Origin: Candidatus Obscuribacterales bacterium | GTDB taxonomy: Bacteria > Cyanobacteriota > Vampirovibrionia > Obscuribacterales > Obscuribacteraceae | Reading direction: 5' to 3' | Length of the DNA stretch: 64,000 nt | Assembly (NCBI GenBank): GCA_020050835.1 | Contig: JAGVKB010000084.1 | Span: 1-64,000, forward strand | Shown here: positions 1 to 64,000 of the stretch, one piece after another | Layout: each line of letters begins with the position of its first letter | How positions within the stretch are numbered: the stretch's first letter is position 1 | The notes under the pieces: model-generated | Database searches by the model: none | Seen by the model: the letters and a program-made list of their open reading frames with translations, nothing else | What the model was told of the DNA's origin: nothing | Made by a program: the position numbers and the translations under genes

Positions 1-661
1 CGGCCTCAACCGGTGGCGCTGCCTGGCCAGACTGGGCATCCGCCCCACCGGACGGAATGCCGCCGTTAGCGGCTGGCTGGCTGTCCGGACTTGCCGCAGC
101 CGGCGGCGAAGCAGCCGGAGCGATCGCTTCCGTGGCTGGACTGGTCGAACTTGCTGTAGGCTGGACTATCTCAGACATCTTCACGCTCTGCCAACTCGAA
201 CCATCTGCAAACCTGACTTCCAGCGTGCGCATCTTGACCATCGCCGTGCGGGGATCGATCCTGTCGAGCCGCCATTTCTGAGACCCCTGCCCGCCCGGCT
301 CTAACGGTCTGGCATCGGGCGCGTGAAACGTGCCTCTGTCTTTGCCGTCTTGATCATAAAAACGTACGCGAAACTTAACGGCAGAGATAGCCTTTTCACC
401 AGTGTTCTTATAATCTACATAAATTCTAGCGTCGCGCGGAGCACCAAATGGATCGAGATCCAGCTCCGTTCGGGCCGAAGCCACCGCTACCGGGCAGCCA
501 TCTTCAACCACGGCTTCTACGTTTAACTTGCGAACCTGAGACGAGTCCTGCGCTTGGCAGATATTGTGGACGGACAACAGAGGCAGACAGAGACAATCAA
601 TGGTCAATACCAATCCAACCAGGCAAGCCACCGAGATTAGCTTTGCGCTTGCACTTTTCAT
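1..661 (-). CDS. Partial exported protein of unknown function (3' end beyond left edge)
   Basis: An uninterrupted minus-strand frame of 220 codons runs from an ATG at 661 off the left edge. A GGGAGG ribosome site lies about 9 nt upstream of the ATG. The N-terminus is signal-peptide-like: MKSASAK, a hydrophobic stretch to about residue 32, then a possible cleavage site near CQAQD. About residues 40-145 are compact and rich in beta-strand-type residues (RIYVDYKNTGEKAISAVKF), suggesting an immunoglobulin-like extracytoplasmic domain. After about residue 165 the chain becomes low-complexity Ala/Pro/Ser/Gly, as in a linker. I do not recognise the family. Its first 62 bases overlap the start of the divergent 5'-nucleotidase gene. 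The frame and start are seen directly; export is inferred. Confidence 0.75.
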   Translation of the reverse strand, partial: MKSASAKLISVACLVGLVLTIDCLCLPLLSVHNICQAQDSSQVRKLNVEAVVEDGCPVAVASARTELDLDPFGAPRDARIYVDYKNTGEKAISAVKFRVRFYDQDGKDRGTFHAPDARPLEPGGQGSQKWRLDRIDPRTAMVKMRTLEVRFADGSSWQSVKMSEIVQPTASSTSPATEAIAPAASPPAAASPDSQPAANGGIPSGGADAQSGQAAPPVEA

Positions 662-2603
662 CGCAATCTGCCTCCCGCTCTTTGCTCTTGCCACATTCGC
701 TCAAACCTCGAGCGAGCCTGATCTCGTAATGACCATCTTACACACCAATGATCTGCACGCCCACGACGAATCGTTTCGAGAACGTGGCAATCTGATCGGC
801 GGATTGGCTCGGATTGGACATCTCATTGGCACTATTCGGAAAAATACGCCAAATGTCTTGGCTATAGACGCCGGCGATATCTTTCAAGGTACCCCCTACT
901 TCAAGTTTTATCATGGTGCCGTCGAAGTGGGATTGCTGAACCTGGCCGGCTATGACATTTACACCCCCGGCAACCATGAGTTCGACGACGGCTCGGACAA
1001 TCTTGCCAAACAGCTGCAAGCAGCCAAGTTCGATGTCATCTCGGCCAATATCGACGCCTCCGGTGTTCCCGATCTGGCCAAGATCATAAAGCCGTCGGTG
1101 ATTAAAACAGTCGGCGGCAAGAAAGTCGGTTTTGTCGGAGCGATAACGCCAGACCTGGAGCAAATCTCCTTGACCACCGGTCTAGTCCATATAAAGGATA
1201 AAGATGCCGATTGGCTCAAGCCGATCAGGCAAGAAGTAGAAAAATTGAAAGCCGAAGGCATCACTCGCATCATCCTGGTTACTCACGTCGGGCTCGAGCG
1301 GGATAAAGAGCTCGCGGAAGCGATACCGGACATCGACGTGATCGTCGGGGGACACAGCCACACTCGATTGGAGCAACCGGTAGTAGTGAAACATCCGGAC
1401 GGCAGCCAGACCATTATTGTCCAGACCGGCTGCTATGGCAGAGCTCTTGGGAAGCTCAAACTGGCTTTCGACGCTCAGGGCCGCCTGATTCCGGCTGACC
1501 TGGACTATCATCTGATTAACATCGCCGACCATATCTATGAAGACAAGAATATGGCTGCATTCATAGCCGAAAGAGCAGGCCCCGTCCAGGCTCTCAGGCG
1601 AAAAAAAGTCGCAGTCGCGCTTGACGACTTCGACAATCGGTTCAATCAATATAGCTGGGATTCTCCAATCGGAGATTTGATTTGTGATGCTCTGGTCGAA
1701 GCTGGCACTAAATACGGTGCCACAATCTCTTTCGAAAACCGCGGAGGCATCAGAGGTCGGCTCGAGCGGGGACCGATTACGATGGAAAAGGTCGAAGAGA
1801 TACTGCCGTTCGAGAATCATCTCACATTTGCCACCATCAGCGGAAAAATCTTGCTCAAAGCGCTCGAACACAGCGTTGGCGGTGGGTTGGGAGGTCCTTT
1901 CTTCGACGTGCACGGGCTAAAACTGGCCTACGATCCGACCAAACCATCGGGCTCCCGAGTGGTCTTTGCCATGGCTCAAGATGCACGCGGTCGCTGGCAC
2001 GATATCGACCCGGAGGCTAAGTATAAGATTGCCATCAACGACTACAGTTTCAACGCCGGCGAAGGCTATGACTTCAACGGCGCCACCGAGCAGGAAGCAA
2101 CGAAAAGCAGGCTATCGACGGTAGTTGCAGAATACCTGACCAAGAAGAAGGTGGTGCAACCGCTGCGGTCAAGTCGAATCATTCCGGTCACCGACCGGCT
2201 AGTCTCAGTGGTAAAACATGGCAACAAGCGGTTCTTGCACGTCCAGTCTGGAATGCCCAGAGCGAGATTGACCTTGGTTACCGGCTCGTGGCCAGGCGTG
2301 GAACCGGTCGGTCAAGCACCACCGGTGCCGCTCACCAATCCTCATGTGCTCGATAGCCGGGCTATAGCTGATGATGCCGGTGAGTATTCCTGGGAGCTTC
2401 CGATCAAAGTCGACACATCCAAGTCATCTTCCAGACGCCGATTGAGCAAACCACTCGAAACATCTACAGACAAATGGGCAGCCGTCATTGTGCATCCACC
2501 GAAATCTACCGATGGCCGTAAGATCAAAATCAGTTATCCGGTTCCGCTCAGCCCTGAATATCAAAACACCCGCCGGCAGGGTTATTCGGCGACTGCCCAC
2601 TAA
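600..2603 (+). CDS. Exported bifunctional metallophosphatase / 5'-nucleotidase (UshA-like)
   Basis: Predicted extracytoplasmic enzyme releasing phosphate from nucleotides or related esters, feeding nucleoside and phosphate salvage. From the ATG at 600 the protein has 667 residues. A signal peptide spans about 1-35, ending near TFAQTSS. The metallophosphatase domain shows the metal-site motifs: DLH at 51-53, DAGD at 90-93, GNHEFDDG at 124-131, VTHVG at 227-231 and GHSH at 251-254. The 5'-nucleotidase C-terminal domain follows, with NRGGIRG near 380 and a YSFNAGEGYDF element near 482. About 130 further residues (about 535-667) exceed the usual UshA length and are unassigned. A TTG at 564 is a possible earlier start, but the signal peptide fits 600. 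Family assignment is firm; substrate is unknown. Confidence 0.93.
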   Translation: MVNTNPTRQATEISFALALFIAICLPLFALATFAQTSSEPDLVMTILHTNDLHAHDESFRERGNLIGGLARIGHLIGTIRKNTPNVLAIDAGDIFQGTPYFKFYHGAVEVGLLNLAGYDIYTPGNHEFDDGSDNLAKQLQAAKFDVISANIDASGVPDLAKIIKPSVIKTVGGKKVGFVGAITPDLEQISLTTGLVHIKDKDADWLKPIRQEVEKLKAEGITRIILVTHVGLERDKELAEAIPDIDVIVGGHSHTRLEQPVVVKHPDGSQTIIVQTGCYGRALGKLKLAFDAQGRLIPADLDYHLINIADHIYEDKNMAAFIAERAGPVQALRRKKVAVALDDFDNRFNQYSWDSPIGDLICDALVEAGTKYGATISFENRGGIRGRLERGPITMEKVEEILPFENHLTFATISGKILLKALEHSVGGGLGGPFFDVHGLKLAYDPTKPSGSRVVFAMAQDARGRWHDIDPEAKYKIAINDYSFNAGEGYDFNGATEQEATKSRLSTVVAEYLTKKKVVQPLRSSRIIPVTDRLVSVVKHGNKRFLHVQSGMPRARLTLVTGSWPGVEPVGQAPPVPLTNPHVLDSRAIADDAGEYSWELPIKVDTSKSSSRRRLSKPLETSTDKWAAVIVHPPKSTDGRKIKISYPVPLSPEYQNTRRQGYSATAH

Positions 2604-2675
2604 CAGCGCGTATTGTCCATTTACGAGCATGAAGCTAGCTGATCAGCGACTCTGGAAAGTCCTTGGCGAATTAGG

Positions 2676-2708
2676 CGGCAGTTGATTGTCTTTTGCACTC
2701 AACTGCCG
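2676..2708. terminator. Inverted repeat between convergent genes, possible bidirectional terminator
   Basis: A perfect 10-bp stem (CGGCAGTTGA with TCAACTGCCG, 13-nt loop) lies between the convergent nucleotidase and TPR genes. There is only a weak T-run on the plus side (TCGTTT) and none on the minus side, so intrinsic termination is plausible but not certain. Confidence 0.4.
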
Positions 2709-2731
2709 TCGTTTGGCGGCAGCGCAATTCC

Positions 2732-3877
2732 TTACTTTGCAATTGATTGCAGATTCCTCTGCGCTTCCGCATAACCGGGCTTGAGCTCGAGCGCCTTTTT
2801 GTACTCCGCAACGGCTGAGTCGACCTTGCCTAACTTCGAGTAAACCACTCCTAAGTTGTTATGCGCCTTGGCATTCTTCCCATCGCTCTTGATGGCAGAT
2901 TGATACTGAATCTCTGCTTGCTTGAGCTGTCCCTGCTTGTGGTAGAGCAAGCCTAAATTGTAGTGAGCGTCCGAATAGTTGGGATCGATCTCGACAGCCT
3001 TGCTGTACTCCTCCAGAGCCTTCTTGAAATCACCTTGATTGAAATAGGTAATGCCCAAACTTAGATGCGCTTGAGCATAGCCAAGATTGCGCTGCGCTTC
3101 CGGATAATTTGGGTCTATCTTGAGCGCCGCTTGATACTCATTAACCGACTCAGCAAACTTTCCCAGCGAAGCGAAAGCTACTCCTAAATTATTGTGGGCA
3201 TCAACCATATTTGGATTAATCGCCAACGCCTTTCCGTACTCCTCGACTGCCGGCTCAAACTGTCCATTCTGCTGATAGAGTCGACCAAGACTGTAATGAG
3301 CCAGGGCGTTGTTGGGTCCGAGCTTGACCGCTTGCTGGCAAGTCTCGAACGCCTTGTCCTTGCGCCCCTGCCGCTCATAGCAAAGCGCGAGATTGAAGAT
3401 GCACTCCGCATTGGTCGGTTCGTCTTTTGCTACATCTTCGAGCAATCGGACAGCATCCGTTAGGTTGTTCTTGTCGAAATAGGCGATCGCCAGATTGTAA
3501 CGAGCCTCCGGTACTTTCTGATCTGCCAGCATCGCCTTAATGTATTCAGCAATAGCCTGATCGAGCTTTTGCTGCCGGTGATAGATCTTTCCCAGCATAT
3601 TATGAGCCGCTGCATGATCGCCGTCAGTCGTCAGAACCTTTTGCAGAAGCCCGGCCGCTTCCGTCAGCTTACCTATGGCATAGCATTTGCCAGCCTGATC
3701 AAACAGCTCCTTTGAATCTACCTTGCCCGTCCCAACTGATTTGGTCTGACTGGACTTGCTGGTCGGAGCACGATTGAGTTTCTGGCCTTCGACTGGGCCA
3801 ACGGTAAAGAGTACCAGACCAGAGATGACTGGCAGAAGAAACAAGCTAAAATGGCCAAGGCGCGCAATTGATTTCAA
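2732..3877 (-). CDS. Exported or membrane-anchored TPR-repeat protein
   Basis: A 381-residue protein with an N-terminal hydrophobic signal or anchor segment (about 9-30, ending near VEGQ). A Ser/Thr/Lys-rich linker follows, then at least eight tetratricopeptide repeats covering about 55-380. They carry the usual A..LG..Y...G...A...Y..AL...P spacing. Such repeats form a helical scaffold for binding other proteins; no enzymatic domain is visible. The start is a TTG at 3877 with no clear Shine-Dalgarno. It is chosen because the signal segment begins immediately after it and no ATG lies in a suitable place. It is divergent from another exported TPR gene starting near 3994, with about 115 bp between them, so the two may share a control region. 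The binding partner is unknown. Confidence 0.88.
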   Translation of the reverse strand: MKSIARLGHFSLFLLPVISGLVLFTVGPVEGQKLNRAPTSKSSQTKSVGTGKVDSKELFDQAGKCYAIGKLTEAAGLLQKVLTTDGDHAAAHNMLGKIYHRQQKLDQAIAEYIKAMLADQKVPEARYNLAIAYFDKNNLTDAVRLLEDVAKDEPTNAECIFNLALCYERQGRKDKAFETCQQAVKLGPNNALAHYSLGRLYQQNGQFEPAVEEYGKALAINPNMVDAHNNLGVAFASLGKFAESVNEYQAALKIDPNYPEAQRNLGYAQAHLSLGITYFNQGDFKKALEEYSKAVEIDPNYSDAHYNLGLLYHKQGQLKQAEIQYQSAIKSDGKNAKAHNNLGVVYSKLGKVDSAVAEYKKALELKPGYAEAQRNLQSIAK

Positions 3878-3993
3878 TGATTGAAAAGACCGATGATTTT
3901 ACTCGACTAGAATCGCGAAATCCGGGCAAAGAATACGTTGAGACGGACTTCTTCAAGCTACAGTTTAGTTGATTGGACAGGCGAGGGCAAACA

Positions 3994-5211
3994 GTGTTGA
4001 GACTATCTTGGACGCCAATCCTTTCCGCTTTGTTGACAGTTTTCAGCTCTGCTGCGCTATTGCCGAGCGAGGCTCGGGGCGGCAAGACAGCGAGCCAGGC
4101 CAAAGACGATCCGGGCTGCCACAGCTGCATATCGCAAGCTGCTTCTCAATTTGCCGCCGGCCATGTTACCGAGGCAGCCGCTCTCCTGAAAAGCTGGCAA
4201 GAACGCTGTCCCAACAATGCGCAGCTGCATCTGATGCTTTCCACTGTTCTGCTCAGACAAGGCGGGCATATGGATGAGGCGCTGTCTGCGGCCCAACAGG
4301 CCGTCAATGCAGCCCCCGCTCTGGTCGCAGCTCGGCTCCAGCTCGGACTCTTGCTCAGCGGGGCCGAAAACAATACTCGCGCGGTTCAGGAATTAGAGCG
4401 TACGGTCGAGCTTGCTCCAGGGAGCTACGAGGCCTGGTCGACGCTGGCCAGTGTTTACTCCAAGCTGCACGAAGACAGCAAAGCCCAGGAAGCAACGAAC
4501 AAGGCTGCCGAGCTCGAGCCTTCCACCAAAACCGTTCGCTTGCGCCTGCTCAAGAATCTCCAACATTCAGGCAAGCTGACCGAAGCGAAAGCCGAGCTGA
4601 AGCGGCTGATCAATAACGGCGGTTATGGCGCCGAGTTTCTCCAGCAACTTTCCGAAGAGGCGATGGCCATAGGCGATTGGGACGACGCACTGTCCGCCGG
4701 AAACAAAGTGGTCGAAGCATATCCCAAAGCGATAGCGCCGCTGAAGCTGGTCTCAATAGCGCAATACAACAATCATTCATATCAAGACTGCCTTGAGACC
4801 ACCAAGAAAATGCTCGCGCTCGATCCCCGCCAGCCCGAGGCTCTGGCTATCAAAGGCCGAGCGCTGGTTAAGCTTGGCTCGGCCGATCAAGCAGAGAAGG
4901 AATTCAAACTGGCGTTAGCTAATCAACCCGAGCTGCCGCTGGCGCTGCTCGGTCAGGGCGAGCTCGAGTTCAGCCGAGGCAACTTTGCTGCTGCGAGCGA
5001 ACAGCTAATGCACTCCATAGACGCTGATCCCACCCTCGGTCAAGCGCCGGAAGTTTGCTTCGAACTGGCAAAGGCGCTCGACCAGAAGGGCGATCGTGAC
5101 AACGCAATCGACTTCTACAAAAGAAGTATCGACAAAGGAATCTCCGGACAAGCAGCAACCGACGCTCAGAGCGCGCTTACCCGCTTGCGTGAGGCGGCCA
5201 CCAAGCCGTAG
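3994..5211 (+). CDS. Exported TPR-repeat protein
   Basis: A 405-residue protein with a signal peptide (about 1-28, small residues near LLPSEARGG). Degenerate tetratricopeptide repeats fill most of the rest, for example around HLMLSTVLLRQGGHMDEALS and the repeat ending LALDPRQPEALAIKG. Two cysteines soon after the signal peptide (CHSC) could form a disulfide outside the cytoplasm. I place the start at the GTG at 3994, preceded by GCGAGGG at a good distance. In-frame TTG codons at 3973 and 3997 are alternatives. It is likely a scaffold protein of the envelope. It lies 36 bp upstream of an aldehyde dehydrogenase gene, which may be co-transcribed. Fold assignment is firm; role is unknown. Confidence 0.87.
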   Translation: MLRLSWTPILSALLTVFSSAALLPSEARGGKTASQAKDDPGCHSCISQAASQFAAGHVTEAAALLKSWQERCPNNAQLHLMLSTVLLRQGGHMDEALSAAQQAVNAAPALVAARLQLGLLLSGAENNTRAVQELERTVELAPGSYEAWSTLASVYSKLHEDSKAQEATNKAAELEPSTKTVRLRLLKNLQHSGKLTEAKAELKRLINNGGYGAEFLQQLSEEAMAIGDWDDALSAGNKVVEAYPKAIAPLKLVSIAQYNNHSYQDCLETTKKMLALDPRQPEALAIKGRALVKLGSADQAEKEFKLALANQPELPLALLGQGELEFSRGNFAAASEQLMHSIDADPTLGQAPEVCFELAKALDQKGDRDNAIDFYKRSIDKGISGQAATDAQSALTRLREAATKP

Positions 5212-5247
5212 ATTCAAACAATTACAGTTAACTGTGGAACGGAGAGT

Positions 5248-6816
5248 ATGGTTACCGAACACGCCACCACTATCAAATGCATCAATCCGTCCACGAAACA
5301 GTTGATTGGCGAAGTACCATGCTTTGGTCCAGACGAGGTCGAGGCGGCGGTTTGCAAATCATGGAACGCCTTTGAAGCCTGGCGCCTGACCGAATATCAC
5401 CACCGCGCTCAAAAGATGCTCAAGCTTCGCAGCCTAATCAGCGCTCAGTCCGATCAAATCGCTCAACTCGTCTCATCTGAGACCGGCAAACCGCTCACCG
5501 AGAGTTATATGGCTGAAATAGTTGGCCCGCTCGATGCCTGCGTCTGGTTCGCCGAGAACACCGAACGCGCACTGAAAGAACAGATTGTGAATCTGGACAA
5601 CCCGCTCTTGTCCAGCAAGCAAAGCATCATTACATTTGAGCCACTAGGGATAGTGGCAATGATCTCGCCCTGGAATTATCCTTTCGCCATTCCGATGATG
5701 ACGATAGTGATGGCCTTGATGACTGGCAACTCAGTCATTTTGAAACCTTCCGAGAAGGCCAGTCTAACCGGCATCAAGATTGGCGAGCTGTTTACCCAAG
5801 CTGGATTTCCAGACGGGCTTGTCACAATCGTGACGGGAGACCGCACCACCGGCTCAAATCTGGTCAGCAGCAAGGTTCAGAAAGTGATTTTTACCGGCTC
5901 GGTTGCCGGCGGAAGCAATGTCATGGCCACGGCTGCTCGCAACCTCACTCCGGTATCGCTCGAGCTGGGCGGCAAGGATGCGGCAATCGTGCTTCCAGAC
6001 GCTCCTGTTGATTGGACAGCCAATGGTCTAGTCTGGGGCGCCTTTACAAATTGCGGACAGGCTTGCGCCTCGATCGAACGGCTCTACATCGTCAAGGGTA
6101 AGCGAACCGATGCCTTGATTAATCAGATCGTTGCCCTTACTCGAAAGTTGCAAGTAGGGCCGGGATTGGATCCCACCGCTGATGTCGGTCCTTTAATCGA
6201 CGAGATTCAACTGGAGAAGGTAGCATCACACGTAGAGGAAGCGCAAGCCGGCGGCGCTAAAATTCTTTGCGGTGGAATGAAACGCTCGGATCTGAGCGGA
6301 TACTTTTACGAACCGACCGTTTTGACCGACGTAACCGCCGACATGAAGATCATGAAGGAAGAGACATTCGGTCCTGTCCTGCCGATCACCGTTGTCGAAT
6401 CGGAAGACGCTGCAATCGAACTGGCTAACGATTGCGACTACGGTTTGACCGCCTCTGTCTGGTCTCACAACCTGCATCGGGCTGAAGATGTCGCTCGCGA
6501 CCTTGATGCTGGAACAGTTTTTATCAACGACTGCTTGTTCTCATTCGCCTGCCCGCAAGTGCCCTGGGGTGGTATCAAGAAGAGCGGCTCCGGGCGTTCG
6601 CATTCCTACTTTGGACTGCTGGACCTGGTTAACATCAAGCACATTTCCATCGATGCTTCCGGCGGTCCGCACCGTCTGTGGTGGTATCCCTACGGCAAGC
6701 CGCGCATCGAAACGGCAAGAGCGGGCATCGAATTGATCCACGGCTCGTTCCCGTTCACGAAGTTGCGCGGCGTTGGCAGATTCTTGTACAATTTCATGCG
6801 CAAGGCCAAGCAGTAG
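5248..6816 (+). CDS. NAD(P)-dependent aldehyde dehydrogenase
   Basis: Oxidises an aldehyde to the carboxylic acid with NAD(P)+. The 522-residue chain shows the superfamily signature throughout: ISPWNYPFAIP at 139-149 (cofactor and oxyanion region), KPSEK at 166-170, FTGS at 215-218, the general-base Glu239 in LELGGKD and the nucleophile Cys273 in NCGQACAS. The C-terminal region carries the EETFGPVLP motif and a final 60-residue extension that is slightly long for the family. GGAACGGAGAGT precedes the ATG at 5248. The next gene, a molybdopterin oxidoreductase, starts 12 bp after the stop, so the two are almost certainly one transcript. Succinate-semialdehyde-type substrates are possible, but substrate cannot be read from sequence. 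Confidence 0.93.
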   Translation: MVTEHATTIKCINPSTKQLIGEVPCFGPDEVEAAVCKSWNAFEAWRLTEYHHRAQKMLKLRSLISAQSDQIAQLVSSETGKPLTESYMAEIVGPLDACVWFAENTERALKEQIVNLDNPLLSSKQSIITFEPLGIVAMISPWNYPFAIPMMTIVMALMTGNSVILKPSEKASLTGIKIGELFTQAGFPDGLVTIVTGDRTTGSNLVSSKVQKVIFTGSVAGGSNVMATAARNLTPVSLELGGKDAAIVLPDAPVDWTANGLVWGAFTNCGQACASIERLYIVKGKRTDALINQIVALTRKLQVGPGLDPTADVGPLIDEIQLEKVASHVEEAQAGGAKILCGGMKRSDLSGYFYEPTVLTDVTADMKIMKEETFGPVLPITVVESEDAAIELANDCDYGLTASVWSHNLHRAEDVARDLDAGTVFINDCLFSFACPQVPWGGIKKSGSGRSHSYFGLLDLVNIKHISIDASGGPHRLWWYPYGKPRIETARAGIELIHGSFPFTKLRGVGRFLYNFMRKAKQ

Positions 6817-6827
6817 CAAACTAGCAA

Positions 6828-9002
6828 ATGTCAACTTATCGCAGAACCAAGCCTGGTGGTGGATGGCCGGCCATTTTTTATACGCTCGACAAAGCGTTGA
6901 AAGTCGGACCCTGGCGACTCTGGCAGCGGATGCGAGCGCGCAACGCCTGCAAAACCTGTGCGATGGGAATGGGCGGGCAATTGGGAGGCATGGTCAATGA
7001 AGCCAATCGCTTTCCCGAGGTTTGCAAGAAGAGCCTGCAAGCACAAGTTGCCGACATGCTGGGGGCTATCCCAGTCGATTTTTTCGAAAAAAACAACTTG
7101 CAGTCGCTTCTAGCTCTCTCTCCGAAACAGGCTGAAGACAGAGGCAGATTGATCTATCCAATCATGCTGGCGCCCGGCGACACTCATTTCAAGCCGGTTT
7201 CCTGGGACACCGCCATCACCGTTGCCAGCGAGGCGATCAAGACTGCCACGCCGGAGCGATCGGCCTTCTATTCATCAGGCCGCTCCTCGAACGAAGCGGC
7301 ATTCTTGTTACAGTCATTCGCCAGAGTATTCGGCACCAACAATGTTATGAACTGTTCGTTCTATTGCCACCAGGCCTCCGCACTCGCTCTCAAAATGGCG
7401 TTCGGCTCCGGTACCGCCACCATTACACTCGAGGACGTAGACAAGGCCGATCTCGTCTTTTTGTGTGGAACGAATCCAGCTTCGAATCACCCTCGCTTGA
7501 TGACTCAACTAGCCGAGCTGCGAAAGCGCGGCGGGCAAGTGATTGTCGTCAATCCTGTTCGCGAGTCGGGACTGGAGAAGTTTCATGTCCCATCAAAACC
7601 GCTGTCGCTCCTGTTCGGCTCGGAGATTGCCTCACTCTACATCCAACCGCTGGCCGGCGGTGATGTCGCATTCTTCATCGGCACCATCAAAGCTCTGCTC
7701 GAAAAGAATCAAGTGAATCGAGAATTCATCGAACAACATTCAACCGGAGCGGAAGAGGTATTTTCACAAGCCGAAAGCCATTCCTGGGATGAACTGACGA
7801 AGGTGAGCGGCGTGGACCATGCCACCATGGCGGCGGTGGCTGAATCGCTTGCTCGCTCGAAGAGTACTATTTTCACCTGGGCCATGGGTTTAACCCATCA
7901 TGAAAATGGCGTCGACAATGTCCTTGCTCTGTGCAATCTAGCAATTGCCACCGGCAATGTCGGCAGACCCGGCGCTGGAATGCTTCCACTGCGAGGACAC
8001 TCTAATGTTCAGGGAGTGGGATCGGTCGGATTTGCCCCGACACTCCAGGACGGAGTTCGGGCAGCGCTGGAGCGCGCTTATCAAAAACCGATGCCGAGCG
8101 AAAACGGCTTAGACACTTACTCAATGATCGAAGCAGCTGGAAAAGGAAGGATCGAAATGCTCTTCGCGCTCGGAGGCAACCTCTGGGGATCCAATCCGAA
8201 TCTTGCCTGGGCGTCCGACTGTATGCAGAAAATCAACACCACTATCTATCTTTCAACGAAGCTCAATCCCGGACACTTTCACGGCCGCGGTCAAACCACG
8301 CTCATCCTACCCGTATTCGCCAGAGACGAAGAGCCGCAAGCGACGTCTCAAGAATCGATGTTCAACTTTGTGCGCTTGTCTGAAGGCGGCACACCAAGTG
8401 TCGCCGGCAGCATGCGCGCAGAATCAGAGATAATTTGCGAAATTGCCAATCGCGTTCTGGGAGACAAGCCGGTCGACTGGTCCAGACTGCGCAGCCACAA
8501 GGAAGTAAGGAAGCTGCTGTCGGAAGTGATACCAGGCTGGCAGGAGATCGGGCAAATCGATGAAACCCAAAAGGAGTTTACGATTTCCGGACGCATCTTT
8601 CACACTCCCGTATTCCCGACCGACACAGGACGGGCAAATATGCACCCAACTCCGCTTCCAAAATTTCCAGCCGACACGTTGAGACTGATTACCTTCCGCT
8701 CCGAGGGACAGTTCAACACGGTAGTCTATGAGGAAAGAGACATCTATCGCGGCATTCCGCACCGCAACTGCATTTTAGTCTCAGGCGAAGACGCCTCGAG
8801 ATTGGCAGTTCGGGACGGTCAGCGTGTCACCATCCGCGGTGAGGCAGGCAAACTCGATAACATTGAAGTGGTGTTCGGCAAAATCAAGCCGGGCGTGGTT
8901 GCGATGTTCTATCCGGAGTCGAATCAATTAATCAAGGCAAAGATCGATCCGCGCTCGAAGACACCGGCCTTCAAAAGCGCGCCGGTCTGGATAGAGCGCT
9001 GA
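6828..9002 (+). CDS. Molybdopterin-dependent oxidoreductase alpha subunit (YdeP/FdhF-like)
   Basis: A 724-residue molybdenum- or tungsten-bis-MGD oxidoreductase of the formate-dehydrogenase superfamily. It resembles the stand-alone alpha-subunit group that includes YdeP. The N-terminus has a CxxC pair (C41, C44 in ACKTCAMGMGG) for an iron-sulfur cluster or zinc. The motif NCSFYCHQAS, typical of this group, replaces the classical selenocysteine site. The MGD-binding regions FLCGTNPASNHPRL and ALGGNLWGSNPN are present, and the C-terminal dinucleotide-binding domain covers about 600-724. No iron-sulfur beta subunit, cytochrome or cofactor-insertion chaperone lies nearby. It follows an aldehyde dehydrogenase by 12 bp. 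Natural substrate is unknown; formate is only one possibility. Confidence 0.9.
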   Translation: MSTYRRTKPGGGWPAIFYTLDKALKVGPWRLWQRMRARNACKTCAMGMGGQLGGMVNEANRFPEVCKKSLQAQVADMLGAIPVDFFEKNNLQSLLALSPKQAEDRGRLIYPIMLAPGDTHFKPVSWDTAITVASEAIKTATPERSAFYSSGRSSNEAAFLLQSFARVFGTNNVMNCSFYCHQASALALKMAFGSGTATITLEDVDKADLVFLCGTNPASNHPRLMTQLAELRKRGGQVIVVNPVRESGLEKFHVPSKPLSLLFGSEIASLYIQPLAGGDVAFFIGTIKALLEKNQVNREFIEQHSTGAEEVFSQAESHSWDELTKVSGVDHATMAAVAESLARSKSTIFTWAMGLTHHENGVDNVLALCNLAIATGNVGRPGAGMLPLRGHSNVQGVGSVGFAPTLQDGVRAALERAYQKPMPSENGLDTYSMIEAAGKGRIEMLFALGGNLWGSNPNLAWASDCMQKINTTIYLSTKLNPGHFHGRGQTTLILPVFARDEEPQATSQESMFNFVRLSEGGTPSVAGSMRAESEIICEIANRVLGDKPVDWSRLRSHKEVRKLLSEVIPGWQEIGQIDETQKEFTISGRIFHTPVFPTDTGRANMHPTPLPKFPADTLRLITFRSEGQFNTVVYEERDIYRGIPHRNCILVSGEDASRLAVRDGQRVTIRGEAGKLDNIEVVFGKIKPGVVAMFYPESNQLIKAKIDPRSKTPAFKSAPVWIER

Positions 9003-9049
9003 GGTTGTGCCGGCGAAACCGGCTGTAACCGAGGGAAAAACCTCAACCT
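9002..9049 (+). other. Compact RNA-like fold after the molybdopterin gene
   Basis: Immediately after the stop, an outer AGGTT/AACCT pairing encloses two hairpins: GCCGG-cgaaa-CCGGC at 9009-9023 and GAGG-gaaaaa-CCTC at 9031-9044. This could be a 3' stabilising or terminator structure, or a leader element of the next gene at 9133. There is no T-run, and I match it to no known riboswitch. Confidence 0.35.
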
Positions 9050-9132
9050 GGCAGCAAGTCAATCTGGATACGGCAGGGCATTTCATAGGACAATGGTGGA
9101 CCATCTTTAGATCCTGAGCGAGAGGAATTGGC

Positions 9133-9933
9133 ATGTTGAGGCTCTTGATTATAGTTGTGCTTACAGTCTGTCCTCTTGGCTATTGGTATTGGACCACGAC
9201 TCCGCAATATTCCGTCTTGCAACTCCGAAAGTCCATCAAGGAGCACGATATAAACAGCTTTCGCAAGTACGCCGACATTGATACGGTAGCCTCCCGGATG
9301 GTCGATGATCTTCTGACCAAGCCTGTTCAGCGCACGCTTGGTCCGGGAATTGTCGGCGAGCTCCTTGGTTTTGGTCTGGGCGTATTCGTCAAGCCACTGT
9401 TAGTCGATAGTATGAAACATCACATCACCGATTATGTCGAAGGCAGAGCGAGCACGGCCGGACTGGACGATGGTGTAAGAACAGTTTCTTCCGGCGGATT
9501 CTCCAGCATTCCCGGACAACTAGGTTTTACCGGCAAGATTTACAAAGACATCGAATATGTGCGCACGGAAGGAAAGATTGCGCTAATCGGCATCAAACTC
9601 TTCAATGCCAAGTACAACGAAGAGATGGTATTGGAATTGAAACTAAGAGACGCCGGTGGCTACTGGCAGCTCATGGAATTGTCCAATCTCCAAACTTTCA
9701 TGGGCAGAATTCTTGAATTACAAATGGGCAGTTCGACCCAAATCGAATCTTTGTTGATGCCACAACCAGAGCCCGCGGGACCAGCTTTGGCTGTTACCCT
9801 GGTGAATGAACTGAGCAACGGCGCTATTATAACGGCGCTGCAATCGTTCCGTAGCGGCGGCTCTGGCAGCAGCCCTGAAAACTTGCTGGCATCAACTCTT
9901 GGAGAGTGCTCTAGAACCGCCTTGTCGACTTGA
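9133..9933 (+). CDS. DUF2939 family protein
   Basis: A 266-residue protein with an N-terminal membrane or signal segment (about 3-20). It is followed by the sequence features of DUF2939: a WYWTTTPQYSVLQLRKSI block, then F.KY.DIDTVASRM. This family is of unknown function and is usually membrane-anchored with an extracytoplasmic alpha/beta domain. The ATG at 9133 is supported by GAGAGGA about 7 nt upstream. The stop lies inside the 3' end of the convergent cysteine desulfurase gene, a 42-bp tail-to-tail overlap. The last 40 residues are low-complexity Gly/Ser and may be unstructured. Family recognition comes from the N-terminal motif; nothing shows its role. Confidence 0.82.
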   Translation: MLRLLIIVVLTVCPLGYWYWTTTPQYSVLQLRKSIKEHDINSFRKYADIDTVASRMVDDLLTKPVQRTLGPGIVGELLGFGLGVFVKPLLVDSMKHHITDYVEGRASTAGLDDGVRTVSSGGFSSIPGQLGFTGKIYKDIEYVRTEGKIALIGIKLFNAKYNEEMVLELKLRDAGGYWQLMELSNLQTFMGRILELQMGSSTQIESLLMPQPEPAGPALAVTLVNELSNGAIITALQSFRSGGSGSSPENLLASTLGECSRTALST

Positions 9934-11070
9934 TTGAAACACTCCGGCCAGAAGATCGGCAGCTTGATCGCACTCCTTATCCGTGTTGAAACGACCGATC
10001 GAAATACGCGCCGAAGCGATTGCATCGCCTGCCGGTATGCCGGTTGCCGTCAAAATCTGCGAGGGCTCCTTAATTCCCTTATGACAAGCAGAGCCGCTGG
10101 AGATACAAACTCCCTTTAGATCTGCCTTGAGCACCAAAGCCTCACCGTCACAGCCGGGCACCACTACGCTGACATGGCCAGGCAACCGGCGCTCGATTTC
10201 GACTGGGCCGGTCATTCGCACACCGTCAACCGCAAGCAATCGCTTCATCAACTGCGCTTGCTTGGAGCGCAGGCTGCTCAAATTATCGGTCAACTCCTCA
10301 CGCGCTAATTCTGCCGCCCTTCCGATGCCGACGATGCTGGCCAGCGCCTCCGTTCCTGGAAACAAGCCGCGCTCCTGCCCGCCGCCGTAGACGAGCGGCA
10401 TGAGATTGACATTCTTACGGACATAGAGCACACCCACCCCCTTTGGTGCATGAAATTTATGTCCGGAAATCGAAAGCGAGCTTACCTTAACTTGTGAAAC
10501 GTCGATCGGCAACTTGCCAGGCACTTGTACTGCATCGGTGTGGAAATAGATTCCGGACTCTTCGGCGATGCCGGCCAACTGATCGATCGGTTGAATCGTG
10601 CCGATCTCGTTGTTCGCCCACATGATCGAGATAATGCTGGTATCGGATTGAAGCGCCTTGCTTAGATCGGCCGGACTAACCAATCCTTCGCTGTCAACCG
10701 GAAGATAGGTGATCCGCCAACCGAGCGCTTCGAGATGTTTTGCCGGGCCGAGCACGGCCGGGTGCTCGATCGAGCAGGTAATCATATGCTTACCGAGATC
10801 GTTGGCCTCGGCAAATCGTGCTCTTCCGACGATGGCTGTATTGTTGCTGTAGGTGCCACAGGGTGAAAAGAATATCTCCTCGGGATCACAATTGAGCAGC
10901 CGAGAGACCCGGCTGCGAGCTTCCACCAGCGCTTGGGCCGACTGCCTCCCGAAGCGATGCAGTGAAGAAGGATTGCCCCACTCACTGGCGAGGTAGGGAA
11001 TCATCGCTTCGACCACTTCCGAGCGCACCTTGGTTGTAGCGCTGTTGTCCAGATAGATTGGAACGATCAT
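9892..11070 (-). CDS. Cysteine desulfurase (NifS/IscS family)
   Basis: A PLP enzyme that removes sulfur from cysteine, giving alanine and an enzyme persulfide for iron-sulfur clusters, thiolated tRNA or other sulfur transfer. The 392 residues include YLDNSATT at 6-13, IEHPAV at 101-106 (His103), the PLP lysine K205 in SGHKFHAPKG, GGGQERG near 229-235 and the persulfide cysteine C329 in SSGSACHKG. Length and the loop before the catalytic Cys fit the group I (NifS/IscS) type. No iscU, iscR or mnmA is adjacent. The start is the ATG at 11070, with no strong ribosome site. Its 3' end overlaps the convergent DUF2939 gene by 42 bp. Pathway assignment is open. Confidence 0.93.
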   Translation of the reverse strand: MIVPIYLDNSATTKVRSEVVEAMIPYLASEWGNPSSLHRFGRQSAQALVEARSRVSRLLNCDPEEIFFSPCGTYSNNTAIVGRARFAEANDLGKHMITCSIEHPAVLGPAKHLEALGWRITYLPVDSEGLVSPADLSKALQSDTSIISIMWANNEIGTIQPIDQLAGIAEESGIYFHTDAVQVPGKLPIDVSQVKVSSLSISGHKFHAPKGVGVLYVRKNVNLMPLVYGGGQERGLFPGTEALASIVGIGRAAELAREELTDNLSSLRSKQAQLMKRLLAVDGVRMTGPVEIERRLPGHVSVVVPGCDGEALVLKADLKGVCISSGSACHKGIKEPSQILTATGIPAGDAIASARISIGRFNTDKECDQAADLLAGVFQSSRQGGSRALSKS

Positions 11071-11106
11071 TTCACTTACGCGAGAGCGGGGATTTAAGTA
11101 TAAATT

Positions 11107-11124
11107 GCGGCAAAAGCCGCTTTT
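11107..11124 (+). terminator. Terminator-like hairpin in the divergent gap before the ABC permease
   Basis: GCGGC-AAAA-GCCGC followed by TTTTA has the form of an intrinsic terminator on the plus strand, but no plus-strand gene ends nearby. It could stop antisense transcription into the permease gene or act as a leader attenuator for it. On the minus strand it would lie in the cysteine desulfurase leader. Confidence 0.35.
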
Positions 11125-11207
11125 ATGCAGACAGATGGTAACACGAATGGTATGCCGGCTGAGTTTGCGTCGTAAAATAGCTTGACGGCGCGGTGCAAGC
11201 TTGCTGA

Positions 11208-12206
11208 ATGAATGCCTTTCGAATAGCTCTTCTCTTTCTCGCAGTCGGCGCAGCAGTCGGGCTCAATCTCTGCATCGGTGATGTCTGGTTGAGCCCGCGG
11301 CAAGCCTGGTCTACCCTGTTTGCATCGGGCAACGACGCCCTGAGGGATTCCGGTATCAACCAGATCATCTGGGAGATTCGCTTGCCCAGGCTGTTGGTAG
11401 CAGCGGTAGTCGGCATCAGTCTTTCTGTCTCCGGTTATGTTCTCCAGGCGCTATCGCGCAACTATTTAGCCGACCCCTATTTGACCGGTACCTCGAGCGG
11501 CGCCGGGCTGGCAGTCGCAGTCGCCCTCTTTGCCGGAGCCGACTTTGCCCTGCTGCCGCCAATCGCCTTTATCGGTGGTTTTGCTGCCAGCATTACGGCC
11601 GCTATTCTCGCTCGCAGCCCAGCCGGGCTCTCTATCTCAAAGCTGCTGTTAGCGGGCGTCGCCTTATCTGCCTTCTGCGGCGGGTTGATTACCTTGCTTT
11701 TGACGACATCTAAAAACCAGACCCTCTCACAGGTAGTCTTTTTCTGGCTGGCCGGCGGCATCAGCGGTCGCAGCTGGTCAGAGCTGATACCGTCGAGCGC
11801 TTATGTTGGATTGGCAGTAGCAGCAGTTTTCGTGCTGAGCAAGCCTTTGCGGCTGCTCTCGCTTGGTCAGCAAGCGGCGACCTCGCTTGGTCTGAATGTA
11901 TCAAAAGCGCAATCAGCGCTGCTGGTTTGCGCAATCGTGCTGTGCGGCGCGGCAGTTTCCTTGAGCGGGCTGGTCGGATTCGTCGGCTTAATAGCTCCCC
12001 ATCTGGCACGCTCGCTCTTCGGTCGCGATGAGCGAATACAGATAATCGCCAGCGCTCTGATCGGTGCGACGCTGGTGCTGGCAAGCGATCTCGCCGCTCG
12101 AACCTTGGGACAAGGTCAAGAGCTTCCGCTCGGAACCCTGTTATCACTGGTCGGAGGTCCGTTTTTTCTGTGGCAAGTTTTCCATCGCAAAGGCGAGGCT
12201 CTTTAG
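11208..12206 (+). CDS. FecCD/BtuC-family ABC transporter permease
   Basis: Inner-membrane permease for iron-siderophore, heme or vitamin B12 uptake. The 332-residue chain has about ten hydrophobic helices, as usual for the family. It contains the family signatures GDVWLSPRQAW near residue 24, EIRLPRLL near 57 and GLVGFVGLIAPHLAR near 255. The last provides the cytoplasmic coupling helix to the ATPase. The gene is followed 4 bp later by its ATPase, giving a two-gene import module. No periplasmic binding protein, TonB receptor or cobalamin-riboswitch sequence is visible within the window, so substrate cannot be decided. No clear ribosome site precedes the ATG at 11208. Family assignment is firm. 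Confidence 0.92.
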   Translation: MNAFRIALLFLAVGAAVGLNLCIGDVWLSPRQAWSTLFASGNDALRDSGINQIIWEIRLPRLLVAAVVGISLSVSGYVLQALSRNYLADPYLTGTSSGAGLAVAVALFAGADFALLPPIAFIGGFAASITAAILARSPAGLSISKLLLAGVALSAFCGGLITLLLTTSKNQTLSQVVFFWLAGGISGRSWSELIPSSAYVGLAVAAVFVLSKPLRLLSLGQQAATSLGLNVSKAQSALLVCAIVLCGAAVSLSGLVGFVGLIAPHLARSLFGRDERIQIIASALIGATLVLASDLAARTLGQGQELPLGTLLSLVGGPFFLWQVFHRKGEAL

Positions 12207-12209
12207 CTG

Positions 12210-13028
12210 ATGAATTCATCCAATCAACCAGCCTCGATTTCGGCTCAAGCACTCTCTGTCGGCTGGGCCGGAAAGGCGGTGGCTGAAAAAATCAATTTCG
12301 AAATTCACGCCGGTCAGATAGTAGCAATCGCCGGACCAAACGGCGCCGGTAAATCAACAATTCTCAAAACAATCGCTCGTCAAATCAGTTCACTGTCTGG
12401 ACAGATCTACGTGGATGGAGCAGACTTCAGGCAGATCTCGCCCACCTGCTTCGCCAGAAAGGTTGCCTACGTCGCACAGTCGATTGATGCCGGGCCAAAC
12501 TTGACCGTATTGGAATTGGTCTCGCTCGGGCGAAATCCGCACCAGCACTGGTGGTCCTGGCAGCAGTCCGGCGACGATACCGCGGCCATCGAGCAAGCAT
12601 TGCGAAAGACCGGCACCTGGGAGCTACGCCACCAACTACTCTCAGCACTATCCGGCGGCGAAAGGCAAAGAGCGGCGATCGCTACGGCGCTCTGCCAGCA
12701 AGCCGGCTTCTTGCTCCTAGATGAACCGACTGCTCATCTGGACTTTCGCCACCAGATCGAACTGGCCGCGCTGCTTTCCGAAATGAAAGCCAACGGTCTT
12801 GGTCTTTTGGTCGTTCTGCACGATCTCACTTTCATCGCTCAAATCGCCGACAAAGTGCTGCTGCTCACGAAGCCCGAAAATGGTCCGAGCGTCCCGGTCG
12901 GATTCGACTCCCCGCATTCGATTCTTGTCCCCGATACGTTGCGCCAGGTCTATCAAGTCGAGGTCGCCATATTGCACTGTCCCGCCACCGGCCGAAAGGT
13001 CTACTCCGCCACGAACTGCTCTAAATAG
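12210..13028 (+). CDS. ABC transporter ATPase of the iron-siderophore/B12 importer type
   Basis: Cytoplasmic ATPase driving the adjacent permease. The 272 residues show Walker A GPNGAGKST near 49, the ABC signature LSGGERQR near 148, Walker B FLLLDEPTAHLD near 168, and the switch histidine in VVLHD near 203. The sequence is FecE/BtuD/FhuC-like. It starts 4 bp after the permease stop and is almost certainly translated with it. No substrate-binding subunit follows; the next gene is on the opposite strand. The C-terminal 60 residues (VPDTLRQVYQVEVAI onward) are the usual family tail. Transport of metal chelate or corrinoid is inferred from family only. Confidence 0.93.
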   Translation: MNSSNQPASISAQALSVGWAGKAVAEKINFEIHAGQIVAIAGPNGAGKSTILKTIARQISSLSGQIYVDGADFRQISPTCFARKVAYVAQSIDAGPNLTVLELVSLGRNPHQHWWSWQQSGDDTAAIEQALRKTGTWELRHQLLSALSGGERQRAAIATALCQQAGFLLLDEPTAHLDFRHQIELAALLSEMKANGLGLLVVLHDLTFIAQIADKVLLLTKPENGPSVPVGFDSPHSILVPDTLRQVYQVEVAILHCPATGRKVYSATNCSK

Positions 13029-13030
13029 CT

Positions 13031-13056
13031 AAGATGCCCGCCGAAGCGAGCATCTT
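13031..13056. terminator. Inverted repeat between convergent genes
   Basis: A 7-bp stem (AAGATGC and GCATCTT) with a 12-nt loop lies just after the ATPase stop and before the end of the opposing Q/G-rich gene. It may terminate either transcript; the T-run is poor. Confidence 0.4.
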
Positions 13057-13079
13057 CATTGCCTTTCAAATTGTCCGCA

Positions 13080-13982
13080 CTAGTTACGTTGATAGAGGTG
13101 CGGATAGCGCTGATAGCCATGCATCATGTTGCCGCGCTGCTGCCCGTAAGCCAATGCTTGCTCCGGATAGAACTGCTGGCAACGACCGCCTTGTTGACCA
13201 CCGCGATTGGCATATCGACTGGCTACGTCATAACCAGCCCAGGCGTTGAAACCGCTGATCGCCATATTCATCGCCTGTTGAGCGTCGGACATCGCCGGAT
13301 CACCGCCCGCAAACGGCACGGTGCCGTTGTAGCCGGCTCGATAAGATCTGTAACCGTTCGGTCCGCCATTGACCTGCTCCATGCTGTACATCGGCATGCC
13401 TTGGTTTTGATACTGATTGTAATAGTCAGGAGCATACGTCATCTGCTGTTGATACTGCTGTCCGGGGTTGTAGCAACCGCGATACTGTTGATAACTCGGT
13501 TGGCAGCACTGTTTTGGAATGTACTGCTGATAGTTATAGTTCTGCCCACCTGGATAGCGGTAATCGAAGTTGCGGCCACCCTGCATATTGACTTCGCCCG
13601 AAGCGTTGTTAATGATCACTTCCGAGCCCGGCATGGCCGTTACATAGATGTCCCCGCCGCCTTGTCCGCGACCGCCCCAGAACTGCCTGGCTCTCATACC
13701 CGGCTGTTGCGGCGCATAAGCATCCGCCTGCCAGGGGTTGTAGCCCGGAGGCGTTACCGGCTGAGGCGCCTGCGGGCGGACATCGCTGCCATCCCATTGA
13801 TACAGGTCTCTGCCACCGGGTTGTCCCGGCTGCCCCTGTCCGGGCCTCGGCTGGTTGGGGTTGGCATCGCTGCCATCCCACTGATACAGGTCTCTGCCAC
13901 CGGGTTGTCCCGGCTGCCCCTGTCCGGGCCTCGGCTGGTTGGGGTTGGCATCGCTCCCATCCCACTGATATAGATCTGTCAT
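13080..13982 (-). CDS. Q/G/Y-rich low-complexity protein with tandem DLYQWDGSD repeats
   Basis: A 300-residue protein without a recognised domain. Residues 3-30 and 31-58 are identical 28-residue units starting DLYQWDGSDANPNQPRPGQG, and a third copy begins at 59 and decays. The middle (about 100-135) holds one more ordered stretch, IYVTAMPGSEVIINNASGE. The rest is rich in Gln, Tyr, Gly, Asn and Pro, including two adjacent Cys (QCCQ). Composition resembles prion-like or condensate-forming chains. No signal peptide is evident. GAGGAG lies about 10 nt before the ATG at 13982, and a good promoter is upstream. A 304-codon frame also stays open on the plus strand, but the ribosome site and promoter favour this strand. 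Function is unknown. Confidence 0.82.
   Translation of the reverse strand: MTDLYQWDGSDANPNQPRPGQGQPGQPGGRDLYQWDGSDANPNQPRPGQGQPGQPGGRDLYQWDGSDVRPQAPQPVTPPGYNPWQADAYAPQQPGMRARQFWGGRGQGGGDIYVTAMPGSEVIINNASGEVNMQGGRNFDYRYPGGQNYNYQQYIPKQCCQPSYQQYRGCYNPGQQYQQQMTYAPDYYNQYQNQGMPMYSMEQVNGGPNGYRSYRAGYNGTVPFAGGDPAMSDAQQAMNMAISGFNAWAGYDVASRYANRGGQQGGRCQQFYPEQALAYGQQRGNMMHGYQRYPHLYQRN
13781..13979 (-). repeat. Perfect 84-bp in-frame tandem repeat, 2 full plus 1 partial copy
   Basis: Copies begin at 13781, 13865 and 13949, spaced exactly 84 bp. The two full copies differ at about one base near the WD codons, which is silent. The third copy is truncated at about 30 bp by the start of the gene. Each full unit encodes 28 residues. 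Near-identity at DNA level points to recent slippage or unequal exchange. Confidence 0.95.
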
Positions 13983-14392
13983 TCTATTCTGCTCCTCAGT
14001 TGCCTGCCGGACGGAGTGTCTTCCGCCTCTTGCACACGTGTCTATACATAATTGACATTTTTTGGAAAGTCAATGGGAAGAATCCCACCGAATGCCCATA
14101 GAACGGCTATCCCAGGGCTTTTCCGAATGATTAAAAGGCGACTCAAACTTGGGTGAGATTACAATTAATGTGCCCATTTTAGCCAATTTTAAGCGAACCG
14201 GCTGGCTGTCGGCTTCTACCCGATCGTCCCAGCCGGTCGCGCGCGCCAATCAAAAGGCTTAAAAGTCTAACCCAGCCTACAATCTCTATTTTGCAGCCCC
14301 AAAAATCGCCGTCCAGATATATGACATTCGCGCAAAGATGTCAGGCCGAAGAAAGAGCTCCCCGAGAACTCAACTAATAGTTAAGCCACCAC
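13983..14392. other. 410-bp intergenic region with the promoter of the Q/G-rich gene
   Basis: Upstream region of the Q/G-rich gene and downstream of dgkA, whose stop is at 14393. Apart from the promoter and the inverted repeat at 14051-14074, I see no gene, RNA or terminator. Codon-like structure is absent in all frames. Confidence 0.6.
14045..14073 (-). promoter_or_regulatory. Sigma-70-like promoter of the Q/G-rich gene
   Basis: On the minus strand, TTGACT and TATGTA are separated by exactly 17 nt, about 60 nt before the start codon. The spacer lies inside an inverted repeat ATTGAC-N12-GTCAAT (14051-14074) that could bind a regulator. Confidence 0.55.
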
Positions 14393-14749
14393 CTAAATAT
14401 GGAAGACTTGCAGTAACTTCGGGACAAAGACGACCGCCCCGATGATCATCGCCATCACGGACGAGCAAAGCACTGCGGCAGCTGCCGTGTCCTTGGCGTA
14501 TCTCGCAGACTCGTGGTATTCGCCGTTTGCCGAGATATCAACCAGGTGCTCGAGCGAAGTGTTGAGAAACTCAGTCGTCAAGACAAACCCAATTGCAACC
14601 GCCAAGAACGCCCAGGCATTGAAATCTACTTTCAGCCAGAGCCCCAATCCGATCACGGCTACGGCGGAAGCGAAATGGATGCGAACGTTGCGCTCTTCCT
14701 TGAGCCCAATCCAAATGCCATGAAAGGCGTGGTAAAACGACTCAATCAT
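14393..14749 (-). CDS. dgkA: Diacylglycerol/undecaprenol kinase (DgkA family)
   Basis: Small integral membrane kinase that phosphorylates diacylglycerol or undecaprenol to recycle lipid carriers of the cell wall. The motif LKEERNVRIHF near residue 15 and the catalytic signature TTEFLNTSLEHLVD near 60 identify the family. Three hydrophobic helices follow, ending with a Val/Leu/Phe-rich C-terminus. The ATG at 14749 gives 118 residues, the normal family length. The frame stays open to a TTG at 14848, which would add 33 basic residues. The gene lies downstream of ybeY on the same strand, an arrangement common in Gram-positive and cyanobacterial lineages. The undecaprenol role is inferred from similarity to the Gram-positive type. 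Confidence 0.88.
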   Translation of the reverse strand: MIESFYHAFHGIWIGLKEERNVRIHFASAVAVIGLGLWLKVDFNAWAFLAVAIGFVLTTEFLNTSLEHLVDISANGEYHESARYAKDTAAAAVLCSSVMAMIIGAVVFVPKLLQVFHI

Positions 14750-14972
14750 GCTGTTTGCTCGTCCGGCTTTTCTCTTCCATGCGCGCGGGATCAGGCTCCG
14801 GGTTCTGGTCGGTAGATCCGCAGTGCGCAGGACAACTTTGTCTTGCAAATTTACAGAAATAGTTGCAATCTCCCAAAACGAACAACGAGCTCTTCCCTCG
14901 TCGATTGGAGTCTGCCCGAATCCGGACTGACGATAACACGCTGTAAGCCCATAAGCAAGCCATTATAGCCAT

Positions 14973-15476
14973 TTAACGGCCGAGACCGGCGGCCGCCAAT
15001 ATCTGCTTTTGCCGGCCGAACATCTCCTTTTCCTCTTCGGCCACTTCGTGGTCGAAGCCAAAAACATGCAAGCAACCATGCACAAAGAGAAACGCCAACT
15101 CTCGCTCGACCGAGTGCCCGAACGAATCAGCCTGCTCGTGAGCCTTTTCGACTGAAATAATCACTTCACCGAACTCCCAGGGCAGCTCCACCGGCGGTGC
15201 TTGGAGATCGAGCGGAAACGAAAGCACGTCCGTTGCGGCATCCTTGCCGCGCCACTGGCGATTGAGAGTTCGGATCTGCCGATTCGAAACGAGGATGAGA
15301 CTGAGGCTTCCGCGCTCACCAATCTGCTTTATCTGTTGCCGATTCAAATGCGGCGGCAGCCGCCGAACGAGATTGGCACAGATCTGCTCGGAGAGCTCAG
15401 CCACATTGGCAGACAGCCACTGCCAGTCCACAACCGCACGGCGCTGCCGATTAGAGATAGTTACTTCAAAACCCAT
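14973..15476 (-). CDS. ybeY: Endoribonuclease YbeY (rRNA maturation factor)
   Basis: A metal-dependent RNase acting in 16S rRNA 3'-end maturation and ribosome quality control. The 167 residues carry the zinc-binding signature HGCLHVFGFDH near 134-144 and the preceding block TDVLSFPLD near 83-91, both diagnostic. Length is normal. It starts at the ATG at 15476 without an obvious ribosome site; a TATAAT lies on the minus strand at 15512-15517. It is followed on the same strand by dgkA after a gap of more than 120 bp. It is divergent from the rimP-nusA operon, so ribosome-related genes face each other across a 230-bp control region. Identification is secure. Confidence 0.95.
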   Translation of the reverse strand: MGFEVTISNRQRRAVVDWQWLSANVAELSEQICANLVRRLPPHLNRQQIKQIGERGSLSLILVSNRQIRTLNRQWRGKDAATDVLSFPLDLQAPPVELPWEFGEVIISVEKAHEQADSFGHSVERELAFLFVHGCLHVFGFDHEVAEEEKEMFGRQKQILAAAGLGR

Positions 15477-15563
15477 TTACAAACAAATAATGATCGCCAT
15501 TTCAGATATGAATTATAAAGGACTGCCTGCTGGCATTCGACCTTGCAGCTCGGAAAAGTTCAA

Positions 15564-15592
15564 TTGACATGCTAGGATACCGAATGTAGGAA
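15564..15592 (+). promoter_or_regulatory. Candidate promoter of the rimP-nusA-infB operon
   Basis: A consensus TTGACA at 15564-15569 is followed after 17 nt by TAGGAA, a weak -10 element. This would give a leader of about 110 nt before rimP. Confidence 0.4.
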
Positions 15593-15604
15593 ATAGCTGT
15601 ATGT

Positions 15605-15628
15605 CATAGGCTGAGTTGTTAGCCTATG
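15605..15628 (+). other. Leader hairpin upstream of rimP
   Basis: A perfect 8-bp stem CATAGGCT/AGCCTATG with an 8-nt loop lies in the predicted leader. No T-run follows. It may be a binding or pausing site for feedback control, since NusA-encoding operons are often autoregulated. Confidence 0.45.
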
Positions 15629-15707
15629 GCAATTTGCTGTTTGTATTGCGCTTCCTCTTTTGAGGGAAAGCCATATTCCTGTCCGCTAAGCGTTCTACTT
15701 CGATTGA

Positions 15708-16283
15708 ATGTCACTTAAGGATCAACTTGAAAAAATCACCGAGCTCGCAGAGCAAGTTGCCTCGCAACTCGGTCTTGTTTTGGTCGACGTGCGATTTAGC
15801 CAGGCCGGCAAAAGACGCAGCGTGGAGGTAACAATCTACCGCCGGGGCGGGCGCATCAAGCTCGAAGACTGCGAAGCGGTAAGCCGAAGCATGGAAGATG
15901 CGCTGGACAAACAAACACCGCCATTGCTCGAAGGCGCCTATCTGCTGGAAGTGCAGAGCCCGGGCATCGATCGTCAGCTGGCAACAGAGCGCGAATTTAC
16001 TGTATTCAACAGCCAGCCAGTGGAAGTTCTTGCAAAAGAGAAGATTGATGCTCTCGGCACTTTATTTTCCGGCACTCTCTCGAGCGCCTCGGCCGGCAAG
16101 GTCGTGATTTCAAATCCGAAAGCAATTGCATCCGGCTCCAAGTCGAAAGCCAAAGCAAAATCCAACTTGATTGCACTGGATACGCCGGCGCAAATCGAAC
16201 TGGAGATCTCCCAGCTCATTTACATAAAACTCGCTCCTGCTGAGCTTGTCGAGCATGAAAAATCGATGCAGGAGACGAACTGA
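15708..16283 (+). CDS. rimP: Ribosome maturation factor RimP
   Basis: Assists assembly of the 30S subunit. The 191-residue protein shows the RimP N-terminal domain (about 1-85, including LVLVDVRFSQAGKRRSVEVT and a conserved D-x-C-x-x-xS-R block DCEAVSRSMEDAL) and the PGIDRQLATEREF motif near 87. The C-terminal SH3-like barrel follows. A basic insert rich in Lys, Ser and Ala (about 135-155) makes it slightly longer than most family members. The ATG at 15708 begins MSLKDQLEK. It is the first gene of the conserved rimP-nusA-ylxR-infB-rbfA-truB operon, and its position alone supports the call. Confidence 0.95.
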   Translation: MSLKDQLEKITELAEQVASQLGLVLVDVRFSQAGKRRSVEVTIYRRGGRIKLEDCEAVSRSMEDALDKQTPPLLEGAYLLEVQSPGIDRQLATEREFTVFNSQPVEVLAKEKIDALGTLFSGTLSSASAGKVVISNPKAIASGSKSKAKAKSNLIALDTPAQIELEISQLIYIKLAPAELVEHEKSMQETN

Positions 16284-16376
16284 TAGAAAGTATTACCGAC
16301 CGCAAAGCACCGCGTAAAACCGGTCACTCGAAAAAATCGAGTTTACCTACAACTAAATACACCCGGAGGACCGACC

Positions 16377-17510
16377 TTGATTAAGATAGGCGATAAGCTG
16401 CTGGAAGCAGCAGAAGAGCTTGAAAGAGAGCGTAATATCCCGCAGGAAGAGTTTATCTCTTACGTCTGCGACGCGATTGTAGCGGCTTACAAGAAGAAAG
16501 TGCCCGACCACGATGTGGAAGGCGTGCGAGCAATCTTCGACGGAGAAACCGGTGAAATCGGCATCTTCGCGCCGAAGGAGGTCGTCGAAAAGGTCTCCAA
16601 CGAGTATCACGAAATCGGTCTGGCCGAAGCGCAAGATCTCATTCCTGACGTCACCGTCGGCGAAGTTCTCGAAATTGAAGTGACGCCGCAAGATTTCTCG
16701 GAATTCGGACGAATTGCAGCCCAAACCGCCAAGCAACTGATCACTCAAAGACTGCGCGAAGCAGAAAAGGAGCTGATCAAGAAGGAGTTCGAAGCCCGCA
16801 AGGAAACCTGCACCACCGGTCAAATCGAGCGGATCGAAGTAATCAGCAACACTCGCAACAATGTGATTGTCAATCTCGGAAGAGTCGAAGGCTGCATGCC
16901 GACTCGCGAACAGCTGCCCGGTGAAACTTACCGTGTCGGCAATCGTGTGCGAGTTTATGTGCTTGAATTGCGCGAAACCGGGCGTGTGCCTCAAATCATC
17001 GTGTCCCAAGCCCACCCTGAGCTTGTCCGTGAACTTTTCGAGCTCTATGTTCCAGAGATTGAAGACAACACAGTTGAGATCAAGTCGATCGCCCGCGAAG
17101 CAGGTTATCGGACGAAGATTGCAGTACATTCGCAAGATACTGACGTCGACCCGGTCGGCGCTTGCATCGGAACACGCGGCGTGAGAATTCAAAACGTCGT
17201 AGCTGAACTTCGCAACGAAAAGATCGATGTGATTCGCTTCTCCGGCGATCCGGTCGACTACATCTCGAACGCTCTCAGCCCAGCGCGGATCACGACGGTA
17301 GCACTTTATGACGATGCGCCTGAAATGGGTGGGCGGCGCGCCGAAGTAATCGTGCCCGATGACCAGCTCAGCCTGGCGATCGGTCGCGGTGGGCAAAACG
17401 TCAGATTGGCAGCCAAGCTGACCGGCTGGAAGATTGACATCAAGTCCGAGAGCCAGACCGGCGGCAGCTACAAGAAGCTGAACGTTGCGCTTGGTCAGGA
17501 GGAAGGCTAA
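16377..17510 (+). CDS. nusA: Transcription termination/antitermination factor NusA
   Basis: RNA polymerase-associated factor modulating pausing, intrinsic and Rho termination, and antitermination. The 377 residues follow the standard order: N-terminal polymerase-binding domain (about 1-125), S1 domain (about 135-200, [20 protein letters not shown]), KH1 with [14 protein letters not shown] near 262, and KH2 with [19 protein letters not shown] near 333. The acidic repeats found in Escherichia coli are absent, as in many phyla. The start is a TTG at 16377. GGAGGA at 16365-16370 is placed 6 nt before it and no nearby ATG competes, so this ribosome site decides the start. Second gene of the operon. 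Confidence 0.97.
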
Positions 17511-17524
17511 CTTCGAAAGGCGAA

Positions 17525-17641
17525 CGCCGGTGCCATTGTCAGCACAATCGGCACGCCGGCGAACAGCAACAACGGGCGGCTAAAGAGCCGCCCGCCTTGA
17601 AAATGCTGCTGATCGCCCAAACCCGGTTTGCTTCAAACCGG
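17525..17641 (+). other. Three consecutive hairpins between nusA and ylxR
   Basis: The 192-bp spacer contains three stems in series. The first, at 17525-17561, pairs CGCCGG, TGCC and ATTG with their complements around a 6-nt loop, with small bulges. The second is GGGCGGCT-AAAG-AGCCGCCC at 17574-17593. The third is CCGGTTT-GCTTC-AAACCGG at 17623-17641. None has a T-run, so they are unlikely to be strong terminators. They may be processing sites, NusA targets or intergenic repeat elements. Confidence 0.6.
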
Positions 17642-17702
17642 CCATCAATCGCTCCGGGGCAACCGTGCCAGTGACAGCGAGCAGGCATCAAAAGGTTAAA
17701 AT

Positions 17703-18059
17703 TTGATCAAGAGTGACGGTGATAACCTTCGTATCTGCGTATCCTGCAGAAGAAAGGCTCCTCAGCAGATATTGATCCGTCTGACAGTCGACCATGCAAC
17801 TGGGTCTGTGCAGCTGAATCAACCGAACGAGCGAGCTTGCCATGGCCGCTCCGCCTACCTCTGCCGCCGGATGGCCTGTGCACAGCAGGCCTTAAAAGGA
17901 GCTCGTCTCAAGGTTGCAATTGAAGGACGAATCAAGAAAAGCAAGCAGAACAAACGCTCGATTCAGTGGCCTCTTGAACCACAACTTATATACGAAATAG
18001 AGCGACTGTGCACAGAACAAGCAAAAAGGTGCGAAAATACTCATGAGAAGGGAGGGTAG
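17703..18059 (+). CDS. ylxR: YlxR family RNA-binding protein (DUF448)
   Basis: Small protein encoded between nusA and infB in many bacteria. It was reported to bind RNA, and in some species the RnpA subunit or nucleoid. The 118 residues have the signature RICVSCRRKAPQQILIRL near 10-27 and GRSAYLCRRMAC near 49-60, followed by a basic tail (KKSKQNKR) and about 40 further residues. The proposed start is the TTG at 17703, with AAAAGG about 6 nt upstream; no ATG is available before the conserved block. The stop lies 3 nt before infB, so translation is probably coupled. Its cysteines are spaced as in the family. Confidence 0.9.
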   Translation: MIKSDGDNLRICVSCRRKAPQQILIRLTVDHATGSVQLNQPNERACHGRSAYLCRRMACAQQALKGARLKVAIEGRIKKSKQNKRSIQWPLEPQLIYEIERLCTEQAKRCENTHEKGG

Positions 18060-18062
18060 TGA

Positions 18063-20669
18063 ATGAACGATCGTGTCCGAATCTATGAACTCGCGCGCCA
18101 GATGAACGTCCCTAACCAGGATCTCATCGATGCGTTGCGTGAGCTCGGTTATGACATAAAGAGCCATTCGAGCACGATTGACAGTCACGTGGTAGGTCTT
18201 TTGATCGCTGCGTTGGGTAAAAAGAAACAGCAGGACAAGGGACCATTGAAAACAGCTACCAAATCCGTTAAGCCGGCATCAAAGCCCGCGCCGCCGCCAG
18301 AGCCAGTGATTGTGAAGCCGCGCGTTCTTTCGCGTCGCAAGCCTACCCCTCCGCCTGGTACCGAAGTGCCAAGCGAAACATTACCGTCAGCGCCAGCAGC
18401 CGCCGCCGGCGAGCCAATTGTAAACGAAGCCGTTACGCAGGCTTCACCGACGACACCAGAGCAGGAAGCAGCAGCTCCGGCTGCGCCAGAGCAAGAAGCA
18501 ACCGAACCCAGCAAAGCTCCGCCGCGAGTGATCCGTCCTGGAGAAGTTGGGCACGAGCCGGCCAAAGAAGTCGAGATTGAGAAGCCGGTCCAAGCACCGA
18601 CAGTGCTCGAAGAGAAGATCGAGACCGCTCCTGCCACCAAGCCGGAGAGCACCGATGAACCGGCGCCACCGCCGGCCGATAATCCAGGCTCAGAAGAGCG
18701 TCCAACTTTCGGGTTCACCGGTCAATCCGTCAAGCCTGTGCAACCTTCGGTTCCGATCCGCATTGCCGCTCCATCGATCCGGGCGACTCCACCTCGTCCC
18801 CCCAAGTCGCACCGCCATGTTCCATCGGAACGGCATGTTCAACAAAAGAAGGACGAAAAGTCTCGCCCGGCTGCTGCCACTATCGAAATTCCGAAGGTGG
18901 TGAGCATAACCGCGGGTCTTACGGTCAAAGAACTCTCCGAAAGGATGAATGTCTCCGAAACGGAGATTATTAAGCGACTTTTCATGAAGGGCATCATGCG
19001 CACAGTCAACCAAACGGTTGAACTCGAGCTGGCAAAAGATGTTGCGATTGAAATGGAATACGAAGTAATTGGCGAAGAGCCCGTCGTAGCCGAGGAAACA
19101 GCCAGTAAAGTCGTCGAGCTGTCCGAGGAAGATAAGGCCGCGCTCGTCTCCAGACCACCGGTCGTGACGATCATGGGTCACGTCGACCACGGAAAAACCA
19201 GCCTTCTTGATGCAATTCGCCAGACCAAATTCCTCTTGACCGATGCGGAAGCCGGCGGCATCACTCAACATATCGGCGCCTATCACGTCGAAGTGCAGGG
19301 AGAAGACGGCGCATTAAGACAGATTGTCTTCCTCGACACCCCCGGTCACGAAGCATTCACCGCGATGCGAGCACGAGGCGCGAAGGCAACCGACATCGCC
19401 ATCCTTGTCGTAGCAGCAGATGACGGTGTTATGCCTCAAACTCGTGAAGCGATCGATCACGCCAAAGCAGCCGGTGTGCCGATCATCGTCGCCGTTAACA
19501 AGATAGATCTGCCCGGAGCGGATCCCGACCGGGTTCTTACCCAGCTGATGGAGCACCAGATCCTCCCGGATAAATACGGCGGCGACACGGTGACGGTAAA
19601 TGTTTCAGCCAAGAAGAAGACAGGGCTGGATGAGCTGCTGGAAATGATCCTGCTTGTCGCCGATATGTCCGACTTTCGGGCAAATCCGGACAAGCCGGCG
19701 CAAGGAACAATTATCGAAGCCGAATTGTCGCGAGGACGGGGCGCAGTTGCAACCGCTCTCGTTCAAACCGGTACACTCAGAGAAGGCGACTTGATCGTTG
19801 CCGGTTCAGCTTCCGGTCGCGTTCGCGCCCTGTTCGACGATCGCGGTCAGCGCGTGAAAGCGGCCGGACCTTCGATGCCGGTTGCAGTCCTCGGCTTGGA
19901 TGAGGTGCCGCTCGCCGGTGACCGCTTCGAAGTTGTAGATGACGCGCAAGCAGCCAAGACGATGGTCGAACAGCGCAAATTGACCGACACCGACCGCCGT
20001 GGACGCGTCACACTGGAGTCGCTGCACGATCTCCTGGAGCAAGGCGAAGTCAAAGAGTTGAACATTATCGTCAAGGCGGACGTGCAGGGCACAGCCGAAG
20101 CGATTGCTGACCAGGTCAGGAAGCTGACCAGCCAGGAGGTGCAAGTCAAAGTGGTGCGCACCGCATCCGGTGACATCACGGAAACTGACGTCAACTTGGC
20201 CGCGTCCTGTAATGCAATTATCGTCGGCTTTAATGTCCAACCGGATCAAAATGCCAATCGCGTCAAAGAAGCAGCCGGAGTCGACATCCGTACTTACAGC
20301 ATCATTTATCAAATCACCGATGATTTGGAAAAGGCGATCCAGGGCTTAATCCAGCCAATCCGGCAGGAAGTTCAAACCGGAACCGCCGAAATCAGGCAGA
20401 TCTTCAAGGTCGGCAAGAATTTGACGATCGCCGGCGCATACGTTTTGAGCGGCAAACTCCAACGCGGATCAATCGTGAAGATTGAGCGCGCCGGAAAGGT
20501 CATCCACGAAGGCAAACTTGACACTCTCAAGCGCTTCAAAGACGATGTCAAAGAAGTTGCTCAGGGATTTGAATGCGGTATGGGTATTGAGAAGTTTACC
20601 GACCTTCAAGTCGGCGACCTCGTCAATGCTTTCATAATTCAGGAGACAAAGCGCGAACCGACGCGCTAG
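18063..20669 (+). CDS. infB: Translation initiation factor IF-2
   Basis: GTPase that delivers initiator tRNA to the 30S ribosome. The 868-residue protein begins with the IF2N helix-turn motif (RIYELARQMNVPNQDLIDAL). A long Pro/Ala/Glu-rich linker (about 60-270) follows, then a second IF2N module (about 278-330). The G domain has GHVDHGKTSLLD near 373, DTPGHEAF near 425 and NKIDL near 478. Domains II, III and C2 complete it (VKADVQGTAEAIAD near 673, ending with a canonical C2 fold). GGGAGGG lies just upstream of the ATG at 18063. It is placed as usual in the operon, and full length indicates an intact gene. Confidence 0.98.
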   Translation: MNDRVRIYELARQMNVPNQDLIDALRELGYDIKSHSSTIDSHVVGLLIAALGKKKQQDKGPLKTATKSVKPASKPAPPPEPVIVKPRVLSRRKPTPPPGTEVPSETLPSAPAAAAGEPIVNEAVTQASPTTPEQEAAAPAAPEQEATEPSKAPPRVIRPGEVGHEPAKEVEIEKPVQAPTVLEEKIETAPATKPESTDEPAPPPADNPGSEERPTFGFTGQSVKPVQPSVPIRIAAPSIRATPPRPPKSHRHVPSERHVQQKKDEKSRPAAATIEIPKVVSITAGLTVKELSERMNVSETEIIKRLFMKGIMRTVNQTVELELAKDVAIEMEYEVIGEEPVVAEETASKVVELSEEDKAALVSRPPVVTIMGHVDHGKTSLLDAIRQTKFLLTDAEAGGITQHIGAYHVEVQGEDGALRQIVFLDTPGHEAFTAMRARGAKATDIAILVVAADDGVMPQTREAIDHAKAAGVPIIVAVNKIDLPGADPDRVLTQLMEHQILPDKYGGDTVTVNVSAKKKTGLDELLEMILLVADMSDFRANPDKPAQGTIIEAELSRGRGAVATALVQTGTLREGDLIVAGSASGRVRALFDDRGQRVKAAGPSMPVAVLGLDEVPLAGDRFEVVDDAQAAKTMVEQRKLTDTDRRGRVTLESLHDLLEQGEVKELNIIVKADVQGTAEAIADQVRKLTSQEVQVKVVRTASGDITETDVNLAASCNAIIVGFNVQPDQNANRVKEAAGVDIRTYSIIYQITDDLEKAIQGLIQPIRQEVQTGTAEIRQIFKVGKNLTIAGAYVLSGKLQRGSIVKIERAGKVIHEGKLDTLKRFKDDVKEVAQGFECGMGIEKFTDLQVGDLVNAFIIQETKREPTR

Positions 20670-20713
20670 GTCGACATTCCGTAGCTCGGACGCCCAAGCA
20701 GAGGTGTCAACAT

Positions 20714-21067
20714 ATGACTACCCCTCGATCAGTTAGAGTTGCCCAGCAGATTAAGCGCGAGCTGTCCGAGATCATCAGGCGCGACCTGAAAGACGAGCGG
20801 ATTGCAGGCATCGTCTCGATTACCGAAGTCGAGATCACTGGAGACTGCCGCTCGACCAGAATTTTCATCTCAGTATTCGGTGATGAGTCTCAACAAAAAG
20901 GCACACTCGACGTGCTGAATGAGCAAGCCGGTTATATTCGCGGCGAAGTCTGCCGCCGGCTGGGCATGCGATTCGCACCGGAAATGGTCTTCCGGCTCGA
21001 TGATTCGCTCGAGCGTGGCGCCAAAGTCTCCGAACTGATCGCAAAAATCTCCCGTGGCGAAATCTAG
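20714..21067 (+). CDS. rbfA: Ribosome-binding factor A
   Basis: Cold-adaptation and 16S rRNA maturation factor binding the 30S subunit. The 117 residues are the complete KH-like domain, with RVAQQIKRELSEIIRRDLKD at the start, IAGIVSITEVEITGDC in the middle and RLGMRFAPEMVFRLDDSLERG near the end, all typical. AGAGGTG lies 7 nt before the ATG at 20714. It follows infB by 44 bp and precedes truB by about 36 bp in the operon. Nothing unusual is visible, and no C-terminal extension is present. Confidence 0.96.
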   Translation: MTTPRSVRVAQQIKRELSEIIRRDLKDERIAGIVSITEVEITGDCRSTRIFISVFGDESQQKGTLDVLNEQAGYIRGEVCRRLGMRFAPEMVFRLDDSLERGAKVSELIAKISRGEI

Positions 21068-21103
21068 AACAATGCGAAAATCCGGATGGTCCGGAGCGCG
21101 TTC

Positions 21104-22021
21104 ATGATCGGTTTTCTCAACATCAATAAACCGGCCGGAATGACTGCTCATGATGTCGTGGCACGGGTAAGAAGGATACTGCGAGTAAAGCAGGTCGGCC
21201 ATGCCGGTACGCTCGATCCGATGGCTAAAGGCGTGCTTCCAATCGCCGTAGGCAAGGTAACCAGGCTGATTCGCTTTCTCGACGGAAGGAAAGTTTACCT
21301 GGCAGAGATACTCCTGGGTAAGTCCACAACTACCGACGACATCGAAGGGGAGACAACTGCCACCAGTCGAAACATACCGGCAGAGACAGCCGTAATTGCG
21401 GAGGCACAAAGATTTGTAGGCAACTTGGAGCAGCTGCCACCAGCTTACAGCGCGGTTCATTACAAAGGAGAGAGACTGTACAATCTGGCGCGCAGAGGGG
21501 AAGTTCCAGCTGATATTGCAACCAGAACAGTCACCGTCTACCAACTAGAAATACTGAAACTGGCATTGCCAATGGTGCAGGCCCGGATCGATTGCGGAGC
21601 CGGAACTTACATTCGATCGATCGCACGCGATCTCGGCTCTAACCTTGGTTGCGGGGGCTGCCTGCAATCGCTGGTACGCGAGAAGGCCGGCCCTTTCGAG
21701 CTGTCCAGTGCAATAACACTGGATGAGTTGGGCGCTTTGGCCGACAGCGGGCGGGCGCAAACCGCCCTAATCAATCCGGCCGATATCTTAGGATTGCCCT
21801 GCTTGCCGCTTCCGCCCGAACAGATTCGCCTTCTGACGATGGGGCAATTGTTGCCAATAGACGATGCGATCGCTTACTCTTTGCAGCCGCAATCAAATCC
21901 GGCTGAAGACTCGGTACAATGCTCCGTGCTTGTCACTTATGAGGGAAAGCTCATTGCAGTCTGCAGCAAGACAGCCGAAAATAGGCTTAAGCCAGAGGTG
22001 GTTATAGCCAATGCCGACTAA
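21104..22021 (+). CDS. truB: tRNA pseudouridine(55) synthase TruB
   Basis: Makes pseudouridine at position 55 in the T-loop of tRNAs. Starting at the ATG at 21104 (GGAG 8 nt upstream) the protein has 305 residues and begins with the family's usual block MIGFLNINKPAGMTAHDVV. The catalytic Asp38 is in HAGTLDPMAKGVL. SAVHYKGERLYNLAR and CGAGTYIRSIARDLG are further conserved motifs. An ATG at 21086 would add six residues that do not fit the family. The C-terminal region (about 235-305) resembles a degenerate PUA-like tail. The end overlaps the next gene by 11 bp, indicating coupled translation. Confidence 0.96.
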   Translation: MIGFLNINKPAGMTAHDVVARVRRILRVKQVGHAGTLDPMAKGVLPIAVGKVTRLIRFLDGRKVYLAEILLGKSTTTDDIEGETTATSRNIPAETAVIAEAQRFVGNLEQLPPAYSAVHYKGERLYNLARRGEVPADIATRTVTVYQLEILKLALPMVQARIDCGAGTYIRSIARDLGSNLGCGGCLQSLVREKAGPFELSSAITLDELGALADSGRAQTALINPADILGLPCLPLPPEQIRLLTMGQLLPIDDAIAYSLQPQSNPAEDSVQCSVLVTYEGKLIAVCSKTAENRLKPEVVIANAD

Positions 22022-22592
22022 TTCCATAGACCGAATCACACTACTCAACATTACTTTGATCGTCGAAGCGCTCCTGCTTTCGGCAGCTACCGTCTGGAGC
22101 TGGGTTGCCAGCATTCAAATGGCACCGAATTTGCAGATCGAACCGAAGATGTTTCTCTACGGCACAATCTGCGGACTGGGTCTCGCTCTCAGCAGCCTGA
22201 TTCTGCTCTGGCTGGGAAAGAGCGTCGGGCTGCTCAACAATTTGCGCGAAACAATCCTCACTCAAATCGCGCCGATCTTCGCCGAGCTCAGCTGGATGGA
22301 CGCGCTGCTGGTGGCAGCCGTCTCCGGATTTTGCGAGGAGGTCCTCTTTCGCGGCGTTGTTCAAGCCCAATGCGGTCTCATTACAACCAGCGCCATTTTC
22401 GGACTATTCCATTGTCCAAGCTTCAAACACCTTTCCTACGGGCTCTGGGCATTAGCAGCGGGACTCTTTTTAGGCTGGCTCTATATCGCCACCGGAAATC
22501 TTTGGGTTCCAATCATGACTCACGCTGTGAGCAACGCTATTTCGCTACTTTTTCTGCGTTATGGAGTCAAGCCGGTTTCACCGGACGCGTAA
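22011..22592 (+). CDS. CPBP family intramembrane metalloprotease
   Basis: Membrane-embedded protease-like protein of the CAAX-processing/bacteriocin-immunity family (Abi, Rce1-like). The 193 residues form about six hydrophobic segments. Conserved residues are visible: E109, E110 and R114 in CEEVLFRG, H134 in GLFH, and H171 with N175 in THAVSNAIS. In bacteria these proteins serve in peptide processing or self-immunity; the substrate cannot be inferred here. It overlaps the end of truB by 11 bp and is probably the last gene of the translation operon. The next gene is convergent (sensor kinase ending at 22688). The family is sure, the role open. Confidence 0.9.
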   Translation: MPTNSIDRITLLNITLIVEALLLSAATVWSWVASIQMAPNLQIEPKMFLYGTICGLGLALSSLILLWLGKSVGLLNNLRETILTQIAPIFAELSWMDALLVAAVSGFCEEVLFRGVVQAQCGLITTSAIFGLFHCPSFKHLSYGLWALAAGLFLGWLYIATGNLWVPIMTHAVSNAISLLFLRYGVKPVSPDA

Positions 22593-22687
22593 GCGCTACC
22601 TGGTCCTTCCAGGCGGCCTGCCAGCCAAGAACAGCTTATCAATCGCCAGCAGCGGCGGTCGCACCGCAGATCGGCTCAGAATTCGCA

Positions 22688-24502
22688 CTAACTCTCTTCA
22701 GTTGCTGGCAAACAGAACCAAAAGGTGCTCCCCGCACCCTCCTTGCTTTCTACACCGATGCTACCGCCATGTTGCTCGATTAGCGCTTTGCAAATCGGCA
22801 AACCGAGCCCGGTTCCGCGCTTCTTCTTCGCGTCGGAGATGCGCACCTGCTTGAATTTTTCAAATATTACATCTCTATGCGACTCTGGAATTCCCAAACC
22901 CTGATCAGCGATTCTAACCTCGACCATCTTGTCCTTACGGTCGACCGTCACATCAATCACCCCGCCTACCGGCGAAAACTTGATCGCATTGGACAGAAGA
23001 TTGATCACGACTTGTTCGATCCGGTCTCCGTCCGCAATCACAGTTGGAGCATCAGCGGGAGTATTAATGGTGATAGAATTTTGCTTCGCGAATTCTCCGA
23101 CCGCTTCAGCCGAGCTGCTCAAGACTTTTGCAAGCGGCGTACTTTCGAGCTCTAATTCGAACTTGCCGGCTTCGAGCTTTTCCATATCCAATAGATCGTT
23201 AACAAGACGAATCAGTCTCGCTCCACTCTTTTCTGCTGTAGCAATAATCTGCTGCCCGCGCTCATTCAATTCGCCCATTTTGCCGGTTTTGATGATAGCC
23301 ATTCCACCAAGTATGGAGGTGAGCGGCGTTCTCAAGTCATGACTGACAATCGCGACGAACTCTTGCTTCAATCGCTCGAGCTCCTTGCGCTCTCTGATGT
23401 CGTGAACTACACAGAAAAGAGCCTTTTCTGCGGCCGAGTAGTGCACAGACCAGAGCATATCCAATAGAATGCCATCCTTACTTTTGACTCGATTCTCGAA
23501 TTGTCCGGTCGATTTTGTCTCTACAATCTCTTGAACAGACCTTTCGGTATGAGTAACATCTTCTGCTGCGATTATCTCAAGATAATTACTTCCGACCAAC
23601 TCCTCCGGAGTGTATCCCCAGACGGTGAGCGACGCAGGATTTACCTTGGAGAATACACCGGACTGATCGAGTGAGCAGATAACATCCACCGCATTTTCGA
23701 CGACAGCTCGCTCCTTTCTCATGGCCTCAGTTAGCTTTGCAGCCATGTCGTGAAAGGTTTGATCCAAGTCTGCAATCTCATCGGCGCCGGACAGTGGCTG
23801 AAGCAACTGTGCTCCGACAGACAACCGCTTCGAATTGTCCTGCAAGATCTTAAGGCGGTTTACCAAGGCGGTTGCGAAAAACAGCGCCAATGAGATTGTC
23901 ACTAGAACATCGACCGCCACACCAGCATAGACAAGCAGTTGAGCGCTGTCACGCCACTGATTTTGCCGCTTAAGTCGTTCAGCGCTAACCAGGGATTCCT
24001 CGGCAATGATCCGTTCGAGCTGAGCCGACACCTCGTAGGAAGCTCGCCATACTTCATTGACAGCCGCCGCCAGCACCGCCGGCGGAGAGGACTGGTGAGT
24101 GTTTACGAACTGAAAGGAATTGACCGCAACCTGTCCTAAAATCTCCAAATTAGCAGCGACCTGCCGCTGGCGAATGTTGTCCTTAATCAAGTTTGCTAAT
24201 GCTTCCGATTCCTTTGGCAGGCGAAGGGCACAATGCTGGGCCGACCGCAGATAACTTTGTTGCCTGGTCTCCACAATCGCCGCTGTTGCCATCGCCAGCT
24301 CACTGGCAAGAGCATTGACGTGGTCCGCACGGAGCATAACTTCTTTGGCCCGCACTTCGCGTACTGACTCATGCTCGACTTGTTTGAGCAGAATAGAAAG
24401 CGACAAAATAAAGGTAAGCTCCAGCACCAAGGGTACGCCGACCAAAATCAGCCCCTTTTGAGCCAGCTTGATATTAAACGCTTTCCTTAGGGTAGAGTGC
24501 AT
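22688..24502 (-). CDS. PAS-domain sensor histidine kinase, paralogue 1 of a mirrored pair
   Basis: Membrane sensor of a two-component system, 604 residues. A first transmembrane segment lies at about 17-40 and an extracytoplasmic helical region at about 41-185. The second membrane segment is at about 190-213, followed by HAMP (about 214-265) and PAS (about 266-375). HisKA has the phospho-acceptor H388 in VSHDLRTPLTS, and the ATPase domain shows NLLSNAIKFSP near 501, DQGLGIP near 533 and GTGLGLPICK near 563. The start is the ATG at 24502; an in-frame start further upstream would add a non-homologous stretch, and the paralogue at 28202 begins at the equivalent residue. Divergent from the TPR gene at 24570. 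No receiver gene is adjacent. Confidence 0.95.
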   Translation of the reverse strand: MHSTLRKAFNIKLAQKGLILVGVPLVLELTFILSLSILLKQVEHESVREVRAKEVMLRADHVNALASELAMATAAIVETRQQSYLRSAQHCALRLPKESEALANLIKDNIRQRQVAANLEILGQVAVNSFQFVNTHQSSPPAVLAAAVNEVWRASYEVSAQLERIIAEESLVSAERLKRQNQWRDSAQLLVYAGVAVDVLVTISLALFFATALVNRLKILQDNSKRLSVGAQLLQPLSGADEIADLDQTFHDMAAKLTEAMRKERAVVENAVDVICSLDQSGVFSKVNPASLTVWGYTPEELVGSNYLEIIAAEDVTHTERSVQEIVETKSTGQFENRVKSKDGILLDMLWSVHYSAAEKALFCVVHDIRERKELERLKQEFVAIVSHDLRTPLTSILGGMAIIKTGKMGELNERGQQIIATAEKSGARLIRLVNDLLDMEKLEAGKFELELESTPLAKVLSSSAEAVGEFAKQNSITINTPADAPTVIADGDRIEQVVINLLSNAIKFSPVGGVIDVTVDRKDKMVEVRIADQGLGIPESHRDVIFEKFKQVRISDAKKKRGTGLGLPICKALIEQHGGSIGVESKEGAGSTFWFCLPATEES

Positions 24503-24512
24503 GAGTATTGCT

Positions 24513-24518
24513 ATTTTA
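24513..24518 (-). promoter_or_regulatory. Candidate -10 element of kinase 1, implying a leaderless transcript
   Basis: TAAAAT ends exactly 10 nt before the ATG at 24502. Transcription would start 3-4 nt before the start codon, and there is no ribosome site. The second kinase has the same geometry. No convincing -35 is visible. Confidence 0.4.
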
Positions 24519-24569
24519 ACATTCGCATACCGATTGCCGCGAACAGCCGACGCTCTCTGGAAGTAACAA

Positions 24570-25700
24570 GTGGCACCACTCATATCAAACAGCGAGAACG
24601 AACACACCGCCAGTGGTGCCCACCGCAACAGCCAGCCAGACATCGGTATCGCGCTGCAATGGCTGCTCGGGCTGACGGTCATCTTTCTTGTGTCTTTGCT
24701 TTCGCTATTGCTTTGTCTGCCGGATGGAGACAAACTTGAACAGCAGGCGCTCCGCCTTTACGAACATGACAACAGAGACTGGCGCACCGAGCCGCTGCTT
24801 TTGCTCTCGATTGTCTGGGACAAGGTGGTTCTAGCTCCCGACGATCGTACCCTCGCTCGCAGTTATCGCTCGCTGGCGGAGATCTATCTTGCCAAAGGCG
24901 AATCGGACAAGTTTGAGAGCACCGAGCGGAAGGCGCTTGCTCTATTGCAGGACGTTCAGAAGCGAGAACGCGAGTCGCTCGCCTATAGCTATTTAAATGC
25001 CAGAGAGCTGATTGATGTCCTGAGCACGCTAACTGAGTACTATCTAAAAACCGGTCGGACCAGCGAGGCAAAGCTGATGCTGAACCAAGCGAAAGAGATC
25101 TACCATCAAAAGCGTCAACAAGTGTCCGAAGAGCAAATGATTACTTTATTGAAGCAGGCAAGTAGGCTCAGACAGCTACTCTCTGGAACCGTTTTGAAAG
25201 TACCGGAGTTGACTCCTCGCTGGAAGAAAAAGAAATTGGCTTTCCAAGCACTCATGACAGCCAAATATAAAGGTCTGCCGGAATCCGCAGTCGCTCAATT
25301 TGCCGCAACTGCACACTGGCATTTCCTGTTGGACCAGGTCAATCAATATGAGCGAATGAACAGATTTCCCGAAGCCACACAAACGCTCGAAGAGATGGTG
25401 GCAACAGTAAAAACTGCAGGCGTTAGCCCATTGCTCACAGAACTGTCATTGTTGCGGCTCGGTTTCCTTCACCAACTCCAATCAGATTATCCCCGTGCCG
25501 CCTCGGACTACGAGCAAGTGATTGGCATGCGCTCGAGCATAAACGGCAATAACGCCGTTTACAGGGCATTTGCACTAGAAGCTGATGCGGACTTGGCGAA
25601 GCAGATCGGACAGCACCAGAGAGCAGCCAGCAGGTTGGAAGATGCCTTCAAGCTAATCGACCTCTGGCAGGAAAGAAGGTCTGCTCGACGGCAGTCTTAG
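24570..25700 (+). CDS. Membrane-anchored TPR-like protein divergent from kinase 1
   Basis: A 376-residue protein with one transmembrane segment (about 28-50, WLLGLTVIFLVSLLSLLLC). A long helical region with degenerate TPR-like repeats follows. The block VWDKVVLAPDDRTLA at about 87-101, then FESTERKAL, matches the paralogue transcribed from 28177 (WREVMFGPDDPTVA and FESSLKRAA). The start is a GTG at 24570 with a weak GGAAG upstream. It lies head to head with sensor kinase 1, as its paralogue does with kinase 2, so the two proteins may act together: for example, a TPR accessory or sensory subunit for the kinase. That is inference from conserved neighbourhood. No enzymatic motif is visible. Confidence 0.85.
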   Translation: MAPLISNSENEHTASGAHRNSQPDIGIALQWLLGLTVIFLVSLLSLLLCLPDGDKLEQQALRLYEHDNRDWRTEPLLLLSIVWDKVVLAPDDRTLARSYRSLAEIYLAKGESDKFESTERKALALLQDVQKRERESLAYSYLNARELIDVLSTLTEYYLKTGRTSEAKLMLNQAKEIYHQKRQQVSEEQMITLLKQASRLRQLLSGTVLKVPELTPRWKKKKLAFQALMTAKYKGLPESAVAQFAATAHWHFLLDQVNQYERMNRFPEATQTLEEMVATVKTAGVSPLLTELSLLRLGFLHQLQSDYPRAASDYEQVIGMRSSINGNNAVYRAFALEADADLAKQIGQHQRAASRLEDAFKLIDLWQERRSARRQS

Positions 25701-25787
25701 TTAGGAGTTAAGAGCGACTCTGACCGGACTGATCTGGGTTAATTAGAAAAACAAAGTTTGTTTCTGTAGCTCGCAAACATTGCCAAC

Positions 25788-26927
25788 TTATCTGGACTCA
25801 AATTTTGCTACGCGCGAATCACAAAATGATCCCGCCTTCAACTCCGCCTGTGATTTTTTATCATCCTTCAGGTAGGCGTCCAGAAATGCCGTCGTAGCTG
25901 CCTGCAGGCAGTTCAGCATTTTCTTACGATCGCCCTGCTCATCGGCTACGCCCATCTGCTTCTGAATTCTTGCACGCAGACGCTGTCTCAGCCGGTCGCC
26001 AAACGCCCTATTACCAAGTTGGTGACCCGGCAGTTCACCACCGGCAAACCCCTCGATACCGCCCTGCTCGATTCCAGCAAATGTCATATGATTTGCCCCT
26101 TCAATCATCACGAAATACTTGTTACCAGGCGAACTATAATCGAATGGCGCTCTCCGGTCTGCCGGTCTGGAGAGCCCGATCAGATCTTGCGTCCCAGTGA
26201 TGAACATTGCCGGAATCTTGACACCGGCCCAATCGTGTTGGTTCCTGAAGCCAAATCCTAAGTCGTTGCGGCGAACACCTTGCGGAGAGAGAGCTATTAT
26301 TGCGCCCACGCGTGCATCAGCACAAGGACCGAGCCGAGCGGACTCCGGAGCTGGAACTGTCGCACCAGCAATCAACGTTGCCGTGAACGCACCATAGGAA
26401 TGTCCAGCTAGAGCAATCCGTTTCACATTCATTTGCGCTGGAAGTCGCCTTTGCAGCAGCGGCAATGAATCAATAATGAACGAAATGTCCTTCGAACGAT
26501 TTTCCCAACCAGAAAAATCTCTCGAAATGCCCTTGAGCACTACTTTCATCTTCTCCGCCTTGTCCACCGCAGAATTTTCCGTATTAAGCGAGTCCGCGTG
26601 ACTGGGTTGAATGCAGACATAGCCGCGACTCGCCCAATAGCGAGTCAGATACAAGTAGACATCCTTCGAACCGCCTGCTCCGTGAGAAAAGATAACGACC
26701 GGAAACGATCCATCTTTCGACAGCGGATAAGTAACCCTTACTTCGACATCTTTCTTACGCTTGCGGTCGTGAAGTAAAAAAGAGTTGAGTCCTCCCACCT
26801 TGAACTGCGCTTGAACTACCGGTTGAGCAACTCCCTTAACAGCAATTAAATCCTCGGCGAAGCTCGCAGACGTAACTTGAATTGAGCATAGAACCCAGAT
26901 GAGACAAAGCAAAACTCCCACTTTCAC
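25788..26927 (-). CDS. Exported alpha/beta hydrolase (dienelactone hydrolase / PAF-acetylhydrolase-like)
   Basis: A 379-residue hydrolase with a signal peptide (about 1-25, ending SASFAEDL). The oxyanion block FSHGAGGSKD lies near 80-90 and the nucleophile elbow GHSYGAFTA near 171, with serine as the GxSxG nucleophile. ITGTQDLIG near 240 likely carries the acid, and the histidine in GANHMTF near 279 completes the triad. The start is a GTG at 26927 with AAGGAGC 6-7 nt upstream. The C-terminal 80 residues are charged. It lies between the two divergent TPR/kinase pairs and is on its own strand island. An esterase or lipase of the dienelactone hydrolase-like group is likely; substrate unknown. 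Confidence 0.88.
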   Translation of the reverse strand: MKVGVLLCLIWVLCSIQVTSASFAEDLIAVKGVAQPVVQAQFKVGGLNSFLLHDRKRKKDVEVRVTYPLSKDGSFPVVIFSHGAGGSKDVYLYLTRYWASRGYVCIQPSHADSLNTENSAVDKAEKMKVVLKGISRDFSGWENRSKDISFIIDSLPLLQRRLPAQMNVKRIALAGHSYGAFTATLIAGATVPAPESARLGPCADARVGAIIALSPQGVRRNDLGFGFRNQHDWAGVKIPAMFITGTQDLIGLSRPADRRAPFDYSSPGNKYFVMIEGANHMTFAGIEQGGIEGFAGGELPGHQLGNRAFGDRLRQRLRARIQKQMGVADEQGDRKKMLNCLQAATTAFLDAYLKDDKKSQAELKAGSFCDSRVAKFESR

Positions 26928-27019
26928 TATCTTGCTCCTTCGCTCAGCTTCACAACAAACTCACCTCGAACCAAGCAGTTTAGCAAGCAACTACCTTTCG
27001 CCGTCCGAGCCTTTGCCAA

Positions 27020-28177
27020 CTATCTTTCAAACTCGTTAGCAATCTTGTACATCTTGGCGGCTTCTTCTGCCTTACCGCGCGCATTTAGAAAAGCTCCGTA
27101 ATTTCTGGCAGTTACTGCGCTTATCACACCGAAGTCCGTTCGCTGGATCCGACCGATACTATTGAGAGCTTGCCTGTATGCCCTGTCCGCTGAGTTGTCC
27201 TTATGAAGTATCTCTTCGGTCATAGCAAAGCGATTCCAGAAAATCGGTGTATGAAACCACTCGAACTTTTGCTCAGGATCAAGTGCGAGACAGGTAGCTA
27301 AATTTGCGCTCGCCTCAGAATAGCGCTGCGAGTTCAAGTACCATGATGATCTATAGAAGTAAGAAGCCTGCAGGGATCTGATGCATGCTGCCATTGGGGG
27401 AATAATAGCTTCCAAGTTCCTGATTTCACCAACTGAGTGCCAATAGGTCTGCTCGGGAGTGGGGAGCATTGTTCGCGTAACTGGACACCCTCCCTTACGC
27501 AATAGGGAATAAAGCCGCTTGTATTGCCGGTAGAACTCCGCATCCTGCTCAATTGTGGTTGGAGCAGCAACTTTGAGAAAGTTTCTTAGCCTTTCCAGTA
27601 CAACTTCAGCATCTCGATATCGATTGTGCTTCAAATAGAAGTCCGATAGCACTAGATTGGTATTGAAGATCTCACCAATACCCACTGTCTGCGCGCTGAT
27701 CGCCTGATTCTCCATGGAGATAGGCTGACTGGGTGTATAGTTAGCCCATTGAATTTCCGCTGCACGCTTGAGCGACGACTCAAAATCTTCCAACTGATTG
27801 TCTTGCTTCTGCAACGCTGCCAATAGCTTAAGCGCCTGGGCTACTGTTGGATCGTCAGGTCCGAACATTACTTCACGCCACCACAACGAACACATTATCA
27901 GCGGTCTTACAGCAAACTCGCTTTGCTTTTCACGATGCAGATTGACAGCCAGGTTCTCCAAACTTGTTGCATCGGGGCCCCAGAATAACTCGCACAGACT
28001 CACCAGAATTGCTCCGATAGCAACAAGCAGAGCTGCCATTAATACCGCATCTGACAGCATGACTCGCGGTCTTCCGGAATTGCCGATTGCAGCGACAGTA
28101 GTCTGCCCGGAGCTATTGTCGGGACGCCAGTTGACGACCCCAGCTTTTAGAAATTCGTTGGACATTGGAGCACACAT
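27020..28177 (-). CDS. Membrane-anchored TPR-like protein divergent from kinase 2
   Basis: A 385-residue protein paralogous to the one starting at 24570. It has one transmembrane segment (about 42-63, AVLMAALLVAIGAILVSLCE) and a helical TPR-like region from about 90 to the end. The last repeat is clear (GAFLNARGKAEEAAKMYKIA). Shared blocks with the paralogue are the GPDDPTVA region near 108 and the FESSLKRAA region near 131. The start is ATG 28177; ATG 28165 is an alternative that begins MSNEF. Only 24 bp separate its start from that of the divergent kinase at 28202, leaving almost no leader for either gene. Likely functional partner of the kinase; no catalytic motif is visible. Confidence 0.85.
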   Translation of the reverse strand: MCAPMSNEFLKAGVVNWRPDNSSGQTTVAAIGNSGRPRVMLSDAVLMAALLVAIGAILVSLCELFWGPDATSLENLAVNLHREKQSEFAVRPLIMCSLWWREVMFGPDDPTVAQALKLLAALQKQDNQLEDFESSLKRAAEIQWANYTPSQPISMENQAISAQTVGIGEIFNTNLVLSDFYLKHNRYRDAEVVLERLRNFLKVAAPTTIEQDAEFYRQYKRLYSLLRKGGCPVTRTMLPTPEQTYWHSVGEIRNLEAIIPPMAACIRSLQASYFYRSSWYLNSQRYSEASANLATCLALDPEQKFEWFHTPIFWNRFAMTEEILHKDNSADRAYRQALNSIGRIQRTDFGVISAVTARNYGAFLNARGKAEEAAKMYKIANEFER

Positions 28178-28185
28178 GAAGATGT

Positions 28186-28191
28186 TATAAT
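28186..28191 (+). promoter_or_regulatory. Perfect TATAAT of kinase 2, implying a leaderless transcript
   Basis: TATAAT ends 10 nt before the ATG at 28202, so initiation would fall about 3-4 nt before it. A TATAAC on the opposite strand (28189-28184) sits 6 nt before the divergent start. Both genes are therefore probably transcribed from overlapping elements. No consensus -35 is clear. Confidence 0.5.
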
Positions 28192-28201
28192 TCTAGCCCA
28201 A

Positions 28202-30031
28202 ATGCGGACTGCACAAAAATCCCTCTTCACACTTAATCTAACCAGGAAGGGAATGATCCTGGTGGCAGTGCCACTTTTGCTGGAGCTGTCATTTATTCTC
28301 GTGCTATCACTCACCTTGGCTCAGTCGGAGCAGTCCGCCGCACGCGAGTCACATGGCAAAGAGGTGGTCGCCAGAGTTGATTACATCGGCTTGCTGACTC
28401 GAACCATCACCGGATTCACGACGTTTTACCAGGAGACAAGCAGCAGTGAATCGCGTACCTACTACAAAAACGGTGTGCTGAAAACATTTCCCGTCATTCA
28501 CTCGGAACTACAGGCGCTAAAGACAATAGTTCAAAAGAGTTTGAGGCAAGAACAGGTCTTTAGCAACATTGAGCTCTTGACCCGAACGTTAGAGCAGGCG
28601 GCAGAGTACATATTGAATCACGATCAGTTACCGGCCGCAGTTCGCTCCAAGATTCAGCAACGAGCCTCGGTAATCATGTGCCAGATCAATACAGAGCTTC
28701 AGCAACTGGTAGCACTGGAAGCCATCTCCGACACAAGAAAGTTTGGTGAAAATGCCCGCGGGCGAGAGCAGGTAAAGCAGGTCATCTTCGGAGGCGTGAC
28801 TCTTGACGTATTAGTGACAATAACTCTGGCGATATTCTTCATGACCGGAATTGTTAATCGTTTGAAAGTGATGACGGCTAACACATCAAAATTGGAGGCT
28901 GGAGAACCACTCAATCCACCAATTGGCGGGCAGGATGAGATTGCCACTCTTGATTCCACCTTTCATCAAATGGCCGAAGCATTGGTCGAAGCGATGCGCA
29001 AGGAGCGCGCTGTCATCGAGAACACTGTAGACGTCATCTGCACCATCGCAGAAGACGGCACCATTACCAAAATAAATCATGCCGCTCAGATAAACTGGGG
29101 CTACGACCCTCAAGCACTGATCGGTGCTTCCTATAAGCAGATCATTGCATCAGATGACTTATCCAAAACCGAACGTAGTTTCGATGAATTACTGAAAGCC
29201 AAGTCTGTTGGATCCTTTGAAAACAAGATCAATGGCAAGGACGGAACACTGAAAGACGTTCTGTGGTCAGTTCATTATGTCGAGGGTGAAAGAGCTTTCT
29301 TTTGTGTGGTTCACGACATTACCGAGCGCAAGGAATTGGAGCGGCTCAAGCAAGACTTCGTCGCCATGGTGAGCCACGACTTGCGAACACCACTGACCTC
29401 CTTACAGGGCGGCTTGGCACTGCTTTCTACCGGAAAGTTCGGCGAGTTGAACGACCGCGGCACTCAACTCTTAGAAGGTGGCGAACGCAGCATAGACCGA
29501 CTGGTTCGCTTGATCAACGACCTGCTCGATATCGAAAAGCTCGAAGCAGGAAAGTTCGACATGGTCATGAAACTTGCCAAGCTTAGCGACGTCTTCGACC
29601 GGGCACTCACCGATGTAAAATCGCTTGCCGATAAAGGTTCAGTTTCATTGCAGGCATCCGATCAGGGGCTGGAAGTCTATGCAGACAGAGAACGTCTGGT
29701 TCAGGTATTAGTAAATCTCATCGGCAATGCCATCAAATTCTCACCGGCAGGTGGTGACATCAAAATTTCTGCGCATGAGTCAGATGGCTGGACTGTAATT
29801 AAAGTCCGCGACCAGGGACCCGGTATTCCGGCAGCATACAAGGATGCCGTTTTCGACAGATATCGCCAGCTGCCCGGCGGACAAGCGAAGAAGGGCAGCA
29901 CCGGTCTCGGATTAGCAATCTGCAAAGTAATTGTCGAGCAACATGGTGGCACCATCGGCGTGGACAGCGAAGAGGGAAAGGGCAGCACCTTCTGGTTCCG
30001 CCTGCCGTCAGGCAATCCTCTGCCAGAGTAA
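28202..30031 (+). CDS. PAS-domain sensor histidine kinase, paralogue 2 of a mirrored pair
   Basis: A 609-residue close paralogue of the kinase at 22688-24502. It begins the same way (RKGMILVAVPLLLELSFIL versus QKGLILVGVPLVLELTFIL). An extracytoplasmic helical region spans about 42-190, membrane segment 2 about 195-217, HAMP 218-270, and PAS about 272-378. H392 lies in VSHDLRTPLTS, and NLIGNAIKFSP, DQGPGIP and GSTGLGLAICK mark the ATPase domain. It is divergent from its TPR partner with a 24-bp gap. The stop lies 1 bp from the stop of the convergent hydrolase. A REC-kinase fusion gene lies about 1 kb further and could be its phosphotransfer target, which is unproven. Confidence 0.95.
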   Translation: MRTAQKSLFTLNLTRKGMILVAVPLLLELSFILVLSLTLAQSEQSAARESHGKEVVARVDYIGLLTRTITGFTTFYQETSSSESRTYYKNGVLKTFPVIHSELQALKTIVQKSLRQEQVFSNIELLTRTLEQAAEYILNHDQLPAAVRSKIQQRASVIMCQINTELQQLVALEAISDTRKFGENARGREQVKQVIFGGVTLDVLVTITLAIFFMTGIVNRLKVMTANTSKLEAGEPLNPPIGGQDEIATLDSTFHQMAEALVEAMRKERAVIENTVDVICTIAEDGTITKINHAAQINWGYDPQALIGASYKQIIASDDLSKTERSFDELLKAKSVGSFENKINGKDGTLKDVLWSVHYVEGERAFFCVVHDITERKELERLKQDFVAMVSHDLRTPLTSLQGGLALLSTGKFGELNDRGTQLLEGGERSIDRLVRLINDLLDIEKLEAGKFDMVMKLAKLSDVFDRALTDVKSLADKGSVSLQASDQGLEVYADRERLVQVLVNLIGNAIKFSPAGGDIKISAHESDGWTVIKVRDQGPGIPAAYKDAVFDRYRQLPGGQAKKGSTGLGLAICKVIVEQHGGTIGVDSEEGKGSTFWFRLPSGNPLPE

Positions 30032-30032
30032 T

Positions 30033-30905
30033 TCAGATTCTGCTTGATATCAAAAACTTTCTAACTCCCTCAACATACATTAGAGCATCAATTCGCTTAT
30101 CGCTGTGCTTCGAATGGGGCAACTTCAAAAACCACTTTGGCGAGGATGCCGCTTGAAAGTTCTCTTCAGCTTCCGAGTACGGAATCACCTCGTCCAGCTC
30201 GCCATGAATGATGAGCAAAGGCGCATGACGTCCTCGGATAACACAAATGTTGTTTAACGGAGGAACTGGTCCTAATAAGTCTGGATAGATGTTGAAAAAC
30301 CAAACTCTCTTCCTGGCTACTTGCATCAGAGAAGTGAAAGTGGAATCAAGGATGATGCCACCAGCTGGAACCTCCTTCGCTAACGCGCAAGTTGGCCCGC
30401 CACCGATCGACTCGCCATATAAAACAATCTTAGAAGGCGCTATTTTGCGCGTCATAGTCAAATAGTCATAAGCAGCCCTCGTGTCTGTCACGATGCCACT
30501 AAGATCCGCCGTCCCCTCACTCTTTCCGTATGCTCTGTAATCGAACAAAAACACAGATGCCCCGGCGTCCAGAAGCCATTTCACCAACATCAGTCGGTTA
30601 CCGATGTTGCCTCCGTTGCCATGGCTGTAGAGAATCACTGGAGATTTAGGATTTGGTAATTGGAAGAACCAGCCATGAAGCTTATTACCTTCCGGGTTCC
30701 GGAAATAAGCGTCTTCTCTTTGAACGCCGTTAACAGAGGCAATCCGGTATTCAGGACCAGGGGGATGCGGATAGAGAATGAGACTACGGTTTACGCTCGT
30801 CAGAACCAACGGGGAGAGATAAGCGAGGCAACCAACAGCCACTAAACCAAGAGCGACTGGAATGACGCTCTTGAGCAGATCGAAGAATTTAACGATTACG
30901 GACAT
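30033..30905 (-). CDS. Membrane-anchored alpha/beta hydrolase (BEM46/ABHD13-like)
   Basis: From the ATG at 30905 (AAGGTG upstream) the protein has 290 residues. One N-terminal transmembrane helix lies at about 14-38 (VIPVALGLVAVGCLAYLSP), followed by an extracytoplasmic alpha/beta hydrolase domain. Motifs: YSHGNGGNIGNR (oxyanion block), FLFDYRAYGKSEG, GESIGGG (nucleophile Ser in GxSxG), IHGELDEVIP (acid Asp) and HSKH (catalytic His). This combination fits the BEM46/ABHD13-type serine hydrolases, of largely unknown substrate. An earlier in-frame start exists, but the upstream part lacks homologous character. It ends 1 bp from the kinase 2 stop and is divergent from the REC-kinase gene. Confidence 0.88.
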   Translation of the reverse strand: MSVIVKFFDLLKSVIPVALGLVAVGCLAYLSPLVLTSVNRSLILYPHPPGPEYRIASVNGVQREDAYFRNPEGNKLHGWFFQLPNPKSPVILYSHGNGGNIGNRLMLVKWLLDAGASVFLFDYRAYGKSEGTADLSGIVTDTRAAYDYLTMTRKIAPSKIVLYGESIGGGPTCALAKEVPAGGIILDSTFTSLMQVARKRVWFFNIYPDLLGPVPPLNNICVIRGRHAPLLIIHGELDEVIPYSEAEENFQAASSPKWFLKLPHSKHSDKRIDALMYVEGVRKFLISSRI

Positions 30906-31084
30906 TCCATCACCTTCTACTCGCTTCCCCCCATCCCATCCAATAGGGAAATCAAACAGGCTGGTCCGGTGCTTAAGGTTCTGCTTTCTTGGCCGGAGGT
31001 TGCTTATTTCGCAATTGGAGGTAGAAAGTACTTTAGAATGAAAGTTTTCCACAACACAGTCAAGATCCCTCCAGCGGAAATGAA

Positions 31085-32350
31085 ATGACAAGCATTCTTA
31101 TCATCGAAGATGACGAGCAGCTAGGCCGTATGGTCAAAGACTGGCTGGAGATTGAGGATTACAAAGTAAATCTGGTTCTGACCGGAATGGCAGGCTGGAA
31201 GGAGCTGCAAGACGGCGAATACGACATAGTGCTTCTCGACTGGGACCTCCCCGATATCGACGGCATCGACATCTTAAAAAAGGTTCGCGACGGCGGCAAT
31301 ATGATCCCCATCATCATGTTGACTGGGCGCAAAGCCGTCGACGAGAAAGAAGTTGGTCTGGATCAAGGCGCAAATGACTACCTGACCAAACCGTATCACT
31401 TCAAGGAGCTGACAGCGCGCATCCGCAATGTGCTTAGAAGCCAGCAGCCCAAGGTTGACAAACCGCTTGGTTCGAATAACACAGACCTGCTCAAAGCGGC
31501 TAATTTATTCGGTACCAGCTTACCGAGCAAGTATGAATTCCTGGAGCTAATTGGCGAAGGTGGCATGGCACTGGTATTCAAAGTCAGACATCCTCATTTA
31601 AAGAAAGTACTGGCTATTAAAATGCTGCAAGCGTGCGAACTTAAAGATAACGCCATAGCAAGATTCGAGCGAGAAGCTCAAATCATCAGCCGCTTAGATC
31701 ATCCCAATATTGTCACAGTGTCGGACTTCGGCGTCACAGAAAACCGGCAGCCTTATATGGTGATGGAATACGTGGCGGGAAAGTCACTTGAAGCGATTCT
31801 GGAAGAGCAAGAAGAGTTGCCGCTTTTTGAGATGCTGGATCTCATGGAGCCGGTCTGCAACGCACTTGCCTATGCGCACAAGAATGATATCCTCCACCGG
31901 GATGTTAAACCTGGCAACATAATGCTTAAGTCGATTGACGGCTCGGCACCAATCCCAAAAATTCTGGACTTTGGACTAGCTCGACTTCGCACTTCGGAAA
32001 TGGAGAAAGCACCAGCTTTGACACAGGCCAACGTAGCAATGGGAAGCCCGCCTTATATGAGTCCGGAACAGGTACGCGGGCAGAAGCTTGATGAACGCTC
32101 GGACATTTATTCACTGGCCTGCGTTATTTTTGAAGTTCTAACAGGCTACGTTCCTTTTTGTGCGACAACAGCTTCAGAGATAATGACTAAGCGCCTTGAA
32201 GAACCGCCACTCACCCTTGCCGAAGCCCGCCCGGATCTTTCGCTTCCACCAGCTGTGCAAGACATACTCAGTAAGGCACTGCAGAAGCAACCGGAATTTC
32301 GCTACCAGTCAGTCTTAGAATTGAGAGATGCTCTGCGCGAGCTTCGTTAA
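31085..32350 (+). CDS. Response-regulator receiver fused to a Ser/Thr protein kinase
   Basis: A 421-residue hybrid. An N-terminal REC domain (about 1-120) shows the acidic pair EDD at 8-10, the phospho-acceptor Asp52 in LLDWDLPDIDG, Thr80 in MLTG and Lys102 in TKPYHF. After a linker comes a eukaryotic-type kinase domain (about 150-420). It has a glycine loop GEGGMA at 157-162, lysine K179 in AIK, the catalytic loop HRDVKPGN at 271-278, DFG at 295-297 and SPEQ at 326-329, so it should be active. No membrane segment or PASTA domain is present. The likely role is to translate aspartate phosphorylation into Ser/Thr phosphorylation of targets. The receiver resembles that of the OmpR-type regulator at 40419. 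The ribosome site is weak. Confidence 0.94.
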   Translation: MTSILIIEDDEQLGRMVKDWLEIEDYKVNLVLTGMAGWKELQDGEYDIVLLDWDLPDIDGIDILKKVRDGGNMIPIIMLTGRKAVDEKEVGLDQGANDYLTKPYHFKELTARIRNVLRSQQPKVDKPLGSNNTDLLKAANLFGTSLPSKYEFLELIGEGGMALVFKVRHPHLKKVLAIKMLQACELKDNAIARFEREAQIISRLDHPNIVTVSDFGVTENRQPYMVMEYVAGKSLEAILEEQEELPLFEMLDLMEPVCNALAYAHKNDILHRDVKPGNIMLKSIDGSAPIPKILDFGLARLRTSEMEKAPALTQANVAMGSPPYMSPEQVRGQKLDERSDIYSLACVIFEVLTGYVPFCATTASEIMTKRLEEPPLTLAEARPDLSLPPAVQDILSKALQKQPEFRYQSVLELRDALRELR

Positions 32351-32354
32351 CCGC

Positions 32355-33005
32355 CTAGTTTCCGACCGCGCCTCCCTGACTTGTACCGCCAGGGTTGCCC
32401 GGTGCACCTGGCGCCTGATTGTTCGGATTTCCAGCGTTGTCCTCGACCGGTCTTGTCGAAGTCAGAACAAACGTAATCTCCTGATTGAGGCCAGGAACGG
32501 CCACGAAAAATGGAATTGTTAAAAATGGATCGACTCTAACGGTTGTAGTCACGCTTGCAGATCCTACAGCAGCGTTGCCGGCCGAAGGATCGCTCACTAG
32601 CGATACGCTCTGACTGATTGACTTGGCCTTAGCAAATTGACCGAGTCCGGAGCGACTCCAATTGGTTGCCACTGTAGCGATTGCCTGGTTTGATTCCGCT
32701 TGACTGTTCGGTGCAAGCGCCCCGTTTCTCACCCGCAATGTCAGAGCAGCTTCCCGGGACTGCAGGTGGTTCAAGTACCAGACACACCCGTAAGACACAG
32801 TCATTCCCAGTAGATCGATCAGCGGAAATAGAATCACAAGCAATACAATTCCCACAGCCGGTCCGAATTCTGTAATGGCGCTACCACTGGACTTTCTGAC
32901 ACGTGTCGCCTGATAGAGTACGGAGCGCTTATCTCCTCTGCCGGAAAATCCGGCGGACTTCGTCGTCTTAGAAAAGTTGATTGCTCTGCTTGCCATTCTG
33001 TACAT
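32355..33005 (-). CDS. TadE/TadG-like pseudopilin-type protein
   Basis: A 216-residue protein with a positively charged N-terminus. It has a hydrophobic helix preceded by GSAITEFGPAVG (about residues 38-50), the arrangement of TadE/TadG minor pilins with a Glu at the fifth position of the mature helix. The rest is extracytoplasmic and beta-rich, ending in a Pro/Gly/Asn-rich tail. AGAGGA about 10 nt before the ATG at 33005 favours that start; an ATG at 33029 would add eight residues. No Tad ATPase, TadB/C or prepilin peptidase is nearby. Its stop lies 4 bp from the stop of the convergent REC-kinase gene. Pilin-like export is inferred. Confidence 0.78.
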   Translation of the reverse strand: MYRMASRAINFSKTTKSAGFSGRGDKRSVLYQATRVRKSSGSAITEFGPAVGIVLLVILFPLIDLLGMTVSYGCVWYLNHLQSREAALTLRVRNGALAPNSQAESNQAIATVATNWSRSGLGQFAKAKSISQSVSLVSDPSAGNAAVGSASVTTTVRVDPFLTIPFFVAVPGLNQEITFVLTSTRPVEDNAGNPNNQAPGAPGNPGGTSQGGAVGN

Positions 33006-33454
33006 TGCTCGTTTTTCCTCTTGCGCCATCGCGAATATTACTAGTTAACCGCGAATTTGTTGCAGTGATGCTGCAACTCACTTAGAAGGTCCGGCTCTCA
33101 AGTATTTATCAGACTTGCAGACCAGGTATTACCAATGCAAACGTCTACCTCGAGCCCCTCTCTCCAGAGCTCCAATGGAGCAGTTCAACGGAGTCAACCT
33201 GTCTCAGAAGCAGTTTCGACTCAATACAAATCAGCCATTCATAATGGCTAGATTAGAGCCCTCACTGTGCTGGCAGTTGATTGCAATAGAACGATACAGT
33301 CGACCACACTCGATCATTTTCGCTGGACAGCGGGAATAAGACGAATAAACTTACTCTGTCCATTTTTCTGACCTTCCCCTGCCGCTAGGACCATTTTTGA
33401 GATGTTAGGGCAGCAGCGGAGCTTAAAACCCAACAGCCTGCTGGGAGAGAATCT
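33006..33454. other. About 450-bp divergent intergenic region
   Basis: It separates the minus-strand TadE-like gene from the plus-strand zinc-ribbon gene and must hold the promoters for both. A 74-codon plus-strand frame (33115-33339) lacks a ribosome site and homology and is not called. I find no RNA or repeat. Confidence 0.5.
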
Positions 33455-34696
33455 ATGAGTGTACCGCCCGATGGTAATGCTGCACCAATAGAACATGATC
33501 CTGCAACGGAAGGTGGAGAGCCCGCATCGGACCAGAAGAATCAAGCACTCCTGAAGCCGTCCAAGCAACCTGCCATCGCAAAAACCAGGCTCGAGCTGAA
33601 TGTAGATCCGTCAAGTGAGGCTGAGCAGTCGTCTCTGCATGCCGATCCAGCGACCGCGGTTGGATCGCCTTCAATTGATGGTAACGCTCAAACGGCAAGA
33701 GCTCAGACCAGTACCGCGGCGAGCAAGGCGCCCATATCACCGTTTCAGCGCATAGTTATGAAGCTAGATCCGGTTGTCGCCAAAACCAAGCTCGACGTGG
33801 AAGCCTGCAAGGAAGTCGTAAAAAGAGTCGCCTCTGGACAGGAAGTGAAGTTTCACGAGATTAGAGAGCAACTCGCTCAAAAACCGGCCAAGTACATTGA
33901 GAACTATAAAAAAGCCTCTGCCTGCTCAACTCAGTGGGATGACATGACCGGCACGGATGAATTTCGACTTTGCCAAAAATGCAAACTGTATGTCTACGAT
34001 TTCAAGGACATGAACTATGAAGAGGCTTGCCTTTCGGTTTTCAAAAGAGAGGCAAAGAGCGAGGTTCAGCTGTGGAAACGCTCTGACAGCAAATTCCTTA
34101 CAGTGGACTGCCCAGAGGGAGTCAAGCAAAAGCGCACGAAAGTATTGATGTGGGCCGGCTCCGTCCTTGCCTTCATCGTCATTGTGGCGCTGTTTATGCT
34201 TATGCCGCCCCCCAAACCAACTACAGCCATCAGTGAGCCGGCACCGTCCGCTGCAGAGGATACCCAGCAAGACAAGGTCGTCAACAAGGCGCTCGACAAA
34301 CAGGCTGGCTCGGCTTCGTCGCTACCAGCCTCTGGCACCCCAGAGGGCTGGGACCAGCCGATCGACAGCGCCGTAGAAAAGACCGCCAACGATCGAGCGT
34401 TAGAAGAGAGCTCAGCCGCTCAACAGTACTCAAACACCTCGGATGAGCCTCCAATCTACTTGCCACCGGGCGGCACGGACAGCAGTTTCGCCCCCCCCGA
34501 TGCTCCCCAATCGCTTCCGTCCAACACCCCCGCAAATGCACCCACCCCAACTACCTCCGCTCCTCAGTCGCCGCAGTCATCGGAATCCAGTCAAGGCAAC
34601 ACTTCGAGCATGCAGCCACAGCCTAGCGAACCTTCCTCCTATCGACCGCCCGGAGTCTATTACGCCCCGGTCGACGGTGCTTCCAGCTCAAAATGA
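33455..34696 (+). CDS. Zinc-ribbon membrane protein with disordered tails
   Basis: A 413-residue protein in three parts. About 1-140 is disordered, acidic and Pro/Ala-rich. About 150-225 is a domain I know from uncharacterised proteins of several phyla: C-x3-W-x2-MTG (CSTQWDDMTG) followed by C-x2-C and VYDF (LCQKCKLYVYDF), then W.R.D...LTVDCPEG; the cysteines suggest metal binding. One transmembrane helix follows at about 230-250 (SVLAFIVIVALFMLM), and then about 150 residues of Pro/Ser/Gln-rich extracytoplasmic tail. GGGAGAG precedes the ATG at 33455. It lies upstream of the TadG-like gene on the same strand, with about a 115-bp gap. Role unknown. Confidence 0.85.
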   Translation: MSVPPDGNAAPIEHDPATEGGEPASDQKNQALLKPSKQPAIAKTRLELNVDPSSEAEQSSLHADPATAVGSPSIDGNAQTARAQTSTAASKAPISPFQRIVMKLDPVVAKTKLDVEACKEVVKRVASGQEVKFHEIREQLAQKPAKYIENYKKASACSTQWDDMTGTDEFRLCQKCKLYVYDFKDMNYEEACLSVFKREAKSEVQLWKRSDSKFLTVDCPEGVKQKRTKVLMWAGSVLAFIVIVALFMLMPPPKPTTAISEPAPSAAEDTQQDKVVNKALDKQAGSASSLPASGTPEGWDQPIDSAVEKTANDRALEESSAAQQYSNTSDEPPIYLPPGGTDSSFAPPDAPQSLPSNTPANAPTPTTSAPQSPQSSESSQGNTSSMQPQPSEPSSYRPPGVYYAPVDGASSSK

Positions 34697-34812
34697 TCTC
34701 CGTAACTTGTGCCCGCACATCCGTTGCAACAAATTCGCAGCATTGAGTGGTTATCGTGAATGCATCAGCTGGGGATGAACTTTCGAAAAATGGTTTAGGA
34801 CAGGAGGAAGGC

Positions 34813-37257
34813 ATGAAAAGTCGAAGTAGCCGAGGGGCAGTCTTGGGAATTGTAGTGGCCTCTGCGTTGGTCCTGGTCGTATTGGGAGTAGGTTTTTTCT
34901 TCCTGACCCGATTTCTCGGTGGTGGCATCGAACTACAAAACGCACATGACTCCGGTATGCTCGCAGTGGCGAAAAGAGCTCCCACCGTTTCGGTGAGATT
35001 AGCCCCGGGCGATCAAGCGACTATCTTCGGACCGGTATTGGGCGACGACGGCGGAACCCCTGCCACCACAGTCACACTCCCTCAATACAACCAACTTTAC
35101 GCCTACACATACCTGGTTCAAAGGCTGGCCAATCAGGACAATTCCAGTGGACGTCAAAGGCTCAACGCACAGAGGGCAACGCAAGCGCTCTACCAGGTAG
35201 CCCAAAACCTGGATCGGGAATTGAAACAGCAAGGGCAGGATCGGAGCTTGCTTGCTGAATGTAGTACTTACAGCAGGCAAAACTCAGTGCGCATGCTCAA
35301 AGCCAATGAGCAAGTAAACGCCAACAGAGACCTGAATTCCGAGGATTTCAGAGCCTCCTACTTGGACCGGCAAGATGGTCTGACTCAAATTAAGGTCAGC
35401 GATGAACTGCTGGGAGAAGCGATCAGCCCAAACGATACTGCATTGGGCGTGGACAACGTGCGCTATTTACGTGGCTATCAACCGAGCTCTTTCAGTCGAA
35501 GTCTTCCTGGCATTCAAGGAGCTGTGGTAAACCCGGACCGTCAGCCTCGATTGACTTCCAATTCAGTCTTTGAGCAGTCTCAGAGAGTCGCTGGCTACCC
35601 GTCTAACATTCCGGTTCCTCCAAACAGCTTCCGATCAGACACATCGGTTTCGAATGTGGTTGAGAAGAGCAATCTCAGCACCGAAGTTCGCAGCAGCTCG
35701 ATTGTAGGACTCGCGCCAAGCGTGCAAGGGTTTCCACCAGTGCCGGCACTAGTTAGAGAAGGTTACCTTCACTTCCGGAACAGTCCGCCACCCAATAGTG
35801 GACAGCCTGGATTGACGCACCCTGCTGTAACCGTGGAATACAACAGCATTCCCAACTACACCAATCTTAAAGACGTCGACTTCAGCGTTCGATATCAACC
35901 TGTTATCCTGAGTGCCATTCCTGGTTTTGCAATCGTAACTGGAAACGGCGGGCTGCCAGTCGGGCTATTTTCAACTCGCACCAAACCGTTGCAGGCACTT
36001 TGGACAGTCCAATGGATCGCCCACAACAAAGACCCGGAAAACGTCCCGGCACCGTTCGGCCCACCCCCGCCAGGAGATTTTGGTCTTCCCGAAGTGATAT
36101 TTTTGAATCAGGGGGCATGGCGAGCTTTTGCCTCGCAAATGAGAGGCTTCGTTGGAGCGGCTGGACGGACAAGCGACATTGCGGTTGCATTCTACTTCAG
36201 CGACACGGATTTCTATTTTGCAGCGCCGGGGGATACAATTCTTGCTCCTTATCGCAATTTCGTGGTCAATGTCTTCGGCCGCAATGTTAGGAGCTGCCCG
36301 GTAACGTACTCCGGTGGAGGGCTGCTCACCGCCGGAGAGTTCTACAAAGCCGAGGTTCTGGACCAGTATCGTCAGTGTGTTGCAAACTTCGGTAACTTTC
36401 AGAGAGCTCGGCTATCTCAGCCGATTCAATTGAACTTAGCGACCGGTATGCGCAGCTGGGGAGACACTCTCTTCTTCAACCAGGGCAGAAGCCCTAAGAA
36501 AGTCCTGGGTGTACCAGGAGCACAGGGTAACACGGTCGGTAACGCCTTTCGCTTCACACGGGCAGCCAGCCCAAGCCTGCTCGAGCTACTTCAACAATCC
36601 GGACAAGAGTCTTTGATTGCCTCGACAAGAAGTACCAATAGCCTGGCTTACAGGCTCTACTTGACCGCTCCGGAAAAACTCACCGTGGCGAAGTGTGCAT
36701 CATTCTTGAGCAATCCGGCAAACACCTTGGACCTGGGCGATGACCGGTATGCCTATTTCAATGAGAAAACTGGCAGACTAGTCTGGTCCAGCAATCCGCC
36801 AACCCGCTGGGGAAGAGGCCCCGCTGACGGCGGTCAACGAGCTCCGGAAGGCAACTTTCCGAAAGATCCAGCTAATCCCAGCCGGCCGCTAGACATGAAC
36901 ACCTACTTGCTAGACCCATCGCCGGATGAAGACTACAACACAAACTCAACCAGAAGACCCGTTGCTGACCGTGGCAGGGCCACCGGGATTGCCGGCAGAA
37001 TAAATCAGATCGTTCCGAAAGAGGGATTTGCTGGCAGTCGAACAGATTGGGGAGTCACCAACAGACTGTTTGACGCACGCTCAACGGTAAGACCACGAGA
37101 AGGACGCTTAGGACAGAGCGAAGCGAGAATTAGAATGCTGTGGGAGGTCATCTACAACTACGGCAGCGGGATTAACGGAAATCTGTCAGATGTCTTCTTC
37201 CAAGAGCGCCTGCAAGACACAACAGGTCGTCCGCTGCGCTATCAATTTCCGCTTTAG
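34813..37257 (+). CDS. Large TadG-like pseudopilin/adhesin-type protein
   Basis: An 814-residue protein beginning MKSRSSRGAVLG. A long hydrophobic helix (about 10-35, VVASALVLVVLGVGFFFLT) ends near ELQNAHDSG. This is the N-terminal arrangement of TadE/TadG-like Flp pilus-assembly proteins, which insert in the membrane with a large extracytoplasmic part. The remaining 780 residues are beta-rich with no recognised domain. AGGAGG is placed 5-6 nt before the ATG at 34813 and decides the start over the upstream GTG at 34747. Many TadG proteins are 400-600 residues, so this one is long. A strong-ribosome-site small gene follows immediately. Adhesive or surface role is inferred. Confidence 0.8.
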   Translation: MKSRSSRGAVLGIVVASALVLVVLGVGFFFLTRFLGGGIELQNAHDSGMLAVAKRAPTVSVRLAPGDQATIFGPVLGDDGGTPATTVTLPQYNQLYAYTYLVQRLANQDNSSGRQRLNAQRATQALYQVAQNLDRELKQQGQDRSLLAECSTYSRQNSVRMLKANEQVNANRDLNSEDFRASYLDRQDGLTQIKVSDELLGEAISPNDTALGVDNVRYLRGYQPSSFSRSLPGIQGAVVNPDRQPRLTSNSVFEQSQRVAGYPSNIPVPPNSFRSDTSVSNVVEKSNLSTEVRSSSIVGLAPSVQGFPPVPALVREGYLHFRNSPPPNSGQPGLTHPAVTVEYNSIPNYTNLKDVDFSVRYQPVILSAIPGFAIVTGNGGLPVGLFSTRTKPLQALWTVQWIAHNKDPENVPAPFGPPPPGDFGLPEVIFLNQGAWRAFASQMRGFVGAAGRTSDIAVAFYFSDTDFYFAAPGDTILAPYRNFVVNVFGRNVRSCPVTYSGGGLLTAGEFYKAEVLDQYRQCVANFGNFQRARLSQPIQLNLATGMRSWGDTLFFNQGRSPKKVLGVPGAQGNTVGNAFRFTRAASPSLLELLQQSGQESLIASTRSTNSLAYRLYLTAPEKLTVAKCASFLSNPANTLDLGDDRYAYFNEKTGRLVWSSNPPTRWGRGPADGGQRAPEGNFPKDPANPSRPLDMNTYLLDPSPDEDYNTNSTRRPVADRGRATGIAGRINQIVPKEGFAGSRTDWGVTNRLFDARSTVRPREGRLGQSEARIRMLWEVIYNYGSGINGNLSDVFFQERLQDTTGRPLRYQFPL

Positions 37258-37294
37258 TGAATGACCATACGCTGATTAATAAGGAGGTACGCCC

Positions 37295-37450
37295 ATGCGA
37301 TGGCATAACTTTCACAGACACTATGGTGATTGCGACTATGAGGCTTGCACTGACCATATGGACTTCAAGCAAGGGCTCTCGGTCTTGGTGCTAGTAGCGG
37401 TGTTTGTCTGCATGTTCGGTTTAGTCTACGGACTGGTCGGTGCGCCCTGA
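37295..37450 (+). CDS. 51-residue single-pass membrane peptide
   Basis: Begins MRWHNFHRHYGDCDYEAC and ends in one transmembrane segment (about 28-47, LSVLVLVAVFVCMFGLVYGL). A perfect AAGGAGGT lies 6-7 nt before the ATG at 37295, among the strongest ribosome sites in this window. The N-terminal half is rich in His, Asp, Tyr and Cys and could bind metal. It lies 37 bp after the TadG-like gene and is probably co-transcribed with it. No homologue is recognised from memory. Alternative explanations are few, because the ribosome site, the hydrophobic helix and the position agree. Confidence 0.72.
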   Translation: MRWHNFHRHYGDCDYEACTDHMDFKQGLSVLVLVAVFVCMFGLVYGLVGAP

Positions 37451-37493
37451 CCAGATGCCGTTGTCAAATCGAGCTTTTCGCTTCCTCCCCCAG

Positions 37494-38564
37494 CTACTTC
37501 TTCTTCGCTTTCTTGATCGCCTCGAGACGTTCGCGCATGGCGTCTATGCGTTCTTTCGGCATCGGATGGGTCGAAAAAATGGCAAGCATTCTATTGTTGG
37601 AGCTTAAATCTAACTTCTCCAGCCGCTCCAGAAAGCGCAGCAATCCGTCAGCGGGAAATCCGGACTTGACCAGAAGCTCTACACCGGTGAGATCAGCCTC
37701 CTCCTCTTGCTTGCGGTTGTATGAGAGATCCGCGATCTCTAACAAATGTGCCAGTCTCTGACCGACTAAATTGGGATCATTTCCCATTAGCGCTTCGACT
37801 GAAGCAGTGACTCCCGCTTTGTGCAGAGTCTGGCGCAAAGTATGGCGTCGAGTTACATGCGAAATCTCATGACCTAAAACACCGGCCAACTCATTGTCAT
37901 TCTTGACTTGTCGCATCAGTTCAGAGCACACCAAAATCTTTCCGCCAGGAAGTGCAAAGGCATTGACATCAGTGGTTTCGAGCACGTGAAACTCGAACTC
38001 GTATGATTCCGGATCGAGGTTGGCCAGCAGCTTCTTACCCAGTTTGTTAATCCGCTGGACATCCTTTTTCTGTTGATCGAGTCTTTCATCCTTGGAGATT
38101 TCGGTAAATGCAATTTCGCCCACCTTTTTGTCAAAGCTTTTGGGAAGTCGATCAGCGATGGCGTCGATCAGCCCATCGATTCCTACATAAAGGAGAATGG
38201 CTGCCGTACCCAGGGATACAAGTGCGAAGATCCAACTGCTAAAGTGCAAGACAGGGTAGATTGAAATACCCTTGGAGATCTTGCCGATCTCATTGTGTAA
38301 GTGACTGGCATCCGTATTCTGTTTGAGAGCCGCCAGCAATCTTTTGTCGTGACAGGCAATGGTCTCTCCTGTCACTTTATTGCGGATGATAATTCTGTCT
38401 TTCTGGAAACCGCCCGCTCTAAGTTCTATATCCGAAAGTGGAATCGGCTCGAATTCACCATTGTCGCTTGACACCTTGAGCATCCCGCCCTCAAGACCGA
38501 CTCTGACAGATTGAGCCTTGCCAGTTCCGGGAGGATAGTAACGACCAGTGAAGGATGATGCCAT
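37494..38564 (-). CDS. M48-family membrane zinc metalloprotease
   Basis: A 356-residue protease. An N-terminal region of about 100 residues (VGLEGGMLKVSSDNGEF...IIRNKVTGE) resembles the small beta domain found before some bacterial M48 proteases. A transmembrane helix lies at about 108-127. The M48 domain includes NAFALPGGKILV (about 201-212), the zinc-binding HEISH at 232-236 in GVLGHEISHVTRRHT, and the third ligand Glu near 295 in EEEADLTGVELL. In other bacteria related proteases act in envelope quality control. It starts 3 bp after the AIM24-type gene on the same strand, so the two form an operon. Substrate is unknown. Confidence 0.93.
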   Translation of the reverse strand: MASSFTGRYYPPGTGKAQSVRVGLEGGMLKVSSDNGEFEPIPLSDIELRAGGFQKDRIIIRNKVTGETIACHDKRLLAALKQNTDASHLHNEIGKISKGISIYPVLHFSSWIFALVSLGTAAILLYVGIDGLIDAIADRLPKSFDKKVGEIAFTEISKDERLDQQKKDVQRINKLGKKLLANLDPESYEFEFHVLETTDVNAFALPGGKILVCSELMRQVKNDNELAGVLGHEISHVTRRHTLRQTLHKAGVTASVEALMGNDPNLVGQRLAHLLEIADLSYNRKQEEEADLTGVELLVKSGFPADGLLRFLERLEKLDLSSNNRMLAIFSTHPMPKERIDAMRERLEAIKKAKKK

Positions 38565-38567
38565 GGT

Positions 38568-39248
38568 TCACTTTCTCGCGACGACTTTCTTCATCCATTT
38601 GAAAAAGGAGCTGGGGTTGCGGCTCTGGATCCAGACCGTTCCCGGACCGGTAAAGCTACAGGCCAGCCCTTCACCAGTCGTTATGCTATGCCACCAGCTC
38701 CTTGCTGCTTTGACGATCGAGTAATTGAGATCTCCGGACCAGGCAACCAGATGCCCATTGTCCACAATATGAATCTCACCATCGGGAATCTCAATCTCCG
38801 CCAATGCTCCAAACGAGCTGACAGCAACCGCGCCCACCCCGGTACAGTGAAGAGCGAATACTCCTTCGCCCGAGAAAAATCCCTGCGCAAGCGGCTGCAG
38901 CTTAGTGTCTATTTGAACATCACCAAAGGCCGCCAGGAACGCTCCAGCTTGAACAAAATAGTCCACACCTTCTCGCATATCGAGCAGCTTTATATCGCCC
39001 AGCTCTGGCGGTGCAAGACGAATCTCACCAGCGGCACCGTTTGCCGTTATGTTCTGAAAGAAAAATCCTTCTGCTCCAAACATGCTGCGTCTGGCTGAGC
39101 GCAGTATGCCACCATCGATTTGACCGGATATCTGGACTGACTGGCTCCTGGAAACCATTGCTCCCATCTCGGCCTTGAAGCTTTCGCCCTCTGCCAGTTT
39201 CACAACCAGCATCGCGCTATTTCCAGGATAAATCACGTCAAAGTACAT
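38568..39248 (-). CDS. AIM24 family protein
   Basis: A 226-residue protein of the AIM24/TIGR00266-type beta-helical family. The block LVVKLAEGESFKAEMGAMVSRS near 17-38 matches the family's GE.....GAM core. Regularly spaced glycines follow (GALAEIEIPDGEIHIVDNGHLVAW), and the C-terminal SRNPSSFFKWM is a common ending. In mitochondria the eukaryotic namesake affects inner-membrane organisation; bacterial function is unknown. The ATG at 39248 (MYFDV) is preferred; a GTG at 39257 would add three residues. It lies 3 bp upstream of the M48 protease, probably co-translated. No signal peptide, so it may be cytoplasmic or membrane-peripheral. Confidence 0.9.
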   Translation of the reverse strand: MYFDVIYPGNSAMLVVKLAEGESFKAEMGAMVSRSQSVQISGQIDGGILRSARRSMFGAEGFFFQNITANGAAGEIRLAPPELGDIKLLDMREGVDYFVQAGAFLAAFGDVQIDTKLQPLAQGFFSGEGVFALHCTGVGAVAVSSFGALAEIEIPDGEIHIVDNGHLVAWSGDLNYSIVKAARSWWHSITTGEGLACSFTGPGTVWIQSRNPSSFFKWMKKVVARK

Positions 39249-39435
39249 TTGGCACACCAGAAGCTGTCTCTAATGTACCCTTACCTGCAGCTGGACTCTA
39301 CTGGGACCTGAGATGTAGAGAACTTAGACTTATTTACGCGGTTGGGAGAAGCACGCAACCACCGGCTAGACTTTCCAATATGCGTGACTTGCCTTGCTTT
39401 TATCCCTTAGATAAGAGCGAGACCTAACGGCAAGT

Positions 39436-39888
39436 CTACTGCGGAGGCAACGCAACGATCGGCTCAACAGCCTGAGCAACGAAGTTGCCTTCCGAGAAAT
39501 AAGGAAACGGCACAGGCACCTTGATTTTCATTTCTACTACTACCAATACCTTCCCCGCTCCTGGAGTTCCGGCATTTGGCGGTGGTGAATTCAGCGTCAC
39601 TTCACCGTTGTTGTAATCCAGCCAAGCCAGTCTGACCGACTCGACGAGTGGATTGCCACTGGTCCTGTATTGACTGACAACATTGCGAGCCCGTTGGTCT
39701 GGACTAGCGATCGCAGGCACTCCTGCCGCAGCGCGGGCAGCACTTTTCGCCAATTTGTCATTAGCCTGGTTACACAGGACGAGAGCAGCCACATCGAGCA
39801 GTAGAAGAGCAATTGGAACAATTACGAGAATACCGGCAATCGCCTCTATGAAGCTCTGACCGCTGGCAATCTTTCTCTTTACCTTCAT
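39436..39888 (-). CDS. TadE-like pseudopilin
   Basis: A 150-residue protein with a basic N-terminus (MKVKRKIASGQSF) and a hydrophobic helix with Glu at the fifth mature position (GQSFIEAIAGILVIVPIALLLL). This is the class III pilin-like signal of TadE. A small extracytoplasmic domain of about 100 residues follows. The ATG at 39888 has GGGGG about 6 nt upstream; a TTG at 39894 is the alternative. It is on its own, oppositely oriented to the TadG-like gene and separated from it by the M48/AIM24 operon. Assembly partners (TadA, TadB, TadC, TadV) are not in the window. Confidence 0.8.
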   Translation of the reverse strand: MKVKRKIASGQSFIEAIAGILVIVPIALLLLDVAALVLCNQANDKLAKSAARAAAGVPAIASPDQRARNVVSQYRTSGNPLVESVRLAWLDYNNGEVTLNSPPPNAGTPGAGKVLVVVEMKIKVPVPFPYFSEGNFVAQAVEPIVALPPQ

Positions 39889-40418
39889 GACCAAGCCCCC
39901 TGACCAAAACTATCCGCCAATGTCAGAACTATAGAAGCCCGATGTTGAATAATTGCTGCAACAATCACTACAACTTCCAAAGGAGTTCTTGGCCGACAGC
40001 AACCGCAAATCAAATGTTAACTCATTGCACATTTCTCAAGCACCCAGATCCATATTTCCACACGTGCACAGGTATTGCAACCAGCCACTTGATGCTCCTG
40101 GTATAAGTACAAAGGCGAGCAAAACATTTTGGAAGACGCACACTCCTATTTGGTCACTGCGCTTAATACTCGATTGCGAGCCTCAATCATCAGCATCTCG
40201 AGTTTGAACCTTCAGAATTCAAAATTACACTCGCATCGCCTGCTATCTCCGAAAGCAGGCGGAGACAGACTCAGGCGGCTTTATCAGACGCTCGCGCAAA
40301 ACTTCAGCCTTCCGATTGACCTAAATTTCGCTTTCGGGCAGTGATATCGCCAGTGATACCACTGGCGGTAACTATATCAACACTTTCGATGGTGAAGCAA
40401 ATTTGAAACAGAAAAACT
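39889..40418. other. 530-bp gene-free region with a perfect inverted repeat
   Basis: It lies between the TadE-like gene and the response regulator. The repeat CGCCAGTG-ATAC-CACTGGCG at 40348-40367 is followed by partial ATATC symmetry. Neither strand shows a T-run, so it may be a binding site or a weak terminator of the regulator gene. Short frames lack ribosome sites. No RNA is recognised. Confidence 0.55.
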
Positions 40419-41099
40419 CTAGTCCTTAGGCTGTTCGTACTTGTAGCCAACACCATGAACAGTGTCGATCACCGAAGGTTTGCCCTCGACATCGATTTTC
40501 GCTCGCAACTTCGCTACGTACGCCCGAATATTCGTCGGCGATGTATCAGAATAAGAGGACCAGATATGATCGATTAAGGACTCTGGGCTGAATACTCGAC
40601 CAGGATGCTTGACAAGAAATTCGATTAGGGAAAACTCCTTTGGATGGAGATGAATCTCGTCCTGCCCTCTAAACACCTTGTGAGCAGCCGAGTCTATGCG
40701 CAGATCCCCTGCGACAAGCACATTAGCGGGCATCGCTGCTGGTCTGCGCAGCAAAGCCCGAATGCGAGCGGAAAGCTCCTTCACATGAAACGGTTTAGTC
40801 AGGTAGTCGTCTGCGCCAGCATCCAAACCGACTTCCTTATCTTCAATTGCATCCTTTCCGGTCAGCATTATTACTGGTATCGCCCCACCCGATGAGCGAT
40901 ACCGGTTCAATATCTCAATACCGTCCAAACCAGGCAGCTGCCAATCAAGAACTAGTAAATCGTACTTGTAGTACTTCAACCTTTCTACCGCTTCGTTGCC
41001 ATCTGCAACGGTTTCAACAACGTGTTCTTCCAGAAGTAACCAGTTCTCGATTGTGAATGACAACTCAGCATCATCTTCTACCACAAGGATTTTTGCCAT
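40419..41099 (-). CDS. OmpR-family response regulator
   Basis: A 226-residue regulator. The REC domain (about 1-120) shows VVEDD at 6-10, phospho-acceptor Asp52 in VLDWQLPGLDG, T-G in MLTGKDA and Lys102 in TKPFHVKEL. A winged-helix OmpR/PhoB DNA-binding domain (about 130-226) follows, with DTVHGVGYKYE at the end. The ATG at 41099 has AGGAT about 12 nt upstream; a longer start near 41138 is poor. The receiver is strikingly like that of the REC-kinase fusion at 31085 (KEVGLDAGADDYLTKPFHVKEL versus KEVGLDQGANDYLTKPYHFKEL). No kinase is adjacent, so either mirrored kinase is a candidate partner, by inference. Confidence 0.95.
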   Translation of the reverse strand: MAKILVVEDDAELSFTIENWLLLEEHVVETVADGNEAVERLKYYKYDLLVLDWQLPGLDGIEILNRYRSSGGAIPVIMLTGKDAIEDKEVGLDAGADDYLTKPFHVKELSARIRALLRRPAAMPANVLVAGDLRIDSAAHKVFRGQDEIHLHPKEFSLIEFLVKHPGRVFSPESLIDHIWSSYSDTSPTNIRAYVAKLRAKIDVEGKPSVIDTVHGVGYKYEQPKD

Positions 41100-41314
41100 A
41101 CTAGATAGATCCTCGAGACTTGCCACCGTCCCTGTCAACTACAATATAGTAATATCTGTTCGATCGATTGGAAGCAGTTGTCTAGCCGTGATTCCGGCTG
41201 CGCCTCTAGTTTAGTGTCTCAGCTGTCGGCGGCAAGAAAAACGCAGGCACCTTTTGCATTGCAATCTTGCCATTATAAATTTGATTTCTGGGCACCACAT
41301 ACAAAACTAGCACA

Positions 41315-41350
41315 GCAAAAAGCTGGAGCGATAGTCACCACTCCAGCTTT
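41315..41350 (-). terminator. Rho-independent terminator of the HU gene
   Basis: Perfect 10-bp stem (AAAGCTGGAG and CTCCAGCTTT, about 13-nt loop) followed by T-residues on the minus strand, just downstream of the HU stop at 41375. Confidence 0.85.
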
Positions 41351-41374
41351 ACTCACTATTGAAGTGCGGTCAGC

Positions 41375-41779
41375 TTAGCGCTTGCGCTTCTTAGCAGCCT
41401 TCTTCACCGGCGCTGCTTTCTTCTTAGCAGGAGCTGGCTTGGCAGCTTTCTTCGGCTTGGACGAAGTCGTCATCGACTTCGGAAGGCCCGCCAATTTGGA
41501 TCGACCATCTACAACATCTTTCAACTCTTGTCCAGCACGGAAAGCAGGCACGCGGGCTGCTTCAATGCGGATTTTCTGTTTCGGATTTTGAGGATTGACG
41601 CCAACGCGGGACTTGCGCTGCCGGCGCTCAAATGTGCCGAACCCGACCAGTGTCACCCGTTCTCCCTTTGCCAATGCACCGGTGATGCTGTGCAGCAAAG
41701 CGCCTATCGTTTGCTGTACGTTCAACTTTGTTTGACCGGTTACCTTGGCGATATCGTCAACTAACTCTGCTCTATTCAT
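41375..41779 (-). CDS. HU-family DNA-binding protein with a basic H1-like C-terminal tail
   Basis: From the ATG at 41779 (AGGGAG about 7 nt upstream) the protein has 134 residues. The HU/IHF domain (about 1-90) includes AELVDDIAKVTGQTK, then GFGTFERRQRKSR and GVNPQNP with the characteristic beta-arm. The tail (about 95-134) is made of Lys, Ala and Pro (KKAAKPAPAKKK), as in histone H1-like bacterial proteins, and should strengthen nonspecific DNA binding. In-frame ATG 41785 overlaps the ribosome site, so 41779 is preferred. It is a single gene with its own terminator. Likely an abundant nucleoid protein; the tail is unlike E. coli HU. Confidence 0.94.
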   Translation of the reverse strand: MNRAELVDDIAKVTGQTKLNVQQTIGALLHSITGALAKGERVTLVGFGTFERRQRKSRVGVNPQNPKQKIRIEAARVPAFRAGQELKDVVDGRSKLAGLPKSMTTSSKPKKAAKPAPAKKKAAPVKKAAKKRKR

Positions 41780-42312
41780 GCTCATCTCCCTGAGGTGGAG
41801 GCAAAATCGACTGAGTGATACTACCACCGGCTCCAATCCAGTTCAAGTAGCCCAACCAAAGAAACTGGCATTAAGACTGCAATTGACAACACCTCAGATT
41901 TCTCTAACTCAAGTTCGCGAAGTAAGCTACGCAACACTTCTCCCGTCAGCTGTGCTTCTCGGAGCACCACCGTCAGGGCAGTCAAACTTTCCAGAACGCA
42001 TACGAAAAAGGTCGCTGCACACTTTGCAGAGACTGCGATGTTCGACTTCAGTTTGAAAATAAAAAGGGCAACCGCAAGACTGGTGTTGGGCTAGGTGGCG
42101 GCGATACTAAGAATAATGCCGATCCTCCACGCCGAGCCTTGTGGATTGCCCTCACGTCAACACGAAGCTGACATTTTCTTCTTACCCAGTCGGACAAATT
42201 CGAAACCTGCCAACAATGGGCGTTTCATCGTGCATCTTACCGAGCCGCACCGATTCATACCGGGCTGCGCCTACCGGCTTTACTTTCTCCCGAACATATA
42301 TAATCTACATCC
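41780..42312. other. 530-bp divergent region between HU and mnmE
   Basis: It carries the promoter regions of both genes. Apart from the -10 element just before mnmE, no structured RNA or repeat is apparent. Short plus-strand frames (41745-42376) lack ribosome sites. Confidence 0.5.
42299..42304 (+). promoter_or_regulatory. TATAAT of mnmE, leaderless geometry
   Basis: TATAAT ends 8 nt before the ATG at 42313, and no Shine-Dalgarno is present. Transcription would start at or near the start codon. Confidence 0.45.
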
Positions 42313-43740
42313 ATGCATTCACACGACACAATTGCAGCCATTTCGACGCCGCCTGGAATGGGGGCGATCGCAGTAGTGCGCATGTCCGGCCCGGACGCCT
42401 TTCAAATCGCCTCGATGATCTTCTGTCCAGGGACAACGAGCAGCAAAGAACCAGTCGGCTCAATCGGGCAATCAGCCAGGCTACCGTCAGCGGAGGGACG
42501 AACCGATTGGATATCACATTTTGCTCGAGTTGGTTTCATTCGGGACCCTGATTCCGGCGTTAAGCTCGACGAGGTCGTGATCATTCCTTACAAAGGTCCG
42601 CGCACATATACGGGAGAAGACTTGGTAGAGATCAATTGCCATGGTGGTTGGCTCATTCCCAATGAGCTCCTGGCACTTTGTTTGCGATACGGTGCGAGAC
42701 TTTCCCGACCGGGCGAATTTACCCAACGAGCATTTCTTTCTGGACGGATCGACCTCACGCAAGCCGAAGCGGTGCTCGATCTGATTCAAGCAAAGACGAG
42801 TCAACAGGGACGCCTTGCTCTCTCGGCGTTGTCCGGACAGCTCGGCGAAAAGATACTGGCGGTGCGGGCACAACTGGTCAGTCTTCTTGCTCAAGTAGTA
42901 GCGGCAATAGACTTTCCCGAAGAAGTCGGCGAAACCGGTGCCGAGGAGATATCTTCCACCGTAAGTAGTTGCCTGACCATCTTGCGAGACCTGTCCGGTA
43001 CGGCGAGATCCGGTCGTTTCCTGCGCGAGGGATTGAGGCTGGCAATAGTCGGCCGCCCGAATGCCGGCAAATCATCTTTACTGAATCAGCTGCTGAGATT
43101 CGAGCGGGCAATCGTGACGGATGTTCCAGGCACTACCAGGGATAGCCTGGAAGAATTGATCGACTTGAACGGACTGCCGGTAATACTGGTTGATACAGCC
43201 GGGATAAGACCGACGGACGATCAGGTCGAAAAAATCGGGATCGAACGAACGCTGGCAGCGATTATCCAAGCCGACATGGTACTTTTCATGCTGGATCTGG
43301 GCGAAGGCTGGGCCGAGCCGGAAGATGAAGTCCTACAACTGATCGGAACCAGGCCATTCATTTTGGTCGGCAATAAGGTTGACCTACTTAACAGCAATCA
43401 AATGCCGCTACCCAAAATCGCCGCTGCTTCCAGCATTGCAGTTTCAGCCAAGACCGGCTCCGGTCTGCCCGAGCTGACCGGAGCGATTGAACGCTGGGCT
43501 TACGCCGGACAGTCAGGACGAGAGCTGCAACCCTCTCTCAATGCCAGACAATCGGAGCTCTGCTCGAAAGCTTCCGACTCACTAGCTCTGGTGGAAGAGG
43601 CGCTGGCAATGCAATTGCCGCAGGACTGCCTTTCCACAGATCTCAAAAGCGCAGTCGATGCCCTATCGGAGATTTGCGGTGAGGCTGTAAGTGAAGAGAT
43701 AATCCACAAAGTCTTTGCGAGTTTTTGTATTGGAAAGTAA
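42313..43740 (+). CDS. mnmE: tRNA modification GTPase MnmE
   Basis: GTPase that acts with MnmG to install the C5 group of wobble uridines in tRNA. The 475 residues begin with DTIAAISTPPGMGAIAVVRM. The folate-binding N-terminal domain covers about 1-130. The helical domain is split by the G domain, which has GRPNAGKSSLLNQ near 245, DTAGIRPTDD near 293 and NKVDL near 361. The C-terminal motif FCIGK supplies the conserved cysteine. An insertion near residues 40-60 makes it a little longer than E. coli MnmE. No ribosome site precedes the ATG. The partner gene mnmG is not in this window. Assignment is firm. Confidence 0.97.
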   Translation: MHSHDTIAAISTPPGMGAIAVVRMSGPDAFQIASMIFCPGTTSSKEPVGSIGQSARLPSAEGRTDWISHFARVGFIRDPDSGVKLDEVVIIPYKGPRTYTGEDLVEINCHGGWLIPNELLALCLRYGARLSRPGEFTQRAFLSGRIDLTQAEAVLDLIQAKTSQQGRLALSALSGQLGEKILAVRAQLVSLLAQVVAAIDFPEEVGETGAEEISSTVSSCLTILRDLSGTARSGRFLREGLRLAIVGRPNAGKSSLLNQLLRFERAIVTDVPGTTRDSLEELIDLNGLPVILVDTAGIRPTDDQVEKIGIERTLAAIIQADMVLFMLDLGEGWAEPEDEVLQLIGTRPFILVGNKVDLLNSNQMPLPKIAAASSIAVSAKTGSGLPELTGAIERWAYAGQSGRELQPSLNARQSELCSKASDSLALVEEALAMQLPQDCLSTDLKSAVDALSEICGEAVSEEIIHKVFASFCIGK

Positions 43741-43745
43741 ATAAA

Positions 43746-44201
43746 ATGGCCACACTCCATTCAGAGGATACCGAATGCGCAAGCACTATTGCGCTTACTG
43801 CATCGCGGAGGTCCGCCCCGCTTGAAGATCATGGGGCGGAAACCTGGCAACAACTAGAGCTATCGCTTAAAAGCGGCAGTCGACTTCTGACAGAAGGCGC
43901 CATCATCTGTCGGGACCCACGCGATGAGGTCGCTGAACTTGCCAATCTGCTCAACGACCTTTTGTCCGGCCGACGAACTGAAGTCCGATTCGAGCCGGCA
44001 GAGCCTTCGTTCGAGCTGAAGTTTGAACGAACTCGCGAAGGCGGAATCAAAGCCGAGGTCTGGCTTGACTCAGGCAACGCCACGACTGGCTTCTATCGAT
44101 GGGATGCAGCCGGCATCCGGTTCTATACAACAGACGAACATCTAGCCAGTTTTAAGCAAGACTTGCAACAGGAATTTCTCGCGAAGTCGCACAAAGACTG
44201 A
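43746..44201 (+). CDS. Uncharacterised small protein, WapI-immunity-like C-terminal half
   Basis: A 151-residue protein starting 6 nt after the mnmE stop, with GGAAAG about 9 nt before its ATG, so it is probably translated in coupling with mnmE. The first 55 residues are polar. The second half (about 70-150) has FEPAEPSFELKFER, then KAEVWLDSGNATTG and YRWDAAGIRFYT, a beta-rich pattern. This faintly resembles small WapI-type immunity or uncharacterised domain proteins. That resemblance is weak, and I would not annotate a function. There is no signal peptide or membrane segment. It lies between mnmE and thrS. Confidence 0.75.
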   Translation: MATLHSEDTECASTIALTASRRSAPLEDHGAETWQQLELSLKSGSRLLTEGAIICRDPRDEVAELANLLNDLLSGRRTEVRFEPAEPSFELKFERTREGGIKAEVWLDSGNATTGFYRWDAAGIRFYTTDEHLASFKQDLQQEFLAKSHKD

Positions 44202-44337
44202 CAGACAATGCGTATTCAAGAGGACGCCGGCTGAGCGCGCGCTGCATAGTCCAGACCAACTCGAAGTCGATCATTATATATGTAGGATACAATTGCCCGA
44301 TACGGCAGTTTGTCTATGCCGGCGAAAGGAGCATGTA

Positions 44338-46287
44338 ATGTCTAAAGTTGAAACGCAGCTAACCATCAATCTCCCGGACGGGTCGAAAAGAAACCTGGAG
44401 TGCGGCGCAACTGCCGCTGATCTGGCCCAATCAATTGCTCAAGGACTGTACCGCAAAGCAGTCGGAGCACTTATAAACGGCGAAATACGAGATCTGTTCA
44501 GCGTCTTGTCTGACGGTGATACGGTCAAAATCCTCACGGCTGACGACGTCGAATCGCTCGAGCTGTTGAGACACTCAACCGCTCACGTCATGGCAGAGGC
44601 GGTTCAGCGCATTTTTCCCCAGGCAAAGATTGCCATCGGTCCGACTATTACCGATGGGTTCTATTACGACTTCGAGATACCCGGGCACACTTTGAGTACC
44701 GAGGACCTGTCGAAAATAGAAGATGAGATGAAGCGCATTTCGCAAGAGAATCAGCGCATTGTCCGCCATCAGATTCCGGATGTTGACAAGCAGATCTCCG
44801 AGTTCAAGAACGGCGGCGAGAAATTCAAAGCCGAGCTGCTCGAGGAGCACAAGCACGAAAGCCCAACACTCTACTTGATGCAGGATAAGGACGGCAAGAC
44901 GATCTGGAACGATCTTTGCCGCGGACCGCATCTACCTAATACCGGCCTCATCAAGGCTTTTAAACTGTTGAAAGTCTCCGGCTCATATTGGCGTGCAGAC
45001 GAAAAGCGCGAGCAATTGCAACGCATCTACGCCACCTGCTGGTGGAAAACCAGCGATCTCGAAGACTACCTCAAGCGGCTGGAGGAGGCTGAAAAACGGG
45101 ATCACCGCAAGCTTTCCAAGCAGCTGGACCTATTTTCCGTCCACGACGAGGTCGGACCCGGTCTGATCTTCTGGCATCCCAACCTTGCCACTATCCGTGC
45201 CACCATCGAAGACTTCTGGCGCGATGTGCATCGCAAGCGTGGTTATCAGTTCGTCTTCACTCCGCATATTGCCAGCGAGCAGCTCTACGAGATCAGCGGT
45301 CACTTGCAGAGCTACGGCGAAAACATGTACAGCGCAATGGACATCGACGGGCAGCCTTATCGGGCCAAACCGATGAACTGCCCTGGTCATATTATGATTT
45401 ACAGATCTCGCTTGCGCAGCTATCGAGATCTGCCGGTGCGCTTTGCCGAGCTCGGCACCGTCTACCGCTATGAACGTTCCGGCGTTCTGCATGGCATGCT
45501 AAGGGTGCGCGGCTTTACGCAAGACGACTCTCATATTTTCTGCACCCCGGAACAGCTGGAGGGGGAGATCAACGGAATTCTCGACTTGATTGATTTCATG
45601 ATGACCACCTTCGGCTATAAGTACAAAGCCTACCTGGCGACGAGACCGGAAAAGTATCTCGGTACCGACGAAGAGTGGGCGATGGCAACCGGAGCGCTCG
45701 AAGCAGCGCTGAAATCGCGCAACCTCGACTATGAGGTAGATGAAGGCGGTGGGGTATTCTACGCTCCCAAGATTGACATCAAGCTGTATGACGCCATCGG
45801 GCGCGAATGGCAGGGACCGACGGTCCAAGTAGACCTCAACTTGCCAAAGCGCTTCGATGTGACTTACATCGGGGAAGACGGCGAGCGCCATCAGGCCGTA
45901 ATGGTCCATCGCGCCGTTCTCGGGTCGATGGAACGCTTCTGCGGCGGGCTAATCGAGCATTATGCCGGCGTCTTCCCAACCTGGCTCGCGCCGACTCAAG
46001 TGATTGTCTTGCCGATCTCGGACCGGCATCAGGAATATGCCGCCCAGGTATTGGCCAAGCTAAGAGCTGCCGACGTGCGCGCGAATATGGATGACAAATC
46101 AGAGACGGTCAACTATCGCATCCGCGAGGCCCAGATGCAGCAGATCCCCTTCATGCTCATCGTCGGCGATAAGGAAGCTGCCGATTCGGCTGTAGCCGTC
46201 AGGCACAGGCGAGACGGTGATCTCGGCGTGCAAAAGGTCGACGATTTTGTCGAGTTAATCACCAAGGAGATCAAAGAGCGGAAGTAA
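44338..46287 (+). CDS. thrS: Threonyl-tRNA synthetase
   Basis: Charges tRNA-Thr with threonine. From the ATG at 44338 (AAAGGAG 7 nt upstream) the protein has 649 residues. The TGS domain (about 1-65, TINLPDGSKRNLECGATA) and the second additional editing domain (HSTAHVMAEAVQRIFP near 79) are present. The catalytic core with NCPGHIMIYRSRLRSYRDLP contains zinc-ligand Cys and His. Motif 2 is seen around RYERSGVLHGMLRVRGFTQDD, and the C-terminal anticodon-binding domain is about 545-649. An upstream TTG at 44293 is out of place relative to the ribosome site. No T-box sequence is seen in the 136-bp upstream region. A terminator follows. Confidence 0.97.
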   Translation: MSKVETQLTINLPDGSKRNLECGATAADLAQSIAQGLYRKAVGALINGEIRDLFSVLSDGDTVKILTADDVESLELLRHSTAHVMAEAVQRIFPQAKIAIGPTITDGFYYDFEIPGHTLSTEDLSKIEDEMKRISQENQRIVRHQIPDVDKQISEFKNGGEKFKAELLEEHKHESPTLYLMQDKDGKTIWNDLCRGPHLPNTGLIKAFKLLKVSGSYWRADEKREQLQRIYATCWWKTSDLEDYLKRLEEAEKRDHRKLSKQLDLFSVHDEVGPGLIFWHPNLATIRATIEDFWRDVHRKRGYQFVFTPHIASEQLYEISGHLQSYGENMYSAMDIDGQPYRAKPMNCPGHIMIYRSRLRSYRDLPVRFAELGTVYRYERSGVLHGMLRVRGFTQDDSHIFCTPEQLEGEINGILDLIDFMMTTFGYKYKAYLATRPEKYLGTDEEWAMATGALEAALKSRNLDYEVDEGGGVFYAPKIDIKLYDAIGREWQGPTVQVDLNLPKRFDVTYIGEDGERHQAVMVHRAVLGSMERFCGGLIEHYAGVFPTWLAPTQVIVLPISDRHQEYAAQVLAKLRAADVRANMDDKSETVNYRIREAQMQQIPFMLIVGDKEAADSAVAVRHRRDGDLGVQKVDDFVELITKEIKERK

Positions 46288-46310
46288 GACCGCTCTCTTT
46301 GCCACTTTCA

Positions 46311-46351
46311 AGCCACAGGGACAGCTGTTACAAGCTGCCCCTGTGGCTTTT
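46311..46351 (+). terminator. Rho-independent terminator of thrS
   Basis: Long stem (AGCCACAGGG-A-CAGCT pairing with AGCTG-C-CCCTGTGGCT, one mismatch, 6-nt loop) followed by TTTT, 24 bp after the thrS stop. Confidence 0.85.
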
Positions 46352-46449
46352 CAGCGGCAACGCCTTTCGGATACGTGGTTTCAACATTGACTTAAAGGCG
46401 CGGCTTTTAGATATTTGACTTGCGCAGGGAAAGACCTTCAAGACTAGCG

Positions 46450-47631
46450 ATGCCCAATCAGTACGAACTACTACAAAACAAAGCCGGCAACGACCAACCT
46501 GCCGTCCCGCCAGAGTTTGACCCGCTCGCCGGTTGGCCCGGCTTGAGCAGAAAACAAAGCCCGCCGGCCGCCGGTCGAGCACCAGAGGGCACAGCAAGCG
46601 ACCCTTCCAAGGTCCCACCGGCCAATCCAGACAAAGACTCAGCGGAAGGGACTCGTCCCAAGCCACCGGTTAGAGCTGAGATCGATCCCAATCAAATTGA
46701 CATTTTGAGGGGCTGGCCAGGGCTCGACTCAAGAACCGCAGCGCCGAAGGTGTCCGACCAGGCTTCGAAGTACAAAGTCGAAAATGGGGCGTTAACTCTT
46801 AGTTTCAAGGAACTGATTAGCCTAAGCGAGCTGCCGGCCACAAACATCCCCTACAGCACCTTAAGGATAACCGGCGCTCCCGCCACGGCCAGAGCCATGC
46901 ACTGGGCAGATGAGAGCGGCTATTACCTGTTCTTCAATGAAAGCAAGAATAACTATCACTATCCACGTTCTTTAAAATTTGTCGATCTTAACGGACAAAT
47001 GTATGACGTCGACAGATCTCGGCTGAAGATAAGCGAAGTCGCCCTCTCTCAAGCCGCCCGGGCCGATGACACGCAAAAAAATCCCTTTGCCAGTATTACA
47101 AACCCACGGACTGATGCCATTACTTACTTCAAGCGAATGGCTCAGCTATCGGGACAGGCGCTGGACTGGGAGGAGAAAGTCCTTAGAAAAGGCGTGCAAG
47201 ATACGCAAAATCCATACTTTCACATCTATCTGGCTGATGTGTTGACAATGCAGGCTATGCAGCCTCTGGTTAGCGGCTTCCTTCAAGGCGGGCAGATCTC
47301 ACCGGAGCAGAAGCAAGCGATTCTAGATAAGCTCGCCGAGGCCGACAAGCAGCTCAAAGCAGCTGCTGACAAGTCTTATGGACCGCTCTATCAGATGAAT
47401 CGTTTTCCATCAGCCAATGTCGTCATGCCGCTGGCCCCGGAAGCGTTCTTCTACACACCACCGGCCGGCACCTACTACAACCCAAGTTATTCGTTCTGGG
47501 GCGGATCCTGGGATCAGGCACAGCGCCGGCGAACAGCTATCGCTTTCACATCTGGATTGATTCAAAGCAACGTTTTTAAGTACTTCGCACTGCCGCCGGC
47601 AGAAGGTCCGTTAAAGGACCTGACTCCTTAG
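46450..47631 (+). CDS. Orphan protein with a duplicated WPGL element
   Basis: A 393-residue protein I do not recognise. The first 100 residues are Pro/Ala/Lys-rich and contain two copies of a short element: FDPLAGWPGLSRK near 24 and IDILRGWPGLDSR near 84. This suggests a short linear motif binding something. The folded part (about 115-300) has alternating strands (YSTLRITGAPATARAM) and one cluster of helices (DAITYFKRMAQLSGQALDWE). The C-terminal 60 residues are aromatic and Pro-rich. No signal peptide or membrane segment. The start is placed at the ATG at 46450, although no ribosome site is visible. It lies alone between thrS and dxr, so the neighbourhood gives no functional hint. Confidence 0.72.
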   Translation: MPNQYELLQNKAGNDQPAVPPEFDPLAGWPGLSRKQSPPAAGRAPEGTASDPSKVPPANPDKDSAEGTRPKPPVRAEIDPNQIDILRGWPGLDSRTAAPKVSDQASKYKVENGALTLSFKELISLSELPATNIPYSTLRITGAPATARAMHWADESGYYLFFNESKNNYHYPRSLKFVDLNGQMYDVDRSRLKISEVALSQAARADDTQKNPFASITNPRTDAITYFKRMAQLSGQALDWEEKVLRKGVQDTQNPYFHIYLADVLTMQAMQPLVSGFLQGGQISPEQKQAILDKLAEADKQLKAAADKSYGPLYQMNRFPSANVVMPLAPEAFFYTPPAGTYYNPSYSFWGGSWDQAQRRRTAIAFTSGLIQSNVFKYFALPPAEGPLKDLTP

Positions 47632-47761
47632 GAGAACCCGGCCACTGATAGCCTCGGCAGTATTATGAAAGGCCGGATCTGGGTCTAATTTCCGAATCGC
47701 GTTAGAATGCGTGGAGTCGGCAATCTATCTGCCATTCAGGGAACAAACCGGACTTTCTGCC

Positions 47762-48931
47762 TTGAAGAAAATCTCAATACTCGGCTCTACCGGCTCAATC
47801 GGGCGTCAAACGCTCGACATCGTGCAAGCTCACAGCGACCGTCTCAAAGTGGTCGCCATCGCCGCCGGACAAAGGAATCTCGCTCTTCTGACTGAGCAGG
47901 TCAGACTGTTCCAACCTGAGCTTGTATCCGTGCCGGATCGGTCGTCCAAAGACGAGCTCGACACGCGACTTTCAGCCGCCAACCTTTCTGCCCGCACGGT
48001 TTGCGGCGATGACGGGCTGCTTGAAGCCGCCACTCACAAAGATGTCGAGACGGTCGTAACCGGGCTCATGGGCTTCCGCGGTGTACTGCCGACGGCAGCG
48101 GCCATTCGCCATGGCAAAACTGTCGCCTTAGCCAACAAGGAGACGCTCGTGGCAGCGGGATCGGTAATTATGCCGATGTGTAAGCAGTATGGCGCGACGA
48201 TCATTCCGGTTGACAGCGAGCATTCGGCCATCTTTCAATCGCTTTCCGGCTACAGCATCGCAGCAGTCGACAAGATCTTGCTGACCGGCTCGGGAGGTCC
48301 ATTCCGGACCTGGAGCAAGGAGCAGATGGAAAGTGCCACCGTCGCTGATGCGCTCCGTCATCCTAATTGGTCGATGGGCAAGAAAATCACCATCGATTCA
48401 GCCACCCTGATGAATAAGGGCTTGGAGATCATCGAAGCTCGCTGGCTATTTGATGTAAGCGCCGACAAAGTGAAAGTGCTTATCCATCCCCAGTCGATTC
48501 TGCATTCCGCCGTCGAGTTTTGCGATGGCTCGATCGTCGGTCAGATGGGGCTGCCTGATATGCGCCTTCCAATTCATTTCGCGCTCTTCTATCCGGAGCG
48601 CGTCGAATCACCAAAGGTCCCGCGACTGGACTTTTTCAAGTTAGCCCAACTCACCTTCGAAGAACCGGACCTGGACCGCTTTCCGTGTCTTGCTCTGGCG
48701 CAAGCGGCGGCTTCGGAGTCCAGCACATTGCCGTGCGTGTTAAATGCAGCCAACGAAGTCGCGGTAGATTCATTCTTGAAAGCGGCGATTCGATTTGTAG
48801 ACATTTCAAAATTGATAGAGCAAGTGATGATCCGCCACAAAGCAGTTGAATCGCCGACCTTGGAAGATATTTTGGCAGCAGATCGCTGGGCGCGAACAGC
48901 CTGCGAAGAGCTAGTTGGCGCAACCGCATGA
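47762..48931 (+). CDS. dxr: 1-deoxy-D-xylulose 5-phosphate reductoisomerase (Dxr)
   Basis: Second step of the non-mevalonate isoprenoid pathway, making 2-C-methyl-D-erythritol 4-phosphate with NADPH. The NADPH-binding motif KKISILGSTGSIGRQTLD is at the N-terminus. The catalytic block DSEHSAIFQSL and the loop LTGSGGPFRT are present, followed by NWSMGKKITIDSATLMNKGLE and the C-terminal helical domain. From the TTG at 47762 the length is 389, the family norm. A GTG at 47711 would add 17 residues. Neither has a clear ribosome site. The gene is followed by upp after 40 bp. Assignment is firm; the start is not. Confidence 0.95.
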   Translation: MKKISILGSTGSIGRQTLDIVQAHSDRLKVVAIAAGQRNLALLTEQVRLFQPELVSVPDRSSKDELDTRLSAANLSARTVCGDDGLLEAATHKDVETVVTGLMGFRGVLPTAAAIRHGKTVALANKETLVAAGSVIMPMCKQYGATIIPVDSEHSAIFQSLSGYSIAAVDKILLTGSGGPFRTWSKEQMESATVADALRHPNWSMGKKITIDSATLMNKGLEIIEARWLFDVSADKVKVLIHPQSILHSAVEFCDGSIVGQMGLPDMRLPIHFALFYPERVESPKVPRLDFFKLAQLTFEEPDLDRFPCLALAQAAASESSTLPCVLNAANEVAVDSFLKAAIRFVDISKLIEQVMIRHKAVESPTLEDILAADRWARTACEELVGATA

Positions 48932-48971
48932 TGAACTTTTACTACTCACTAGGAGGACCCCTGAGGGCAAA

Positions 48972-49610
48972 ATGACTTCAACGACTACCAGAATACAAGT
49001 ATGCGATCACCCGCTCGTACAAAATTTGCTGACCAAGATCCGTGACTACCAGACTCCCTCGGGTGAATTTAGACGGCTCGCATCCGAGATGAGCCATTAC
49101 CTTGTTTATGAAGCCATGCGCGATCTCTCCACCCGTCCGGCCGGCGTTGAGACACCAGTAGGACCAGCTACCGGCGTTGTTCTCACCGACTATGTAATTC
49201 TTGCGCCGGTTCTGCGCGCAGGTTTGATTCTGGCCGAGGCAGCACAGCAACTTTTCCCGAATTCGCGCATCTATCACATCGGGCTGCGCCGCGATGAGGC
49301 GACTTTGCAAGCGATCTCTTATTACGCAAAACTGCCGGAAGCTCTGCCCTCAGAAAGCAACGTCTACGTCCTGGATCCGATGCTCGCGACCGGAGGCTCT
49401 GCCGTAGCAGCCATCTCGTTGTTCAACGAATTGGGGGTGAAATCGATTCACCTGGTATCATTCGTTGCCGCTCCGGAAGGAATCAAGAAAGTTCAGGCTA
49501 AATTCCCTCATGTAATGATCACAACCGGCGCGATCGACGACCATCTAAACGAGCATGGCTATATCGTTCCAGGCTTGGGCGATGCCGGCGACCGGATCTT
49601 CGGAACCTAA
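48972..49610 (+). CDS. upp: Uracil phosphoribosyltransferase
   Basis: Pyrimidine salvage enzyme converting uracil and PRPP to UMP. The 212-residue protein has RLASEMSHYLVYEA near 37, VLRAGLILAEA near 85, the PRPP-binding loop LDPMLATGGSAVAA near 135 and the C-terminal uracil-binding motif GYIVPGLGDAGDRIFGT. GAGGG lies 5-6 nt before the ATG at 48972, which decides the start over longer in-frame options. It follows dxr on the same strand, likely in one transcript. A candidate terminator lies 44 bp downstream. Nothing unusual. Confidence 0.97.
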   Translation: MTSTTTRIQVCDHPLVQNLLTKIRDYQTPSGEFRRLASEMSHYLVYEAMRDLSTRPAGVETPVGPATGVVLTDYVILAPVLRAGLILAEAAQQLFPNSRIYHIGLRRDEATLQAISYYAKLPEALPSESNVYVLDPMLATGGSAVAAISLFNELGVKSIHLVSFVAAPEGIKKVQAKFPHVMITTGAIDDHLNEHGYIVPGLGDAGDRIFGT

Positions 49611-49654
49611 GCAGCGGACAGCCAACTGTTTAGCTGACTTTCAATACAAAGAGA

Positions 49655-49685
49655 GACAGGACGGCTGCAAGAACCGCCCTGTCTT
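49655..49685 (+). terminator. Candidate terminator of upp
   Basis: GACAGG-A-CGG and CCG-C-CCTGTC form a stem of about 9 paired bases with one mismatch around a 9-nt loop. The T-run after it is short. Confidence 0.5.
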
Positions 49686-49733
49686 AAACCAACTAGATTC
49701 GCGAACGGAACGACTCGCCTCAGTTAGCAGCTC

Positions 49734-50849
49734 TTAAAGGTTGCCGGTACCGTAACTGGCAAGTTGGGCCGGGGCATCGAGCTGTAAATCGAGCTGCTGT
49801 CCGGATTCCAATTTCACATTAGCACCCTTTCTCAAAAGCAGTGAATCGGCTACTCCGAGCGCCCCACCGATTGCGGCTCCGGACCAGGCACCACGACCGA
49901 CACCATGGCCACCGCCGGCAATGGCACCGATAGCGGTGCCGAGCAGCGCTCCGGACCCGACGCCGATTGCTCCCCGAATCGCTGCTGACTGTACTTTGTT
50001 TTTCGTGGTTTCACCCTTGATTGCACCACTGCCATCAGCGCCCGCTTGAGAATACTTGCCAACACTGCCCATCAAATGAGCTGTAATCGGCGTTTCAGCC
50101 CCATCGGGCGTACGCAAAGAGGTAAATCTGAGCGTCAGTCCGCCGGATTTAGCCAGACGCTTGCCCGCAGCAGAATCTACCACCTGTCCATAAACGATCG
50201 AACCTTCCGGAATCATGCCATTTTCCAAACTGACCGCCTGGCTTACCCTCGCTTCGACTCGATCTCCCGGCTGGGCAATCTCGCTGGAAAGCCCGGTCGT
50301 CAGTCGAACCGGAAGCACCATCCCCTGCGGTACGTACACGACCCGGCCGCGCTGCACCGGTGTGGTCTGAGTAGTCGTGGGGTGATGTCCGGGTGTGCCA
50401 CTATCATCGGTGCCGGTCAGGTGCGCCACATAGGTGCTGACGCCGGCGGAATCATTGAGTGTGCTCTTTATCCCTGAAACCCAACGGCTGGCCAATACAG
50501 CCGGACTCGTGCCAGCCGCTTTGGCGCTTGCCGAATCAACAGTAACGATCTGATAGCCACCCAAAGTGATTACCGGCAGCCCTTTAACGTAAACAATCTT
50601 GACGCCCGAGGGATTCCTATTCTGGGTTGCCACCAGAGCGTTATCCAGATTCCGCTGCACCGCGTCCGCACGCTCCTGAACACTCATTTTGCCAGTGCCG
50701 ACCGGTATCGTGAAAGCACTATGGCCGGCCACCCGGATTACGCTGCCAGCGGCTAAGGACTCCAGCGGCGCCAGTAACGCCAACTGAGACAGTGCGATAG
50801 CTGTCGCTACTGTCGCCTTCCTCACATATCCAAAAGAATCTCTGCTCAT
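49734..50849 (-). CDS. Exported protein with TrbI/VirB10-like barrel and glycine zipper
   Basis: From the ATG at 50849 (AAGGGGG 5-6 nt upstream) the protein has 371 residues. A signal peptide lies at about 1-35 (VATAIALSQLALLAPLESLAAG). A lipoprotein-like or periplasmic alpha/beta region follows (about 36-155). A beta-barrel-like segment at about 165-260 (VPQGMVLPVRLTTG, SLENGMIPEGSIVYGQV) resembles the TrbI/VirB10 fold. A glycine-zipper stretch at about 285-335 (AIRGAIGVGSGALLGTAIGA) can insert in membranes or oligomerise. A longer in-frame start exists, but the ribosome site decides. No conjugation genes are nearby, so the barrel likely serves an envelope role. The fold link is a weak similarity. 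Confidence 0.78.
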   Translation of the reverse strand: MSRDSFGYVRKATVATAIALSQLALLAPLESLAAGSVIRVAGHSAFTIPVGTGKMSVQERADAVQRNLDNALVATQNRNPSGVKIVYVKGLPVITLGGYQIVTVDSASAKAAGTSPAVLASRWVSGIKSTLNDSAGVSTYVAHLTGTDDSGTPGHHPTTTQTTPVQRGRVVYVPQGMVLPVRLTTGLSSEIAQPGDRVEARVSQAVSLENGMIPEGSIVYGQVVDSAAGKRLAKSGGLTLRFTSLRTPDGAETPITAHLMGSVGKYSQAGADGSGAIKGETTKNKVQSAAIRGAIGVGSGALLGTAIGAIAGGGHGVGRGAWSGAAIGGALGVADSLLLRKGANVKLESGQQLDLQLDAPAQLASYGTGNL

Positions 50850-51040
50850 ACGAACCCCCTTCGGGTCTAATCTCAACGCATATACAACGCCGCTACCAAA
50901 CAGCGATCCAGCACTGGATCTCCGCAAAACTTTAACACGGCTTTGAAAACTGCAACCGAATGGTTAGACGATAATCAACATCCGGAGTTCCCGCTCGGTT
51001 CCCAAGCCAGTTTTAAATCGCTTAACAATTGGATGGCTAA

Positions 51041-51247
51041 CTAGTCTTCGAGCTTGAATCCGACCTTGATAGTGACTTGAAACTCAGCCACTTGCCCTTC
51101 CTTAATCAGACCACGCTCTTCAATTACTTCGAACCAGCCGAGGTTGCGAAGTGTCTTGGACGCACGCTTCACAGCTTCCTGCACCGCATCGGCAAAACTC
51201 TTGGTGGAAGTGCCTACAATTTCAGTCATCTTATATGTGCCAGGCAT
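51041..51247 (-). CDS. Dodecin-family flavin-binding protein
   Basis: A 68-residue protein that should assemble into a hollow dodecamer storing riboflavin or related flavins and coenzyme A-type ligands. The sequence shows the family pattern: KMTEIVGTSTKSFADAVQEA, then ASKTLRNLGWFEVIEERG with the conserved Trp that stacks on the flavin, and VTIKVGFKLED at the end. AAAAGGAG about 7 nt before the ATG at 51247 is a good ribosome site. It is transcribed alone, opposite to its plus-strand neighbours. Identification is firm from length and motifs. Confidence 0.94.
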   Translation of the reverse strand: MPGTYKMTEIVGTSTKSFADAVQEAVKRASKTLRNLGWFEVIEERGLIKEGQVAEFQVTIKVGFKLED

Positions 51248-51720
51248 ACAAAGCTCCTTTTAGTTGAAACGGCCCAACGCCGCACAGAGATAGTCGTTCG
51301 CTTGAGCGGTGCATCGCCGGAGTGCAGCATCTCTTGAATACCAAGCGCTCAGGCTTTCCCTCAACCGCAAGCTGATTCGTCAGTTGATACCGTTTCGATA
51401 CTAGTACATCTGATCCAAGTTGCCGGCTGGTGGCCGATAAACATTCATCAATAATTACAATTAATACTACTCTTAAAATCTGCCAACAAGCCCAATGCTC
51501 CTTGGTTCCAGCCAATGAGGCTTGACCTGCCGCCGGCTGCCAAGCAGTCGGATCCGCGTGTAGTCATCCTGATTGTGCCGACCTGTCTTACAGCTGTAGA
51601 TTAACCTGAATTTCGTCGCCAGCGATAAACGACGAAGCTCGTTGATTCACACAAAAGAGCAGCTCGGGCAGCAACAATTGCCTCGCCCGAGCTGCTCTTC
51701 TTATGCGCTTCGCTAACGAA
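51248..51720. other. 470-bp region between dodecin and acyl-CoA dehydrogenase
   Basis: It contains the dodecin promoter region and, at its right end, the terminator of the acyl-CoA dehydrogenase operon. No convincing gene or RNA is present in either strand. Confidence 0.6.
51653..51699 (-). terminator. Rho-independent terminator of the amino-acid catabolic operon
   Basis: A perfect 15-bp stem (AAGAGCAGCTCGGGC with GCCCGAGCTGCTCTT, about 15-nt loop) is followed by TTTTG on the minus strand, about 20 bp after the acyl-CoA dehydrogenase stop. Confidence 0.9.
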
Positions 51721-52920
51721 TTAAACGCCGACGGTCGCCAGTGCGGTCGGTCTGCCGGTTTGCTGGCCATTTGCATAGCGAATACCCAGCGCATCCTGAG
51801 CGATGATCAACCGTTGAATCTCGCGAGTGCCCTCGTAGATATTGAGGACTTTGGCATCGCGGAAGTAACGTTCAACCGGATACTCGTCCGAATATCCGTA
51901 TCCGCCGAAGATCTGCACAGCATTGTGAGCGGCGCGATTGGCCGCTTCGCCGCAGAACAGCTTGGCGATCGAAGTCTCCAGCGTGTTGCGAACGCCCTTG
52001 TTCTTCAAATGCGCTGCGCGCAGGTAAAGCAAACGACCGGCTTCGCATTCTGCCACCATGTCTGCAATCATAGCCTGGACTTGCTGATGCTCACCGATCG
52101 GAACTCCAAACGTCTTGCGTTGCATTGCATACTTGGTGGACTCATCAATGCAGCCCTGCACCAGTCCGATCGCGCCGGCAGCTACCGAGAATCGACCGTT
52201 ATCCAGCGCGGACATGGCGATCTTGAATCCTTCGCCGACCTGCCCGAGCAAGTTTTCCTTCGGCACCCGCACTTCATCCAAGAACAGCTCGGACGTGTCT
52301 GATGCGCGTAATCCAAGTTTGCCCTTGATTGGCCGAGCGGTAAAGCCCTTCGACTTGGTATCAACAATGAAGCAAGCAATGCCCTTGTGCCCAAGCGATT
52401 TGTCGACAGTTGCGAAAACGAGCGCATGAGTGGCGATCGATCCGCAAGAAATCCACACTTTCTGTCCGGACAACAAGTAATCATTTCCATCTTTTACGGC
52501 CATGGTCTGCTGGTTGGCAGCATCAGAGCCGGCTTCAGGCTCGGTCAAACCGTAGCAGCCGATGAACTCGCCTACACACATCTTAGGTAGGTAATACTTC
52601 TTCTGCTCCTCAGTTCCCCATTTGAGAATGGTGAGTGCCACCAAGGAAGTTTGTACTGAAAAAAGCGTACGGGTCGAAGAGCAAATTCGATTTACTTCTT
52701 CGGTCATCAGACCATAAGCGATGTAATCGAGACCAAGTCCGCCGTACTTTTCGGGGACCGGGCAACCGAGAAATCCTTCCGCGAAAATTTTCTTAGCGAT
52801 ATCCCAGTCGAATTTGCAGTCTCTGTCATTCTTCGCTGCAACCGGAGCGATCTCGCGCTCGGCAAACTCTCTCATGTGCTTCCGGATTGCAGTCTGCTCC
52901 GGCGTGAATTCGAAATCCAT
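51721..52920 (-). CDS. Short-chain-type acyl-CoA dehydrogenase
   Basis: FAD enzyme introducing an alpha,beta double bond into an acyl-CoA and passing electrons to ETF. The 399 residues show LTEPEAGSDAAN near 134 (FAD-binding), KVWISCGSIATHALVFA near 157, and the catalytic-base region IYEGTREIQRLIIA near 367, with the Glu in YEGT as in butyryl- and short-chain dehydrogenases. The N-terminal helical domain (about 1-120) is intact. It is the last gene of an operon with an aminotransferase and an aldehyde dehydrogenase. The nucleotide gap to the aldehyde dehydrogenase is about 80 bp. Chain-length specificity cannot be read reliably. Confidence 0.95.
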   Translation of the reverse strand: MDFEFTPEQTAIRKHMREFAEREIAPVAAKNDRDCKFDWDIAKKIFAEGFLGCPVPEKYGGLGLDYIAYGLMTEEVNRICSSTRTLFSVQTSLVALTILKWGTEEQKKYYLPKMCVGEFIGCYGLTEPEAGSDAANQQTMAVKDGNDYLLSGQKVWISCGSIATHALVFATVDKSLGHKGIACFIVDTKSKGFTARPIKGKLGLRASDTSELFLDEVRVPKENLLGQVGEGFKIAMSALDNGRFSVAAGAIGLVQGCIDESTKYAMQRKTFGVPIGEHQQVQAMIADMVAECEAGRLLYLRAAHLKNKGVRNTLETSIAKLFCGEAANRAAHNAVQIFGGYGYSDEYPVERYFRDAKVLNIYEGTREIQRLIIAQDALGIRYANGQQTGRPTALATVGV

Positions 52921-52999
52921 TTTAGTTTCTCCAGAATCTCTATTGAACAGGACTTACATAAGAAGGGGCGGGGAAAACCCCGCCCCAAAGGGCTATCGA

Positions 53000-54553
53000 C
53001 TATTCGGCGCTATTGGCCGGATGGTTGTCGATTTGAGCTTTTTGCAGCTTGCCGGAGTAGTCGACATAAATTGCCTTCCACTCGGTAAACTGCTCGATCG
53101 CCGTAATGCCGGCTTCGCGGTGACCGTTGCCGGTCTGCTTGATTCCGCCGAACGGCAATTGAATCTCCGCGCCAATTGTCGGCGCATTGATGTACACGAT
53201 GCCGGACTCAAGTTCGTCCATCGCCTTGAACGCGCGATTGATATCACGTGTGTACATGGACAACGAAAGACCGAATTGCGTACCATTAGCCACTTCGAGC
53301 ATCTCTTCGAAGCTCTCGACTGGAATCACCGCAGTGACCGGTCCAAAGATCTCTTCCTGGGCAATTCGCATATCAGCCTTTACATCAGCGAAGATGGTCG
53401 GCTCGTGGAAACAGCCCTTGCCCAATTCTCCGTCTTCGACAATCTTGCCGCCGCACATGAGTTTGGCGCCTTCTTTCAATCCGATTTCAACATACTCGTT
53501 GATGCTCTTCAACTGCTCTTTATTGATCACCGGTCCAACTTCGTTGACCGGATCGAGACCGTTGCCGAGCTTTAGCGCTTTGGTGCGAGCGACAAATTTG
53601 TCGAGGAATTCCTTATACCGGCTCTTATGAACGATTACTCGACTGGCAGCCGTGCAGCGCTGACCGGCTGTGCCGAAAGCGCCCCAGACTGCACCTTCAA
53701 TCACGAGATCCATATCGGCGTCGTCCATTACGCAAACAGCATTCTTACCGCCGAGTTCGCAGGAGATTCTCTTCATTAGCTCGCCACAACGACCGGCTAT
53801 TTTGCGGCCAACTTCGGTCGAGCCAGTCACTGAAATCGCGCGCACTCTTGGGTCGTCGACGATCGCATTGCCAACCTTACTGCCGGCGCCTGTAACGAAG
53901 TTGAGAACACCGGCCGGCAAGCCAGCTTCGATCATCACTTCGACGAGCATGAGCGCGCATAGCGGAGTGTCTGTAGCCGGCTTAAATACGACTGTGTTGC
54001 CGGCAACCAGGGCGGGGAACATCTTCCAGCTCGGAATTGCCACCGGAAAGTTCCACGGAGTGATCAGACCGACTACACCGAGCGGTTGACGAATTGCCAT
54101 CGCAAATTTATCGGGCATTTCGGATGGGCAGGTGTGTCCGAACAAGCGCCGTCCCTCACCGGCCATGTACTTGGCCATGTCGATCGCTTCTTGCACATCA
54201 CCGCGGGCTTCCTTGATCACTTTGCCCATCTCGCGAACCATCGTACGGGCAATCTCTTCCTTGCGCGTTTCAAGAATGTATGCCGCCTTCAAAATGATGT
54301 CAGCGCGAGCCGGCGCTGGTGTGTGTTTCCAGGCTGGAAAAGCTTTGGCTGCAGCATCTACTGCCGCTTTCACATCCTCCGGACCAGAAGATGCGAAGTG
54401 GCCGACAACCTCATTGACATTGGCCGGACTAGTGCTTGGGAAGGTTTCACCATTCTTAGCCTTGACCCAGCGTCCGCCGATGTAATTGTTGTAGACCTGC
54501 GGCAGCTCCGATCTTCCTTTTGCCGCTTCCAGGCTCGGTGTAGTTGTGCTCAT
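53000..54553 (-). CDS. NAD(P)-dependent (semi)aldehyde dehydrogenase
   Basis: Aldehyde dehydrogenase of 517 residues. It has PWNFPVAIP near 174 and KPATDTP near 199, and FTGS is replaced by SVTGSTEVG. The base Glu lies in CELGGKNA near 272, and the nucleophile Cys in TAGQRCTAAS near 306. The block EEIFGPVTAVIP near 399 completes the domain. The sequence is closer to semialdehyde dehydrogenases than to the enzyme at 5248, with which it shares only the common core. It lies between an aminotransferase (100 bp upstream) and an acyl-CoA dehydrogenase. A plausible substrate is the semialdehyde made by that aminotransferase. Pathway inference is from gene order. Confidence 0.94.
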   Translation of the reverse strand: MSTTTPSLEAAKGRSELPQVYNNYIGGRWVKAKNGETFPSTSPANVNEVVGHFASSGPEDVKAAVDAAAKAFPAWKHTPAPARADIILKAAYILETRKEEIARTMVREMGKVIKEARGDVQEAIDMAKYMAGEGRRLFGHTCPSEMPDKFAMAIRQPLGVVGLITPWNFPVAIPSWKMFPALVAGNTVVFKPATDTPLCALMLVEVMIEAGLPAGVLNFVTGAGSKVGNAIVDDPRVRAISVTGSTEVGRKIAGRCGELMKRISCELGGKNAVCVMDDADMDLVIEGAVWGAFGTAGQRCTAASRVIVHKSRYKEFLDKFVARTKALKLGNGLDPVNEVGPVINKEQLKSINEYVEIGLKEGAKLMCGGKIVEDGELGKGCFHEPTIFADVKADMRIAQEEIFGPVTAVIPVESFEEMLEVANGTQFGLSLSMYTRDINRAFKAMDELESGIVYINAPTIGAEIQLPFGGIKQTGNGHREAGITAIEQFTEWKAIYVDYSGKLQKAQIDNHPANSAE

Positions 54554-54654
54554 CCTTACTTCTCCTAGTATTTACAGCCTTTTGGATTCCTGACTTTTTC
54601 CAGCCACTACCTGCTCCCAACGTTGTCGGTTCGGATTGCGCTTTTCATGCGCAG

Positions 54655-55950
54655 TTAGAACGTCATGGCCTTTTCGAGAATGCTCAATCCTTCCTCGCAC
54701 TCCTTGTCAGACATGTTAAGAGGCGGGATCAACCGGATGACCTGACCGTGATTGCCACAGGTCAGCACCAGCAGTTTGTTCTCGAAGCAGCGAGCAGCTA
54801 CCTTCTCGGCCAACTCCTTGCTCGGATTGCCTTCAGCATCATTGAACTCGACACCGATCATCAGTCCGAGTCCGCGCACTTCACCGATGTACGACTTGCC
54901 TTTTGCAAAGTTCTTGAGTCGCTCGATAATTTGAGCACCGAGTTTGGCCGCGCGGTCAGCAAGCTTTTCCTCTTCGATTACTCCGATCGCCGCGAGCGCT
55001 GCCGCGCATGACACCGGATTGCCACCGAAAGTAGTGCCGTGCCGGCCGGCCGGCCACTTGCTGGTCAACTCCTTGCGCGAGATGAAAGCAGACAAAGGCA
55101 TTCCGCCAGCAATTCCTTTAGCCATCAGCATGATGTCCGGCTCGACCCCGGCGTGCTCGATTGCAAACATTTTGCCAGTACGTCCGAAACCGGTCTGCAC
55201 TTCATCGACTATCAACAAAATTCCGTGTTTATCGGCTGTCTCTTTCAACCGGCTGAAGAAGTTCATCGGTGGCACCACATAGCCACCTTCGCCCTGCACG
55301 GGCTCAACCAGGAAAGCCGCCACTTGCTCGGGATGAATGAATTGATTGAACAGCACATCGATCTGTTTGATGCACTCGTCTACGCAGGCTTCCGGATTAT
55401 TCGGGAAGTGCGAGCGAAAGACATACGGGAAAGGCGCTGTGAAGATTGACCCCGGCAGCGGCTCATAGCGCTCCCGATAATAAAGCTTGGAGGTGGTCAA
55501 GGCCGTTGTCATCAAAGTGCGTCCGTGGAACGAGCCCTTGAAATTGATGATGCCGGGCCGGCCGGTTATATAGCGCGCCATCTTGATCGCGCCTTCAACC
55601 GCTTCTGCACCGCTGTTTGCCAGGAAAACGGAATTCAAACCACCCGGTGCAATTTCCACTAACTTCTTAGCCAGCTCGATGTACCGTTTGTGATGCGTCA
55701 CGACGGAAGTGTGCATCAGCTCGGCGGCCTGCTTTTGCACCGCTTCGACCACCTTCGGGTGACAATGTCCCACGTTATTGACGGCGATACCGGTGGAGAA
55801 ATCGAGATAGGCCTCGCCGTTCATGTCATAAATGTAAGAGCCCTTGGCCTTTTCAGCGACTATCCGTGCCGTGCGGGCAAGCACTGGGTTGACGAACTCA
55901 TCGTCCCACTGCAGATAAGCCTGGTTCTTGTTTGTATCTACCATTGCCAT
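54655..55950 (-). CDS. Class III aminotransferase (GABA/ornithine type)
   Basis: PLP aminotransferase of 431 residues, acting on an omega-amino group such as 4-aminobutyrate, 5-aminovalerate or lysine. The motifs VNNVGHCHPKVVEAV near 55, LANSGAEAVEGAIKMARY near 108, GSFHGRTL near 137, DEVQTGFGRTG near 253 and the PLP lysine in LMAKGIAGG near 282 are present. The ATG at 55950 has AGGAG 8-9 nt upstream and decides the start; an earlier in-frame start at 56070 adds unlikely sequence. It is the first gene of an operon with a semialdehyde dehydrogenase and an acyl-CoA dehydrogenase. GabT-type activity is likely; exact substrate is not. Confidence 0.94.
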   Translation of the reverse strand: MAMVDTNKNQAYLQWDDEFVNPVLARTARIVAEKAKGSYIYDMNGEAYLDFSTGIAVNNVGHCHPKVVEAVQKQAAELMHTSVVTHHKRYIELAKKLVEIAPGGLNSVFLANSGAEAVEGAIKMARYITGRPGIINFKGSFHGRTLMTTALTTSKLYYRERYEPLPGSIFTAPFPYVFRSHFPNNPEACVDECIKQIDVLFNQFIHPEQVAAFLVEPVQGEGGYVVPPMNFFSRLKETADKHGILLIVDEVQTGFGRTGKMFAIEHAGVEPDIMLMAKGIAGGMPLSAFISRKELTSKWPAGRHGTTFGGNPVSCAAALAAIGVIEEEKLADRAAKLGAQIIERLKNFAKGKSYIGEVRGLGLMIGVEFNDAEGNPSKELAEKVAARCFENKLLVLTCGNHGQVIRLIPPLNMSDKECEEGLSILEKAMTF

Positions 55951-56307
55951 GAAGGAACTCCTGTTGATAAGTAACCAGCTTGGACAAAGCGTCGCCGCCG
56001 AAGCGAGCTTTGCGGGCAGCATAGAGCCGCACAAACAGAGCGGCAACAAGCGCTCAAGTGCCCTGATCATATCTAAAAATCGGCAATAGTTCGCCTATCG
56101 CAAGCTTTGTATAAGCCTCTCTAATCGAGATTACAGTTTGTTTCGGGACCGCTCCAGCCGGCTCTTCGCCAGGCTTAGAGCACAATAATCCAAGGCTGCG
56201 CCCCGGTGTCAAGCGGTTGGTGATTTCAACCGGCTCGACTACCAATTCCACCGACTGCAAAACGTTCTACCCGAGCGTAAAGCCCCAATTGACCTTTAAC
56301 TCTAAAT
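55951..56307. other. 357-bp region between lon and the aminotransferase operon
   Basis: It holds the downstream region of lon and the upstream region of the aminotransferase gene. A weak stem (CGGTTG...CAACCG near 56212-56240) might terminate lon, without a T-run. The 68-codon minus-strand frame at 56054-56260 has no ribosome site or homology and is not called. Confidence 0.5.
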
Positions 56308-58713
56308 CTATTTCACGCGTCCCAAGGCGCTCCGCCGTGCGGTTTGACGTTGGGAGCCCCTGGTTTTGCCGCCTTCTGCATCCTTGGACTTGGCTTTAAA
56401 TGCGATCGCCAAGACTTCATCGAGATGCGCAACCGGAATCAGGTCCAGCTTACTCTTGACGTAGTCTGGAATCTCATCGAGATCCTTTTCATTGCCACGC
56501 GGCAAAAGGACCGTCTTGACGCCGGCGCGAAGCGCTGCCAGCACCTTTTCCTTCAGTCCACCGATCGCCAAAACACGGCCGCGCAATGTGATCTCACCGG
56601 TCATGGCCAGATTGGCTCGCACCGGTTTCTTCGTTATTGCAGAAATTAATGCTAGCGCCATACCAATTCCAGCCGACGGCCCGTCCTTAGGAATCGCACC
56701 TTCGGGAATGTGGATATGCATATCCCATCTCTCTTGGAAACCGGGATCGATTCCGAGCTGGCTGGCATGGCTGCGAATATAACTGAATGCGGCTTGGGCC
56801 GACTCCTTCATGACATCGCCAAGCTGGCCCGTAAGTTGCAGCTTGCCTTTGCCTGGCATCGTGTTGACTTCGATTGACAATGTCTCGCCGCCGGTTTCAG
56901 TCCAGGCCAGACCGGTCACGATGCCGACTTGCGGCCCGCGCGCTTCCGATTCGCGCAAGACTTTGGCTGGACCGAGATATTTCGACACCAGCTGCGGGCT
57001 GACTTTGACCGCCCCTTCGTCGCTTCTGACTATCTGGGTGGCGACTTTGCGGCAAACGGTCGCCAGCGAGCGCTCCAGAGCGCGAACTCCGGCTTCTCTG
57101 GTGTATTCCTGGATGACCTTTCTAATTGTCTGAGCAGCTACTTTGAGCTGTCTGCTTTTGAGCCCATGCTTTTCCAGCAGCTTGGGGATAATGTGCTTTT
57201 CGGCGATCTGCACCTTCTCCTCTTCGGTGTATCCCGAAAGGCGAATCACTTCCAGGCGGTCATAGAGCGGTCGCGGCACGCCATCGAGTGAATTGGCAGT
57301 CGCCACGAAAACCACTTCGCGCAATGAGAACGGCGCGTCGAGATAATGATCGGTAAACGTATCGTTTTGATCGGGATCCAATACCTCCAGCATGGCAGCG
57401 GTCGGATCACCCATGTAGCTGCGAGTCATCTTCTCGATCTCGTCCAGCAAGATGACCGGATTTTTCGTGCCGGCTTGCTTGACCGCTTGAATGATGCGCC
57501 CCGGCATCGCACCGATGTATGTGCGTCTGTGACCGCGGATCTCCGCTTCATCATTGATGCCGCCCAGGCTGATTCTGGCAAACTTACGATTCATCGCTTG
57601 AGCGATGGACTTAACCAGACTTGTCTTGCCGACCCCGGGCGGTCCGACCAGGCACAAAATGGTTCCTTGCGGCTGTTTCGCCAGTTTACGTACCGCCAGA
57701 TACTCCAGGATACGTTCTTTCACTTTGTCCAGACCGTAATGATCTTCGTCGAGAATCTCTTCGGAGCGCGGCAGATCGATTACATCACGTGAGCGTTTCG
57801 CCCAGGGCAACGTGACCAGCGTGTCGAGGTAGGTTCGAATGACCGCCGCCTCGGCCGACTGCGGCATCATCTTCTCCAGACGCTGCAGCTCTTTTTGCGC
57901 CTTTTCCAGCGCAACACCGGTCATTTTGGCTTTGGCTATCTTCTGTTTGTACTCGGCAATCTCGCCCATCTGCTCGCTGTCAGAATTGAGCTCGTCTTGA
58001 ATGATCCTCATCTTTTCGCGCAGATAATATTCGCGTTGAGTCTTTTCCAGATTGAAGCGGACCCGATCGTGAATCTGCTGCTCGAGATCGGCCAGCTCAA
58101 GCTCGCGCGAAAGCAGCTGGCTTACATACTCCAATCGCTCGGTAGAATCGAAAATCTCCAGACAACGCTGGCGCTCCGCGACCTCCAGCCCGAGATAAGT
58201 GGCGATGATATCGGCGAGCCTTCCCGGTTGACCGATACCGGAGACGGCTAACAAGCTCTCCGGGTTGATCTTCTTGGTTGATTTGACATACTGCTCGAAC
58301 TTTTCGACCGATACTCTAATCAAAGTCTTGGTGGCCAGATCGTCCTGGACGGTCTCTTGCTGTTCCGTCACTTTTGCCGAGAAATGATTGGGGTCGTCCT
58401 GCAGAGAGTCCAAACTGATGCGGCAAGAGCCCTCTACCAGCACTTTCACTGTGCCGTCCGGCAGCTTGAGCATCTGCATCACTTCGGCCAAGGTGCCAAT
58501 CTGATAGATATCCTCTTCAGCCGGCTCCTCACACTCAGGGTCCTTTTGCGCAACCAGCACTACCAGCCGATCGTCGCGCAATAGGGACTGCTCGAGCGCA
58601 GCAATTGATTTCGGGCGCGAAACGAAGAGCGGCGTCACCATCTGGGGAAACACAACTACGTCACGCAGCGGTATCAGAGGAAAGATGGTGGTAGTGAGGT
58701 CCGCCATTGGCAT
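56308..58713 (-). CDS. lon: ATP-dependent protease Lon
   Basis: Degrades misfolded and regulatory proteins in the cytoplasm. The 801 residues are full length: N-terminal substrate-binding domain (about 1-300, [13 protein letters not shown] at the start), AAA+ module with Walker [11 protein letters not shown] near 350 and [14 protein letters not shown] near 415, and the protease domain with [17 protein letters not shown] near 675 (catalytic Ser) and a downstream Lys. The bacterial LonA type is clear. A second Met two codons in is an alternative start; no strong ribosome site. It lies downstream of clpX on the same strand, in the conserved order tig-clpP-clpX-lon. The C-terminal 25 residues are basic. 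Confidence 0.97.
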
Positions 58714-58745
58714 AGCGTTTTGCTTCTTTGCTCGGTTTTAGAGGA

Positions 58746-60047
58746 TCAGGCTATTTCGCCCTTTGGCTTCGACTTACTGTGCAGTTGCAAAAGCTCGGAC
58801 GTGGAGCGCTTCTCTACCAGCTCCTGGGTGATATGGCAAACTTTGATATCTGTGCGCGACGGTACTTCATACATGAAGTCGAGCATTATCTCTTCGACGA
58901 TCGACCGCAAGGCACGAGCGCCGGTTTTGCGTTTAATCGCCTCTTCCGCTAAAGCCTTCACCGCATCTTGATCGAAGCGCAGTTCCACACCATCCAGCGC
59001 AAGCAGCTGTTGATACTGCTTGAGAATCGCATTCTTCGGCTCGATCAAGATTCGAACCAATGCATCGATATCCAGAGCTTCAAGTACAGCCACAACTGGA
59101 ATTCGACCGACGAACTCCGGTATCAAGCCGAACTTCAAAAGGTCGTCCGGATTGAGCTCTCTCAGTATCTTGCTGGCACGCTCTTCACGCTCGCGTTGCG
59201 TCGGCGGCGGCGCGGAGCCGAATCCCATTCCGCGATTGGATGAGATACGTGCCTCGACAATCTTGTCCAGCCCGACGAAGGCACCACCGACAATAAACAG
59301 GATATTGCCGGTATTGATCTGGATGAACTCCTGATGCGGATGCTTTCGTCCGCCTTGCGGTGGAACATTGGCGACAGTGCCCTCGATCATCTTGAGCAGA
59401 GCTTGCTGCACACCTTCGCCGCTGACATCACGGGTGATACTAGTATTCTCCGACTTGCGGGAGATTTTATCGATTTCATCGATGTAGATGATGCCCCTTT
59501 CGGCTTTCTTGATGTCATAGTCCGCAGCCTGATACAAGCGAAGCAGGATGTTCTCTACGTCTTCTCCGACATAGCCGGCTTCCGTCAAGGTCGTTGCATC
59601 GGCGACCGCAAACGGCACATCCAGCAACTTGGCCAGCGTTTGAGCCAGCAATGTCTTGCCTGAACCGGTCGGACCGACCAGCAGGATATTGGACTTTTGT
59701 ATTTCGACTTGATCGGCCAGCTCGGAGTTATGACTGATGCGCTTGTAATGATTGTAGACGGCCACCGAAAGGATTTTCTTGGCCACAGTTTGCCCGACAA
59801 TATGCTGATCGAGAAAAGCCTTTATCTCCTGCGGCTTCGGTACATCAACCAGCTGAGGCAGCACTGTTTCGGAGGGACCACCGGTATGCGGTCCGCCGTC
59901 GAAGAGCTCCTCGTCGAGGATCTCGTTGCAAAGGTCGACGCATTCGTCGCAGATGTAGACCCCCGGTCCGGCGATGAGCTTCTTTACCTGATCTTGGCTC
60001 TTGCCACAGAACGAACACTTCAGTCGGTTGTCTGATTGCTTGGGCAT
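58746..60047 (-). CDS. clpX: ATP-dependent unfoldase ClpX
   Basis: Unfolds substrates and feeds them to ClpP. The 433-residue protein starts with the zinc-binding domain ([10 protein letters not shown] and CDECVDLC, with four cysteines). The AAA+ domain has Walker [16 protein letters not shown] near 130, GYVGEDVEN near 156, Walker [15 protein letters not shown] near 182 and the SNRGMGFG loop near 270. The small C-terminal helical domain completes it. AGGTAAG precedes the ATG at 60047. It is flanked by clpP upstream and lon downstream, the common bacterial order. Nothing missing. Confidence 0.98.
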
Positions 60048-60118
60048 GGGCTTACCTGTAGTATCTTCCTAGCGCTGTCTCTCTAGCCAGCTGTTGCTGC
60101 CTGTCGATTAGTCCAGAC

Positions 60119-60802
60119 CTAGACCGTGGCCAGGTTTGGTTGGGGATCGACCTTTGTGATCACCTCGTCTACCAGTCCGTACTCCTTAGCCTCTTGAGCG
60201 GTCATGATATTGTCGCGATCCGTATCCTTCTCAATCTGTTTAACAGACTGCCCGGTATGATGCGCCATCAGTTCGTTGAGTTGACGCTTAATCCGGATGA
60301 TCTCACGTGCTTGAATCTCTATGTCGGTAGCTTGTCCCTGCGCGCCGCCGAGCGGTTGGTGGATCAGAACTCGGGCGTGGGAGAGCGCCAATCGCTTGCC
60401 CTTCTTGCCGGCCGCCAGAAGGAATGCACCCATGCTGGCTGCCTGTCCGAGACAGATGGTCGACACATCCGAACGCAGGTGCTGGATGGTGTCATAAATA
60501 GCCAGACCGGCCGTAACGGAGCCGCCCGGACTGTTGACGTAGAGCCGAATATCCTTTTCAGGATCTTCAGCATCCAGAAGCAATAGCTGAGCTACCACAA
60601 TATTTGCCACAGTGTCGTCGATCGGCATTCCCAGGAAAACGATGCGCTCCCGCAAAAGGCGAGAAAAAATGTCGAATGCTCGTTCTCCCCGAGCAGTCGT
60701 TTCAATGACCGTCGGAGCGTAGTAACCGGAGGGACCGATTCCCGCTGTTTGGCTCATGCTCCATATGTCGTAAGGGTTTGGAAACTTTGGCGATTGCGAC
60801 AT
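60119..60802 (-). CDS. clpP: ATP-dependent Clp protease proteolytic subunit ClpP
   Basis: Barrel-forming serine protease. The 227-residue protein shows the catalytic triad: Ser in [11 protein letters not shown] near 125, His in LIHQPLGG near 150 and Asp in EKDTDRDN near 200. VNSPGGSV near 95 marks the substrate cleft. The N-terminus (about 1-30, [16 protein letters not shown]) is longer than in E. coli and precedes the usual [12 protein letters not shown] block. AGGA lies 1 nt before ATG, with a second AGGA at about 12 nt upstream. A promoter with TTGACA and TATTGT lies upstream. It is followed by clpX. Confidence 0.98.
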
Positions 60803-60861
60803 TCCTTGTTCTTCCTGGTTTTGTTTGGTTTGTACTGCCGAGAACTGTTTTGCCTAAGGCA

Positions 60862-60889
60862 ACAATACTATCTTAGAAGATTCTGTCAA
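60862..60889 (-). promoter_or_regulatory. Promoter of clpP
   Basis: On the minus strand TTGACA is separated by 16 nt from TATTGT, and the ATG of clpP lies about 60 nt downstream. This lies in the short gap after tig, so clpP can be transcribed separately. Confidence 0.5.
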
Positions 60890-60905
60890 TAATATCGGTT
60901 TATGC

Positions 60906-62240
60906 CTATTTATGCTCGTGCGAGCAATCGGTATGCGAGCATTCTTCCACCGGTCTTTCATCTTTGATGAACTGAACGTTTGCCTGTCCGACCAGGTATT
61001 CCACCACCTTTTGAGTCAGAAGCTCTTCCATTACCTGACGACGGATGTCCTCACGACCGATTACACGCTCTATCGGTACATTATACCTGGCAGCCACCTC
61101 AGCCAGGTAGGGAGCCATTTCTTCGTCACCGACAGACATTTTTTCCGCCCGGACGATTGCTCCCAGCACCAGACTGGTCAGCACACGCTGCTTCGCTTCA
61201 TCTCGCTTGGCACCGCCGATCTGTTCGTATTCTGGCTCTTGCTGAAACTGCTCCCAGCTCTGGCCGTTTTGCTCTACCATCTGGCGCAGTGAGCCCATCA
61301 GCAGCTCTCGCTCTCGCTCTACCATGGTTTCTGGTATCTCGACTTGGGCGTTGGCGATGATGCCATCGACCACCGCTCTTTGAGAGCGAGCCTCATTTTC
61401 CTGGCGAATCTCTTCGTCCATGCGAGCCTTGAGCATATCTTTCAGATCGCCCAGTGATTCGGCACCAACGACCTTAGCCAGTTCATCATTTATGTCCGGA
61501 ACGAAGCGTTCACGAATGCCGCGAATGTCCACCTTAAACTGCGCGTCCTTGCCAGCCAACTCCTTGTTGCGATACTCGGCCGGGAAGGTGGCGTTTACAT
61601 CGCAATTGGTGCCAGGTTCCTTGCCAACCAGCTGCTCGCAGAAGTTGGGAAGGAAGTTACCCTCCTTCATCTCGAGGATCAGCCCTTCCGCTTTGCCGCC
61701 CTCCACCAACTTGCCGTTGACCCAACACTCAAAGTCCAGAACGACCGTGTCGCCAATCGCCACCTTGCGACTGTCCACTTCTTTCAAGCTGGCTTTCGAC
61801 TCGGCGATGCTCTTGAGTGCACGGTCGAGAGCATCTTCTGGCATCTCAGCTGCCGGCACGTTGACTTGAATACCTTGATATTGACCGAGGGTCACTTCCG
61901 GACGCACCTCCAACCGTGCTTGCAGCATTAACGGCTGCCCGAGCTCGAACTTGCATTCGTCAATCTCCGGCTCGGTAATCACGTCCAGATTTTCGTCCAG
62001 GATTACCTTGCTAAGCAGCTCCGGCACCAGGCGATCGAGCGCTTCCCTCTTAATGTAATCGATTCCGAGAGTTTTCTCGATGATGTTGCGCGGCGCCTTT
62101 CCTTTCCGGAAGCCGGGAATGTTAACTTTGTGGCTTAGTTGCCGGCAAGCAACCTCATAAGCCTTAATCGCCTTGTCGGTTTCCAGTTCCAGCCCAAGCT
62201 GAACTACGTTAATTCCCTGTCTCTCCAGACTGACCTTCAT
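60906..62240 (-). CDS. tig: Trigger factor (ribosome-associated chaperone, PPIase)
   Basis: Binds nascent chains at the ribosome exit. The 444-residue protein begins MKVSLERQ. The ribosome-binding domain has the signature NIPGFRKGKAPRNIIEKTLG near 40-60. An FKBP-type domain lies at about 160-250 (DTVVLDFECWVNGKLVEGG), and the C-terminal helical arms are about 255-430. The tail holds a short acidic/His-rich extension (SHTDCSHEHK), which might bind metal. GAGGG lies about 10 nt before the ATG at 62240; an ATG at 62249 is too close to it. It is the first gene of the tig-clpP-clpX-lon series. Identification is firm. Confidence 0.97.
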   Translation of the reverse strand: MKVSLERQGINVVQLGLELETDKAIKAYEVACRQLSHKVNIPGFRKGKAPRNIIEKTLGIDYIKREALDRLVPELLSKVILDENLDVITEPEIDECKFELGQPLMLQARLEVRPEVTLGQYQGIQVNVPAAEMPEDALDRALKSIAESKASLKEVDSRKVAIGDTVVLDFECWVNGKLVEGGKAEGLILEMKEGNFLPNFCEQLVGKEPGTNCDVNATFPAEYRNKELAGKDAQFKVDIRGIRERFVPDINDELAKVVGAESLGDLKDMLKARMDEEIRQENEARSQRAVVDGIIANAQVEIPETMVERERELLMGSLRQMVEQNGQSWEQFQQEPEYEQIGGAKRDEAKQRVLTSLVLGAIVRAEKMSVGDEEMAPYLAEVAARYNVPIERVIGREDIRRQVMEELLTQKVVEYLVGQANVQFIKDERPVEECSHTDCSHEHK

Positions 62241-62633
62241 CTGTCCCATACCCTCAATTTGTCTGCTTCTCGATTAATCGGTGGCGCCCAAATGATTGAT
62301 TTGAGCTTGATCTGCTTTAGAAATTCCGGCTTTGCGATTCGGATCGTGCACCAGAGATTCGCCTCGCCACTTTAGAGGCAAGCTAAAAGCATCTACAGCA
62401 GGGGATTTTAGCATGCAAAGCCAGCCGTCTCCTGCCTTGCGGAAGATCTCTTCATCTTTATAAAGTTTCGGCTCGAAACCGCTCGCCGAACAGCACCAGA
62501 CCGGCACAGATTACCAGGCGCCTTCGGCTATTGCCGATTTCGCCCGGCCGGTCGATCATCGGCTGTTTCAAGCAAGGCACAGTTCTTTCGGCTGCGGCTT
62601 GACCAGCAAGCTCCCGCCCGCGGCAAAGCCGGA
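62241..62633. other. 390-bp region upstream of tig
   Basis: It contains the downstream end of the membrane protein gene and the promoter region of tig. A TGC-TAAAAT sequence on the minus strand (62405-62413) could be an extended -10 element for tig. Minus-strand frames of 77-82 codons (62274-62706) are not supported by ribosome sites. No known RNA gene is recognised. Confidence 0.45.
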
Positions 62634-63260
62634 TTATCGAGGAGAAACCTGTCCGGGATGAGCTTCCTGAATAGTGATATGGGTTCGTTCCACGAGCACC
62701 CAGCACAGCAAAGCCAGGTTAATTGCCAGAAAAATGCCAAGCAGGCTTGACCCGAGCATGAGATGCCAGGTCAAAAGGGCTTGCCGGGGCGTCAGCGTGG
62801 TAACTATTCCAAATCTGTTGGTGACGTAAAGAACCAGTCCAAATCCGACCAGCGCGTCCGCTGTTAGCACCAGCGGAATTCGCTGAGAGGCCATCCATAG
62901 CAATGCGCCATAGACAGCTGGCGGCTGGTCCGGAGAGGCTAATTGCGGAAGAACTACGGAAAGTAGTGCAAACATGCAGACCACCAACAACCAGATGCTG
63001 GTAGCCCGGTCACTGTCTCTGAGCTTGACTTCGTTATCCTGGGAGACACTGCTCACATATCGCAAGGCAGCTAGACTGCTTTGCCAGCGAGAACGACGTT
63101 TGATCATCTCGTCAGCACCCAGCTTCAACGTTTCATCTGGGGCGGTTTCTGACGCTGCGGCTACCTTCGACGCCTCCGGCTTGGCTCCGCCCGCTGACGG
63201 AGTACTGGAAGCTTGTTTATCTTCAGCGCCCTGATTGGCCGCTTGCTCTTCCCCGCTCAT
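62634..63260 (-). CDS. Uncharacterised three-helix membrane protein with disordered N-terminus
   Basis: From the ATG at 63260 (GGAGG 6-7 nt upstream) the protein has 208 residues. The first 60 are Ala/Glu/Lys/Pro-rich and probably disordered. About 65-90 is basic, with an amphipathic patch. Three transmembrane segments follow (about 90-110 IWLLVVCMFALLSVVL, 125-150 PLVLTADALVGFGLVLYV, 165-190 LMLGSSLLGIFLAINLALL). I do not recognise the family. It lies alone between tig and the tRNA gene. A longer start near 63299 is excluded by the ribosome site. Expression and role are unknown. Confidence 0.75.
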   Translation of the reverse strand: MSGEEQAANQGAEDKQASSTPSAGGAKPEASKVAAASETAPDETLKLGADEMIKRRSRWQSSLAALRYVSSVSQDNEVKLRDSDRATSIWLLVVCMFALLSVVLPQLASPDQPPAVYGALLWMASQRIPLVLTADALVGFGLVLYVTNRFGIVTTLTPRQALLTWHLMLGSSLLGIFLAINLALLCWVLVERTHITIQEAHPGQVSPR

Positions 63261-63609
63261 TTTCTGCCTCCACCCTCGACAGTAGTACGACTCCAACAAA
63301 GATTATGCAAATTTAGGGTCACGTCGCTTAATATACCAGTCCGATTAGTAAACGGAGAACTTTTCAGCTGCTCAATCTTCAATTAATATGACCCGATAAT
63401 CGCAGTGGCAGATAACTACCGCCTTCTCCATTCACACTTGATACCTTCCCCGGTGGCAAGAAAATCACACCTGTCGAACCTGATTTCTTTTGCCCAGCCG
63501 GACCATCCGATAAACATCGCAAGCCCAGCAAGCAGAAACCTTTCGAGCCGCTCCAGCGGCAGCCTTCCCAAACACAAAGCGCGACCGGAACACCAGTCGC
63601 GCTTAAAAA
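63261..63609. other. 350-bp gap downstream of tRNA-Gly
   Basis: Contains the terminator of the tRNA gene and the upstream region of the membrane protein. Frames here are short and lack ribosome sites. No further RNA is recognised. Confidence 0.55.
63577..63604 (-). terminator. Terminator of tRNA-Gly
   Basis: AAGCGCGAC and GTCGCGCTT form a 9-bp stem with a further GG/CC pairing inside, directly after the tRNA CCA end, with a short T-rich stretch following on the minus strand. Confidence 0.7.
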
Positions 63610-63684
<75 letters not shown>

Positions 63685-63729
63685 ATTCAGTGCGCAAGGC
63701 ATTATTATAGCGCAGCCTGGCATCACAAT

Positions 63730-64000
63730 CTATCTCTTGCCAGCACCAGTTGGATGCAGTTGCGGCCGGCTTGATAGCCGACGCTCGACATCGGCGAGGA
63801 TTCGCACGACATGATGAGCATTGTTGGCATCGGTGCGCGGTCTTTCGCCGGTGACCAAACAACGCAAGAAGTGCTCGCATTCGAGATGAAGCGGCTCGAC
63901 ATCCGGATACTCAGGATACTCGACGATCATTCGTCCTTCTTTGGTCTGGCTGTGAAGAGCGAGCTTATTTTCCGTTTGCGCATCATTCAGAACCGCTGTC
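63730..64000 (-). CDS. Partial Gfo/Idh/MocA-family oxidoreductase (5' part beyond right edge)
   Basis: The minus-strand frame is open from the right edge to a stop at 63730, giving 89 codons here plus one or two bases. It contains the C-terminal region ending with EPLHLECEHFLRCLVTGERP followed by ANNAHHVVRILADVERRL. This is the usual end of sugar-nucleotide Gfo/Idh/MocA dehydrogenases such as WlbA. An internal ATG at 63930 is not the start. The catalytic EKP-type motif and the Rossmann domain lie outside this window. Cytoplasmic enzyme of UDP-sugar or related carbohydrate metabolism is likely; subfamily cannot be fixed. Confidence 0.8.
   Translation of the reverse strand, partial: TAVLNDAQTENKLALHSQTKEGRMIVEYPEYPDVEPLHLECEHFLRCLVTGERPRTDANNAHHVVRILADVERRLSSRPQLHPTGAGKR

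Follow-up and report, generated by a model that had tools for sequence, protein, structure and literature searches.

Organization of the Locus

The window, that is, the whole stretch of 64,000 nucleotides that was analyzed, carries two sensor histidine kinase genes, each lying head to head with a gene for a single-pass tetratricopeptide repeat (TPR) protein. K1 (24502..22688, minus strand; Pfam HATPase_c 1e-30, HisKA 4e-18, PAS 9e-10, HAMP weak) is divergent from T1 (24570..25700, plus strand; TPR_12 3e-10) across a gap of 67 bp, and K2 (28202..30031, plus strand), which has the same architecture in Pfam, is divergent from T2 (28177..27020, minus strand; TPR_12 1e-7) across 24 bp. The start of K1 was placed at the ATG at 24502, where homology begins, the listed TTG at 24733 being a mechanical ORF start. 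Between the two cassettes lies H1 (26927..25788, minus strand), an exported alpha/beta hydrolase with Chlorophyllase/PAF-AH-like matches. Further along the plus strand are REC-STK (31085..32350; Response_reg 4e-26, Pkinase 5e-53), a response-regulator receiver joined to a Ser/Thr protein kinase, and the membrane protein E33 (33455..34696), with one transmembrane segment and a four-Cys domain, which was recognized from an 11-sequence alignment and from its co-location with kinase-TPR loci.

A previous sequence-only reading had described the order kinase(-) TPR(+) hydrolase(-) TPR(-) kinase(+) and taken the cassettes for inverted copies, and both claims held: the strands are as it gave them, K1 and K2 are sister genes, T1 and T2 are homologous, and inverted DNA similarity between the cassettes persists, albeit weakly (120 nt at 75% and 61 nt at 79%). 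K1-T1 and K2-T2 form an inverted duplication, and the hydrolase enclosed by the two copies is unrelated to them. No homolog of H1 was found in any other fetched kinase neighborhood, and the central hydrolase is probably incidental because it does not recur; the hydrolases H1 and H2 were both rejected as parts of a module on the ground that neither recurs at kinase loci. An ancestral position of the cassettes behind truB was likewise rejected: relatives with a readable downstream side of truB (L303-L308 and L312, some of these sequences being truncated) have no cassette there, so that the window copy must have been inserted or moved.

The Kinases and Their Sensor Domain

K1 comprises a transmembrane segment, an extracytoplasmic helical sensor, a second transmembrane segment, and HAMP, PAS, HisKA, and HATPase domains, and K2 has the same layout. 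The sequence-only reading held that the two kinases share their whole architecture; pairwise alignment, which it had proposed as a check, runs end to end at 45% identity, and in a tree of 141 kinases the two are sisters with full support. In both, HisKA and HATPase_c score far over the cut-off, and each has the motif VSHDLRTPL and a G-box, TGLGL. Their HisKA domains with a phospho-acceptor H-box, together with HATPase_c, mark K1 and K2 as two-component sensor histidine kinases.

The CHASE3 profile (PF05227) gave no direct match in K1 or K2; paralogs with homologous sensors match it above the cut-off, at 3e-8 and 6e-9. An AlphaFold2 (AF2) model of K2 residues 1-266 forms a four-helix bundle between two transmembrane helices, and the pLDDT is about 80-90 for the greater part of residues 50-170. 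In Foldseek, the top matches of this model were four-helix-bundle (4HB) sensor domains of histidine kinases and chemoreceptors, including LytS in the XylFII complex, with TM-scores by target of up to 0.8 but E-values above 0.01. The sensor of K1 and K2 is predicted to be a CHASE3-like four-helix bundle, and the host genome, which is of Obscuribacterales type, encodes about 50 kinases with a sensor of this kind.

The TPR Proteins and Their Pairing With Kinases

T1 and T2 score 40.5 and 32.4 bits, respectively, against TPR_12, above the Pfam gathering cut-off of 30.1, and are classed on this basis as TPR repeat proteins. They align at 24% identity over 227 aa, membrane-anchor region included (E 6e-13), and are reciprocal best matches, T1 being the top match of T2 genome-wide. 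Their proposed kinship stands because of this longer alignment and not because of the APDDRTLA/GPDDPTVA blocks to which the sequence-only reading had pointed, whose motif is frequent among TPR_12-type repeats and has no diagnostic value alone. The AF2 model of T2 is all-helical and of low confidence (mean pLDDT 53). No orthologs of T1 or T2 were found among 49 other genomes of the family or in a GTDB pattern scan.

With genes called throughout by one simple ORF caller and TPRs scored by one home-made profile, the upstream neighbor was a TPR protein for 15 of the 49 family kinases in the host genome, compared with 27 of 502 background genes (p=3.5e-7); for other histidine kinases of that genome the figure was 1 of 22. 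The enrichment persisted when thresholds were varied, when the window was excluded (p=3e-6), and when sister pairs were removed. On the tree, the kinases with a TPR neighbor are widely dispersed, with at least 10 changes within the host genome. Pairing also occurs in other genera (4/5 in G017 and 5/8 in G020), but is rare in G015 (1/11) and not enriched in G022, G046, and G052 (3/71 together); in these last four the slot is often filled by a plain response regulator. Pairing is thus a clade-restricted trait, since T1 and T2 lack orthologs in the 49 family genomes and pairs are rare in four other genera. The kinase and TPR genes are in some cases divergent, with gaps of 16-176 bp, and in others overlapping and co-directional (TPR-HK at L134, by 4 bp, L112, L127, and L113), while in the L117 operon, HK-TPR-REC/STK, the genes overlap by 4 and 11 bp. 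Together, the enrichment, the pairs in G017 and G020, and the overlapping genes support the view that this kinase family prefers a TPR protein as its partner. The dedicated partner of the sequence-only reading therefore survives at the level of the kinase family, although it was too narrow in missing REC-STK and E33; its "conserved" pairing applies to the class of pair and not to T1 and T2 themselves, and the search of related genomes that it suggested succeeded in some genera only.

Hydropathy places the transmembrane segment of T1 at about residues 32-50, with the TPRs downstream of it, and that of T2 at about 44-62, with the N-terminus of T2 inside by charge; the charge around the T1 segment is weakly directional (0 before, -2 after). 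Of 19 TPR partners, 14 carry a hydropathic segment at the N-terminus or ahead of the TPRs; the other five have starts that look signal-like by eye. Most are N-in with the TPRs outside by hydropathy and charge, T1 being a weak case, and their starts are signal-like, lipobox, or membrane-anchor segments, L109, L126, L127, and L129 having the look of signal peptides or lipoboxes. With such starts the TPRs should lie outside the cytoplasm, facing the kinase sensor. At L141, beside a family kinase and E33, a Ser/Thr kinase domain, a transmembrane segment, and TPRs form a single protein, in which the TPRs would be outside because they follow the membrane segment and the kinase domain ahead of it must be cytoplasmic.

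REC-STK and E33

REC-STK scores 91.7 bits for Response_reg and 180.7 bits for Pkinase, and its two domains in one protein identify it as a response regulator with a Ser/Thr kinase output. Among the fetched loci, its best matches, at 48-53% identity, come from kinase-TPR-E33 loci or, at L352, from a site next to an E33 gene. Within the host genome, TPR and REC-STK are linked (7/18 vs. 1/24, p=0.007); on the tree, independent pairs are too few to confirm the correlation. E33 matches no Pfam or NCBIfam family. The alignment of 11 sequences revealed a conserved four-Cys (zinc-ribbon-like) domain, predicted to be cytoplasmic, one transmembrane segment, and a Pro/Ser/Gln-rich tail, predicted to be outside. 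In 12 of 25 cases E33 and a family kinase are no more than 6 kb apart, against 7.5% expected (p=7e-8), and E33 is near 9 of 19 TPR-linked kinases against 2 of 31 others (p=0.0012); about half of E33 genes are distant from family kinases.

All four genes occur together at seven loci of the host genome (the window, C56, C50, C97, C47, C92, and C30) and at three in G017 (C71, C167, and C87), with their order shuffled. By this co-occurrence, REC-STK and E33 of the window belong to the same recurring set as the kinase-TPR pairs, the window copy having two kinase-TPR input pairs, one REC-STK, and one E33.

A Proposed Signaling Module and Its Alternatives

On the strength of the gene identities, the inverted duplication, the statistical co-location, and the predicted topology, we somewhat favor the view that Obscuribacterales have a recurring membrane signaling module of four parts, whose contacts and phosphate flow we infer, and that the locus represents one copy of it in which the input is duplicated. 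Its parts would be a histidine kinase that senses through a CHASE3-like four-helix domain outside the cytoplasm; a TPR protein, either membrane-anchored or a lipoprotein, with its repeats likewise outside and beside that sensor; REC-STK, the proposed output of the kinases; and the membrane protein E33. The TPR protein may act on the sensor bundle upon binding a ligand, which could be a protein, a peptide, or an envelope component; the kinase would then set the phosphorylation of the receiver and so switch the Ser/Thr kinase of REC-STK, with E33 as a putative membrane adaptor or substrate. More tentatively, such modules might constitute a clade-specific four-component class, in which the exported TPR protein is an exchangeable ligand-sensing subunit of a CHASE3-like kinase that relays to a receiver-gated Ser/Thr kinase acting on E33, with many parallel copies per genome differing in their TPR subunits.

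The genes might instead be co-located for one process, such as envelope or surface-structure assembly, under common regulation, the TPR protein being a regulated product or structural factor that neither touches nor tunes the kinase. Regulators and their targets are typically encoded by divergent genes with small gaps, many exported TPR proteins function in assembly, T2 has a weak PilW-like TPR score, and a pilin-like ORF recurs beside REC-STK. Even so, this seems rather unlikely, as the overlapping co-directional TPR-HK genes and the L141 fusion better fit a signaling subunit, and the partner class is consistently TPR despite very diverse sequences. That chance and local duplication suffice, the window having duplicated one accidental pair of two abundant kinds of gene, we regard as improbable: about 8% of sampled ORFs (44/536) score as TPR, the two pairs stem from a single duplication, and several genera lack enrichment, but the enrichment persists without the window and is not seen for other histidine kinases, kinases with a TPR neighbor are dispersed across the tree, and there are overlapping operons and four-gene sets in a second genus. 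It is most improbable that the TPR domains are cytoplasmic scaffolds joining the kinase core to REC-STK rather than extracytoplasmic sensors. The charge balance of T1 leaves room for this, and the TPR domain of PknG acts in the cytoplasm (PMC9769921); against it stand the orientation of T2 and most partners, N-in by charge, the signal-peptide or lipobox-like starts, and the order of segments at L141.

Comparison With Known Systems

A literature search found no description of the kinase, TPR, REC-STK, and E33 composition, and the set looks like an undescribed signaling module. The literature searched says next to nothing about signaling in Obscuribacterales. The host clade is related to cyanobacteria but non-photosynthetic. 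Although CHASE3-type sensors are widespread, few of them have a known ligand to our knowledge; the many CHASE3-like kinases with a neighboring exported TPR protein offer a route to how such sensors may sense, possibly via a separable, fast-diverging repeat protein. REC-STK is a candidate bridge from two-component to Ser/Thr signaling, and E33, a conserved family without a model, now has a genomic context.

Several known systems share single features with the proposed module. CpxP, a small exported protein whose gene adjoins that of the kinase CpxA, is credited with tuning the sensor domain of CpxA. The adjacency of the two genes is alike, and sensor tuning here is putative; CpxP, however, lacks TPRs, and a DNA-binding regulator usually forms the output there. 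In the TPR-fused histidine kinases of Bacteroidota, TPR_12-type repeats are the sensing part, a role that is putative here; these are one polypeptide, whereas here a separate TPR protein accompanies a complete kinase with its own four-helix sensor.

The GlnH-GlnX-PknG system of Corynebacterium glutamicum combines an extracytoplasmic partner, a CHASE3/4HB transmembrane protein, a Ser/Thr kinase output, and a TPR in the pathway (PMC9769921), all of which have predicted counterparts here. GlnX is not a histidine kinase, however, the TPR lies within cytoplasmic PknG, and neither a receiver nor an E33-like protein is present; membership was rejected because a histidine kinase serves as receptor here and the Ser/Thr kinase is joined to a receiver, not to TPRs. 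In Clostridium beijerinckii, XylFII binds helices H3/H4 of LytS (PMC9769921), so that a separate extracytoplasmic protein sits on the four-helix-bundle sensor of a histidine kinase, as is predicted for partner docking here, and LytS in that complex (5xsj, 5xsd) is among the matches of the K2 sensor model, with weak E-values. The partner there is a sugar-binding protein and here a TPR protein; since T1 and T2 have TPRs instead of a periplasmic-binding-protein fold, membership of this system was rejected as well, and the two would be at most alike in mechanism.

The Paired Kinase and TPR Genes

The PAS sensor histidine kinases K1 (22688-24502, -) and K2 (28202-30031, +) and the single-pass TPR proteins T1 (24570-25700, +) and T2 (27020-28177, -) surround an alpha/beta hydrolase, H1 (25788-26927, -), and the window ORFs bear out the positions, order and strands that the sequence-only reading had given these five genes. 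Its description of the cassettes as inverted copies was likewise upheld by pairwise alignment, in which both pairs proved related: K1 and K2 align end to end with 45% identity across their full length, T1 and T2 share 24% identity across 227 aa (E 6e-13), and remnants of inverted DNA similarity are still detectable between the K1 and K2 genes. K1 and K2 are fully supported sister genes in a tree of 141 kinases, T1 is the best match of T2 in the whole genome, and T1 and T2 are reciprocal best matches among the fetched loci. The kinship of T1 and T2 is real, although it rests on the longer alignment rather than on the short APDDRTLA-type block previously cited as shared, which is itself common in TPR_12 repeats. 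The ATG at 24502 is most likely the start of K1 because similarity to K2 begins there; the head-to-head gaps between starts are 67 bp and 24 bp. Together, the alignments, the kinase tree and the inverted DNA remnants show an old inverted duplication of a kinase–TPR pair around the hydrolase. The cassette is absent downstream of truB in relatives where that side is readable (some contigs end early), so the window copy reached its place by insertion or relocation. Neither hydrolase, H1 or H2, was accepted as a module part, no homolog of either being found in other kinase neighborhoods.

The sensor part of K2 gave 59 matches, or about 50 genes, in the host genome (G000; 7.0 Mb, 154 contigs). The CHASE3 profile is matched by several K1/K2 paralogs (3e-8, 6e-9) but by neither K1 nor K2. 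AlphaFold2 folds the K2 sensor into a four-helix bundle, with a pLDDT of about 80-90 across most of residues 50-170. Histidine kinase and chemoreceptor sensor domains are among the best structural matches of this model, including that of LytS from its crystal structure with XylFII; E-values of these matches are weak, and TM-scores normalised by target length reach 0.8. ORFs of 1230-1314 aa occur at L106, L120, L136 (three in a row) and L139; that of L120 comprises two complete kinase units, HATPase_c and HisKA stretches each being present twice, while the remaining ones look similar, with sensor and HisKA matches recurring within a single frame.

TPR Proteins Upstream of Family Kinases

Forty further neighborhoods of kinases sharing this sensor (family kinases) were compared with 40 random 20-kb slices and with 20 regions that carry other HisKA kinases, using ORFs from a simple caller and a home-made TPR profile; some of the genomes are fragmented MAGs. 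The TPR load of G000 is heavy, about 8% of sampled ORFs of at least 150 aa (44/536) scoring as TPR. In G000, 15 of 49 family kinases have a TPR gene immediately upstream, compared with 27 of 502 background genes (p=3.5e-7) and 1 of 22 histidine kinases outside the family. The enrichment persists without the window (p=3e-6) and changes little under other thresholds or without sister pairs. All p-values reported here are partly post hoc, since kinase–TPR pairs had been seen beforehand and the E33 and REC-STK families described below were chosen for their recurrence; the fair check comes from the identical treatment given to the other kinases, the random slices and the other genera. Eight of the 15 pairs are divergent, as in the window, and others overlap in operons; TPR-linked kinases are scattered across the kinase tree.

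The sequence-only reading had suggested that the TPR protein is a dedicated partner of the kinase. Among genomes of other genera, pairing is common in G017 (4/5) and G020 (5/8) but rare in G015 (1/11) and in G022, G046 and G052 (3/71 together), where a plain response regulator often occupies the TPR slot. The association is therefore limited to part of the family.

A Recurrent Four-Gene Set

Comparison of whole neighborhoods identified two further window proteins: REC-STK (31085-32350), a receiver domain fused to a Ser/Thr kinase, and E33 (33455-34696), a membrane protein family named here. Family kinase, TPR protein, REC-STK and E33 occur together at seven G000 loci (the window, C56, C50, C97, C47, C92 and C30) and three G017 loci (C71, C167 and C87), in varying order; in C71 they are contiguous as E33, kinase, TPR, REC-STK. 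In the fetched set, the window REC-STK is most similar to those of four-gene loci (48-53% identity) and to one that lies beside an E33 gene at L352, in another MAG. Partial sets include the HK–TPR–REC/STK operons of L117, where gene ends overlap, and L129; at L141, a single membrane protein combines TPR with Ser/Thr kinase, next to a sensor kinase and with E33 nearby. Within G000, TPR and REC-STK appear linked (7/18 versus 1/24, p=0.007), the kinase tree offering few independent pairs.

E33 matches no Pfam or NCBIfam model. Its alignment shows conserved cysteines at 157, 173, 176 and 219 (window protein numbering), and it also has a basic stretch, a single membrane helix and a tail rich in Pro, Ser and Gln. 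Scanning GTDB genomes with an E33 pattern gave ten loci, whose records bear the titles Candidatus Obscuribacterales, Obscuribacter sp., Melainabacteria or 'uncultured bacterium'; the host is accordingly taken as a probable Obscuribacterales-type bacterium, from the non-photosynthetic sister group of Cyanobacteria. Twelve of 25 E33 genes in G000 are no more than 6 kb away from a family kinase, against an expectation of 7.5% (p=7e-8, partly post hoc), about half being located elsewhere, and E33 accompanies 9/19 TPR-linked versus 2/31 other kinases (p=0.0012, also partly post hoc). A homolog with a C-terminal PDZ domain in its tail (L352:9605-11236, from an Obscuribacterales MAG) is encoded directly upstream of REC-STK.

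A 224-aa window ORF (32355-33029, -) with a TadE/pilin-like N-terminus (ITEFGPAVGIVLL) has no Pfam match; weak homologs adjoin REC-STK in L352 as well as kinase and E33 in L141, which makes it a possible, occasional fifth component of the set. An 836-aa ORF (34747-37257, +) follows E33 after 50 bp in the same orientation; it matches neither Pfam nor NCBIfam and has no homolog at other module loci. Two genes divergent from a family histidine kinase, L103:976-3081 and L141:1047-2957, encode proteins that begin with a kinase or kinase-like part, followed by one TM and then by TPRs; the L103 protein has no Pfam kinase match and is possibly a pseudokinase.

Proposed Mechanism and Comparison With Known Systems

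Among 19 TPR partners, a hydrophobic segment clearly precedes the repeats in 14, and the remaining five have signal-like starts, judged by eye; several show a lipobox. With export-type starts on these proteins and the sensor bundle likewise predicted to lie beyond the membrane, TPR protein and sensor would be positioned opposite one another. The TPR protein might then sense a ligand or present it to the kinase, the kinase would set the receiver of REC-STK, and REC-STK could act on E33 or other targets. What the data establish is gene identity, duplication, co-location and a predicted topology; the protein contacts and phosphotransfers of this scheme are all inferred.

The module was rejected as an instance of either XylFII-LytS or GlnX-PknG, as defining parts of each are missing. 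In XylFII-LytS an outer protein docks on a four-helix sensor bundle, and in GlnH-GlnX-PknG a CHASE3-containing receptor is linked to a Ser/Thr kinase (PMC9769921). By analogy with the former, the TPR protein, if outside as predicted, might dock on the sensor bundle of the kinase; by analogy with the latter, a receptor with a CHASE3-like sensor might signal to a Ser/Thr kinase.
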